A DNA stretch of 42,128 bases from Legionella sp. (GTDB lineage Bacteria > Pseudomonadota > Gammaproteobacteria > Legionellales > Legionellaceae), in contig JAOATK010000024.1 in the NCBI GenBank assembly GCA_030158115.1, positions 1 through 42,128 of the forward strand, written 5' to 3'. Positions 1 to 42,128 of the stretch are shown here, piece after piece. A program made the position numbers and the translations under genes. The stretch's first letter is position 1. The number at the start of each line of letters is the position of its first letter. The notes under the pieces are model-generated. The model was not told the DNA's origin. It saw only the letters and a list, made by a program, of their open reading frames with translations, and ran no database searches.

Positions 1-240
1 TAGTATAAAGTCCCAATCGGCTTGCCTATTGCGTGCAAATGTCTCTAAATTTCCTAGCAAGGGATGCTCAACACCCCCACCATTTTCAAAATATTGTTTA
101 AAATAGGCACACGCCCTTTCTTTACCTTTAGGATCTGTGCCTTCATTATTAGTAGAGTCCATTATTATTTTATTGCGCAGCTCTGTTGCAGTATCAGGGT
201 ATTCTGCTGGTTCATGTCTATCTCCAATAAAAAATCTCAT
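1..240 (-). CDS. Partial CDS, unknown function (N-terminal 80 codons)
   Basis: An open reading frame begins with ATG at 240 and stays open to the left edge, so only the first 80 codons are present. A strong ribosome binding site (AAGGGGAAG) sits five bases before the ATG, and a TATAAT-like -10 lies at 275-280. The peptide starts MRFFIGDRHEPAEYPDTATE and later reads LGNLETFARNRQADW. It has no signal peptide or membrane segment. I do not recognise the family. It lies downstream of, and on the same strand as, the LphB-like gene, about 85 bases away. The ribosome binding site and frame are seen; function is unknown. Confidence 0.65.
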   Translation of the reverse strand, partial: MRFFIGDRHEPAEYPDTATELRNKIIMDSTNNEGTDPKGKERACAYFKQYFENGGGVEHPLLGNLETFARNRQADWDFIL

Positions 241-286
241 AACACTTCCCCTTTGTTATAAAAAACACACTTTGATTATAGACTAA

Positions 287-314
287 TCAGAAATGTTTTG
301 CTTTTTGTTTCTGA
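287..314 (-). terminator. Weak hairpin after the LphB-like gene
   Basis: TCAGAAA (287-293) pairs with TTTCTGA (308-314) across an A/T-rich loop just past the LphB-like stop codon. There is no clean T-run, so this may be a weak terminator or chance pairing. Confidence 0.25.
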
Positions 315-324
315 ATACGGTGAT

Positions 325-1860
325 TTACTTTATGGAATACACCAAATAAACAGTGTCGATCGTTTTTTTTAAAGACCCTGGTAGAATTGCCCCAGATCGC
401 CATGTCGCCACCAAATGATAGCTTTTTAAAAAATCTTTCTTTTCAAATTCACCAATGACCTCATCACCCCGCTCGACAAAAATAGACTTACTTACAATAA
501 CCCAATCCGGCTTTACCTGATCATGCAAATACTGAGCATACAGAGGCTTGTTATTCTTAAAAGGCATTTGCGTTAATTGGGGATTATTTAAACAAAGGCT
601 ATCAATAAAATGAATATCTGAGCGTGTATTAAAGGGAATAAGTCCACAATCGCCTAAAAGGACGGTGGCGCCTTGCTTTGCTTGAGTATTTAGTAATTTT
701 GCAATATTGATTCTACTTTGATTTCTATCCTGAAAATCAGATGCCAATATCCGTAGCTGAGGCAAATTACTGCCTGGAATAAATATAAAAGTGAATGCCA
801 TGATTACTAGACTAGTCATTGTCTTTATTCTTTGATTCGACAAATTAAAATGCTCTAAAAATTGACGCACCCCCAAAACAGGCAATAAAGAAAATAGTGC
901 AAAAGGTCCAAAAAATAAACGCAAACGATGTGCCAAAATGGGATCTGCTTTCCAAAGCATTAGCCCATATAAAACCGAAGGAAGCCATAATAGTAAATGT
1001 CTACAATCTTTTTTGGAAAGAAAATACGGCAATGAAATAACAATGAACGGAATAATTACTTTTAAATAATCAAGATCAACTATTCCAACTTGCCCATCCA
1101 CCAAAGCCTTGCAACGGTAACTGTTAGGAAACCAATGACCAAAATAGTGAAAACGCCAAATAAAATAAACTGCATAAGGAATCAAAAAACAACAACCAGT
1201 AATGATTCCCCACCGATAAGAAGGTTTATCATCACTTTTTAATTGGCAAAAGGAGAAACAACTAACTGGAATAATCCAAATGAGTCCTTCAAATCGCGTT
1301 AAAGCAAGCAGAAGTAGAAAAAGATTGGTCATGATCCACGATCGCGTCGATCGTTTAATCTGCAAGCTATTCGAACCATACCCCCAAGACATTGCGCATT
1401 GCCAAGCTAAGGCAATAGACAAAGCACAAAAAAAAGCACTTTCTAAACCACTAACAGTCCACCAAATCAGCCCCATGTAATGACTAACTAAAAATACGGG
1501 AAGCATTGCCAGTAACGGTGTAAAAAACAGTCGTGCGAAGCGATATAAAAAAATAAGTCCTAAACCAAGACTACTAACAGAAATCCACTTCATGACAAGG
1601 GCCAAAGGCCAGTGCATTTTAATCACAAAAGCGGCGATCATGACCCATAGAAAATTTGAGTAACCTTCTACTGGCGGCATAAGATGATGCCAATACAAAC
1701 CACTTCCCTGAACTAATTGACGGGCATAAAGCCAACTAATATATGCATCGTCTGTAGTAAATCCCCAAGCTGCATATAAAGAAACAGTTAAATAATAAAT
1801 ACAATAAGCAGCAAGAAGAAAAGAAAGAAAAAGCTCTTTTCGCAATGATAAAGAATTCAA
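325..1860 (-). CDS. lphB: LphB-like polytopic GT-C membrane glycosyltransferase
   Basis: A protein of about 511 residues with roughly ten hydrophobic segments. The signature after the first membrane span is TTDDAYISWLYARQL followed by EGYSNFLW, the periplasmic Asp-Asp and Glu-Gly-Tyr-Ser motif of GT-C transferases that move sugars from polyprenyl-phosphate donors (the AftB/ArnT-like group). The C-terminal third is soluble and probably periplasmic. Legionella genomes carry such a protein under the name LphB; I use that name by resemblance. No ATG lies near the N-terminus. I chose TTG at 1860, 12 bases after AGGGGAG; the frame is open back to another TTG at 1884. Substrate unknown. It is divergent from the candidate effector at 2098. 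Confidence 0.7.
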   Translation of the reverse strand: MNSLSLRKELFLSFLLAAYCIYYLTVSLYAAWGFTTDDAYISWLYARQLVQGSGLYWHHLMPPVEGYSNFLWVMIAAFVIKMHWPLALVMKWISVSSLGLGLIFLYRFARLFFTPLLAMLPVFLVSHYMGLIWWTVSGLESAFFCALSIALAWQCAMSWGYGSNSLQIKRSTRSWIMTNLFLLLLALTRFEGLIWIIPVSCFSFCQLKSDDKPSYRWGIITGCCFLIPYAVYFIWRFHYFGHWFPNSYRCKALVDGQVGIVDLDYLKVIIPFIVISLPYFLSKKDCRHLLLWLPSVLYGLMLWKADPILAHRLRLFFGPFALFSLLPVLGVRQFLEHFNLSNQRIKTMTSLVIMAFTFIFIPGSNLPQLRILASDFQDRNQSRINIAKLLNTQAKQGATVLLGDCGLIPFNTRSDIHFIDSLCLNNPQLTQMPFKNNKPLYAQYLHDQVKPDWVIVSKSIFVERGDEVIGEFEKKDFLKSYHLVATWRSGAILPGSLKKTIDTVYLVYSIK

Positions 1861-2028
1861 AACTAAAAAATCTCCCCTGCTCAAATCAAGAATTAAAAAT
1901 ACGCTGAACTTTTGAAGCTATCATCTAGGGAAGTATCCATCAACCTCTTTTTGATAAGTTGAAGAGGAGATGTAACCAAATCGAAAATTTAATGGAGCAT
2001 ACACTAAATAACTGTGATTCTAGCCCCA

Positions 2029-2061
2029 GTTAATGTTCTTTTAACAATAAATTGATACAAT
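2029..2061 (+). promoter_or_regulatory. Possible PmrA box and -10 upstream of candidate effector
   Basis: Two imperfect copies of the PmrA 9-mer (consensus cTTAATatT) occur at 2029-2037 (gTTAATgtT) and 2040-2048 (tTTAACaaT). They are separated by two bases, giving the expected 11-bp period. A -10 hexamer TACAAT follows at 2056-2061, where activator-dependent promoters would place it. The matches are 6-7 of 9 each, so the call is tentative. Confidence 0.4.
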
Positions 2062-2097
2062 ATAGCAGAATATCTTAATGCATTGGAAAAAAGCATC

Positions 2098-3792
2098 ATG
2101 ACCAAGAAATCATTAGCTGAATTTACAGATCAATATGAGTTAGCAAAAGTATATGAAAAATATGATGCTGCTTATAATGCTTTGCATCCTGACAAAACTC
2201 CTTGGCCAAAATTTAATGATTTTCAGGTATTGAAATCAATCGATAATGTTGGTGTGTATTACACCCCTGAAACCACATTATTTACAGATAATGTTGCTGC
2301 ACATATGCAACAGAGCACCGTTGCAAAGAATATTGGAGCTCGTCTTCTCGATTGCGCTGCCTATTTTCTAGCGCAAAATATCCCTACAGAAAACGTGCCA
2401 GACACACTTCGTCTGTGTTTAGCTGTGTGCCATAATAATGTTCACTGGACTGGCATTATTGCTACCTTTGATTCCTTTCAACAAGCATATGCCGAGCTTT
2501 TTGCCGCGTGGAATCAAGAGGACTCTTCTTATAGAGAAAGCTCTGATGAATGTGTACTACATAATAGAGCCAAAAACACTATTTATAAGCATTTGCAAAT
2601 AATATTAGAGCCTTGCGACTTAGCTACAAGGCAAGATGAGCAAACTCAAAAAATCGTCAATTTTTTCCGAAAAGAGCAACCGATTTTAATTGAACATTAC
2701 GACTCATTAAACTCTGATTCTTATACAACTCGTATTGAACATAGTTTGCATAGCATCAGTTCACATTCTGAGTTAAAACATCGTCATTGCTCGCAACAAA
2801 CAGGTAATACCTGTGGCGATCACACGACCATCAATTTGTTCGTTTCAGGAATGATGAATACCGTTCCGATGATTAATGAAGCGAAAACAACTCTAACTTC
2901 TCAACAGTTAAGAGACATCACCAATGACACAACAGATCTGATTGACAAGGCAAAAACAATTCTCCATTCTATCAATATTTCTGTTCAACCGACTCTCACA
3001 ACAGAGGGGATAGATCTTAGTGTAACTTATATTAAGATGGCAAATAAAGTATATGACTTAATTAATGAATTTCATGCTCTAATCCCAGAAGCCACAACAA
3101 ATATGATTCAACAAGCTATATGTAAAGCCAAGGCAGCCCCCACAATGCCTAAGGCTACATTTTTATCCGTTAAGAAACAAAAAGATATCTTTGATAATCT
3201 AGTCACATTATTTAAAGCCAAGGAATTTCGTGATGAAGCTCCTTCTTACTCAGCTCTTTTTATATTGATTGCACAAGATTATTGCGCTGAAATCGAATAT
3301 CAACAGGGTCTTAAAAGCAAAAAAACACAAGCAGAGGTTAGTGAACTACCACTGATGAGTACAGAATTAAACTCAAGAAAAACTAAACTTGACCTAATAC
3401 TCAGTGATTTAGCAAAAAAAATTAGTGCGCCTGATCAGCATCATTCTAAAAAAGCCAAGGATGCTGCTGAGTCTTTATTAACAAATTTAAAACAAGCCAC
3501 GAAATCTTACTTAGAAACGTTTAGTCAGGATCCTAATGCTTCAAATGATACTTTTAAAAAGGAGTGTGAAGACTGCGTGCAAACAGCAAAACAAGAATTA
3601 GGAAAAGATTTGGGTTGGTGTACTTATCTCACCAATTTATTAAAAAAAATTGCTAATGCGATCATTTTAGTAACCTCATTTGGACAAGTGAACAACTTCT
3701 TCAATCAAAAACGAGCTAAATCAATAGAAGCGGTTGAGTCAGCAGAAAAGGAGTTAGCTTTAATAAACCCCACAGGCCCGATAAACACCTAA
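2098..3792 (+). CDS. Candidate Dot/Icm effector, unknown function (564 aa)
   Basis: A 564-residue soluble protein, rich in Lys, Glu, Gln and Asn, with long predicted helices and no signal peptide. I chose ATG at 2098 (MTKKSLAEF); a TTG at 2083 is the alternative. The middle contains a Cys/His-rich stretch near residue 240 (HRHCSQQTGNTCGDH). The last 100 residues hold a short hydrophobic helix (ANAIILVTSFGQVNNFF), then a polar Glu-containing tail ending NPTGPINT. A hydrophobic patch followed by a Glu-rich polar tail is common in Legionella translocated proteins. I recognise no enzyme motif. It stands alone, convergent with the heptosyltransferase gene, four bases apart, behind a possible PmrA site. 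The effector role is inference. Confidence 0.6.
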   Translation: MTKKSLAEFTDQYELAKVYEKYDAAYNALHPDKTPWPKFNDFQVLKSIDNVGVYYTPETTLFTDNVAAHMQQSTVAKNIGARLLDCAAYFLAQNIPTENVPDTLRLCLAVCHNNVHWTGIIATFDSFQQAYAELFAAWNQEDSSYRESSDECVLHNRAKNTIYKHLQIILEPCDLATRQDEQTQKIVNFFRKEQPILIEHYDSLNSDSYTTRIEHSLHSISSHSELKHRHCSQQTGNTCGDHTTINLFVSGMMNTVPMINEAKTTLTSQQLRDITNDTTDLIDKAKTILHSINISVQPTLTTEGIDLSVTYIKMANKVYDLINEFHALIPEATTNMIQQAICKAKAAPTMPKATFLSVKKQKDIFDNLVTLFKAKEFRDEAPSYSALFILIAQDYCAEIEYQQGLKSKKTQAEVSELPLMSTELNSRKTKLDLILSDLAKKISAPDQHHSKKAKDAAESLLTNLKQATKSYLETFSQDPNASNDTFKKECEDCVQTAKQELGKDLGWCTYLTNLLKKIANAIILVTSFGQVNNFFNQKRAKSIEAVESAEKELALINPTGPINT

Positions 3793-3796
3793 CATT

Positions 3797-4813
3797 TTAC
3801 TGTAAAACTTTTGCCAACTGCGCCATGACCTCGTCCACCGAAATTAGTTTCATGCTTTGATTTCCGTGCACATGTTGCCCCCAAACTTCTTCAATGGAGT
3901 CGCTGCCCAAAAATTTTTGAGCAGCTTCTGGGTATCGGTTGACGACTAGATGCTGAAAAAGATACGGTCCTGAAATTAATGGGTTGGTCACTGCATGCAA
4001 AGCAATCACTGGTGTATTAACAGCCGTAGCCATATGTGAAGGTCCCGTATCAGGACATAACACTGCTGTTGCTTTACTGATCAAAGCTAATAACTGCTTA
4101 GGCTTAGTTTTACCCGCCAAATTAATCGCTGGAATCACTGTTGCAATTTGTTCAGCTAGTTCTTTATCAAATGAGCCTGGCCCGCCGGTTATAATCACCT
4201 GAACTTGCCATTTTTTTTGAGCTTGCTGCAAGACATCAATATAACGCTCAACAGGCCAGCTTCGCTCAGGTTTGCTAGCTGCAGGATTAACAATCAAAAT
4301 AGGGCCGTTCTTAGGCAGATGTTGCTCTGCCCATTCATAATCTTGTACAGCAATAGGTAAATCCCAACGAATTATTTTGTCATGAATTCCTAACATTTCG
4401 GCAAATTTTAAAAACCCATCGAGAGTGTGCTCTAATCCTGGAGTAATGTGTTCATTCACAAACCATCCATGCCCATCATTGGCCCGATGATTATCGTAAC
4501 CAATTTTACGTTTTGCGTTAATCAGTGGATAAAGCAGATTGGTTCGTAAACTGGCCTGTGGTGCTAATAACACATCAAAAACTCGGCCATTCATTTGTTT
4601 TTTAAAGCGCCAATAATCAGCAAGATTGTTCGGTTTATCAATCACAATAAACTCGACATCATCCATACCCTCTACTAAATCAAATGCAGGTCTTGAAATA
4701 ATCCAGGTCAGCTTTGCTTGGGGTAAACTAGCTTGTAACGTTCTAATCAGCGGTACTGCCATTAGAACATCACCCAAAGCAGATAATCGGACTATACAAA
4801 TGGAATTAATCAT
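3797..4813 (-). CDS. Glycosyltransferase family 9 (heptosyltransferase-like)
   Basis: A 338-residue protein of the ADP-heptose:LPS heptosyltransferase family (GT9, GT-B fold), acting at the inner face of the inner membrane on lipopolysaccharide core. The N-terminus IVRLSALGDVLMAVPLIRTL matches the family's Gly-Asp motif, and CPDTGPSHMATAVNTPVIAL near residue 260 is the acceptor/donor loop with the conserved Asp-Thr-Gly-Pro. I chose ATG at 4813 (MINSICIV), which starts at the usual family position and overlaps the stop of the upstream zinc-finger gene by eight bases, suggesting translational coupling. Which core position it modifies, or whether the donor is really heptose, cannot be told. Confidence 0.85.
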   Translation of the reverse strand: MINSICIVRLSALGDVLMAVPLIRTLQASLPQAKLTWIISRPAFDLVEGMDDVEFIVIDKPNNLADYWRFKKQMNGRVFDVLLAPQASLRTNLLYPLINAKRKIGYDNHRANDGHGWFVNEHITPGLEHTLDGFLKFAEMLGIHDKIIRWDLPIAVQDYEWAEQHLPKNGPILIVNPAASKPERSWPVERYIDVLQQAQKKWQVQVIITGGPGSFDKELAEQIATVIPAINLAGKTKPKQLLALISKATAVLCPDTGPSHMATAVNTPVIALHAVTNPLISGPYLFQHLVVNRYPEAAQKFLGSDSIEEVWGQHVHGNQSMKLISVDEVMAQLAKVLQ

Positions 4814-5003
4814 TCTGTAATACAAAACGTGACCCGCAATAAGGACAGACTTCAACACCCGTTTTTTCTATTGGTAAATAGACTTTAGGATGAGCATTCC
4901 ATAAAGTCATGTCATCAGTAGGACAACTCAAAGGCAGTTGATCTCTATGCACTACATAATTTTTTTTCGTACTAGCTGGCTCTTTTTTTGTTTCTTTTGA
5001 CAT
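4806..5003 (-). CDS. CHCC zinc-finger domain small protein
   Basis: A 65-residue protein of the zf-CHCC family. The ligand series is Cys (SCPTDD), His (NAHPKV) and a terminal CPYCG pair. This family includes the mitochondrial complex I accessory subunit NDUFS6, and bacterial members are short single-domain proteins of unclear function. The Lys-rich N-terminus looks disordered. AAGGA lies five bases upstream of the ATG. Its stop overlaps the start of the glycosyltransferase gene, so the two are probably one transcript. Confidence 0.85.
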   Translation of the reverse strand: MSKETKKEPASTKKNYVVHRDQLPLSCPTDDMTLWNAHPKVYLPIEKTGVEVCPYCGSRFVLQND

Positions 5004-5032
5004 AATGTTCCTTGAAAAGCGTATCTGGAGCT

Positions 5033-5117
5033 ATCGTAGCCTGGATGGAGCAACGCGCAATCCGGGATCTGTGGCACCGAATTCACAGATTGTGCGTTGC
5101 TCCATCCAGGCTACGAT
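5033..5117. repeat. Long inverted-repeat element (GTAGCCTGGATG family)
   Basis: Arms of 30 bases (5033-5062 and 5088-5117) match with one difference. A nested ATCTGTG/CACAGAT pair extends the fold. The core CGTAGCCTGGATG...GCGCAATCCGGGAT recurs near the right edge at 42072. It sits between miaA and the zinc-finger gene and could act as a transcription barrier or be an immobile repeat of REP/MITE type. No ORF or flanking duplication is seen. Confidence 0.85.
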
Positions 5118-5147
5118 ATTGCCGTGAACAGTAACTAATAAATAGCA

Positions 5148-6080
5148 TTACTGATTATCTAATATTTCCTGAGTTTTCGCCATAATCTCCTCGGGAAAAG
5201 CTTTATTTTGTGGATCATAACGCCATGCCTCATCCCACTGTCTAAGCCAGGTTAATTGGCGCTTTGCTAATTGACGAGTTGCCGCAATGCCCTTATCACG
5301 CATGGTGGCATAGTCATACTCTCCTGCAAGATACTCTAATACTTGTCGGTACCCTACACAACGCATCGCAGGCATATTGGGTGTTAAATGCCATTTCTCT
5401 TGTAATTTTATTACCTCATCAATAAAACCTTGCTCCAACATCTGATCAAAGCGTTGTGCAATACGCTCATGTAACCAAGCGCGTTTTTCTGGAAAGAGAA
5501 TCATATTAATAAACTGATAATCAGGCCCTTCTTTTTTCTGTGCAAGAAATTCAGATAAAGTAGTCCCTGTAAGATAATAAACTTCTAATGCACGTTGAAT
5601 TCTTTGTGTGTCATGAGCGTGAATACGAGCTGCTGCTTTTGGATCAATCTGCATTAATTTTTGATGCAACGCATCCCAACCCTTATTCGCAGCTTCATCC
5701 TCTAACTGTTGACGTAGTTCAGGGCTCGCTTGCGGTAAGTTAGATAAGCCTTTTTGTAAGGCATTAAAATACATCATCGTCCCCCCTACTAATAAGGGAA
5801 TTTTTCCTTGATGCTGCAAACTATCCACTAAAGAAAAAGTATCTGCACAAAATTCTGCCGCAGAATAAGATTCTGTAGGATCTTTAATACTAATTAAATG
5901 ATGTGGTGCTACCTGTAATTCTTCCTCGCTTGGTTTTGCAGTGCCAATAGTCATATCCCGATAAATCATTGCTGAATCCACGCTAATAATTTCAAAAGGA
6001 TAGTGTTGCACAAGCTCACAGGCTAAAGATGTTTTCCCTGAGGCGGTAGGCCCCATCAAGCAAAAAATTAAATTAGACAT
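5148..6080 (-). CDS. miaA: tRNA dimethylallyltransferase MiaA
   Basis: A 310-residue enzyme that adds a dimethylallyl group to N6 of A37 in tRNAs reading UNN codons, the first step toward ms2i6A. The P-loop GPTASGKTSLA is at residues 9-19, with ISVDSAMIYRDMTIGTAKPS following as the substrate Asp-Ser region. The segments AARIHAHDTQRIQRALE and MRCVGYRQ are family signatures. Length matches the usual 300-316. Its ATG overlaps the mutL stop by eight bases, so it is the last gene of the nnr-tsaE-amiB-mutL-miaA operon. hfq, which follows miaA in enterobacteria, is absent here. Confidence 0.97.
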   Translation of the reverse strand: MSNLIFCLMGPTASGKTSLACELVQHYPFEIISVDSAMIYRDMTIGTAKPSEEELQVAPHHLISIKDPTESYSAAEFCADTFSLVDSLQHQGKIPLLVGGTMMYFNALQKGLSNLPQASPELRQQLEDEAANKGWDALHQKLMQIDPKAAARIHAHDTQRIQRALEVYYLTGTTLSEFLAQKKEGPDYQFINMILFPEKRAWLHERIAQRFDQMLEQGFIDEVIKLQEKWHLTPNMPAMRCVGYRQVLEYLAGEYDYATMRDKGIAATRQLAKRQLTWLRQWDEAWRYDPQNKAFPEEIMAKTQEILDNQ

Positions 6081-7704
6081 GTAATAAATTCCAACAGTCT
6101 TCAGATGTTATCGCTTTAAATAACCCCGCTTTTTGACTCTCTTTATTCTGAGCACTGATCAAGACCTGATTCAACTCCATTTTTTCTTCATGAGACAGCA
6201 TCTGGGGAGCAAAAATTTGTGATTGGCTCATTAATTCTATCAATTGACTCAAAGAAGCATCCTGCAGTTCAATCACCGCATCAAGAAATAAACGTAAATC
6301 CAAATAAGGCACACTCAATGGAATAGTGCGAATTAACGCTTCATTTTCGCAAGATACTTCCATAGTGATGCCTAATTGACTAAGGTTTTCAATTAACATT
6401 GTTCTATCTATTACTGGATAGGGCAAAGCATATCGCAAAGGAACCAATAAAGGTCGGCTTTTTAAGGGAAGAGAAAGCGTTATTAGTTGTTGATGTAAAA
6501 AATCTTTGTATAAAGCCATTAAATTGACAATATAAGGCTGCTGCTTTATCCAAGTTACTACGTAAGCTGCGTGTAAAAAAAACCACGAGACTTCTGCCTG
6601 AGGAGGATTAATTACTTGATTAAAAGTACCTAATTGCGGATAAGGTTCACAAATAGCTCCCTCTTGTTGCGGAATACCCTGTGGAAGTTGATATGATTGC
6701 TCTTTATTATTTGACTGCAAAGCAGCAATCAACTGTGATGTAAAAAAATCATGGACTAAACGAGGTTGCTGAAAACGAACTTCATGTTTAGTTGGGTGAA
6801 CGTTAACATCAACCTCTGCATGATTAATCGTTAAATATAAGATACATGCAGGAAAACGTCCAGGATGTAATACACCATCATAGGCCTGTTTTATAGCATG
6901 ATTAAGCAGCTTGTCTTTGACCATTCGTTGATTAATATAAACCCATTGACGATCATTTTGACTGCGCTGATAGTTTGCTCCACTAACCCAACCATAAAGA
7001 CGCATAGCACCACGCTCTACATCAAAAAATATAGCCTCTTTTACAAAGGCTGTGCCAAATATCCGCGTCATACGAATCAATTGCGCCTGCTCATTTAAAG
7101 CAGCAGGTAACAACAAAATCTGTTTTCCATTATGTTTTAGCGTTAAAGAAATATTAGGAGCGCTTAATGCAAAACGTTTCACTACTGTTTCTATCGCCTG
7201 AAATTCGAGTTTTTCGCTTTTTAAAAAACGCTTTCTCACCGGCGCATTAAAAAATAAATCACTGACTTCAATGGTGGTACCTTGAGTACGTGCACAAGGA
7301 GATATAACGGTCTGCGCGCCCTGAACTCGCAGCATCATGGCAGTGTCTTGTTCTGTAGGCTTTGAGCTGATAGTGACCTTAGCTATAGAACTAATGCTGG
7401 CTAAAGCTTCTCCTCTAAATCCCATGCTATCGATAGCGTACAAATCATTTAACACCTTTATTTTACTTGTTGCATGCGCAGCTACAGCTAAAGGCAAGTC
7501 TTCAGCAATAATTCCTACGCCATTATCACTGATTTTAATCTGGTTCAGGCCACCATAACCTATCTCGATAGTAATAGCATCTGCTTTAGCATCCAGGGCA
7601 TTTTCCAGTAACTCTTTCACGACGGAAGCGGGTCGCTCAATCACCTCTCCTGCTGCAATTTGATTGGCAATAAGAGGCGGAAGTTGTTGGATCCTCAAGC
7701 CCAT
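6073..7704 (-). CDS. mutL: DNA mismatch repair protein MutL
   Basis: A 543-residue GHKL ATPase that couples MutS mismatch recognition to strand excision. N-terminal motifs are clear: ENALDAKAD (Asn35 region), DNGVGI (60-65) and GFRGEALASIS (95-105), then VDVNVHPTKHEVRF near 298-311. The C-terminal dimerisation domain is present. At the position where endonuclease-type MutL carries DQHAxxExxxxE, this protein reads YIVNLMALYKDFLHQQL (about 391-407), so it looks like a nuclease-deficient MutL. It is shorter than E. coli MutL because of a brief linker. It overlaps amiB by ten bases and miaA by eight. Confidence 0.97.
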   Translation of the reverse strand: MGLRIQQLPPLIANQIAAGEVIERPASVVKELLENALDAKADAITIEIGYGGLNQIKISDNGVGIIAEDLPLAVAAHATSKIKVLNDLYAIDSMGFRGEALASISSIAKVTISSKPTEQDTAMMLRVQGAQTVISPCARTQGTTIEVSDLFFNAPVRKRFLKSEKLEFQAIETVVKRFALSAPNISLTLKHNGKQILLLPAALNEQAQLIRMTRIFGTAFVKEAIFFDVERGAMRLYGWVSGANYQRSQNDRQWVYINQRMVKDKLLNHAIKQAYDGVLHPGRFPACILYLTINHAEVDVNVHPTKHEVRFQQPRLVHDFFTSQLIAALQSNNKEQSYQLPQGIPQQEGAICEPYPQLGTFNQVINPPQAEVSWFFLHAAYVVTWIKQQPYIVNLMALYKDFLHQQLITLSLPLKSRPLLVPLRYALPYPVIDRTMLIENLSQLGITMEVSCENEALIRTIPLSVPYLDLRLFLDAVIELQDASLSQLIELMSQSQIFAPQMLSHEEKMELNQVLISAQNKESQKAGLFKAITSEDCWNLLHV

Positions 7705-9092
7705 GTTGTTGGAATCACTAACTTTTGACCCACCCTCAATGTGGTCGTACCCTGCAAATGATTACTTGCTTGCAGTGCTTTGATAGGAACTCTATACCGA
7801 GCAGCTACAACAGGCAAGGAATCTCCCGCACGAACCAAATGAAATTTACTTGCCAGCATTGCCTCTAAACGTGAGCCATGGGGTGGGTTTTCCCAGAAAT
7901 AACCTTTAATTCCCTGAAATATCGCTTGGCTCAAACGCATTTGATACGCTGCGCTCATCAAATTACGCTCTTCACTAGGATTAGAAATAAATCCAGTTTC
8001 TACCAAAATTGAGGGGATATCCGGTGATTTTAAGACCATAAAACGAGCTTGCTCTACTCGACTATTATGCAAACTAGCAAAACTTCCTAGCTGTCCCAAC
8101 ACCCGAGTACCAATTTGTAAGCCTGCGCTAATAGTGGCTGTTTGCGATAAATCAATAAGCACTGAACGCACTACCCCGTTACGGTCATCTAGTTCACCTA
8201 AATTCACGCCACCTAACTCGGAGTAGTTTTCTTTCTCAGCCAACCATCGTGCAGCTTCACTGGTTGCACCACTTTGAGATAATGCAAATACCGAAGCACC
8301 ATGAGAATGGGGGTTATTAAACGCATCCGCATGAATAGCAACAAACACATCGCCATTATATTTGCGGGCAATCTCCATACGCTCTCTAAGACCAACATAA
8401 TAATCACTAGAACGCGTCAGCACTGCTCGCATTCCGGGTTGGCGATTAATTAAATCCCTTAATTTAAGAGTAATCGCTAAAACAACATCCTTTTCATTGC
8501 TACGATGAGGACCTCTGGCGCCACAGTCTTTTCCACCATGACCTGCATCTAATACCACAATCACATCTCGTAGCGATTTAGGATTATTGCTGACCTTAAT
8601 AGGTGTTTGATGCGCAACTATAGGCGACGCGTATTGCACTGGCCGTTGCTGTATTGTTACTTGAGGTGCCTGGATTGTGGGAGAATGAGGCGGCACTATT
8701 GGGTCACCACTGTATAACAAATCCACACGAACACCGTTAGGCGAACCTTGAGGTTGCCAAGGAGCCGAGCGTATTTGTACTTTTTGATTAACATCTAGCA
8801 CTAATCGTAAGGTATTGGCATCCGCCTGGCCAGTACGTATTTGGTGAATTATCGTATTGGTTAAACTCGGAGGAGTGACGCCCGCCCCTAATCTTGTTGC
8901 TTTTAAATCTAAAACGACTCGATTAGGATTGGATAAAAAAAGTAAGCGATGAGTAAACGGACCTTCAATTGTTAAAAAAAGTGAGGTTTGGTTTTTTTGC
9001 TGTTTTATCTCTACCGCTTTTAATTGTGCACCAAATGCAGCCGCAACATTCAAGCTCATGAGCCAAAACAAACACCATGAACGTAGAGTCAT
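7695..9092 (-). CDS. amiB: N-acetylmuramoyl-L-alanine amidase (AmiB type)
   Basis: A 465-residue periplasmic amidase that cleaves the lactyl-alanine bond of peptidoglycan during daughter-cell separation. Domains in order are a signal peptide (residues 1-22, ending AAAFGA), an AMIN domain (about 24-126) for septal targeting, a Pro/Gln-rich linker, Amidase_3 (about 176-398) and a C-terminal LysM (about 416-461). Zinc and catalytic residues are His185 (DAGHGGKD), Glu200, His254 (AIHADAF) and Glu365 (VETGFISN). Residues 280-350 form the inserted regulatory helix region that normally needs EnvC/NlpD activation. The start overlaps the tsaE stop (ATGA). Confidence 0.95.
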   Translation of the reverse strand: MTLRSWCLFWLMSLNVAAAFGAQLKAVEIKQQKNQTSLFLTIEGPFTHRLLFLSNPNRVVLDLKATRLGAGVTPPSLTNTIIHQIRTGQADANTLRLVLDVNQKVQIRSAPWQPQGSPNGVRVDLLYSGDPIVPPHSPTIQAPQVTIQQRPVQYASPIVAHQTPIKVSNNPKSLRDVIVVLDAGHGGKDCGARGPHRSNEKDVVLAITLKLRDLINRQPGMRAVLTRSSDYYVGLRERMEIARKYNGDVFVAIHADAFNNPHSHGASVFALSQSGATSEAARWLAEKENYSELGGVNLGELDDRNGVVRSVLIDLSQTATISAGLQIGTRVLGQLGSFASLHNSRVEQARFMVLKSPDIPSILVETGFISNPSEERNLMSAAYQMRLSQAIFQGIKGYFWENPPHGSRLEAMLASKFHLVRAGDSLPVVAARYRVPIKALQASNHLQGTTTLRVGQKLVIPTTWA

Positions 9093-9568
9093 AATTTACC
9101 TATCAGGCGATCTAAAATTTTTCTGCCAGCTTCGCTAAATGATGTCATTTGCATTTCACGACCAGCCCCTTTTATACTTAACTTAAAACGAATATCAATA
9201 TTAGGCAATGTTTTTCCCGCATTTTCGGCCCATTCTATACAGCAAATACTGTCGTTCGTAAAATAATCCCGAAATCCCAAATATTCTAGCTCATCCTCAT
9301 GCTGTATCCGATATAAATCAAAATGATGAATATTAATATCCTGACAAAAATAACTTTCTACCAGTGAAAAAGTAGGGCTTTTGATGGCCGATTGCACCCC
9401 TAAACACCTCAATATTGCGCGCACAATCGTCGTTTTGCCAGCACCCAGATCGCCACTAAAAGTTATAGTTAAAGGAGGCGTAAGAATGGGAGCCAAGCAA
9501 ATTGCAAACTCTTCACTGGCCTTTTGACTGGGTAAATCTAAAGTTATTTCTTTCTTCAATTTGTTCAT
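9089..9568 (-). CDS. tsaE: tRNA threonylcarbamoyladenosine biosynthesis ATPase TsaE
   Basis: A 159-residue P-loop ATPase that works with TsaB and TsaD to make t6A37 in tRNAs reading ANN codons. The Walker A motif SGDLGAGKTT lies at about residues 38-47, the switch-like SPTFSLVESY follows, and HFDLYR and CIEWAEN are family hallmarks. I start it at ATG 9568 (MNKLKKEITL); this ATG shares ATGA with the nnr stop, which implies translational coupling. The amiB start overlaps its stop in the same way. Confidence 0.95.
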   Translation of the reverse strand: MNKLKKEITLDLPSQKASEEFAICLAPILTPPLTITFSGDLGAGKTTIVRAILRCLGVQSAIKSPTFSLVESYFCQDINIHHFDLYRIQHEDELEYLGFRDYFTNDSICCIEWAENAGKTLPNIDIRFKLSIKGAGREMQMTSFSEAGRKILDRLIGKL

Positions 9569-11049
9569 ATGCGACAATTTAATATACTAGGTAAAACATC
9601 AAAAACATCACTAGCTAATAAGCCTGAGCCACCTAAAGCGCGGGCTATTTGATCACCAGCAAGTGCATGGGCAAACACTCCACATTGCGCAGCATTGGAT
9701 AAGGAAAAACCTTGCGCACAAAGCCCTGCAATAATACCACTTAAGACATCTCCCATACCAGCACTAGCCATAGCAGGATTGCCTTTTGGACAAACAAAAG
9801 CACTGTGATCTGCGGCCTGGATAATTGTCCCGGCACCTTTTAAAACAATAACACCGCCATATTGGTGTTGAAGGTCTCTTGCTGCTTGATACCTGTCTTT
9901 TTGTATAATATCAGTAGAACAGGATAACAAAGCCGCTGCTTCACCTGGGTGAGGCGTTAATATCCAATTATCATCCAGTTGTGGATGCTCAGCTAAAAGT
10001 CTCAGTGCAGACGCATCAATCACCATAGGTAGTTGAGATGTAATCGCTGCTAAAAAGATATCAACAGCCCAATCACTGTCTCCAAGGCCTGGACCGATAA
10101 CACAAACTGTAGCTTTTGCTAATAAAGGCTGTAGGTCTTTCGCTGTGCTAACACCCCAAATCATTGCTTCAGGCATTAAAGTAAATGCGGTTTTTGCATA
10201 GTCTGGACAAGTAGCAATACTCACAGCCCCCGCTCCAGTGCGCATTGCCGCTTTCGCGGTCAAATACATGGCACCAGGCATTCCTGGACCACCACCAATT
10301 ACTAAAACATGCCCATAATTACCTTTGTGCGAATTTTTTTTACGTCCAGGCAAAGGCAAAGCCACTGTTTCTTTACTTAAGAGATGAGCGACAGGTAGTT
10401 GTTTTGCTGCACAGGTTTCAAGCTGTATGGGACAATAATAAATATCGCCACAATAATCAGGGCCATCCGCTGTGTACATACCTGCTTTAAGGCCAATAAA
10501 GGTTACTGTGTTGTCTGCTTTCACGCAAAAGTTAGCAACGCAACCAGTGTCCGCATGAAGACCCGAAGGAATATCTAAAGAAAATACTGGTAAACCACTT
10601 GCGTTAATCTGATGAACTGCTGCAGCCATGACTCCATGAACAGGTCCTTTTAAACCGATACCCAATAGCGCATCAACAATTAACTCAACATCAACTTCTA
10701 TAGGCTCGTCTATGGACTGGCATTCAACACCAGCAGCCATTGCCATTAAAGCAGCATATTGTGCTGCTGGAGGCAAATCCGTCACCGTTTTACACTGATA
10801 GACAGTAACTAATAATCCTTCTTCGTGAGCTATTCGCGCTAAGACAAATCCATCCCCTGCATTATTTCCCGCACCACAAAACACAGCTATATGTTGAACG
10901 TAGGGATAGAGTTTTTTTAAATAAAAAAAAGCCTCTATACCTGCTCGAGACATTAATTCATTTTCATCTAATTGATACAAAGACATGGCTTGCCGTTCAC
11001 AAGCTCTTATTTGCTCACAACGATAAAGGGCATTTTCTGGCTTAGTCAC
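9565..11049 (-). CDS. nnr: Bifunctional NAD(P)H-hydrate epimerase/dehydratase
   Basis: A 494-residue repair enzyme for damaged (hydrated) NADH and NADPH. The N-terminal YjeF epimerase domain (about 1-210) carries CGAGNNAGDGFVLAR and a conserved Asp in DIPSGLHAD. The C-terminal ADP-dependent dehydratase domain (about 225-494), of ribokinase fold, carries GPGLGDSDW, LTPHPGEAAAL and the catalytic AGMGDVLSGIIAGL. I prefer GTG at 11049, seven bases after GGAG, over the GTG at 11097, which falls next to a hairpin repeat. It heads the five-gene operon ending with miaA, and each junction overlaps. Confidence 0.93.
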   Translation of the reverse strand: MTKPENALYRCEQIRACERQAMSLYQLDENELMSRAGIEAFFYLKKLYPYVQHIAVFCGAGNNAGDGFVLARIAHEEGLLVTVYQCKTVTDLPPAAQYAALMAMAAGVECQSIDEPIEVDVELIVDALLGIGLKGPVHGVMAAAVHQINASGLPVFSLDIPSGLHADTGCVANFCVKADNTVTFIGLKAGMYTADGPDYCGDIYYCPIQLETCAAKQLPVAHLLSKETVALPLPGRKKNSHKGNYGHVLVIGGGPGMPGAMYLTAKAAMRTGAGAVSIATCPDYAKTAFTLMPEAMIWGVSTAKDLQPLLAKATVCVIGPGLGDSDWAVDIFLAAITSQLPMVIDASALRLLAEHPQLDDNWILTPHPGEAAALLSCSTDIIQKDRYQAARDLQHQYGGVIVLKGAGTIIQAADHSAFVCPKGNPAMASAGMGDVLSGIIAGLCAQGFSLSNAAQCGVFAHALAGDQIARALGGSGLLASDVFDVLPSILNCRI

Positions 11050-11086
11050 CTGCTTGCTCCAAGATCGGATCTCATATGAAAATAAC

Positions 11087-11273
11087 CTTGATGCCACATG
11101 GCATCCAAGCTACATTTCACTGCTATTAAATTAAGATCACACTTCCAATTGACCAATTCGTCGTCCGCGCAAGGGCGGGGATCTATTCGGGATACAGCGC
11201 TGTTCTATCTTGCTCGATGCATCCCAGCCTTCGCGGAAAAGACAATAAACTTAATGTCAGTGAAGCTACATTT
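11087..11273. repeat. Intergenic repeat remnants between sspB and nnr
   Basis: CTTGATGCC (11087-11095) and GGCATCCAAG (11100-11109) form a compact hairpin. AAGCTACATTT appears at 11107-11117 and again at 11263-11273, where it overlaps the sspB stop. Between them lie short GC-rich pieces (CGCGCAAGGGCGGGG, GGGATACAGCGCTG) unlike the AT-rich surroundings. This resembles a decayed short repeat element; no ORF is credible. Confidence 0.5.
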
Positions 11274-11664
11274 ACTCTACTAATTTTAAAAAGGGCTTAT
11301 TTTTTACTGTGCTCTCAGGGTCAGTGCTAACTGGTGGTGCTGAAGGTGCGTCTTCTATTTCAAACGCAATACCTCTGCCATTTTCTTTAGCATAAATCTC
11401 CAAAACAGCGCCAGGAGGCACATAAATTTGCTCTGCCTTGCCTGAAAAACGCGCCGTAAACACAATACGATCATTTTCCAATAACAAACCACGAGTGGCA
11501 GAAGGAGAAACATTTAATACTATTCGTCCTTCAATCACGTGCTCTTGTGGAACCTGTATACCCAAATAGTCCGCTTGAACCAGGATATATGGTGTGAGAG
11601 CGTTATCTACAATCCAATCATAGATAGCGCGTATTAGGTAAGGTTTATTCGATGTCATAGTCAT
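11272..11664 (-). CDS. sspB: ClpXP protease specificity-enhancing factor SspB
   Basis: A 130-residue adaptor that binds ssrA-tagged peptides and delivers them to ClpXP. The folded domain (about 1-110) shows the family pattern RAIYDWIVDNALTPYILV, then HVIEGRIVLNVSPSA and an IYVPPGAVLEIYA strand. The last 20 residues form a flexible tail ending NKPFLKLVE, consistent with the ClpX-binding tail of the family. It follows sspA by five bases, the usual sspAB pairing. Confidence 0.95.
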   Translation of the reverse strand: MTMTSNKPYLIRAIYDWIVDNALTPYILVQADYLGIQVPQEHVIEGRIVLNVSPSATRGLLLENDRIVFTARFSGKAEQIYVPPGAVLEIYAKENGRGIAFEIEDAPSAPPVSTDPESTVKNKPFLKLVE

Positions 11665-11669
11665 TTTAT

Positions 11670-12293
11670 TTATGCCGCTCTTAATTGTCTCTCAGCATCA
11701 GTCAGGCTTACTTGAAACGAATCACGTTTGAACAAGCGCTGCATGTATGCAATTAATCCCTTAAATTCAGGTCCAATTTCAACACCCAGTCGAGGCAAAC
11801 GCCACAACAAAGGAGCTAGAGCGCAATCTAATAGAGAAAACTCATCGCTCAGGAAATAAGACTTATCTGCAAAAACTGGGTCAAGACTAGTTAAACTATC
11901 AAAAAGATTTGCTTTAGCTTCTTCTTTATTCTGATTATCTTTTAAAATCTGACTCATTAAATAATACCAGTCATGCTCTATGCGATGCATCATTTTGCGA
12001 GTTTCTGCACGCGCAACTGGATAAACAGGTAATAGAGGTGGATGAGGAAAACGCTCATCTAAATATTCCATAATGATACGTGGTTCGTATAGCACAAGTT
12101 CTCTATCAATTAAAGTAGGGATAGTGCCATAGGGGTTTAAAGCTAAGAGATCAGAGCTGGGTTCATTTTGTTTAGCAGGCAAAATTTCTACATTCACCCC
12201 TTTTTCCGCCAACACGATACGAACTTGGTGACTGTACACGTCATCAATATCAGAAAATAAAGACATTATAGTGCGCTTTGCAACAATTGCCAT
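11670..12293 (-). CDS. sspA: Stringent starvation protein A (GST fold)
   Basis: A 207-residue RNA-polymerase-associated regulator with a glutathione S-transferase fold. The thioredoxin-like N-half reads TIMSLFSDIDDVYSHQVRIV and then LNPYGTIPTLIDRELVLYEP, the SspA equivalent of the GST G-site, and the helical C-half contains FSLLDCALAPLLWRL. I start it at ATG 12293 (MAIVAKRTIM), six bases after GGAG; an upstream TTG at 12299 is less likely. It follows petC by about 60 bases, and the order pet-sspA-sspB is common in gammaproteobacteria. Confidence 0.95.
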   Translation of the reverse strand: MAIVAKRTIMSLFSDIDDVYSHQVRIVLAEKGVNVEILPAKQNEPSSDLLALNPYGTIPTLIDRELVLYEPRIIMEYLDERFPHPPLLPVYPVARAETRKMMHRIEHDWYYLMSQILKDNQNKEEAKANLFDSLTSLDPVFADKSYFLSDEFSLLDCALAPLLWRLPRLGVEIGPEFKGLIAYMQRLFKRDSFQVSLTDAERQLRAA

Positions 12294-12351
12294 TAGCAAC
12301 TCCTATTCAGAAAACCTGTAACAAACTTTACAGTATAAAGCCAGTATTTTA

Positions 12352-13002
12352 TCACATTTTTAACCGTTTGGGTTGTTTTTTTTGCCAATATACTTTCTTT
12401 AAACTAAAGGCTATTAAAAGAAAAATCAATAAAAATGCCATTACACGCCATCCTAGCTGGTATCTGGTTTCTAATTCAGGCTCACTGACATAAGAAAGAA
12501 AAGTAACTAAATCCCTCTGATCTTGCATGGAATTACCTTTACCTAAAGAGGCTAAAACATTAGGCATCATCACGTCATGAACCAGGAGGTTATTCACGCC
12601 AAAAGGTCTGGATTTATCATTATAAAAACCACTCAAATAAAGATAAAGCCAACGTGCGCCTCTTTCTCTAACCACTAAAGACAAATCAGGGGGAGCCACT
12701 CCAAACCATTTTTTTGCATCTTCAGGAGACAAGGCGATTTCAATTGGCGCATTAACAGGAGCCTGAGTAAAAATTAAATTTTGTTTTAATAAATCGTCAT
12801 CAACACGGCCATCAAAAGTGAGCAAACCCAAACCTTTGGCCATCTGATTATAACGCATGTACTTTAAGGAGTGACAACCAGAACAATAGTTAATAAATAG
12901 CTTTGCACCACGCTGCAAGCTCGCTTTATGATTAGTTGCCTGGGCATTAAAATTGTAACAACCCCACAAAAGACAAATAAAAAATAAGCTTTTCTTGTAC
13001 AT
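12352..13002 (-). CDS. petC: Ubiquinol-cytochrome c reductase, cytochrome c1
   Basis: A 216-residue subunit of the bc1 complex that passes electrons from the Rieske centre to soluble cytochrome c. It has a signal peptide (1-22), the haem c site CSGCH at 40-44, and a Met ligand candidate in DVMMPNVL (145/146). A single C-terminal membrane anchor spans about 182-203, followed by a Lys-rich cytoplasmic tail. The ATG overlaps the petB stop by one base (TAATG). It is short relative to many c1 proteins but complete. Confidence 0.96.
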   Translation of the reverse strand: MYKKSLFFICLLWGCYNFNAQATNHKASLQRGAKLFINYCSGCHSLKYMRYNQMAKGLGLLTFDGRVDDDLLKQNLIFTQAPVNAPIEIALSPEDAKKWFGVAPPDLSLVVRERGARWLYLYLSGFYNDKSRPFGVNNLLVHDVMMPNVLASLGKGNSMQDQRDLVTFLSYVSEPELETRYQLGWRVMAFLLIFLLIAFSLKKVYWQKKQPKRLKM

Positions 13003-14216
13003 TATAATGCACCTATTCTAGTAGGCAGCGATAATGACCGCTCCAGACGCGTATAAAAAGGCATCAATATAAAATAGGAAAAATAAATAACTGTCGCTGT
13101 TCTTGCTAATAATAAGCGGCTCGGAGTCAGCGGAATAGTTCCTAAATAACCCAAAACAATAAATGCAACAACAGCAAGTCCTAGCATGATACGTGAATAT
13201 AGCCCTTTATAACGCATTGATCGAACAGGGCTCTGATCTAGCCAAGGCAATAAAAATAGTAAGAATACAGAAGAAAAGATACAGATTACTCCCATTAGTT
13301 TATTTGGGATCGCACGTAACATCGCATAAAAAGGAGACATATACCACATTGGAGCAATATGATCTGGTGTTATTAAAGGGTTAGCTGGAACAAAATTATT
13401 AGGCTCCAAAAAATATCCCCCCATTTCTGGAGCAAAAAATACCGCCGCAAAGAATAAAATTAAAAAACCAATGATGCCTACAAAATCTTTCACCGTATAA
13501 TAGGGGTGAAATGGAATTCCATCTATAGGCTTACCCTCTTTATTCAAAGTATTATTAATTTCAATACCTTCAGGATTGTTTGAACCAACATAATGTAAGG
13601 TAACAACATGCAAGAAAACCAAAAGTAAAATGAGTAGTGGAACAGCAATGACATGCAAAGCAAAAAATCGTTGTAAGGTAACCCCGGTGACTGCATAGTC
13701 CCCTCGTAGCCAAAAAACTAGATTTTTCCCAATGTATGGAATAGCACTAAATAGTGAGGTGATTACTTGAGCTCCCCAATAAGACATTTGCCCCCAAGGA
13801 AGTAAGTATCCAAAAAAGGCCCCCGCTAGCAGTAAAACATATAAAAACATACCTAAAATCCAGACCAGCTCTCTGGGGCGTTGATAAGAGCCATAAAGCA
13901 AGCCACGAAACAGATGTAAATAAATCACAATAAAAAATGCAGAGGCCCCGGTAGAATGCATGTAACGTAATAACCAGCCGTAATTTATATCCCTCATGAT
14001 GTATTCTATAGAAGAAAATGCAAGCTCAGCTGTAGGCGTATAAAACATTGTTAACCATAAGCCGGTGACGAATTGATTTACTAAAAGTATTAAAGCAAAT
14101 ACGCCGAAGAAATAAAAAAAGTTGAGATTTTTGGGGACATAATAGTTACTAAAATGCTTTTTCCATAAATCAATTAAAGGAAAGCGCGCATCCAGCCAAT
14201 GTAATAAACGTTGCAT
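13002..14216 (-). CDS. petB: Ubiquinol-cytochrome c reductase, cytochrome b
   Basis: A 404-residue integral membrane subunit with about eight to nine spans that binds two b haems and both quinone sites. Signatures seen are the haem region YMHSTGASAFFIVIYLHLFRG, the Qo-site run LPWGQMSYWGAQVITSLFSAIP, a second His pair in FFALHVIAVPLLILLLVFLH, and the PEW-equivalent loop, which here reads ITPDHIAPMWYMSPFYAMLR. It lies between petA and petC. The 72 bases before it, back to petA, contain no separate gene. Confidence 0.97.
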   Translation of the reverse strand: MQRLLHWLDARFPLIDLWKKHFSNYYVPKNLNFFYFFGVFALILLVNQFVTGLWLTMFYTPTAELAFSSIEYIMRDINYGWLLRYMHSTGASAFFIVIYLHLFRGLLYGSYQRPRELVWILGMFLYVLLLAGAFFGYLLPWGQMSYWGAQVITSLFSAIPYIGKNLVFWLRGDYAVTGVTLQRFFALHVIAVPLLILLLVFLHVVTLHYVGSNNPEGIEINNTLNKEGKPIDGIPFHPYYTVKDFVGIIGFLILFFAAVFFAPEMGGYFLEPNNFVPANPLITPDHIAPMWYMSPFYAMLRAIPNKLMGVICIFSSVFLLFLLPWLDQSPVRSMRYKGLYSRIMLGLAVVAFIVLGYLGTIPLTPSRLLLARTATVIYFSYFILMPFYTRLERSLSLPTRIGAL

Positions 14217-14288
14217 TAAAAATCCTGATTTGCCTAATAATTACTTAGAGCCTGTTTGTGTGCAACCAATGTCACATACTCAAAGACT

Positions 14289-14906
14289 TTACGACACATT
14301 CTCATCCTCGCCAATCACCAAAAGGTGAGCATTAATAAAACGATGCGGAGGAACTTCTAAATTAATGGGAGCAGGCACTCCTTTGAAAACTCGTCCTGCC
14401 AAATCAAAAGTTGAACCATGACAAGGACAGAAAAAACCACCCGGCCAATTAGGAGCTATGTCGCCTAAATCAGGTTTATATTTAGGTGAGCAACCTAGAT
14501 GCGTGCAAAGGCCGATTAAAACTAAATATTCAGGGTGAATAGAACGGTATTTATTACTAGCGGATGGGGGTTGTTGGTCAACCAAAGAATGCGGATCTCG
14601 TAGCAAAGACTCATCACTACTATTCAAATCGTCTATCATCGCCTGAGTTCGTCGGATAACCCACACTGGCTTGCCTCTCCATGCAACCACAAGCAACTCA
14701 CCAGGCTGCATTCTACTAAGATCAACCTCTATTGGCCCTGCCAAAGCCAATGTTTTGGCACTAGGTAATAAGGATGAGGCTAGAGGAGTTAGGGCACATA
14801 CAGCACCTATGCCTCCTAACACACAGCTTGCTCCTAGCAAAAAGCGTCGTCGTCCCTCATCGGCAACTAGCCCTTCATTCGGCTCATTATTACTCGAGTT
14901 ACTCAT
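14289..14906 (-). CDS. petA: Ubiquinol-cytochrome c reductase, Rieske iron-sulfur subunit
   Basis: A 205-residue Rieske protein. From the chosen start, the cluster ligands are Cys134 and His136 (CTHLGC) and Cys160 and His163 (CPCHGS), with Cys139 and Cys162 as the disulfide pair. The N-terminus has a twin-arginine-type signal/anchor (EGRRRFLLGASCVLGGIGAV). I chose ATG 14906 (MSNSSNNEP); an upstream ATG at 14921 would put the start against the inverted repeat at 14923. It leads petABC, which may run on into sspAB. Confidence 0.96.
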   Translation of the reverse strand: MSNSSNNEPNEGLVADEGRRRFLLGASCVLGGIGAVCALTPLASSLLPSAKTLALAGPIEVDLSRMQPGELLVVAWRGKPVWVIRRTQAMIDDLNSSDESLLRDPHSLVDQQPPSASNKYRSIHPEYLVLIGLCTHLGCSPKYKPDLGDIAPNWPGGFFCPCHGSTFDLAGRVFKGVPAPINLEVPPHRFINAHLLVIGEDENVS

Positions 14907-14922
14907 ATAAAATCCGTACAAC

Positions 14923-14963
14923 GTAGCCTTGATGTAAGCATAACGTCACTGCATCAAGGCTAC
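14923..14963. repeat. Short inverted repeat between rpsI and petA
   Basis: GTAGCCTTGATG (14923-14934) and CATCAAGGCTAC (14952-14963) are perfect 12-base arms around a 17-base loop. The arm resembles the GTAGCCTGGATG core of the elements at 5033 and 42072, so this is probably a diverged or solo copy. It lies just after the rpsI terminator. Confidence 0.8.
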
Positions 14964-14990
14964 CTAGTAAAACTCACATAAAATACCAAT

Positions 14991-15015
14991 AAAAAACCCC
15001 GCAATAAGCGAGGTT
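14991..15015 (-). terminator. Rho-independent terminator of rplM-rpsI
   Basis: On the minus strand AACCTCGC pairs with GCGGGGTT over a TTATT loop, followed by TTTTTT. It lies 21 bases past the rpsI stop. Confidence 0.85.
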
Positions 15016-15035
15016 CTCTGAATAACCGATAAAAA

Positions 15036-15467
15036 TTAACGTTTCGAGTATTGGGTCGCACGACGTGCTTTGTGCAAACCAACTTTTTTACGTTCAACAC
15101 GACGTGAGTCACGAGTTAATAAACCACGTGCGCGTAATTTTCTGCGGAAAGAATCTGGATTAGGTTCAGCATCTTCTGCTAAGCCTTTTTCATCATAGGT
15201 AACTAGCGCTCTTGCTATACCTAAACGCACAGCACCCGCTTGACCAGAAATTCCACCACCAACAACTGTGATATAAATATCAAATTTATTAACTAAATCA
15301 ACAGTCTCAAGTGGTTGCATAACAACCATGCAAGAAGTTTCACGGCAAAAATATTCTTTTAAGGTACGGCCATTAACAGTGATCTTGCCTTTACCTGGGC
15401 GTAAAAAAACACGAGCTGTTGAACTTTTTCTACGGCCTGTACCGTAGTATTGCTTCATTTCAGCCAT
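15036..15467 (-). CDS. rpsI: 30S ribosomal protein S9
   Basis: A 143-residue ribosomal protein of the small-subunit head whose C-terminal tail reaches the P-site tRNA. It shows [15 protein letters not shown] at the N-terminus, [19 protein letters not shown] in the core and the basic C-terminus ATQYSKR ending in Lys-Arg. Slightly longer than the E. coli protein. It follows rplM by five bases and is closed by a terminator. Confidence 0.98.
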
Positions 15468-15472
15468 AATAC

Positions 15473-15907
15473 TTATTCCTCAATAACAAGTTGCTTGGGT
15501 TGCTGTGCTGCATGTGGATGATCGCTACCAACGTAAACTTTCATCTTACGATACATATCTCTACCCAATGGATTTTTTGGTAACATGCCTTTTACAGCAA
15601 GCTCAATAATTCTAGTAGGGTTTCTAGCCAATAGTTTTTCAAAACTATCTGACTTGATACCACCAGGATGACCTGTATGTCGATAATACATCTTATCTTT
15701 AAACTTACGACCAGTCACTGCAACTTTTTCTGCATTGATGACAATGATGTAATCGCCTGTATCAACGTGTGGGGTATATTCAGCTTTATGTTTGCCGCGT
15801 AAACGACGGGCAATCTCAGTAGCTAAACGACCTAAAACTTTGTCGCTGGCATCAACCACGAACCAGTCACGTTTTACTTCGTGGCCTTTGGCACTAAATG
15901 TCTTCAT
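15473..15907 (-). CDS. rplM: 50S ribosomal protein L13
   Basis: A 144-residue early-assembly protein of the large subunit. Motifs are [47 protein letters not shown] and the [18 protein letters not shown] helix. GGAG lies eight bases upstream of the ATG. The AT-rich leader between 15908 and 16083 should hold the rplM-rpsI promoter, since the upstream gene is on the same strand 176 bases away. Confidence 0.98.
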
Positions 15908-16083
15908 TAAATGAACTCCGAACCGCCTAAATTAGTAATCTTCTATCATGGACGGGCGATTTTAACCAAAACAGAAACATCCTACAAGTAAAAAGGATAA
16001 AAATTTACAAACAATTAACTAAATATCTATAATTTATCTATAAAACCCAGACGTAGCCTAATTGCAAGTAACCAGGCCACCAA

Positions 16084-16395
16084 TTATTCAAGTACTAACT
16101 CCTGGACAATTAGACCAGAAATCAAATGAGAGTCAATAATTTTATCGATATCGTCAAACGATGAATAGGAATACCAAACCCCTTCAGGATAAACGACAAG
16201 GCATGGGCCTAACCCACAGCGACCTAGACAACCTGACTTACTGACGCGAATTTTTCCCGGACCGTGTAGCTCTAACTCCAGTAATCTGGCTTTCATGTAC
16301 GTAAAAAATTCTTCTCCACCAGAAGTAGCGCAGCATTGTTTGCCTGCGGCTTTCTGGTTAGTACATAACATGACATGTTTTAAATAATAAGCCAA
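16084..16395 (-). CDS. Thioredoxin-like [2Fe-2S] ferredoxin
   Basis: A 103-residue protein of the thioredoxin-like 2Fe-2S ferredoxin family (as in the NuoE C-domain and the Azotobacter Shethna-type protein). The cluster ligand pattern is Cys11, Cys21 or Cys22, Cys56 and Cys60 in KSGCLGRCGLGPCLVVYPEG. The partner is not evident. It starts four bases after ihfA and may be the distal gene of the pheST-ihfA transcript. Confidence 0.88.
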   Translation of the reverse strand: MAYYLKHVMLCTNQKAAGKQCCATSGGEEFFTYMKARLLELELHGPGKIRVSKSGCLGRCGLGPCLVVYPEGVWYSYSSFDDIDKIIDSHLISGLIVQELVLE

Positions 16396-16399
16396 AAAA

Positions 16400-16693
16400 C
16401 TATTTCCCTATCTCTTCTATCTTATTTTTTAATTTGAGTCCTGACTTAAATGTAACAACTCTTCGTGCCACTACAGGGATCTCTTCACCTGTTTTAGGGT
16501 TTCTTCCCGGTCTTTCTGGCTTATCTCTTAAAGTAAAATTACCAAAACCTGATAATTTTACGTGATGTCCATGCTCAAGAGCATGTCGTAATACCTCAAA
16601 AAAATTCTCGACCATTTCTTTTGATGCAGGCTTAGATAACTTTAATTCATCACACAAGGTTTCTGCCATTATTGCTTTGCTTAATGCATTCAC
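16400..16693 (-). CDS. ihfA: Integration host factor subunit alpha
   Basis: A 97-residue DNA-bending protein that dimerises with IhfB. It carries the HU/IHF core [19 protein letters not shown] and the beta-arm [15 protein letters not shown], whose Pro intercalates in the minor groove. In Legionella, IHF is known to influence growth-phase and virulence gene expression. It follows pheT by two bases, as in enterobacteria, so it is co-transcribed with the tRNA synthetase genes. Confidence 0.97.
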
Positions 16694-16695
16694 GA

Positions 16696-19077
16696 TTAGT
16701 CCCTCAATATGATTGAAAATTTATGTTCCAACGTCTTGATTATAGCATCAATTAGAGAATTTATCTCAGCATCAACCAAAGTACGGTTATCATCCTGCAA
16801 CGTGATTGCGATAGCCAAACTTTTCTTACCATCTGGAATACCTGCCCCAGTGTATACATCAAATACATCAAATGCTTTTAACCAATTTTCAGTGACTACT
16901 GCTCTCACTGCCATTTCAATTTCCATCACACTCAGTTCATTATCGACTAACAATGACAAATCTCTGCGAATCTGCGGATATTTTGAAATAGCTTGATAAC
17001 GAGGTGCTTTGTTGCCCGATAAAGAGGCTAAATTTAACTCAAATAACACCACATCATGCTGCAAATCTAAGGCATCAGCTAAACGAGGATGTAAGGTGCC
17101 TATCCAGCCAGCAAATACCCCGTTAATAACTATTTTCGCTGATTGACCGGGGTGTAATGCGTCATGGGATGCGGCCATAAACTGAACATCATTTAATTTC
17201 AATGTGGAAAACAACGATTGTAAATCCCCTTTGAGATCAAAAAAATCAAAATAACGCTTGGTTTCGCTCCAATTACTATTGCCCTGCAGGCCCATTAATA
17301 ACCCAGCAATACAAGGTCTTTCTGTTAATTGCTGATCCTTGACATCAAAAACAACACCTACTTCAAAAAATTTAATTACATTTTGTTGGCGATGCACATT
17401 ATAAATCATCGATGCCATTAAGCCTGGCCATAACCCCACCCGCATTTGGGATAGTTCAGAAGAAATAGGATTCAGCAACTGCATGTATTCTTTTTCAGGA
17501 TAAAATGACTCTTGTAACTCAGGTTCAACAAAACTATAACTAATCGTTTCATGATAACCTTTATTACTAAACCAATAAGCTACGCGAGTCGCAATCTCTT
17601 CATTAGCGCAGGTTTTTCCTGCCTGCATAGGCGCATTCATTGGCTCTGCATTTAAATTGTCATATCCATAAAGACGAATAATTTCTTCAACCAAATCTAC
17701 ATCGTGCTGAATATCAAAACGATGAGAAGGAATGCTTACCTCAAAAAAGTCACCTTCTTTACTGGTAATCGTAATGCCTAGCCCCACTAATAGCGTACTC
17801 ATTTCTTGATGAGAAATAGATAAGCCTGTGAGTTTTTTAACTTTATTGGTATCAAAGGTCAACTCAACCTTTTGAGGCAGGTGGTTGGAGTCTTTAGCCT
17901 CAATAACCGGGCCTGCACTGCCACCCACAATGGACAAAATTAATGCTGTAGCGCGCTCAAGTGCTTTTATTTGCAAATTAGGATCAACGCCTCGTTCAAA
18001 ACGTTGTGATGAATCACTGCTTAAACCAAATTTTCTAGCCACTCCAGCAATAACAATCGGATTAAAAAACGCGCTTTCTAAAAAGAGATCTTGTGTCGCA
18101 GGTTTCACAGAGCTTGGGGCCCCACCCATAATACCTGCCATTGCCAAAGGACTCTCTTGGTCTGCAATAACCAATACCTTTTCATTTAGTGTTAAATCTT
18201 GGCCATCTAATAATTCAATCTGTTCCTGCTCATTGCTAAACCGAACAGTCACCTCACCTTTAATAGTAGCTAAATCAAAAGCATGCATGGGTTGCCCTAA
18301 CTCCAACATCACATAATTCAAAATATCTACTACTGGATGTAAGGAACGAAGTCCAGAGCGTCGCAAGCGTTCACTCATCCATAAGGGGGTTGTCGCTTGA
18401 GGATTAATGCCACGAATAACTCGACCACAATAGTGTGGACAAGCTTCAGGTTCTTTCAAATGCACTGTGAATACATCATCAATACTCGGTGTCACTGCAG
18501 GCACTGGTTCTTCGAGTAAAGGGAGCTTGTTTAGCACAGCAACCTCGCGGGCTATTCCCAAAACACTGAAACAATCAGCGCGATTAGGGGTTAAATCCAC
18601 ATCTATAACAGAATCATTAAGTGTTAAGTACTCACGTAAATCCATACCTACAGGCGCATCACTTTCTAATTCCATAATACCGTCAGATTGGTCAGCCATC
18701 CCTAATTCAGTGACAGAACAAAGCATCCCTTGCGATAATTCGCCACGCAATTTCGATTCTTTAATTTTAAAATCACCTGGTAAACGAGCGCCGATCATGG
18801 CCAAAGCCACTTTTAATCCTGCTCTCACATTAGAGGCACCACAAACAATTTGTAACGGGGTTTCGGTATTGATGTTCACTTCGCATAAGGTTAATTTATC
18901 TGCGTCAGGATGAGGCTTGGTGCTAACAACTTCCGCAACGATTACCTGGGTAAACTCTCCTGCGACAGGACTTACTGCATCGACCTCAAGGCCGGCCATC
19001 GTTAATTGATGAGCTAACTCATGTTCAGTTAATGAGAAATTAACCCATTCATGCAACCATAATTTACTTAATTTCAT
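16696..19077 (-). CDS. pheT: Phenylalanyl-tRNA synthetase beta subunit
   Basis: A 793-residue subunit of the alpha2-beta2 enzyme. Domains in order are the N-terminal B1 with an EMAP/OB-type tRNA-binding insert (about 39-150; [19 protein letters not shown]), the B3/B4 editing domain (about 210-385; [15 protein letters not shown] at its end), the B5 domain (about 400-475; [20 protein letters not shown]), the catalytic-like core, and a C-terminal ferredoxin-fold anticodon-binding domain (about 700-793; [16 protein letters not shown]). Length is normal. It is separated from pheS by 117 bases, wider than usual. Confidence 0.98.
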
Positions 19078-19194
19078 CTATCCTTCCCACCAGATTTTCT
19101 ATTCTTGATTCGTCAAATTAAAAAATGAGTATGTTTTAATACCCTCTCCCCAGTCCTATCTTGACGCCTATGGGCATTACACCCAACACTGACG

Positions 19195-20268
<1,074 letters not shown>

Positions 20269-20275
20269 CTAGCAA

Positions 20276-20635
20276 TTAACTTGCTAATGCAGCCTTAGCT
20301 TGTTCTGCTACCGCAGCAAAAGCTACTTTGTCATGAACAGCCATGTCAGCCAATATTTTTCTATCTAATTCGATAGATGCTTTTTTCAAACCATCAATCA
20401 AACGGCTGTATGATAATCCGCATTCACGAGCTTGCGCATTAATACGAACAATCCATAGCGCACGGAATTGACGTTTTTTCTGACGTCTATCACGGTAAGC
20501 GTATTGACCCGCTTTAATGACCGCTTGTTTAGCAACACGATAGGTTCGACTACGAGCGCCGTAATAACCCTTGGCTTGCGCCAATATTTTCTTGTGACGC
20601 GCTTTCGCTGTCACACCACGTTTAACTCTTGGCAT
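20276..20635 (-). CDS. rplT: 50S ribosomal protein L20
   Basis: A 119-residue assembly protein of the large subunit, very basic. It shows [40 protein letters not shown] and [20 protein letters not shown], all standard. In E. coli, L20 represses rpmI-rplT translation by binding an mRNA pseudoknot. It follows rpmI by 14 bases. Confidence 0.98.
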
Positions 20636-20649
20636 TATTCATTCTCCCC

Positions 20650-20850
20650 TTAACTACCGTGCAACATACGCTCTGCCAAACGCGCATCGCATGGCTTCAA
20701 TGTACAAGCACCTACGCGTAAATGACGTTTTTGCTTTGTAGATTTTTTAGTGAGGATATGATTTCTATAAGCACCACGGCGTTTCACCGCACCACTTGCT
20801 GTCTTACGGAAACGTTTACACGCTCCACGATGTGACTTTAACTTAGGCAT
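20650..20850 (-). CDS. rpmI: 50S ribosomal protein L35
   Basis: A 66-residue basic protein with [20 protein letters not shown] and [15 protein letters not shown], matching the family's usual 64-66 residues. It lies 27 bases after infC and 14 before rplT. Confidence 0.98.
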
Positions 20851-20877
20851 AACATTATACTCCGCATTTATTTCATG

Positions 20878-21414
20878 CTACTTGTTTTTTTTGGGTGATA
20901 AGACCATCAGTAATTGCCTTCCTTCACGTTTTGCATGCTGTTCTACAACAGCCAATTCAGCGGTATCTTGCTGAATACGCTCAAGAATTTTCATACCTAG
21001 TTCTTGATGAGCCATTTCACGACCACGAAAACGCAGCGTAATTTTGACTTTATCACCATGATTTAGGAAACGGATCAGGTTGCGTAGCTTGACCTGATAA
21101 TCCCCATCTTCCGTCGTTGGACGGAATTTTAGTTCTTTAATCTGAATTTGCTTTTGCTTTTTCTTCGCTTCAGCTTGTTTTTTACTCAGTTCAAAGAGAA
21201 ACTTACCATAATCCATAATACGACATACTGGAGGCTTGGCTGTTGGTGATATTTCCACTAAATCCAAGCCGCTTTCTGCCGCTAAATACAGGGCTTCACG
21301 CGTTGATACTATTCCAGCCTGATTACCATCGACATCAATTAAGCGTACCTCAGGTACATTGATCTGTTCGTTAATTCGTGCGCGATCATTTTCACGCTTA
21401 GTTGGTGCACTAAT
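20878..21414 (-). CDS. infC: Translation initiation factor IF-3 (ATT start)
   Basis: A 178-residue factor that keeps 30S subunits free and discriminates against poor start codons. The N-domain reads [20 protein letters not shown], the linker follows [19 protein letters not shown], and the C-domain ends [11 protein letters not shown]. No ATG, GTG or TTG is available at the proper N-terminus. The frame extends upstream to an ATT at 21414, preceded by AGGGGAG with eight bases between. E. coli infC uses the same AUU start, which lets IF3 repress its own translation. A TTG at 21267 would delete most of the N-domain and is rejected. Confidence 0.95.
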
Positions 21415-21434
21415 GGTTTAATCTCCCCTGCTTA

Positions 21435-23354
21435 TTAATCGGTCATTGACCCTTTGCGGACAATTTCATGCGCCAAGGTATCACAAATTGTATCTATTGT
21501 CATCACACCCAAGTCTAAACCTTCGCGCGAACGCACAGCAACTTGGCCTGATTCCACTTCCTTATCTCCTATTACTAATAAATAAGGAACCTTTTGTAAA
21601 GTATGTTCGCGGATTTTAAAGCCAATTTTCTCATTTCTCAAGTCAAAATTGGCACGAATGCCTCTTTTTTGCAAAATTTTTGTTACTTCTTGCGCATAAT
21701 TATTCTGTTTTTCACTAATAGTGAGTACAGCTGCCTGAACGGGAGAAAGCCATAAAGGTAATTTCCCTGCGTAATGCTCAATCAAAATACCCATAAAGCG
21801 TTCAAAAGAGCCTAAAATAGCTCGATGTAACATCACTGGTGTTTGTTTGCTACCGTCTTCCGCAATATAACTGGCTTCAAGACGCTCAGGCATTGAAAAA
21901 TCAACTTGGATAGTGCCGCATTGCCAGATTCTACCCAAGCAATCTGATAAAGAGCACTCTATTTTAGGCCCATAAAAAGCGCCTTCACCAGGTGCATCAA
22001 CCCACTCAATGCTTCGGTCTTGCATCGCTTGTTTTAAGGCTGCTTCTGCTTTATCCCAAACTTCATCGGAGCCTACTCGTTTTTCAGGGCGCAAAGCCAG
22101 GCGATATTTAATTTCGTTAAAACCAAAATCAGCATATGCAGATTGAACTAACTCCAACATATCAGCTACTTCTGATTGAATCTGATCTTCGGTACAAAAA
22201 ATATGCCCATCATCTTGGACCATATTGCGCACACGCATCAAACCGTGCAATGACCCTGAAGGTTCACATCGGTGACAATTGCCGTGCTCAGAAAATCTTA
22301 ACGGTAAATCTCTATAGCTCTTTAAACCTTGATTATATACTTGAACATGGCAAGGGCAATTCATAGGTTTCACTACATACAGATGATCATCAGTCTCAGT
22401 AACAAACATATCATCTCTAAAATTAGCCCAGTGCCCTGATTTTTCCCAAAGGACTTTATCCACTAATTGAGGTGTTTTAATTTCCTGATAACCAAAATTT
22501 GCTAATCGACCACGCATGTAGCGCTCTAGCTCTTGGTAAATAGTCCAGCCTTTAGCGTGCCAAAAAACCATACCAGGCGCTATGTCTTGAAAATGGAATA
22601 GATCCAGACTTTTACCTAGTTTCCGATGATCGCGCTTTTCTGCCTCTTCTATGCGAAATAAGTAATCAGCTAAGGATTTTTTATCCATCCACGCCGTACC
22701 ATAAATACGCTGTAACATCTCATTATTAGAGTCACCGCGCCAATAAGCGCCTGCGAGTTTGGTCAGCTTAAATGCTTTAATAAAACCTGTTGATGGCACA
22801 TGTGGTCCACGGCAGAGATCTTCAAAATCACCCTGTTTATACAGAGAAAGAACTTCATGCGCAGGAATATCAGCAATAATTTTGGCTTTGTACTCTTCAC
22901 CTATACTTTTAAAATAGCTAATAGCCTCATCCCGTGAAAGCTCTCGGCGACTCACTGGATGATTGGCTTTCGCAAGCTCTACCATTTTGGCTTCGATAAG
23001 CTCTAAATCTTCGGGAGTAAATGGGCGTTGAAATGCAAAATCATAAAAGAAACCATCTTCAATAACAGGACCGATAGTCACTTGTGCTGCAGGAAAAAGA
23101 ATTTTAACCGCCTGGGCTAATAAATGGGCGGCTGAATGACGAATCACTTCCAAGCTTTCTTCTTGCTTTTCAGTAAGAATTACCAAGGAACAATCACTTT
23201 CGATAAGATAAGAAGTATCGACTAATCGTGCATCAACACGCCCTGCCAAAGCAGCCTTAGCTAAACCAGGGCTAATGCTATGAGCCACATCATAAACAGT
23301 TAAAGGCGCTTCAAAATGTTTTACACTTCCATCAGGTAATTTAATGTTTGGCAT
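21435..23354 (-). CDS. thrS: Threonyl-tRNA synthetase
   Basis: A 639-residue class II enzyme. Domains are TGS (1-61), the N2 editing domain with HSAAHLLAQ (73-81), a catalytic core from about 243 with the zinc site beginning at Cys333 (MNCPCH), and a C-terminal anticodon-binding domain from about 535 ([20 protein letters not shown]). GGAT lies seven bases upstream of the ATG. It leads the infC-rpmI-rplT cluster. Only about 35 bases separate its start from the terminator that follows tRNA-Val, and I see no good promoter in that interval. Confidence 0.98.
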
Positions 23355-23388
23355 GATTTATCCGTCTGTCCGTCAGGCACTTCTTCTC

Positions 23389-23415
23389 AAAAAAAAACCC
23401 TGCATCGCAGGGCTT
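23389..23415 (-). terminator. Terminator between tRNA-Val and thrS
   Basis: On the minus strand CCCTGC-GAT-GCAGGG is followed by nine T residues. It follows the tRNA by about 22 bases and precedes thrS by about 35, so it ends the tRNA transcript and may gate read-through into thrS. Confidence 0.9.
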
Positions 23416-23436
23416 AAACCGTTAATTCAGCGTATA

Positions 23437-23511
23437 TGGTAGGCACGAGTGGGATTGAACCACCGACCACCACCATGTCAAGGTGGTGCTCTACCACTGA
23501 GCTACGTGCCT
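23437..23511 (-). tRNA. tRNA-Val (anticodon GAC)
   Basis: A full cloverleaf is present. The acceptor stem is AGGCACG/CGTGCCT, the D-arm GCTC-AGTGGTA-GAGC, the anticodon stem CCACC/GGTGG with loop TTGACAT (anticodon GAC, reading GUC and GUU), and the T-arm GGTGG-TTCAATC-CCACT. Discriminator A is followed by an encoded CCA at 23439-23437. A promoter lies upstream at 23541-23570. Confidence 0.97.
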
Positions 23512-23540
23512 ATAAATCGAACCTAACTATACTGCGAGGG

Positions 23541-23570
23541 ATTATATAATAAGGTCTTATTATAAATCAA
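23541..23570 (-). promoter_or_regulatory. tRNA-Val promoter with palindrome in the spacer
   Basis: On the minus strand TTGATT (23570-23565) and TATAAT (23546-23541) are 18 bases apart. The spacer is almost entirely the palindrome ATAATAAG-GT-CTTATTAT (plus strand 23546-23563), an unusual place for an operator-like site. Confidence 0.7.
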
Positions 23571-23600
23571 ATCATTTAAGACAATTATTCAGAAAACAAC

Positions 23601-23770
23601 TAAAAATAGAAAGGCCTGAATAAGGGAGATCATTCAGGCCATTATTAATGCGAGGTTTAACCGCTATGGTTATACCACTTTTCCGTTTGTTGAACTGATG
23701 CGATACCTGTTCCATCGTGTATCACTCATTTCCTTGTTTTGGACTTTTGAAACTTAATTCCGTAAATTTC
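23601..23770 (-). ncRNA. Candidate CsrA-binding small RNA (RsmY/RsmZ-like layout)
   Basis: An RNA of about 165-170 bases is predicted from a strong promoter and a terminator on the minus strand. It contains four ANGGA motifs: ACGGA near 23763, AAGGA near 23735, ATGGA near 23715 and ACGGA near 23686. The first is in the loop of GAAATTTA-CGGAAT-TAAGTTTC (23770-23749) at the very 5' end. The third is in the 12-base loop of GTGATAC/GTATCGC (23725-23700). The other two lie in A-rich unpaired stretches. A small TAACC/GGTTA hairpin precedes the terminator. GGA in hairpin loops is the hallmark of CsrA-titrating RNAs. Whether this is a known Rsm RNA or another family cannot be told here. No credible ORF covers it. 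Confidence 0.6.
23604..23640 (-). terminator. Terminator of the candidate small RNA
   Basis: On the minus strand GGCCTGAAT pairs with ATTCAGGCC across a ten-base loop and is followed by TTTCTATTTTT. Confidence 0.8.
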
Positions 23771-23776
23771 GCAGCC

Positions 23777-23804
23777 ATTGTATCAATCTGATTTCTATTG
23801 TCAA
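23777..23804 (-). promoter_or_regulatory. Sigma-70 promoter of the candidate small RNA
   Basis: A perfect -35 TTGACA (23804-23799) is 16 bases from TACAAT (23782-23777). The predicted start near 23770 is the first base of the 5' hairpin. Confidence 0.75.
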
Positions 23805-23811
23805 CCATTGA

Positions 23812-23835
23812 TTTCGAAACGAAACCTAGAGTTTC
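23812..23835. promoter_or_regulatory. Operator-like palindromes between divergent promoters
   Basis: TTTCGAAA (23812-23819) is immediately followed by GAAAC-CTAGA-GTTTC (23821-23835). They lie just upstream of the small-RNA -35 and 16 bases before the HTH gene's -35, a position suited to control both. The adjacent HTH protein is the obvious candidate binder, by inference only. Confidence 0.45.
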
Positions 23836-23850
23836 CAAAAAATGAGAGTG

Positions 23851-23880
23851 TTTACAGGTTAGGTTTAGCTTTGTTACACT
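23851..23880 (+). promoter_or_regulatory. Promoter of the HTH regulator gene
   Basis: TTTACA (23851-23856) and TACACT (23875-23880) are 18 bases apart, about 40 bases before the ATG at 23920. Together with the tRNA promoter, small RNA and palindromes, this accounts for the 408-base gap between tRNA-Val and the HTH gene. Confidence 0.5.
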
Positions 23881-23919
23881 TTGTTTAAATCACTCATCTT
23901 CAGGTTTTATTGCATCTTC

Positions 23920-24402
23920 ATGGAAAAAGTGGACTTAACAAAACAATTTTCTTATCGCTTACGTGATGCAATGATTGCTGAAGGTTATAATTCGCAACGC
24001 TCTTCATCTGGGGTATCCATTCATAAATTATCCGAAATCACAGGATATTCACTACAAATCTGCCGAAAATACTTACGTGGTGAGGCGATACCTGAGCCTC
24101 TTAAATTGGTAGAAATTGCAGCGAAACTCCATGTTTCAGCAGGCTGGTTGCTCTTTGGTGATGCTCACAATGACCAGGGTATTTCGAAAAATAAAATATC
24201 AATCAGTAAAAATTTACTCCACTATATTTTCACCAAGACTTCAATTCTATACAATGGCTCACTTATGGAACACGAAGTGCCTGATTTCTTAATGGAATTA
24301 ATTAATGATGTCAGTCTTATCAATGCAAATGAAGAACAATCAAAAAAAATTGTAGATTTGGCGTTGACTTCAGTGAAGCATTTTAGTCATCCACATGGAT
24401 AA
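23920..24402 (+). CDS. Helix-turn-helix transcriptional regulator (XRE/repressor-like)
   Basis: A 160-residue protein with an N-terminal helix-turn-helix of the XRE/phage-repressor kind: SIHKLSEITGYSLQICRKYLRG (about residues 31-52), then PEPLKLVEIAAKLHVSAGWLLFG. The C-terminal half is an unrecognised helical domain. I chose ATG 23920 (MEKVDLTKQF) over the earlier in-frame start at 23881, which abuts the -10. The ribosome binding site is weak. It is divergent from the candidate small RNA, with palindromic sites between them, and is followed 16 bases later by a truncated sensory ORF. Confidence 0.75.
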   Translation: MEKVDLTKQFSYRLRDAMIAEGYNSQRSSSGVSIHKLSEITGYSLQICRKYLRGEAIPEPLKLVEIAAKLHVSAGWLLFGDAHNDQGISKNKISISKNLLHYIFTKTSILYNGSLMEHEVPDFLMELINDVSLINANEEQSKKIVDLALTSVKHFSHPHG

Positions 24403-24418
24403 TAAGTAAGAATAATTT

Positions 24419-24688
24419 ATGGAAAATCGTTGTAACGAGGTTATGCCTCATCCGCAATACCTGGATGTTCTTTTTGCATTTAAAAGCAAGGTTTCATCCG
24501 TCTTTCGAGATGTTATGGGAATACATGAAATTGATCATCTTGCCTTTACTCGCATTAATAAAAATAAGCAAATACTAACCTTATCATCAACCCTGGCTCT
24601 TGAGTTTAATTTATTTAGTAGTCTGCTGTGGCAATATGCTAAAACCTACTTTTACTATGAGTACAATAATTCAATGAATTCTTTTTGA
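24419..24688 (+). pseudogene. Truncated sensory-domain ORF (possible LuxR-type regulator remnant)
   Basis: An 89-codon ORF with an ATG and only a weak ribosome binding site. The sequence VFRDVMGIHEIDHLAFTRIN and then ILTLSSTLALEFNLFSSLLW looks like the start of the N-terminal sensory domain of longer LuxR-type regulators as I remember them from Legionella. It stops at YNNSMNSF, well short of any DNA-binding domain, and no other frame picks up the missing part. It could be a 5' remnant or a genuine short protein. An AT-rich hairpin follows at 24699. Confidence 0.45.
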
Positions 24689-24698
24689 TTATTCAGAA

Positions 24699-24721
24699 CA
24701 TTAAAAAAAATATTTTAATGC
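24699..24721 (+). terminator. AT-rich hairpin after the truncated ORF
   Basis: CATTAAAA and TTTTAATG pair around an A-rich loop. There is no GC and no distinct T-run after it, so terminator function is uncertain. Confidence 0.3.
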
Positions 24722-24764
24722 TCAAGTTAAATTGTCATTGATTTTTTAGTAATCCAACCACAAA

Positions 24765-27290
24765 ATGCCTGACTTAGGATTTTTAGAGTTCTCAGTTATG
24801 ACAAAGGAATTGCATTTTTTAATAACAGAAGCAAAAACAATAGTCGATGGATTGCAGGAGCTGGGTCTCATTGAGGATTACATCACATTGTTTCAAGCGG
24901 TATTACGAAAAGAGTTATTGGATGAAATAAATAAACTTGAAAACTTGTTAAATTCAACGCCTAACTCATTGATAAAACAAGAATTTGAAAAACTTTGCCT
25001 TATGCGAGAGGAACAAAACAAAGGCACAAAACTTCATTTTGTCACATCCCCGGAAACCATTTGCAATACACTTTATTTTAATTTTGCTAAAACGCTTTAT
25101 CAAACCGACTCATTTAGCACACTTTGTCCTATCTTATTACCTTCTATAAAAAACATATGGATAGCGACATTAGCATTAGAAGCGCTCCATGAAAATTCAT
25201 ACGAAACACCACATAAAAAAAGGCTTACTCAGGTAGTTAACTTAGAGGTTGTTAAAAATAATGCCGTAGAACTTGAAACTATGGTCTTAAAACCTGAATC
25301 CTTTAAGCGCTTCGTCATTTGTGATGCAGATTTATTTATTCTTGATACGCTTGAGTCCTTTAATTTTGATCTGCATTGTGAGACACACAAAATCCTAATG
25401 GAAAAAGCACCCAAACTTTGTCAGGCTATTGCTACTCATAATACATCTTTCACTGAGCTTTATAGTGTGATCGTACGCTGTCATGAACAAGGGGCGACCA
25501 TATTAAATACCATGCTTCCTCTGATACAGATCATGTCTATCTCTGGTGAACGCTTGGGCCATGGTAAATTCGCCTCAGATGAAGGAACACAGGCCGCTGA
25601 GCAATTAATATCATACTATCATCATCTACCAAAGCCTTTAAAAAAAATGGTCGGTGAATGCACTACAGCTGCCACTCAAAATTCCCTCGCGACAGTCATA
25701 CATAAAATGGAACAACAGGATTGCATTGAAACATGTGCTACTCAATTGCTGGCTATTGTAGGAGATAAAACCAATGGGGTAATGCAATCCATGCCTTTTA
25801 TGAGTGATGATGAAAAAAAAGCGCTTTGTCTTCCTTATAAACAAATAAAAAAAGGAGAGTGTATTGTCAACTTAACGAGTGGACTATTGATACCAACTTT
25901 ACCTTGCGCGATCACAGCATATTTTTATCCTCAAATAATGATTGATAACCTTGATCTCTTAGTAGGAATATTAACCACCTTCCCTACAACTGAATATGTC
26001 TCTATTTTTCGACATGTTGATTTAACCGATCTAAATTTTCGAACTGAATTGCGTTTGATAACACCTGCTTTGAATGCACAACAAAAAGAAGCCTTAGCCA
26101 TTACTCTTCAAAATAGCCTTACTAATCAATGGATTACTTTAAAACCTTCAGATTGGTTCATTGCATGCATCCTGACTGAAGATCAAGAATTTATCGATCA
26201 ACTATTTAAAAATTATACTGAAGAACAGCGGCTTACTATTTTATCTGAAACAGATCATTTCGGTTGCACGCCTATGCACTATATAGCAGAAGGAAAATGG
26301 TATAAGAAGAACAACACGACCATCTTTAAAATTCTTATGCAATTGTATCCGGATGACAATAAAGTACGTTTGCAGGCACTTCGGGGGCAACGTGATAATC
26401 AAGGGCGTATAGCTTTACATTGCCTTGCAAAAAATGCTGAATTAATGGAGCTATTAATACCGCTTTATCTCACTCAAGAGAAAGGTCGTGAAATGCTTCT
26501 AGTCGATCTGCTGACAAAACTTAATGATGGAAAAAATGTATTGCATCTCGCTGCCTCTTCAAAATCCATAAAAGTAATCATGGAGTTTTTTATAGCACAA
26601 AACCTCAATGACTGCTTAAATCCTCTAGCAGAAATAGACGTCGGGCATAACACCGTTCTGCATCACGCAATAGGCAATTTAGAGATATTTTCCTTTCTCT
26701 TAAATTCCTATACCAATGTTAATCATTGTGTAGCTACTTTACTTAAAAGAAATAAGAAGGGCGAAACAGCATGTCACACACGCACAGGAATATTTTATGA
26801 GACCGTCAGTTGCATACTGAATTTTTTAATTGAGAGAAATGCCAAGAATTTATGTGTCCAATTTCTTCAAAATCCCATAACACTCTACTCAAAATCGCCA
26901 CTAGCAGCACTAGCTGGGCAACCTAAAGGCATAGCCATTCTTATGGACTTACTAGGTGAAAATACAAAAAGTATTATAAAAGATATACCTCTCGAGACAT
27001 GGACAAAAACATACAACGAGCCCTCAATCATATATCAGCTAACACTAACCGCTGCAGGCATTGGTTTTTTGCTGTCTTTACTCACTGAAAATCCAGTAAT
27101 TAAGGACTATTTAACACCTGAAAATTGTTTATTGTTAGGGATTGATCATACGAAATTAAATAATGCTCTCCTCATTGAGGAACGACTCAGGGTATCGAGT
27201 GGCATGGCGTCTGCGTTAAGTGTTTTTAATTCACCGCCTCAAGATCACACAACGCTATTGGCGCAACCAGATACCCCTACACTAGGTTAA
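24765..27290 (+). CDS. Ankyrin-like repeat protein, candidate Dot/Icm effector
   Basis: An 841-residue protein without a signal peptide. Residues 1-480 are helical and unrecognised. From about 496 degenerate ankyrin-like units appear: DHFGCTPMHYIAEG, DNQGRIALHCLAKNAELMELL, NDGKNVLHLAASSKSIKVI, VGHNTVLHHAIGNLEIFSFLL and probably NKKGETACHTR. The polar tail ends QPDTPTLG. Ankyrin proteins of this size are a major class of Legionella translocated effectors; function usually lies in the non-ankyrin part, which here has no familiar motif. The start is unsure: ATG 24765 or ATG 24798, neither with a good ribosome binding site. The lipase-like gene follows after 75 bases on the same strand. Confidence 0.7.
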   Translation: MPDLGFLEFSVMTKELHFLITEAKTIVDGLQELGLIEDYITLFQAVLRKELLDEINKLENLLNSTPNSLIKQEFEKLCLMREEQNKGTKLHFVTSPETICNTLYFNFAKTLYQTDSFSTLCPILLPSIKNIWIATLALEALHENSYETPHKKRLTQVVNLEVVKNNAVELETMVLKPESFKRFVICDADLFILDTLESFNFDLHCETHKILMEKAPKLCQAIATHNTSFTELYSVIVRCHEQGATILNTMLPLIQIMSISGERLGHGKFASDEGTQAAEQLISYYHHLPKPLKKMVGECTTAATQNSLATVIHKMEQQDCIETCATQLLAIVGDKTNGVMQSMPFMSDDEKKALCLPYKQIKKGECIVNLTSGLLIPTLPCAITAYFYPQIMIDNLDLLVGILTTFPTTEYVSIFRHVDLTDLNFRTELRLITPALNAQQKEALAITLQNSLTNQWITLKPSDWFIACILTEDQEFIDQLFKNYTEEQRLTILSETDHFGCTPMHYIAEGKWYKKNNTTIFKILMQLYPDDNKVRLQALRGQRDNQGRIALHCLAKNAELMELLIPLYLTQEKGREMLLVDLLTKLNDGKNVLHLAASSKSIKVIMEFFIAQNLNDCLNPLAEIDVGHNTVLHHAIGNLEIFSFLLNSYTNVNHCVATLLKRNKKGETACHTRTGIFYETVSCILNFLIERNAKNLCVQFLQNPITLYSKSPLAALAGQPKGIAILMDLLGENTKSIIKDIPLETWTKTYNEPSIIYQLTLTAAGIGFLLSLLTENPVIKDYLTPENCLLLGIDHTKLNNALLIEERLRVSSGMASALSVFNSPPQDHTTLLAQPDTPTLG

Positions 27291-27365
27291 ACCAACTAAG
27301 AAATCTGGCTTTCCGCCATCTTATGTGATTGTATTTTAAATTTACTGATAAATAGGCTCATTTTT

Positions 27366-28622
27366 ATGCAAGCGTCTCCGACAAATATACCAAAATTATC
27401 AACTGCAAAAAAAATAGTTTCTTGGTTATTTCGTGATAGCAACTTGTCTCTTCACGTTGAGGAGTGGGGCAAATTATTTTTTGCTACTCTTATTAAAAAC
27501 AATCCCCAATTTTCAAAAGAGTTCTTTGACGCCTTATGCCAAAAAATTACTACATCATTTGCTGATTCAAATTTAAGTGACATTAAAAAAGACATGATTA
27601 TCCATAATGCACTATGTTATCTTGCCTTTTCTGATCCACAAGCTGGCAATACACTCTTTATCAGAGGGACACAATATACCATCCAAAAAATTCAGTTAAC
27701 CTCTGGATGGCTAAGTGCTCCCTATTACGCTTATGGATTAAAAGCAACACTAGATCCCAATGCTCAATCTTATTTAATCTTTCAAGGGACCACTACTCCT
27801 GCTGATAATGGGTTTCTTGTTGGAGTGATGGCTGATTCAATACCTGGCGGTGCCATAGGAAAACAATTATACGAGCGTGGTAAAAAACAAATTCAACATT
27901 TTATTAATGCTGAGCATCAAAAAACTCAAAAAACAGTCCTGTGCATTGGCCAGAGTTTGGGAGGCGCTATGAGTTTACACGCTCATATACATCAACCAGA
28001 TAAAGTGGATTTTGTTGCAATAAATCCCCCTTCTTTAACTAGTAGGGAACGAGGTATTTATGAGCATCAAACCAATGAAGTTCGTCAACCGAATACAAGG
28101 AGAACATTACACGTTATCTCTCACCAAGCAGATAACGTGTGGAATTTAGGTAGCATTTACTTTCCAGAGGGCACGACAGTATATCGACATGGAAAAGCAG
28201 ACGAAAATAAAATTTTAGCGCATGCAAAGGCTCCTGATTGTAGCCCACAACACCCAGATCCCATATTTGAAAAATACGAATATCACGGCCCTATCAGAAA
28301 TAAGCCATGGAAAATATTAAAACCATTTCTATTCTTTCTCGTCATTTTTCTTCACACTATTTCATGGCCAATGAGAGTGCTTATTAAAATGAGACAACTC
28401 ATCGCCTTAAAATTAAATTCCAGAGACACTGAGTCATCCATTCAGACAAGCAACGAAGTACAACCCGCAGAAAACGGAAATAACCCCGTTGCAAAAAGAC
28501 AAAGACTATTTAGCCAGCCCCTTACTCATAAAAAATCTCCTGAGCAAAAGCCATCCAACACAGTCTCCTCATCGCTAAAAATATCTGAAGATGAATATCA
28601 TTATCCAGGCTTAAAGAATTAA
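27366..28622 (+). CDS. Lipase-like alpha/beta hydrolase, candidate effector
   Basis: A 418-residue protein with a class-3-lipase-like core. The nucleophile elbow CIGQSLGGAMSLHAH puts Ser197 in GxSxG. SYLIFQGTTTPADNG (about 135-149) resembles the oxyanion strand, and Asp256 in SHQADNVWNLG is a plausible acid; His307 in YEYHGPIR or another nearby His would complete the triad. A hydrophobic segment follows at about 317-336, then a basic polar tail with AKRQRLF and a Glu-containing end SEDEYHYPG. There is no N-terminal signal peptide, so export would need another route such as Dot/Icm. The single membrane segment suggests action at a membrane. Substrate unknown. Confidence 0.65.
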   Translation: MQASPTNIPKLSTAKKIVSWLFRDSNLSLHVEEWGKLFFATLIKNNPQFSKEFFDALCQKITTSFADSNLSDIKKDMIIHNALCYLAFSDPQAGNTLFIRGTQYTIQKIQLTSGWLSAPYYAYGLKATLDPNAQSYLIFQGTTTPADNGFLVGVMADSIPGGAIGKQLYERGKKQIQHFINAEHQKTQKTVLCIGQSLGGAMSLHAHIHQPDKVDFVAINPPSLTSRERGIYEHQTNEVRQPNTRRTLHVISHQADNVWNLGSIYFPEGTTVYRHGKADENKILAHAKAPDCSPQHPDPIFEKYEYHGPIRNKPWKILKPFLFFLVIFLHTISWPMRVLIKMRQLIALKLNSRDTESSIQTSNEVQPAENGNNPVAKRQRLFSQPLTHKKSPEQKPSNTVSSSLKISEDEYHYPGLKN

Positions 28623-28664
28623 GAAATTCTCTATTTGCATGAATCTAACCGATTTCGATAAAGA

Positions 28665-29159
28665 TTACTCAACCTCTTTCACTTCAAGAATACTTATTTC
28701 TTCAGCAGGCACATCAGCATGCCCTTTATTTTGACCTGTTTTAACCTTAGCAATAGCATCTACAATATCCATGCCTTCAACCACTTCACCAAACACACAG
28801 TAACCAAAACCTTGAGAATGGTCACCGCTGTAATTTAAGAAACCATTATCAGCCACGTTAATGAAGAATTGGGCAGTTGCAGAATGAGGATCCATCGTGC
28901 GAGCCATAGCAATAGTACCGCGCTTATTTTGCTTAGCACTTTTTGCTTCATTTTTAATCGCTGCTTGTGTTGGTTTTGACTCCATGTCTGAATTAAGACC
29001 GCCACCTTGAATCATAAAACCAGCTATAACTCGGTGAAAAATTGTATTATTGTAAAAACCACTACGAACATAGTTCAAAAAGTTTTCTGCAGTAACTGGG
29101 GTATTTTCTTTATCTAATTGGATATGTATATCACCCTTAGATGTGCTAATAACAACCAT
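28665..29159 (-). CDS. ppiB: Peptidyl-prolyl cis-trans isomerase, cyclophilin type
   Basis: A 164-residue cytoplasmic cyclophilin (no signal peptide) that speeds X-Pro isomerisation. The active-site strand [16 protein letters not shown] contains the catalytic Arg, and [16 protein letters not shown] and [18 protein letters not shown] complete the fold. Length matches PpiB. Its ATG overlaps the tgt stop (TAATG), so it is co-transcribed with tgt. Confidence 0.95.
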
Positions 29160-30319
29160 TATTTCTCCTGTGAATTAATTACCAACTCGCGCATTTTATC
29201 ACAAACATCATGCATCACATGAATATTATGAATGCTAGCCAAGGCAGTAAATAGATTAGCTTTTTGTTTAAATAATTGATGTAAATAAGCGCGTGAATAA
29301 TGACGGCAAGTATAACAAGTACAATGAGCCATAATAGGTAACATATCATCAGCAAAACATGATTTTTTTATTTGAATCCGCTCATTTTCATGCTCACTGA
29401 CAAAACGCAACCAATTACCCTCTTGAACTAATTCGCCACAATACAACGCCCCATGTCGTGCATTACGCGTCGGCGCAACACAATCGAACATATCTATTCC
29501 CTCAGCGACCACATCCAAAAGATCTTGGGGTGACATACCAACACCCATAGTATATCGAGGTTTATTTTCAGGCAGATAATCACGTACCCATCCAATCACC
29601 TCGACCGTAGTTTTCATATCAAAACCAATAGTTTCTCCGCCTATTGCAATACCATCTGTATTCATTGAAGAAATAAAATCAGCACTTTCACGACGTAAAT
29701 CTTTAAAAATCCCACCTTGAATAATCCCAAAGAGTGCTTGTTGATATCCATAACGAGAAGTGGGATGTTGCTGATGATATTGCACAGATTGTTTTAGCCA
29801 GCGATGGGTACGTTTCATAATGTGACCCACTTCATCTTTAGTGCAATCGTCTGGCGTGCATTGATCAAATGCCATAATGATATCAGCACCGATAATTTTT
29901 TGTGTTTCCAGGGACATTTCCGGCGTCATGTGAATTAAACCTTGACTACCCGGCAATCTAAAATGCGCCCCTTCTTCATCAATAGTACAAATTTCTTTAT
30001 TTTTGGATAAACTAAAAACCTGAAAACCACCACTGTCTGTAAGCATAGGGCCATGCCAACCCATAAAAGGATGCATGCCTCCTGCCCGCTCAATGACATC
30101 CATGCCAGGCGCGCACAACATATGGTAAGTATTACCTCCCAAAATAATTTGGCTATGGGCTTCTTGTAACTCCAAAGGGGTCATATTATTGACGCCCGCT
30201 CTTGTACCAACAGGCATAAAGACAGGCGTAATAAACTCACCATGAGCAGTAGTAACACGTGTTACACGTGCTTTAGTGGCAGAATGTCTATAGAGCACTT
30301 CGCAAGAAAAGGTGTTCAT
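29159..30319 (-). CDS. tgt: tRNA-guanine transglycosylase
   Basis: A 386-residue enzyme that swaps G34 for preQ1 in tRNAs with GUN anticodons, the entry step of queuosine on tRNA. Features are [12 protein letters not shown] with the catalytic Asp, [16 protein letters not shown] with the nucleophilic Asp, and the zinc site [15 protein letters not shown]. The length is slightly long. queH, which finishes queuosine, lies about 7 kb away. Sixty bases separate it from dsbB, enough for its own promoter, though I cannot pick one out. Confidence 0.97.
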
Positions 30320-30381
30320 TAAAAATCATGTTATGCAAAAAAAGTGATGATAACTAACTCAAACTCAGATTACCATCATAA

Positions 30382-30882
30382 TTATTCAATTGATCTGGGT
30401 TTACGCGTATGCCAAAACAAAAAACATCCGATGAGTACTATTACTCCAAAATACAGAGCACTCCAACCCGGCATTGCAATACCCCAAAAACGCCATTTTA
30501 CTTCAGCGCAATCACCTGCTCCCCAAAATAATGTTTCTATCACCGTTTTTAAAGGAAAGTAGCGAATTAGAATATCCAACCCAGGCATACAAGCAGGCAC
30601 ATTTTCTGCTGGTAAAGATTGCAGCCAGAGTTGCCGTAAAGAAAAAAACAACCCCAAAATTGCGATGAATATTTGCAACAAACTTATCACATGAGCTCGT
30701 TTTTCAGTGCGAAAACTCATACTCATCACCGCCAATAATAAGAAAACACACACGCGCTGCATAATGCATAAGGGACAAGGATGCAAACCCACTACATACT
30801 CGAAATAAAAAGAGGCAAACAGCACGAGTAAAGTAAGCACCGCACTGAATGTTTGAAATCGACGATAGGTTAATTTTTTCAT
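30382..30882 (-). CDS. dsbB: Disulfide bond formation protein DsbB
   Basis: A 166-residue inner-membrane quinone reductase that reoxidises DsbA. It has four membrane spans, the first periplasmic loop with Cys36 and Cys39 ([10 protein letters not shown]), and the second with Cys98 and Cys125. Arg43 in the quinone-contact position is present. The ATG shares ATGA with the stop of the cytochrome gene, implying coupled translation. Confidence 0.95.
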
Positions 30883-31274
30883 GATCTAGGCAACATATAT
30901 TTTATCGCTGCTTTAAGATCTTGTTCGTTACATTTTATACATGTTCCTTTAGAGGGCATAGCATTTAAACCTTTTATTGAAGAAGCAACTAACGCATCTA
31001 ATGTCTTACCATTTAAACGACTTTTCCAATCTTTTTTATTTCTAAATCTAGGTGCCCCAGCTAAACCATCGCGATGACAAACCGTACAATACTGCTCATA
31101 GGTTTCTTTCCCCGATTCTTTTTTTAAAGCAACCTCTGTCGAATTTACCTCATTTTTAATAAAAACCTGACCTACTGGTTGAATTCTTAATTGAATTTCT
31201 TGGCGATCTTTTTCTTCATTGGCATAAAGCGTCAATGAAAAACAGGATAACAAAATAAAATAAGCTAACTTCAT
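30879..31274 (-). CDS. Cytochrome c5-type monohaem protein
   Basis: A 131-residue periplasmic c-type cytochrome. A signal peptide (1-18, ending LYANE) is followed by a charged linker and a single haem site CTVCH at 63-67. The distal Met106 lies in [13 protein letters not shown], and Cys112/Cys115 form the extra disulfide typical of the c5 family. A role as electron carrier near the bc1 complex or terminal oxidase is likely. Its tight overlap with dsbB is notable, because both make or need periplasmic thiol chemistry. Confidence 0.9.
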
Positions 31275-31336
31275 ATTCGTACACTCTACTAAACAATTGA
31301 AAAATCATACCGATAACTGAGATTTTTTTCCAGTAA

Positions 31337-31365
31337 TTGATGTGGTTATACAAATGGTCTATATT
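31337..31365 (+). promoter_or_regulatory. Promoter of the hdeD-like gene
   Basis: TTGATG (31337-31342) and TATATT (31360-31365) have the ideal 17-base spacing. The predicted start near 31372 leaves a 22-base leader with AAAGGA before ATG 31394. Confidence 0.65.
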
Positions 31366-31393
31366 AAAAAGAAACCATCAAAAGGAAATTGAT

Positions 31394-31954
31394 ATGACAA
31401 AAACAAAAATGGACCTTCCTGGTGTTGATGCATTACAACGTCACTGGGGTTGGTTATTAGGATTGGGATTACTGCTTTTAGTTATGGGCTGTATTGGCAT
31501 GGGAATGGTTATTAGATTGACCTTGGTGAGCATGTATTTCTTTGCCGCTCTTCTGATGATCTCTGGCGTATCTCATTTTATTGATGCCTTTAAATATAAA
31601 AAATGGGATGGAGCGCTTTGGCAAATTATCATTGCCATTTTGTATCTATTCGCTACATCCGTTATCTTCTTTGATCCCTTTTTAGCCTCTACTGTTCTTA
31701 CTGCCGCTGTGGCTTGGATTCTAATCGTTATTGGAGTCACCCGAATCGCAATGGTTATTGCCTTAAAGGGCTCACAAGGCTGGGGATGGTTATTGCTCGC
31801 AGGAATTGCAGCAATTATTCTGGGTGTATTAATTCTTATGCAATGGCCAATTAGTGGCTTGTGGGTAATCGGTATGTTTATTGCGATTGATATGATCATT
31901 AATGGTTGGACTTACATATTTATTGCTATTGCCCTGCGCTCACGCAAAAACTAG
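31394..31954 (+). CDS. HdeD-family membrane protein
   Basis: A 186-residue protein with six membrane spans arranged as repeated helix pairs (DUF308/HdeD family). HWGWLLGLGLLLLVMGCIGM, the SHFIDAFKYKKWDGALWQII turn and GWGWLLLAGIAAIILGVLIL are typical. E. coli HdeD is linked to acid resistance at high cell density; the molecular role is not known. The start at 31394 follows AAAGGA by seven bases; an upstream ATG would place the start inside the promoter's -35. Confidence 0.9.
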   Translation: MTKTKMDLPGVDALQRHWGWLLGLGLLLLVMGCIGMGMVIRLTLVSMYFFAALLMISGVSHFIDAFKYKKWDGALWQIIIAILYLFATSVIFFDPFLASTVLTAAVAWILIVIGVTRIAMVIALKGSQGWGWLLLAGIAAIILGVLILMQWPISGLWVIGMFIAIDMIINGWTYIFIAIALRSRKN

Positions 31955-31971
31955 GGTCTTGTTGCCTAGTG

Positions 31972-32004
31972 GCACTTGTATCTTATCTAAAGAGATGCAA
32001 GTGC
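31972..32004 (+). terminator. Hairpin after the hdeD-like gene
   Basis: GCACTTGTATCT (31972-31983) and AGATGCAAGTGC (31993-32004) pair with one mismatch around a nine-base loop. The following TTCATCCTTT is only loosely T-rich. It separates hdeD from hemC. Confidence 0.55.
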
Positions 32005-32059
32005 TTCATCCTTTAATCAATGATATGATAATGCATTATCAAAAATGCCTCTTCGACTT

Positions 32060-32989
32060 ATGAACTCAAAAACCATACGTATTGCCACCCGAAAAAGCCC
32101 TCTTGCTTTATGGCAAGCCAATTTTGTCCGTGATGAATTGCTCAAACTATACCCTAGTTTGCACGTTGAACTGGTGCCAATGACAACCTCAGGCGACAAA
32201 TTTCTAAAAGATAAGCTTCAAGCCATCGGCGGCAAGGGATTATTTGTTAAAGAATTAGAGGAAGCTTTACTAGATAAGAGAGCTGATCTGGCAGTGCATT
32301 CTGCTAAAGACATGCCAGCCCAATTCCCTGAAGGATTACATCTAGCAGCGATTTGCAAACGAGATAATCCCTTGGATGCTTTAGTCAGCACCGAATTTTC
32401 CAGTTTAAAAGAACTACCACCCAATGCAATCATAGGCACTGGGAGTCTTAGACGCGAATCTCAATTATTAGCTTATCGCTCTGATCTGTGCATCAAACCT
32501 TTACGAGGAAACATCCATACACGTCTTGCAAAACTTCAGGCCGGTGAATACCAAGCCATTATTCTTGCTGCAGCAGGTCTTGAGCGCATGGGGTTAAACC
32601 ATCTAATTACAGAACAATTACCTGATAAAATCATGTTACCTGCTTGTGGACAAGGGGCATTAGCCATTGAATGTCGAATTGATGACACAGAAATTCAGAA
32701 ACTTATTGCCCGATTAAATGATCCTATTTCCTCTATCTGTGTGCAAACAGAACGTCTGGTCAATGCCCAATTAGGGGGTAATTGCCATGTGCCTCTTGCT
32801 GTCTTTTCTGTCCCCACTCCATCTAATGAGCTTTTTTTACAAGCGAAAATATTAAACCATGATGGTTCTCAATTGATTCAAAATCACCAAATAGGAAGCT
32901 TTGAACAAGCCTCAACTTTAGCAGAAAAGTGCTCCCAAGCACTATTAAATCAAGGAGGGGCAAACCTTCTTGCTTCAATCCCTAAATGA
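32060..32989 (+). CDS. hemC: Porphobilinogen deaminase (hydroxymethylbilane synthase)
   Basis: A 309-residue enzyme that joins four porphobilinogens into hydroxymethylbilane. It shows RIATRKSPLALWQANFV, the catalytic Asp in DLAVHSAKDMP, GTGSLRRESQL and the cofactor Cys in LGGNCHVPLAVF. With ATG 32060 that Cys is residue 242, as in E. coli, which supports this start over ATG 32045. It begins the hemCDXY operon; hemD starts four bases before its end. Confidence 0.96.
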   Translation: MNSKTIRIATRKSPLALWQANFVRDELLKLYPSLHVELVPMTTSGDKFLKDKLQAIGGKGLFVKELEEALLDKRADLAVHSAKDMPAQFPEGLHLAAICKRDNPLDALVSTEFSSLKELPPNAIIGTGSLRRESQLLAYRSDLCIKPLRGNIHTRLAKLQAGEYQAIILAAAGLERMGLNHLITEQLPDKIMLPACGQGALAIECRIDDTEIQKLIARLNDPISSICVQTERLVNAQLGGNCHVPLAVFSVPTPSNELFLQAKILNHDGSQLIQNHQIGSFEQASTLAEKCSQALLNQGGANLLASIPK

Positions 32990-33738
32990 ATGCCCTACAC
33001 GGTTTATGTGTCTTAAATACACGCCCTAAAGAACAAGCAATAGCACTAAGTCAAGATATTGTGAATGCGGGTGGAAAAGTCATTGAACTCCCAACATTGG
33101 AAATCAAAGAACGCTTTGATTGGGTAAATAGATTACCTGATTTAGCAACCATACATCAGGCCATTTTCATTAGTGTCAATGCAGTGGAGCATTGTTTTAA
33201 GCAACTCAAATTACACCAAATCTCATGGCCTTCAACTATTGAAGTGATTGCAGTAGGACAAAGTAGTGCAGCAGTTCTTCGTCAATATGGCATACCGGTG
33301 AGCGCCACTCCTGAGATAGCGGATAGTGAGCATTTATTAACACTCCCAACCCTACAGCAAGTTCTTCAAAAAAATATTCTTTTATTCAAAGGACAAGGTG
33401 GAAGAACACTGATTGAGGAGACTCTATTACAAAGAAACGCCCATTTGGTAATCTTAGACGTGTATGAAAGAGTAATACCAAAAATAAACCCTCAATTGAT
33501 GAAATCCATCTGGCGAGATGATTTAGTGGATATTATACTGTTAACTAGCGAACAATCCATGCATAATCTTTTTAGACTATTTGAAGAAGATTCGCATTAT
33601 TGGCTTTGTAATAAAACATGCCTAGTGATTAGTAAGCGTCTGGCTCAAATTGCCTCTTCAATAGGAATGAAACATATTATTCTAAGCCGTCCTGACGGAA
33701 TAATGACTGCGTTGTGTGACTATGTTATCAAGGATTAA
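32986..33738 (+). CDS. hemD: Uroporphyrinogen-III synthase
   Basis: A 250-residue two-lobed enzyme that closes and inverts ring D of hydroxymethylbilane. This fast-evolving family is recognised from VLNTRPKEQAIALSQDIVNAGG at the N-terminus, AIFISVNAVEHCF, LFKGQGGRTLIEETL and the second-lobe DIILLTSEQSMHNLF. Position directly after hemC (ATGA overlap) is strong support. Confidence 0.93.
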   Translation: MNALHGLCVLNTRPKEQAIALSQDIVNAGGKVIELPTLEIKERFDWVNRLPDLATIHQAIFISVNAVEHCFKQLKLHQISWPSTIEVIAVGQSSAAVLRQYGIPVSATPEIADSEHLLTLPTLQQVLQKNILLFKGQGGRTLIEETLLQRNAHLVILDVYERVIPKINPQLMKSIWRDDLVDIILLTSEQSMHNLFRLFEEDSHYWLCNKTCLVISKRLAQIASSIGMKHIILSRPDGIMTALCDYVIKD

Positions 33739-33741
33739 TTT

Positions 33742-34830
33742 ATGACTAACAGTGATGAAAAAAACTCACAAAAACCAGAAATAAAAAAAGTAGTGAGTAA
33801 AGAGTCTAAAAAAGAAAATAGTAACATCCCTAAGCCTAAATCATGGATGAGTAAGGGCGCCGTGTTTATCGCGCTTGCAGCATTCACTCTAGCTCTTTAT
33901 GCTCTATGGCAAAATCAGCAACTACAGGGCAAGATTGAAAAAAATACTCCCTTATTAGTGACTCAAGTCAACAACTTGACACACGCTCAAGATAAAATCG
34001 AAAAACAAATTGAAGAAAAAACCACACATATCCAAGAAAATCACGCCCTTTTACAAGGGCAGTTTGAAGATTTAAATAAGCAAATTCAAACTGCAATGCA
34101 ACAACGCTTCTACCAAAATCAAAATTGGCTACTTCTGAAAGCGCGTTACTGCCTTGAACTAGCGGAAATTAATGCCCATTGGGGTAACAGTTTTGACGCG
34201 ACAATCGCCCTTTTGCAGCAAGCCAATCAATTATTACAGCAACTCAATAGTCCTAAAATTTTTGAAATCAGACAAGCCATTGCAACAGATATCGCACAAT
34301 TACAAGCCACACCTCTTGTTGATATTGCTGGAATACTCAGCCAGTTAGATGCAGCGCAACATAGTGTTGATAAACTTAATCTTAGTGAAACCCTCAGTAA
34401 TAAATCAGCAGAGAGCCAAGCCGCACCAACGAAGGCTCTTTCTGTCTGGGGATTACGTTTTCAAGACAGTATGGATTTATTAAGTAAACTGGTCATAATC
34501 CGCCATCATAATGAACCAGTCCAACCTATCATCTCTCCCGCTGTTGAGACACTATTAAAAGAAAATATTCGACTTAACTTACAAGAAGCTCAATGGGCTG
34601 TTCTAAATAATAATCCACAGGTCTATTCTTTAGTACTTAACCAAGCCATAACCATTCTGAAAAAGAATTTCAATGAACAAGCACAAAATACGGCTGTCTT
34701 GATAAAAATGTTAGATCAATTAGAACACATCGAATTAATACAAAAAAAACCCGCTACTAGTTTAGCACTTCCACTGCTTAATGAACTTATTGAAAAGCAG
34801 CCTAGCACTGATACGCAAGGAGAAAACTGA
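33742..34830 (+). CDS. hemX: HemX-family membrane protein
   Basis: A 362-residue protein with a Lys-rich cytoplasmic N-terminus, one membrane span at about 37-55 (AVFIALAAFTLALYALW), a coiled coil at about 60-115 and a helical periplasmic domain. It belongs to the HemX family, once annotated as uroporphyrinogen methyltransferase but lacking the catalytic domain of CysG. Its exact role is unproven. It lies three bases after hemD and two before hemY. Confidence 0.9.
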   Translation: MTNSDEKNSQKPEIKKVVSKESKKENSNIPKPKSWMSKGAVFIALAAFTLALYALWQNQQLQGKIEKNTPLLVTQVNNLTHAQDKIEKQIEEKTTHIQENHALLQGQFEDLNKQIQTAMQQRFYQNQNWLLLKARYCLELAEINAHWGNSFDATIALLQQANQLLQQLNSPKIFEIRQAIATDIAQLQATPLVDIAGILSQLDAAQHSVDKLNLSETLSNKSAESQAAPTKALSVWGLRFQDSMDLLSKLVIIRHHNEPVQPIISPAVETLLKENIRLNLQEAQWAVLNNNPQVYSLVLNQAITILKKNFNEQAQNTAVLIKMLDQLEHIELIQKKPATSLALPLLNELIEKQPSTDTQGEN

Positions 34831-34832
34831 TT

Positions 34833-36017
34833 ATGATGCGTATTACTTTCGCTTTTTTTATCTTATTTGCAGCAATCATAGCTGGAGTCCAGCTCAATAA
34901 AGATCCGGGTTATGTGTTAATTGCTATCAATAATTGGACCATTGAATCCACCTTATGGGTTATGATTTTTGGTTTAATCTTATTATTCTTGGTAGTCTAT
35001 TTTGTATTGCGTATTAGTTATAAAATTTGGCGCACACCACTGTCCTACCAAAAATGGCGTGCTAAAAGACGCGCCCAAAAAGCACAAGCTATTACTCGCA
35101 AAGGCTTGATTGAATACAGCGAAGGCTATTGGCAAAAGGCAAAAAATCATTTAATTCAGGCATTGCCGAATACAGATACACCTTTATTAAATTATCTAAC
35201 AGCAGCGCGCGCGGCACAAAAAATGGGAGACAGTCAATTACGTGATAATTTTCTGCGTGAGGCCCAGCAGTCTGTACCTGAAGCAAAAATTGCAGTGGAG
35301 CTGACCCAAGCACAATTGCAATTAGCCAACCACCAATGGGAACAAGCCTTAGCAACCCTGAGACATTTACAGGATATCGCACCTCGACATCCCTATGTAT
35401 TAAAATTATTAATGCAACTCTATCAGAATGTAAGAGACTGGCCCCAACTTATTGCCTTATTTCCGGATTTAAAAAAATACAAAGTGATAGATCAACAGGA
35501 ATTTTCCGTATTACAACACAATACTTATTTGCAAGCACTTGTGGATCTTACCAAGCAAGATCAATTAGAAGCCGCAACGACTCTTTTTAATTCCTTACCC
35601 AAAGCGTTGCTCATGACACCTGCCATTGTGGCACAATATACTCATATCCTACTTAAAAATAACGAGTTTTCGACCGCGAAAAACTTACTTCAAAACTGTT
35701 TACGCAAAGACTTTAGTCCTGAATTAATCACTCTTTATAGTGCGCTACCTCATGATGAGGGGCAATTGATTTTTGCTGAAAGTTTACTGAAGAAAAACGC
35801 TCACTCAGCGGTTCTTTATTTATCCCTAGGACAATTATGCATCAAAAATCAATTATGGGGAAAAGCAAAACATTATCTTGAGCAATCAAATGAGATAGAA
35901 CCTAGTCCATTGGCTTATATGACCTTAGGCACACTGCATGAAAAACTAGGTAATTCAGGTCTTGCCTGTTCTAGCTATAAACAAGGTTTAAAATTAGTAG
36001 CAATAGATTGCCATTAA
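34833..36017 (+). CDS. hemY: HemY-family TPR membrane protein
   Basis: A 394-residue proteobacterial HemY (not the Bacillus protoporphyrinogen oxidase). Two membrane spans (about 4-20 and 41-63) precede a cytoplasmic or membrane-associated helical TPR-like array, with pairs such as ALATLRHLQDIAPRHPYVLKLL and LGTLHEKLGNSGLACSSYKQG. The operon position after hemX is canonical. Either of two adjacent ATG codons could start it. It is convergent with the cation exporter gene, three bases apart. Confidence 0.92.
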   Translation: MMRITFAFFILFAAIIAGVQLNKDPGYVLIAINNWTIESTLWVMIFGLILLFLVVYFVLRISYKIWRTPLSYQKWRAKRRAQKAQAITRKGLIEYSEGYWQKAKNHLIQALPNTDTPLLNYLTAARAAQKMGDSQLRDNFLREAQQSVPEAKIAVELTQAQLQLANHQWEQALATLRHLQDIAPRHPYVLKLLMQLYQNVRDWPQLIALFPDLKKYKVIDQQEFSVLQHNTYLQALVDLTKQDQLEAATTLFNSLPKALLMTPAIVAQYTHILLKNNEFSTAKNLLQNCLRKDFSPELITLYSALPHDEGQLIFAESLLKKNAHSAVLYLSLGQLCIKNQLWGKAKHYLEQSNEIEPSPLAYMTLGTLHEKLGNSGLACSSYKQGLKLVAIDCH

Positions 36018-36020
36018 ATC

Positions 36021-36959
36021 CTATAAAAACCCTAGATTGTGACATGCATCCTTACAACTAGTTAAGGTTTTTTCTACCTGGATGGTCACATGTTGAATCT
36101 TAAATTGTTGTTTTAACTCATCAACCCATTGTGCCCGCAATAGATCAGAAAGTAACTCATTAGGCATAAACAGATGCACTGACATCGCATTTTCCTGTGT
36201 GCTTATCGCCCAAATGTGTAAATCATGAAACCCTTCCACACCTGGTTTTGCCAACAAAAAATCACTTACAGCTAACCAAGAAATACTTGCAGGTACTCCA
36301 TCAATAATTAATCGAAAGCTATTAATAAACAAAGACCAAGTGCCTCTAAGTATCATGATGGCAATAAGTAAACCAACAATAGGATCAATCCAAAACCAAC
36401 CAGTCCAATAGATTAATGCAGCAGATACAACTACCCCTACTGAAATCAATGCATCATAAAACAAATGCAAATAAGCACCTCGGATATTTAAATCATCTGA
36501 GCCTCGAGCAAATAAAAGAGCGGTAACTGAGTTAACAATGATCCCAATTCCTGCAACTATCATCACAGATACTGCTTGAACTTCCGTAGGTGAAAATAAT
36601 TTATATATGGCTTCGCTAGCAATAATCCCACAGGAAAAAACCAATATAATACCATTAGCCAAAGCAGACAAAATGGATGTTTTTTTCAATCCATAGGTTG
36701 CTTTCATCGTGGGGGCACGCTTCATTAATCCTGTAGCAACCCAGGCTAAAACCAAGCTAAAAACGTCACCTAAATTATGAAAGGCATCGGCTAATAAGCT
36801 TGTTGAATGTGATAAATAAGCATAAATAATCTGCAAAAAGACAAAAAGGCCATTGGCAATAATGGCAATTAAAAAAGCTCGATTATAAGTGATACTACCA
36901 TGATGATGACCATGATGATCATGATGATGGTGGCCGTGATCATGTGCATGTTTACCCAT
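36021..36959 (-). CDS. Cation diffusion facilitator (zinc-type exporter)
   Basis: A 312-residue inner-membrane metal/proton antiporter with six spans. The transport-site residues are in SLLADAFHNLGDVFSLVLAW (His/Asp pair of span 2) and LHLFYDALISVGVV (span 5). The N-terminus is very His-rich (HHHHDHHGHHHGS), a flexible metal-binding tail typical of zinc members such as ZitB. The C-terminal domain LHIWAISTQENAMSVHLFMP is the cytoplasmic ferredoxin-like fold. It lies two bases after queH, probably on one transcript with queH, orn and cca. Confidence 0.93.
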   Translation of the reverse strand: MGKHAHDHGHHHHDHHGHHHGSITYNRAFLIAIIANGLFVFLQIIYAYLSHSTSLLADAFHNLGDVFSLVLAWVATGLMKRAPTMKATYGLKKTSILSALANGIILVFSCGIIASEAIYKLFSPTEVQAVSVMIVAGIGIIVNSVTALLFARGSDDLNIRGAYLHLFYDALISVGVVVSAALIYWTGWFWIDPIVGLLIAIMILRGTWSLFINSFRLIIDGVPASISWLAVSDFLLAKPGVEGFHDLHIWAISTQENAMSVHLFMPNELLSDLLRAQWVDELKQQFKIQHVTIQVEKTLTSCKDACHNLGFL

Positions 36960-36961
36960 AC

Positions 36962-37618
36962 CTATTCACCTTGAGCTGTTCCAGAGTAATAATTAAGACC
37001 AATTTTAATTCGATTACGTTCCTTTTGCTTACGCCATAAGTTAGTATCACGTAAGGAATAAACACAGCCACAATACTCTTGCTTATAGAACTCTTCACGC
37101 TTAGCTATCTCGTACATGCGTTCTGAGCCGCCATTTTTACGCCAATTGTAAGTCCAATATTCTATGTGTGGGTAATGGCTTGCTGCACGAATACCACTGT
37201 CGTTAATTTGATTCATGTCTTTCCAGCGAGAAATCCCTAAAGAACTGCAAATCACCGGAAAGCCATGCTCATGGGCATACAAAGCGGTACGCTCAAATCT
37301 CATATCAAAACACATAGAACAGCGTTTCCCTCGCTCAGGCTCCCACTCAAGACCTTTAGCACGTTCAAACCAATTGTCTTTATCATAATCTGCATCAATG
37401 AAAGGAATATGATGTTTTTCAGCAAATTTAATATTTTCTTGTTTTCTAATCTCATATTCTTGAACGGGATGAATATTTGGATTATAAAAAAATATTGAAA
37501 AATTTATTTCCGAACTAATTAAAGCCTCCATCACTTCGCCAGAACAAGGTGCGCAGCACGAATGCAGTAATAGTTTCTCTGCGCCATTGGGCAGCTCTAA
37601 TCGTTCTCTTTCTATCAT
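36962..37618 (-). CDS. queH: Epoxyqueuosine reductase QueH
   Basis: A 218-residue member of the DUF208 family, the QueG-independent enzyme that reduces epoxyqueuosine to queuosine on tRNA. Conserved Cys are Cys21/22/25 (HSCCAPCSG), Cys100/103 ([11 protein letters not shown]) and Cys183/185 (EYCGCVYSL), which hold an iron-sulfur cluster and an extra metal. Its ATG overlaps the orn stop by four bases. Confidence 0.92.
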
Positions 37619-38172
37619 GGTATGACATCCGGCAAATTTATAAAATGTTGGCGATAATAAACTAATTCTGCAATGGAGTCTTTAATATCTTCCAGAGCAA
37701 GATGCTTTGATTCTTTCGTAAAGCCCTTCAATAGCTCAGGCTTCCAGCGGACAGCTAATTCTTTAAGTGTACTGACGTCTAAATTTCTATAATGAAAAAA
37801 TGAGGCTAATTCAGGCATGTATTTATACAAAAAACGTCTGTCCTGACAAATACTATTCCCACACATAGGTGATTTTCCTGCGCTCAAATAATTTTTTAAG
37901 AATTCGATGGTTAATTCTTCGGCTTGCCTCTCCCCGACAGTGCTTTCCAAAACTCGCTTTACTAATCCAGATTGATTATGTTGCCGAGTATTCCATGTGT
38001 CCATTCCGTCAAGAAGTATTTTAGGTTGTGCTATTGCAAATACAGGTCCTTCAGCAATAATATTTAAATGAGGATCAGTGACCACAGTAGCTATTTCAAT
38101 GATTCGATTGACCTCAGGATCAAGCCCTGTCATTTCTAAATCAATCCAGATTAAATTATGATTATTTTTCAT
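37615..38172 (-). CDS. orn: Oligoribonuclease
   Basis: A 185-residue 3'-5' exoribonuclease that clears di- to pentanucleotides, including pGpG from cyclic-di-GMP breakdown. The DEDDh set is Asp11 and Glu13 ([10 protein letters not shown]), Asp111 (QDRRFL), His157 and Asp162. Length is usual. It overlaps the cca 3' end by 11 bases and queH by four. Confidence 0.97.
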
Positions 38173-39394
38173 TTGGTTTCCATGAGTTTAATATCAATTG
38201 AACACAAGCCACGCGGCGAGCATGTAGCTCTAACTTAATTTTTTGGCCCTGATATCCTTGGGCGATTATTTCCTGCGCACTTACTTTAACACACTCACTT
38301 AAAAGATAATGCCATAATTTATTTTGAGGATAATCTACTTTATAACCCCGTCCCTCCGCATCAGCCTGACAGACCAAGAGTATATTATAAAACTGCTGTG
38401 GACGGCGAAAAGCATCTGTGTGCTCTAAAACTTTTACTATAGTGCTCGCGCGTAATTCTGATACACGGTGAATATTTAAATGAACGCGCGAGACTAGAGT
38501 CGCCAACATGCGATATTCATTAGGAATTCGGAGGCGGGAACAAAGTGATTCAATGACTGAAACGCCATGTTCCTCATGTCCTTGATGACTTGGCCAATTG
38601 GTCATAGGTGATAGAGCTTTACCCAGATCATGCACTAACGCGGCAAATCGTATTGTTGGATTATCACTAAATGTTACGGCTGATTGCAATACCATTAAGC
38701 TATGTACACCACTATCAATTTCATGATGATGTCGAACAGGGTTAGGAATACCAAACAATCTGTTTAACTCTGGCAGCACCACGTTCAGTGCGCCACAAGC
38801 ACGTAAAGTAAGTATAAATTGTTCGGGATTTTTTTCCTCAAGGCTACGCTGCCATTCTTGCCAGACACGCTCAGCAACTAAATGGGCTAATTCCCCACTC
38901 TTTACCATGGAATACATCAGCGAACGTGTCTCATCTGCTAATTTAAAACCTAAATAATGAAACCGTGCAGCAAAACGAGCTACACGCAATACACGGACTG
39001 GATCTTCTGCAAATGCGGGTGAAACATGACGTAACACTTTATTTATCAGATCGTTTTGCCCATGAAAAGGATCTATTAATTTTCCGTTACTATCCTGAGC
39101 GATGGCATTAATAGTCAAATCTCTGCGCGCTAAATCTTCCTCTAAAGTCACTGTGTCACTAAAATCACAAGAAAAGCCATAATAACCAGGGGCTGATTTT
39201 CTTTCCGTACGAGCCAAAGCATATTCTTCATTCGTGTCTGGGTGCAAAAAAACAGGAAAATCACGCCCAACTCGTCGGAATTTTTTTTGTAATAATTGTT
39301 CTGGACAAGAGCCGACAACCACCCAATCACGCTCTTTGACTGGCAGATTTAATAATTGGTCTCGTACTGCCCCACCTACCAAATAGACTTTCAT
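38162..39394 (-). CDS. cca: CCA-adding tRNA nucleotidyltransferase
   Basis: A 410-residue class II enzyme that builds or repairs the 3' CCA end. The start at ATG 39394 gives [20 protein letters not shown], aligned with E. coli Cca; the frame runs 43 codons further upstream but into the rsgA gene region. The catalytic motif reads ERDWVVVG, so the first metal carboxylate is Glu rather than the E. coli Asp21. [12 protein letters not shown] is the second motif. The C-terminal half has an HD domain ([10 protein letters not shown]). It is divergent from rsgA across 60 bases. Confidence 0.96.
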
Positions 39395-39454
39395 TAAATG
39401 TAATTTACCTTCATACTGTACTATTAGTTCAGGATTATAGTATAGATCAAAGCC

Positions 39455-40423
39455 ATGAGTAAAAGACGCATTAATAAGCAACAATCTGCACGTATTGAAA
39501 AAATTCAGCAGACCTATCATCAAAATAAATCGGCAGATAATGATTTAGCAGATGGATTAGTCATCACTCGTTATAGCAGACACGTTGAAATTGAAGATAT
39601 AAAAGGAAAATTAATACGTTGCTCCATCCGTCCTAATATTGAAACTTTAGTCGCTGGTGACCGCATAATTTGGCAAAATGAAGGCAATAATCAAGGTGTA
39701 GTAGTTAGTATTTATCCAAGAAGTAGCCTTTTAGCAAAACCAACCAGCGCGAGTTTAGCAAAACCAGTTGCAGCCAATATTACTCAGCTCATCATTGTTA
39801 TTGCTCCAAAACCAGAAATATCATGGCCACTTCTTGATAGTTATTTAATCATGGCTGAAGCATTACATTTGAAAGCTGTTATCCTGTTAAACAAAACTGA
39901 TTTAGAAAGTGGTTTGATAAAAAAACAACTATTAATTAATTATCAAAACTTACACTATCCGATTATTTTTACTAATAAAGAATGCCCAGACAGCTTAAAT
40001 CAACTAAAAGAAGTCTTGAATCATCAAATCAGTGTTTTTGTAGGGCAATCTGGTGTGGGTAAATCGTCACTGATCTCGGGAATTCTACCCTTAGAGCAAA
40101 ATATCTCTACAGGGGAGTTGTCGGAAATCTCTCAGCTGGGGCGACATACCACTAGTAACTCAAGATACTACCATTTACCCAGTGGTGGTGCGCTTATTGA
40201 TTCCCCAGGGGTGAGGGAGTTTAATTTATGGCATATTAGTGCTGCAGAAATCGCACGCGGTTATGTTGAATTTAAGCCTTTTTTATCTCAATGTAAATTT
40301 AGAAATTGCACACATAAAGACACACCCTTTTGCGCTATCATTAAGGCATTAGATGAAGGCTTAATTACAAAGAAAAGATATGACAATTTTATTAAGCTGT
40401 GCGCACAATACTCTAAAGGCTAA
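39455..40423 (+). CDS. rsgA: Ribosome small-subunit GTPase RsgA
   Basis: A 322-residue circularly permuted GTPase for late 30S assembly. The order is an OB domain (about 35-95), then NKTD (146-149, G4) before GQSGVGKSS (197-205, G1) and DSPG (249-252, G3), and a C-terminal zinc knuckle with Cys280, Cys285, His287 and Cys293. The basic N-terminus (SKRRINKQQ) contacts rRNA. It is divergent from cca; the 60-base gap must serve both genes, and orn sits next to cca as it often does next to rsgA in gammaproteobacteria. Confidence 0.97.
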   Translation: MSKRRINKQQSARIEKIQQTYHQNKSADNDLADGLVITRYSRHVEIEDIKGKLIRCSIRPNIETLVAGDRIIWQNEGNNQGVVVSIYPRSSLLAKPTSASLAKPVAANITQLIIVIAPKPEISWPLLDSYLIMAEALHLKAVILLNKTDLESGLIKKQLLINYQNLHYPIIFTNKECPDSLNQLKEVLNHQISVFVGQSGVGKSSLISGILPLEQNISTGELSEISQLGRHTTSNSRYYHLPSGGALIDSPGVREFNLWHISAAEIARGYVEFKPFLSQCKFRNCTHKDTPFCAIIKALDEGLITKKRYDNFIKLCAQYSKG

Positions 40424-40508
40424 TCTGCAGCTCAAAACCTCACCAGACACATCCAGTATTCCAGTCAACTAGTCTAACAGCTCAACTCAAAGATTATTGC
40501 CAAACCCA

Positions 40509-41744
40509 CTATGATGAACCTGGGTAAGATCCTGCAAGCTCATTATCAGATGGGTTTGATTCCTCACTCCCTACTCTTAAAGTTAAAATAGGGGCTGCTA
40601 AGCGCGCAATATATTTATTAATCAACGCAACTACTTCTGGTTTTTGGTGTTTCTTTTCTAAATTCTCATAAAACACAATAAGTTCTTGAAAATTTGTTAG
40701 ATCAGCAGGTATTTTAAATTTTTGCGCAGGCTGAAATAAACCAGGTTCAACTTTGTGTGGCGGTAATGATAAATAGCCCATGGACTCTAGTTTTTTTTGT
40801 ATATGTACAGCACAGTTACTAATAAATTTAGCTTGAGCATTCATTGCATTGCAATGATTTATTGAGTTAATTAGGATTTGTCTATCACTTTGGCTAAATT
40901 CAGACAATAATTTTGAAAATAAAATATTAACTCTTAATTTTTTCATAAAATCAGTATTATCAGCAACATGAGTATTAATTAAAGCATCCATAAAAAGATC
41001 GATATGATTTTGTAACTCTGCACTGCTCGTATGAAAATTTAGCAATTCAGATAGGATTACTTCAGAATTAAACCAGTAAGCACCAATATCTAAAAAAGTC
41101 CTATTCTTTATAGATATCAACAAGTTAAAAGTCGCTCCCTTGCGGTGAAACCAACCTGTATCAAGAATTTTTTGCTCAATAACTCCTTCTACTATTCCAG
41201 CATAACCCGCTTTATAATCGCCTCGCTTTTTAATTTTAACTAATTCCATTATCTCTTCATACAAACCTAATAACTCAAGGGGGATATTATTGGCAAGGTC
41301 CCATGCAGATATTCTTGGACCGTTAAATAAGACAAAATCAAAGTGGTATGTTAATAGAGCGACTAATATAGCACAAAGCTCTTCATAAGCAATTTCCTGC
41401 TCCTCAGGAGGGGTAAGGCTTTTTGGTATTTCCTTCAAATCTAGACTAGGCATTAGTATGTGCAAATAACTTATCTTTTTTTCAACCTCTAGTTTCCCTG
41501 CAAATTCAATCCATAGCTTATTTATTAAAGGATTAACTCGATAGTCATGCGGCGTGTCACGTATTAGTTTCCAACGCACTTCATAAAGCGCTGATAAAAA
41601 GTCGCCATCATCAGCTGTCAACATAAGTTTGGGCTCAAGAGCTGAAAACCGTTTTGAAATTTGTTCGAAATTACTCTGATCAAAATCAGTCAGTTTGATT
41701 TTCTTCAATTGATTAATAAATTCCAATACTTGCTGGACTAACAT
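40509..41744 (-). CDS. Unknown 411-aa protein, candidate effector
   Basis: A 411-residue, largely helical soluble protein without signal peptide or membrane span. I recognise no family. It begins MLVQQVLEFINQLKKIKLTD; near residue 180 it has a charged turn (KIKKRGDYKAGYAG). The tail VGSEESNPSDNELAGSYPGS is acidic, Ser-rich and disordered, the kind of C-terminus often seen in Dot/Icm substrates. AAGGT lies about 11 bases before the ATG, a loose spacing. It stands alone between rsgA and a repeat-filled gap. The effector role is inference. Confidence 0.6.
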   Translation of the reverse strand: MLVQQVLEFINQLKKIKLTDFDQSNFEQISKRFSALEPKLMLTADDGDFLSALYEVRWKLIRDTPHDYRVNPLINKLWIEFAGKLEVEKKISYLHILMPSLDLKEIPKSLTPPEEQEIAYEELCAILVALLTYHFDFVLFNGPRISAWDLANNIPLELLGLYEEIMELVKIKKRGDYKAGYAGIVEGVIEQKILDTGWFHRKGATFNLLISIKNRTFLDIGAYWFNSEVILSELLNFHTSSAELQNHIDLFMDALINTHVADNTDFMKKLRVNILFSKLLSEFSQSDRQILINSINHCNAMNAQAKFISNCAVHIQKKLESMGYLSLPPHKVEPGLFQPAQKFKIPADLTNFQELIVFYENLEKKHQKPEVVALINKYIARLAAPILTLRVGSEESNPSDNELAGSYPGSS

Positions 41745-41872
41745 AAAAATTATGACCTTGCCTAAATAGTGGTAAATTAAACTAAAGCATAGTAATAATC
41801 AATCCATAATTAAATTAAAAAAATATGTATAGTCAATTAAATTTTAAATGCGCGTTACACGTCATCTCGAAA

Positions 41873-41926
41873 CAGTGAGGGATCTCTGTAAGTGGCAATG
41901 TACCTTGCTCTGGAGATCCCTCACTG
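41873..41926. repeat. Inverted repeat, GTGAGGGATCTC family
   Basis: CAGTGAGGGATCTC (41873-41886) and GAGATCCCTCACTG (41913-41926) are perfect 14-base arms around a 26-base loop, with partial pairing beyond. It resembles short dispersed repeats common in Legionella intergenic DNA. With the next two elements it fills the 384-base gap from 41745 to the right edge, which contains no gene I can support. Confidence 0.8.
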
Positions 41927-42015
41927 TGTTCGGGATAAGGGTTATTTAAAGTTTAATTAACAATAACTCTCCACAGGCTAGTTTAGCTTTATTTTAACTT
42001 AAACAACTCCGGGTA

Positions 42016-42032
42016 CCTCGGACAAGCCGAGG
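42016..42032. repeat. Short GC-rich inverted repeat
   Basis: CCTCGG and CCGAGG flank ACAAG in an otherwise AT-rich gap. It looks like part of another dispersed repeat family. Confidence 0.5.
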
Positions 42033-42071
42033 GACGTAGTCGTTAATTTTAAACACGCCTTAATTAGCGGG

Positions 42072-42128
42072 TCGTAGCCTGGATGAAGCGAAGCGCAATC
42101 CGGGATTTCGTGCCACTGACTTCCCGGA
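42072..42128. repeat. Partial GTAGCCTGGATG-family repeat at the right edge
   Basis: TCGTAGCCTGGATG then AAGCGCAATCCGGGAT matches the left arm of the element at 5033 apart from small differences. The copy runs off the window, so its right arm cannot be checked. Confidence 0.75.

What the first reader, a model, noticed from the sequence alone, without database searches (positions are those of the whole stretch)
23601..23804. Candidate CsrA-titrating small RNA in the tRNA-Val/HTH gap
The minus strand holds a complete transcription unit: TTGACA, 16-base spacer, TACAAT, then about 168 bases ending in a GC-rich stem plus T-run. The RNA has four ANGGA motifs. Two sit in hairpin loops: the 5'-terminal GAAATTTA/TAAGTTTC hairpin (loop CGGAAT) and the GTGATAC/GTATCGC hairpin (loop with ATGGAAC). 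Loop-exposed GGA is how RsmY, RsmZ and CsrB-type RNAs capture CsrA, which controls the replicative-to-transmissive switch in Legionella. It could be an ortholog of a known Rsm RNA or an extra member. I see no clear LetA-type palindrome upstream, so its regulation might differ.
Basis: partly seen in the sequence, partly recalled or inferred. Interest (0 to 1): 0.8.

Follow-up and report, generated by a model that had tools for sequence, protein, structure and literature searches.

The report
Family-wide Legionella small RNA
A likely small-RNA gene, kept as one copy in the Legionella genomes searched and next to one regulator gene, shows one conserved docking site of the kind the regulator protein CsrA uses, but it does not look like the usual many-site CsrA sponge.

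Summary
The minus strand at 23804-23603 carries TTGACA-16-TACAAT, an RNA of about 170 nt and an intrinsic terminator. A covariance model built from 20 relatives finds the RNA once (E up to 0.001) in each of 45 of 45 genus genomes and in 107 of 140 genomes of an order sample, all 107 in the same family. It lies divergent from an XRE-type HTH gene in 20 of 20 loci found by DNA similarity. No Rfam family reaches its cut-off on it.

The CsrA reading is partly supported. The second hairpin keeps ANGGA in its loop in 69 of 76 relatives, with the N free, while its stem changes by compensation. Other GGAs are dispensable: 4 of 76 relatives keep only one. In RsmY, a control, six GGA positions stay nearly fixed. 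RsmY-like and RsmZ-like genes occur elsewhere in 43 and 45 of 45 genus genomes, so this RNA is neither. Its best conserved part is a 3' block (GUGG..CAUAG..ACCUCGC).

My reading: a Legionellaceae regulatory RNA with one obligatory CsrA-type hairpin plus a 3' block, under a local operator. Transcription, CsrA binding and targets are unproven.

The parts
23777..23804 (-). sigma-70 promoter of the RNA: TTGACA, 16-nt spacer, TACAAT
   Evidence: at least 10 of 12 consensus bases in 69 of 76 relatives, mostly with the same 16-nt spacer; 9.0 expected in shuffles
23603..23770 (-). small RNA, about 168 nt; the 5' end is inferred from the promoter
   Evidence: model R1 match 23605-23777, 154 bits (the window is one of the model's own 20 sequences)
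23749..23770 (-). hairpin 1, GAAATTTA/TAAGTTTC, loop CGGAAT
   Evidence: nt 4-34 of the RNA hold ANGGA in 44, GGA only in 10, neither in 22 of 76 relatives
23739..23745 (-). first AGUCCAA repeat
   Evidence: conserved in alignments A1 and A3
23700..23725 (-). hairpin 2, GTGATAC/GTATCGC, with GATGGAAC (23716-23709) in the loop: CsrA-type ANGGA site
   Evidence: ANGGA at the aligned column in 69 of 76; stem covariation score 0.385 vs 0.182 in shuffles, 0 of 500
23690..23696 (-). second AGUCCAA repeat (AGTTCAA here)
23650..23679 (-). conserved 3' block AGTGG..CATAGC..ACCTCGC
   Evidence: GUGG, CAUAG and ACCUCG columns at 93-100% over 76 relatives; no consistent helix inside it
23603..23640 (-). 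intrinsic terminator, loop ATCTCCCT, T-rich tail
   Evidence: resembles the CyaR terminator, 33 bits, below gathering 47
23821..23835 (.). inverted repeat GAAAC-N5-GTTTC between the divergent promoters: candidate operator
   Evidence: 58 of 76 relatives, 0.02 expected by shuffling; GAAACTNNNNGTTTC has 2 places in this genome, both at this locus, but other genomes also have it elsewhere or only elsewhere
23851..23880 (+). candidate divergent promoter of the HTH gene, TTTACA-18-TACACT
   Evidence: 9 of 12; within chance on its own
23920..24402 (+). XRE-type HTH regulator (160 aa), divergent neighbour, possible regulator of the RNA
   Evidence: Pfam HTH_3 24.7 bits, cut-off 23; below cut-off to NCBIfam RstR and DicA; next to the RNA in 20 of 20 loci

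Best explanation
It is a regulatory small-RNA gene of the family Legionellaceae. The RNA starts near 23770 and ends at its own terminator. Hairpin 2 presents ANGGA to a CsrA-family protein; this site is close to obligatory, and further GGAs add sites in some species only. The 3' block and the terminator loop, both with C-rich sequence that could pair with ribosome-binding sites, act on other RNAs. So it would work as a CsrA-associated RNA that also base-pairs, not as a pure sponge. Its dose is set at the promoter by a local operator, most simply by the divergent HTH protein, not by a LetA box. Shown: the gene's conservation, hairpin 2 under selection with a fixed ANGGA loop, the conserved 3' block, promoter, operator repeat and terminator, and RsmY/RsmZ-like genes elsewhere. 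Inferred: transcription, CsrA binding, base-pairing and HTH control.
For: Family model: 45 of 45 genus genomes and 107 of 140 of the order sample. Pentamer at the aligned loop column, not selected: ATGGA 61, AAGGA 3, ACGGA 3, AGGGA 2, others 7 of 76. Hairpin 2 with its loop held open: mean -8.6 kcal/mol against -2.55 for shuffled arms, z below -2 in 62 of 76; covariation score 0.385, shuffles 0.182 +/- 0.016, best slid register 0.229; 156 cells changed on both sides against 89.9. Three CsrA-family genes in this genome. 3' block conservation. Promoter 69 of 76 (9.0 expected), GAAAC repeat 58 of 76 (0.02), GAAA(C/T) pairs 20 bp apart 67 of 76 (0.1). The open frame from the loop AUG, in the 63 of 76 rows that have an AUG there, runs from 2 to 68 codons (median 15), so it is not a conserved short ORF.
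Against: No expression or binding data were seen. The GGA number falls to 1 in 4 of 76 relatives. In one search only 58.9% of cells pair, and two measures do not beat the shuffles (pairs with a change on both sides, 355 of 500 shuffles reach it; further pair types, 91 of 500). No target found: complementarity to the HTH start region equals shuffled controls (mean z -0.015 over 73 loci), and the complement of the 3' block is no commoner than its control in 6 genomes. The Hfq or ProQ link was not tested. HTH control rests on gene position and a nearby repeat only; that repeat is missing at the locus in G001 and in its strict form in G007.
Confidence: 0.45

Rival explanations
1. A base-pairing regulatory RNA only. 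The AUGGAAC loop, the AGUCCAA repeats and the 3' block are seeds for target mRNAs, and CsrA is not involved.
For: The 3' block and terminator are the best conserved parts; C-rich terminator loop similar to CyaR; the bases flanking the loop core are often conserved too (GAUGGAAC).
Against: In the loop the N of ANGGA varies while A, GG and A stay, which fits protein recognition better than a seed. ANGGA is enriched in the RNA. No target found.
Confidence: 0.27
2. A third CsrA-titrating sponge of the CsrB/RsmY/RsmZ type.
For: Four ANGGA in this genome, two in hairpin loops; mean 2.55 ANGGA per relative against 0.76 expected; 63 of 76 relatives have three or more GGA.
Against: RsmY orthologs keep six GGA positions nearly fixed while 13 of 76 relatives of this RNA have one or two GGA; no LetA box; it carries a large conserved 3' block unrelated to GGA.
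Confidence: 0.18
3. A leader or attenuator of the tRNA-Val/thrS unit downstream, not a free RNA.
For: Same strand, directly upstream of tRNA-Val in this window.
Against: A terminator separates them. tRNA-Val was found in 11 of 20 loci and thrS in 11 of 20 (flanks of about 1.5 kb, some cut by contig ends), while the HTH neighbour is kept in 20 of 20.
Confidence: 0.04
4. The 3' block pairs with 23S rRNA (GCGAGGUUAAC) and acts on ribosomes.
For: 11 nt of perfect complementarity in some species, in the best conserved part of the RNA; my rough chance estimate for an 11-nt match of the 30-nt block is 0.03.
Against: The rRNA site is present in all 17 genomes where the segment was found, yet only 17 of 76 RNAs carry the full complement, and the window RNA does not: an extra A leaves 8 nt. 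The segment was not found in this genome or in G001, so pairing cannot be judged there.
Confidence: 0.04

Closest known systems
Legionella RsmY and RsmZ (CsrA-titrating RNAs activated by LetA)
   Same: Intergenic RNA genes with ANGGA motifs, found across the genus sample.
   Different: Separate genes in the same genomes; RsmY keeps six GGA positions; LetA palindrome beside both in G001; no 3' block like this one in the RsmY alignment.
Coxiella CbsR12
   Same: By recall, an RNA that both binds a CsrA and pairs with mRNAs. I saw passages on its effects on carA and metK (PMC10315504) and cvpD (PMC7676224), and the 148-nt entry CbSR 12 in a table (PMC4064990, passages).
   Different: PMC4064990 describes its RNAs as found only in Coxiella. 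My model gives no convincing match outside Legionellaceae in 369 class genomes, but whether Coxiella was among them is unknown. Sequence homology not tested directly.
CyaR (Rfam RF00112)
   Same: Terminator hairpin with an AUCUCCCU loop; match 33 bits over 23680-23608.
   Different: Below gathering score (47); the rest of the RNA is unrelated, and 3 of 20 close relatives have a GGA-containing loop there instead.
McaS of E. coli (properties recalled)
   Same: Base-pairing RNA that also binds CsrA through GGA hairpins.
   Different: No homology: Rfam McaS gives 17.2 bits (gathering 42) and on the opposite strand.

Membership tests
CsrB/RsmY/RsmZ-type CsrA-titrating RNAs | ANGGA exposed in hairpin loops | tested here: met
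   Hairpin 2 in 69 of 76 relatives with covarying stem
CsrB/RsmY/RsmZ-type CsrA-titrating RNAs | Several conserved GGA sites per RNA | tested here: not met
   1 to 6 GGA per relative (4 with one, 9 with two) and one fixed site; RsmY control keeps six. The window RNA itself has four
CsrB/RsmY/RsmZ-type CsrA-titrating RNAs | Match to a curated Csr/Rsm covariance model | tested here: not met
   None on its strand at E up to 10. Weak test: the RsmY-like L104 has no Rfam match at E up to 1 and the RsmZ-like L105 reaches 31.2 of 44 bits
CsrB/RsmY/RsmZ-type CsrA-titrating RNAs | Binds and sequesters CsrA | not testable with these tools
   Needs binding data
Ortholog of Legionella RsmY or RsmZ | Same gene as RsmY/RsmZ | tested here: not met
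   RsmY-like at G000:C3:53947, RsmZ-like at G000:C11:38626, this RNA at C24
Ortholog of Legionella RsmY or RsmZ | LetA palindrome upstream | tested here: inconclusive
   Absent upstream of this RNA, but this genome has no exact copy anywhere although RsmY/Z-like genes exist, and 21 of 30 RsmY-like loci show none in the slice examined; in G001 the only two sites are at the RsmY/RsmZ-like loci
CyaR (RF00112) | Gathering score reached | tested here: not met
   33 of 47 bits
Intergenic bacterial small RNA with intrinsic terminator | Own promoter, own terminator, conserved structured body, non-coding | tested here: met
   transcription itself not seen
Hfq- or ProQ-dependent base-pairing RNA | Chaperone binding and target pairing | not testable with these tools
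   Target scans negative so far

The most novel reading that the evidence does not exclude
Legionellaceae in general carry a CsrA-binding RNA beside RsmY/RsmZ that is not on the LetA circuit: an RNA with one fixed site that both docks CsrA and pairs with other RNAs through its 3' block, with its dose set by a dedicated divergent HTH regulator acting on an operator at the locus. This would be a second input into the CsrA life-cycle switch.
Probability: 0.27. Interest if true: 0.75.

Novelty: new variant of a known kind. Interest (0 to 1): 0.55.

Why it matters
A structured, single-copy RNA gene found in 45 of 45 genus genomes with its own divergent regulator gene, and without an Rfam family, is a strong candidate for an overlooked core regulator of the family. 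If hairpin 2 docks CsrA, it adds an input to the CsrA switch that is separate from LetA and RsmY/RsmZ. The fixed 3' block gives a sharp place to look for targets.

Tried and rejected
Chance pattern: rejected by family-wide conservation and covariation.

RNAalifold consensus on the MAFFT alignment gave the terminator and two short helices but not hairpins 1 and 2, because their stems misalign; replaced by loop-anchored gapless counting. Rows for one search were the 69 of 76 with ANGGA at the aligned column; the 7 others were dropped.

Short ORF from the loop AUG: rejected (one search had started from the first AUGGA after nt 30, 67 rows). Pairing with the HTH mRNA start: no better than shuffled (start taken as the start of the protein match, which is not ATG in a few loci). 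Helix inside the 3' block: mostly 0-2 pairs; the simple pattern missed several rows. Complement of the 3' block as an enriched target: no. 23S rRNA pairing: complementarity is real but not kept. Outside the family: 3 weak matches, E 0.002 to 0.009, in 369 genomes, taken as chance. HPnc0260 match antisense to the tRNA: below gathering score.

Literature: searches showed, in the listings and passages I saw, nothing placing an RNA at thrS/tRNA-Val/HTH. The ortholog could still be an entry in published Legionella transcript tables whose supplements I could not open, so I do not claim that the transcript is unreported. For PMC3048289 I saw the outline with abstract, part 2 of section 4, section 13 and two passages; for PMC5338858, PMC5928044, PMC8828724, PMC9674577, PMC4064990, PMC7676224 and PMC10315504 passages only. 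The names thrS and LetA box, and the sponge nature of RsmY/Z, rest on recall or those passages; no family search was run on thrS.

Full report
WHAT IS THERE. The minus strand reads TTGACA (23804-23799), a 16-nt spacer, TACAAT (23782-23777), an RNA of about 168 nt and a terminator stem (23640-23613) with a T-rich but broken tail. It folds better than 200 dinucleotide shuffles (z -4.41). tRNA-Val (23437-23511) and an ORF I recognise as thrS follow on the same strand; an XRE-type HTH gene (23920-24402) is divergent.

IT LOOKS LIKE A GENE. DNA similarity finds the 228-base stretch in 20 of 57 genomes, all 20 in the same genus. In these 20 loci (the window included) the HTH gene is always next door and divergent (66-100% identity), while tRNA-Val is found in 11 and thrS in 11 within flanks of about 1.5 kb. 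A covariance model from these 20 (R1) finds one match at E up to 0.001 in each of 45 of 45 genus genomes; the model's own 20 sequences are among them. In the order sample 107 of 140 genomes match at E up to 0.01, all 107 in the same family, in 23 of 32 genera; a few have a second, weak or reverse-strand match. In 369 genomes of the class it finds two genus members and three weak matches with E from 0.002 to 0.009, taken as chance. Named examples come from a scan with the HTH alignment, which kept the best 80 of 123 relatives: 73 of the 80 loci carry a match at E up to 1e-4. Of the 7 without, L092 and L096 start at the HTH gene and hold no upstream DNA; L098 and L099 have matches at E 0.0015 and 0.0025; L065, L085 and L090 have none. 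In these 80 loci the adjacency is partly by construction. L. longbeachae (L049) and L. norrlandica (L032) are included. L. pneumophila was not named in the list; G001 (3.4 Mb) may be it, but that is a guess.

WHAT IS CONSERVED. Over 76 relatives (73 named loci plus L001, L003 and L015) the columns GUGG, CAUAG and ACCUCG of the 3' block stand at 93-100%, the terminator arm GG..GAAU at 91-100%, and the hairpin 2 loop at A 99, U 87, G 95, G 92, A 91%. Read without selection, the pentamer at that loop column is ATGGA in 61, AAGGA 3, ACGGA 3, AGGGA 2 and something else in 7: the N is free, the rest nearly fixed. The stem around it is rewritten: with 69 rows aligned without gaps on the loop, 156 cells change on both sides against 89.9 in shuffles, and the covariation score is 0.385 against 0.182 (0 of 500), with the best slid register at 0.229. 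Against this, 58.9% of cells pair (bulges and shorter stems), and two further measures do not beat the shuffles (355 and 91 of 500 reach them). Mean hairpin energy with the loop held open is -8.6 against -2.55 kcal/mol for shuffled arms. Hairpin 1 often remains a helix, but its region holds ANGGA in 44, GGA only in 10 and neither in 22 of 76. Two AGUCCAA repeats flank hairpin 2 in most rows.

CONTROL AGAINST REAL SPONGES. The LetA palindrome occurs at two places in G001 and at none in this genome. Beside the two G001 sites lie a GGA-rich sequence without an Rfam match and a sequence with a weak RsmZ match (31.2 bits, gathering 44). I call them RsmY-like and RsmZ-like; a paper table labels RsmY lppnc0001 (PMC8828724 passage), which fits a place near the genome start, and that fit is inference. 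Their relatives occur in 43 of 45 and 45 of 45 genus genomes, this one included. In 30 RsmY-like loci six GGA positions are nearly fixed by eye (L132 lacks the first), and 9 of the 30 show an exact LetA palindrome in the slice examined. RsmZ-like loci were not aligned. The RNA of the finding is therefore a third gene with a different pattern: one fixed GGA hairpin, dispensable others and a dominant 3' block. GGA in the whole RNA: one in 4, two in 9, three in 20, four in 26, five in 14, six in 3 of 76. So many relatives do have several GGAs; what is missing is fixed positions.

PROMOTER AND NEIGHBOUR. The promoter reaches at least 10 of 12 consensus bases in 69 of 76 relatives (9.0 expected in shuffles), mostly with the same 16-nt spacer. 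GAAAC-N5-GTTTC lies upstream in 58 of 76 (0.02 expected), and GAAA(C/T) copies 20 bp apart occur in 67 of 76 (0.1 expected) (relatives are not independent). The stricter form GAAACTNNNNGTTTC has 2 places in this genome and 2 in G029, all at this locus and one of each inside the HTH gene by position; but 1 of 3 places in G006, 0 of 4 in G007 and 0 of 2 in G001 are at the locus, and its genome-wide number is no higher than its control. An operator for the divergent HTH protein is the simplest reading, but binding is untested. In G001 the -35 box and the repeat are degraded (L015). The HTH protein has no solved relative by sequence.

HOW IT LIKELY WORKS. I favour a regulatory RNA whose hairpin 2 docks a CsrA-family protein (three such genes in this genome) and whose 3' block and C-rich terminator loop contact other RNAs, with dose set at the promoter by the local regulator. 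The conserved loop, the covarying stem, the conserved block, the promoter and the repeat are shown. Transcription, CsrA docking, pairing and HTH control are inferred. Two target tests were negative. The 23S rRNA complementarity is striking, but the rRNA site is constant in the 17 genomes where it was found while only 17 of 76 RNAs carry its full complement, the window RNA not among them.

COMPARISON. By what it works like, the closest idea is a base-pairing RNA that also binds CsrA (McaS and CbsR12; those properties are recalled, with passages on CbsR12 effects only). By membership, it fails the many-fixed-sites feature of the CsrB/RsmYZ type and reaches no Rfam cut-off. The transcript may already be listed in published Legionella catalogues that I could not open; none of my searches showed it.

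Noticed in passing
24419-24688 (+): The 89-aa ORF after the HTH gene matches over its first 77 residues proteins of 180-189 aa in the 11 relatives measured of 12 that match; the window copy is shorter. No Pfam or NCBIfam match.
   Followed up: partly
24765-27290 (+): 841-aa ankyrin-repeat protein next to the conserved pair; no match to it in the flanks of about 1.5 kb of the other 19 loci.
   Followed up: no
24123-24137: A second copy of the GAAACTNNNNGTTTC repeat inside the HTH gene, about 300 bp from the intergenic one; G029 has two copies at nearly the same spacing. It may follow from conserved codons.
   Followed up: partly
G000, whole genome: RsmY-like and RsmZ-like genes are present but no exact LetA palindrome exists in this 2.03-Mb genome.
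   Followed up: partly
L205, L214 (23S rRNA): The 3' block of 17 of 76 RNAs is complementary over 11 nt to a 23S rRNA segment, GCGAGGUUAAC.
   Followed up: partly
L015 (G001): The ortholog in G001 has a weak -35 box and a degraded operator repeat although the RNA body is well kept.
   Followed up: no
family genomes g28 (G072, G079): Two 0.5-Mb genomes of the family have no match to the RNA model, which fits loss in reduced genomes.
   Followed up: no
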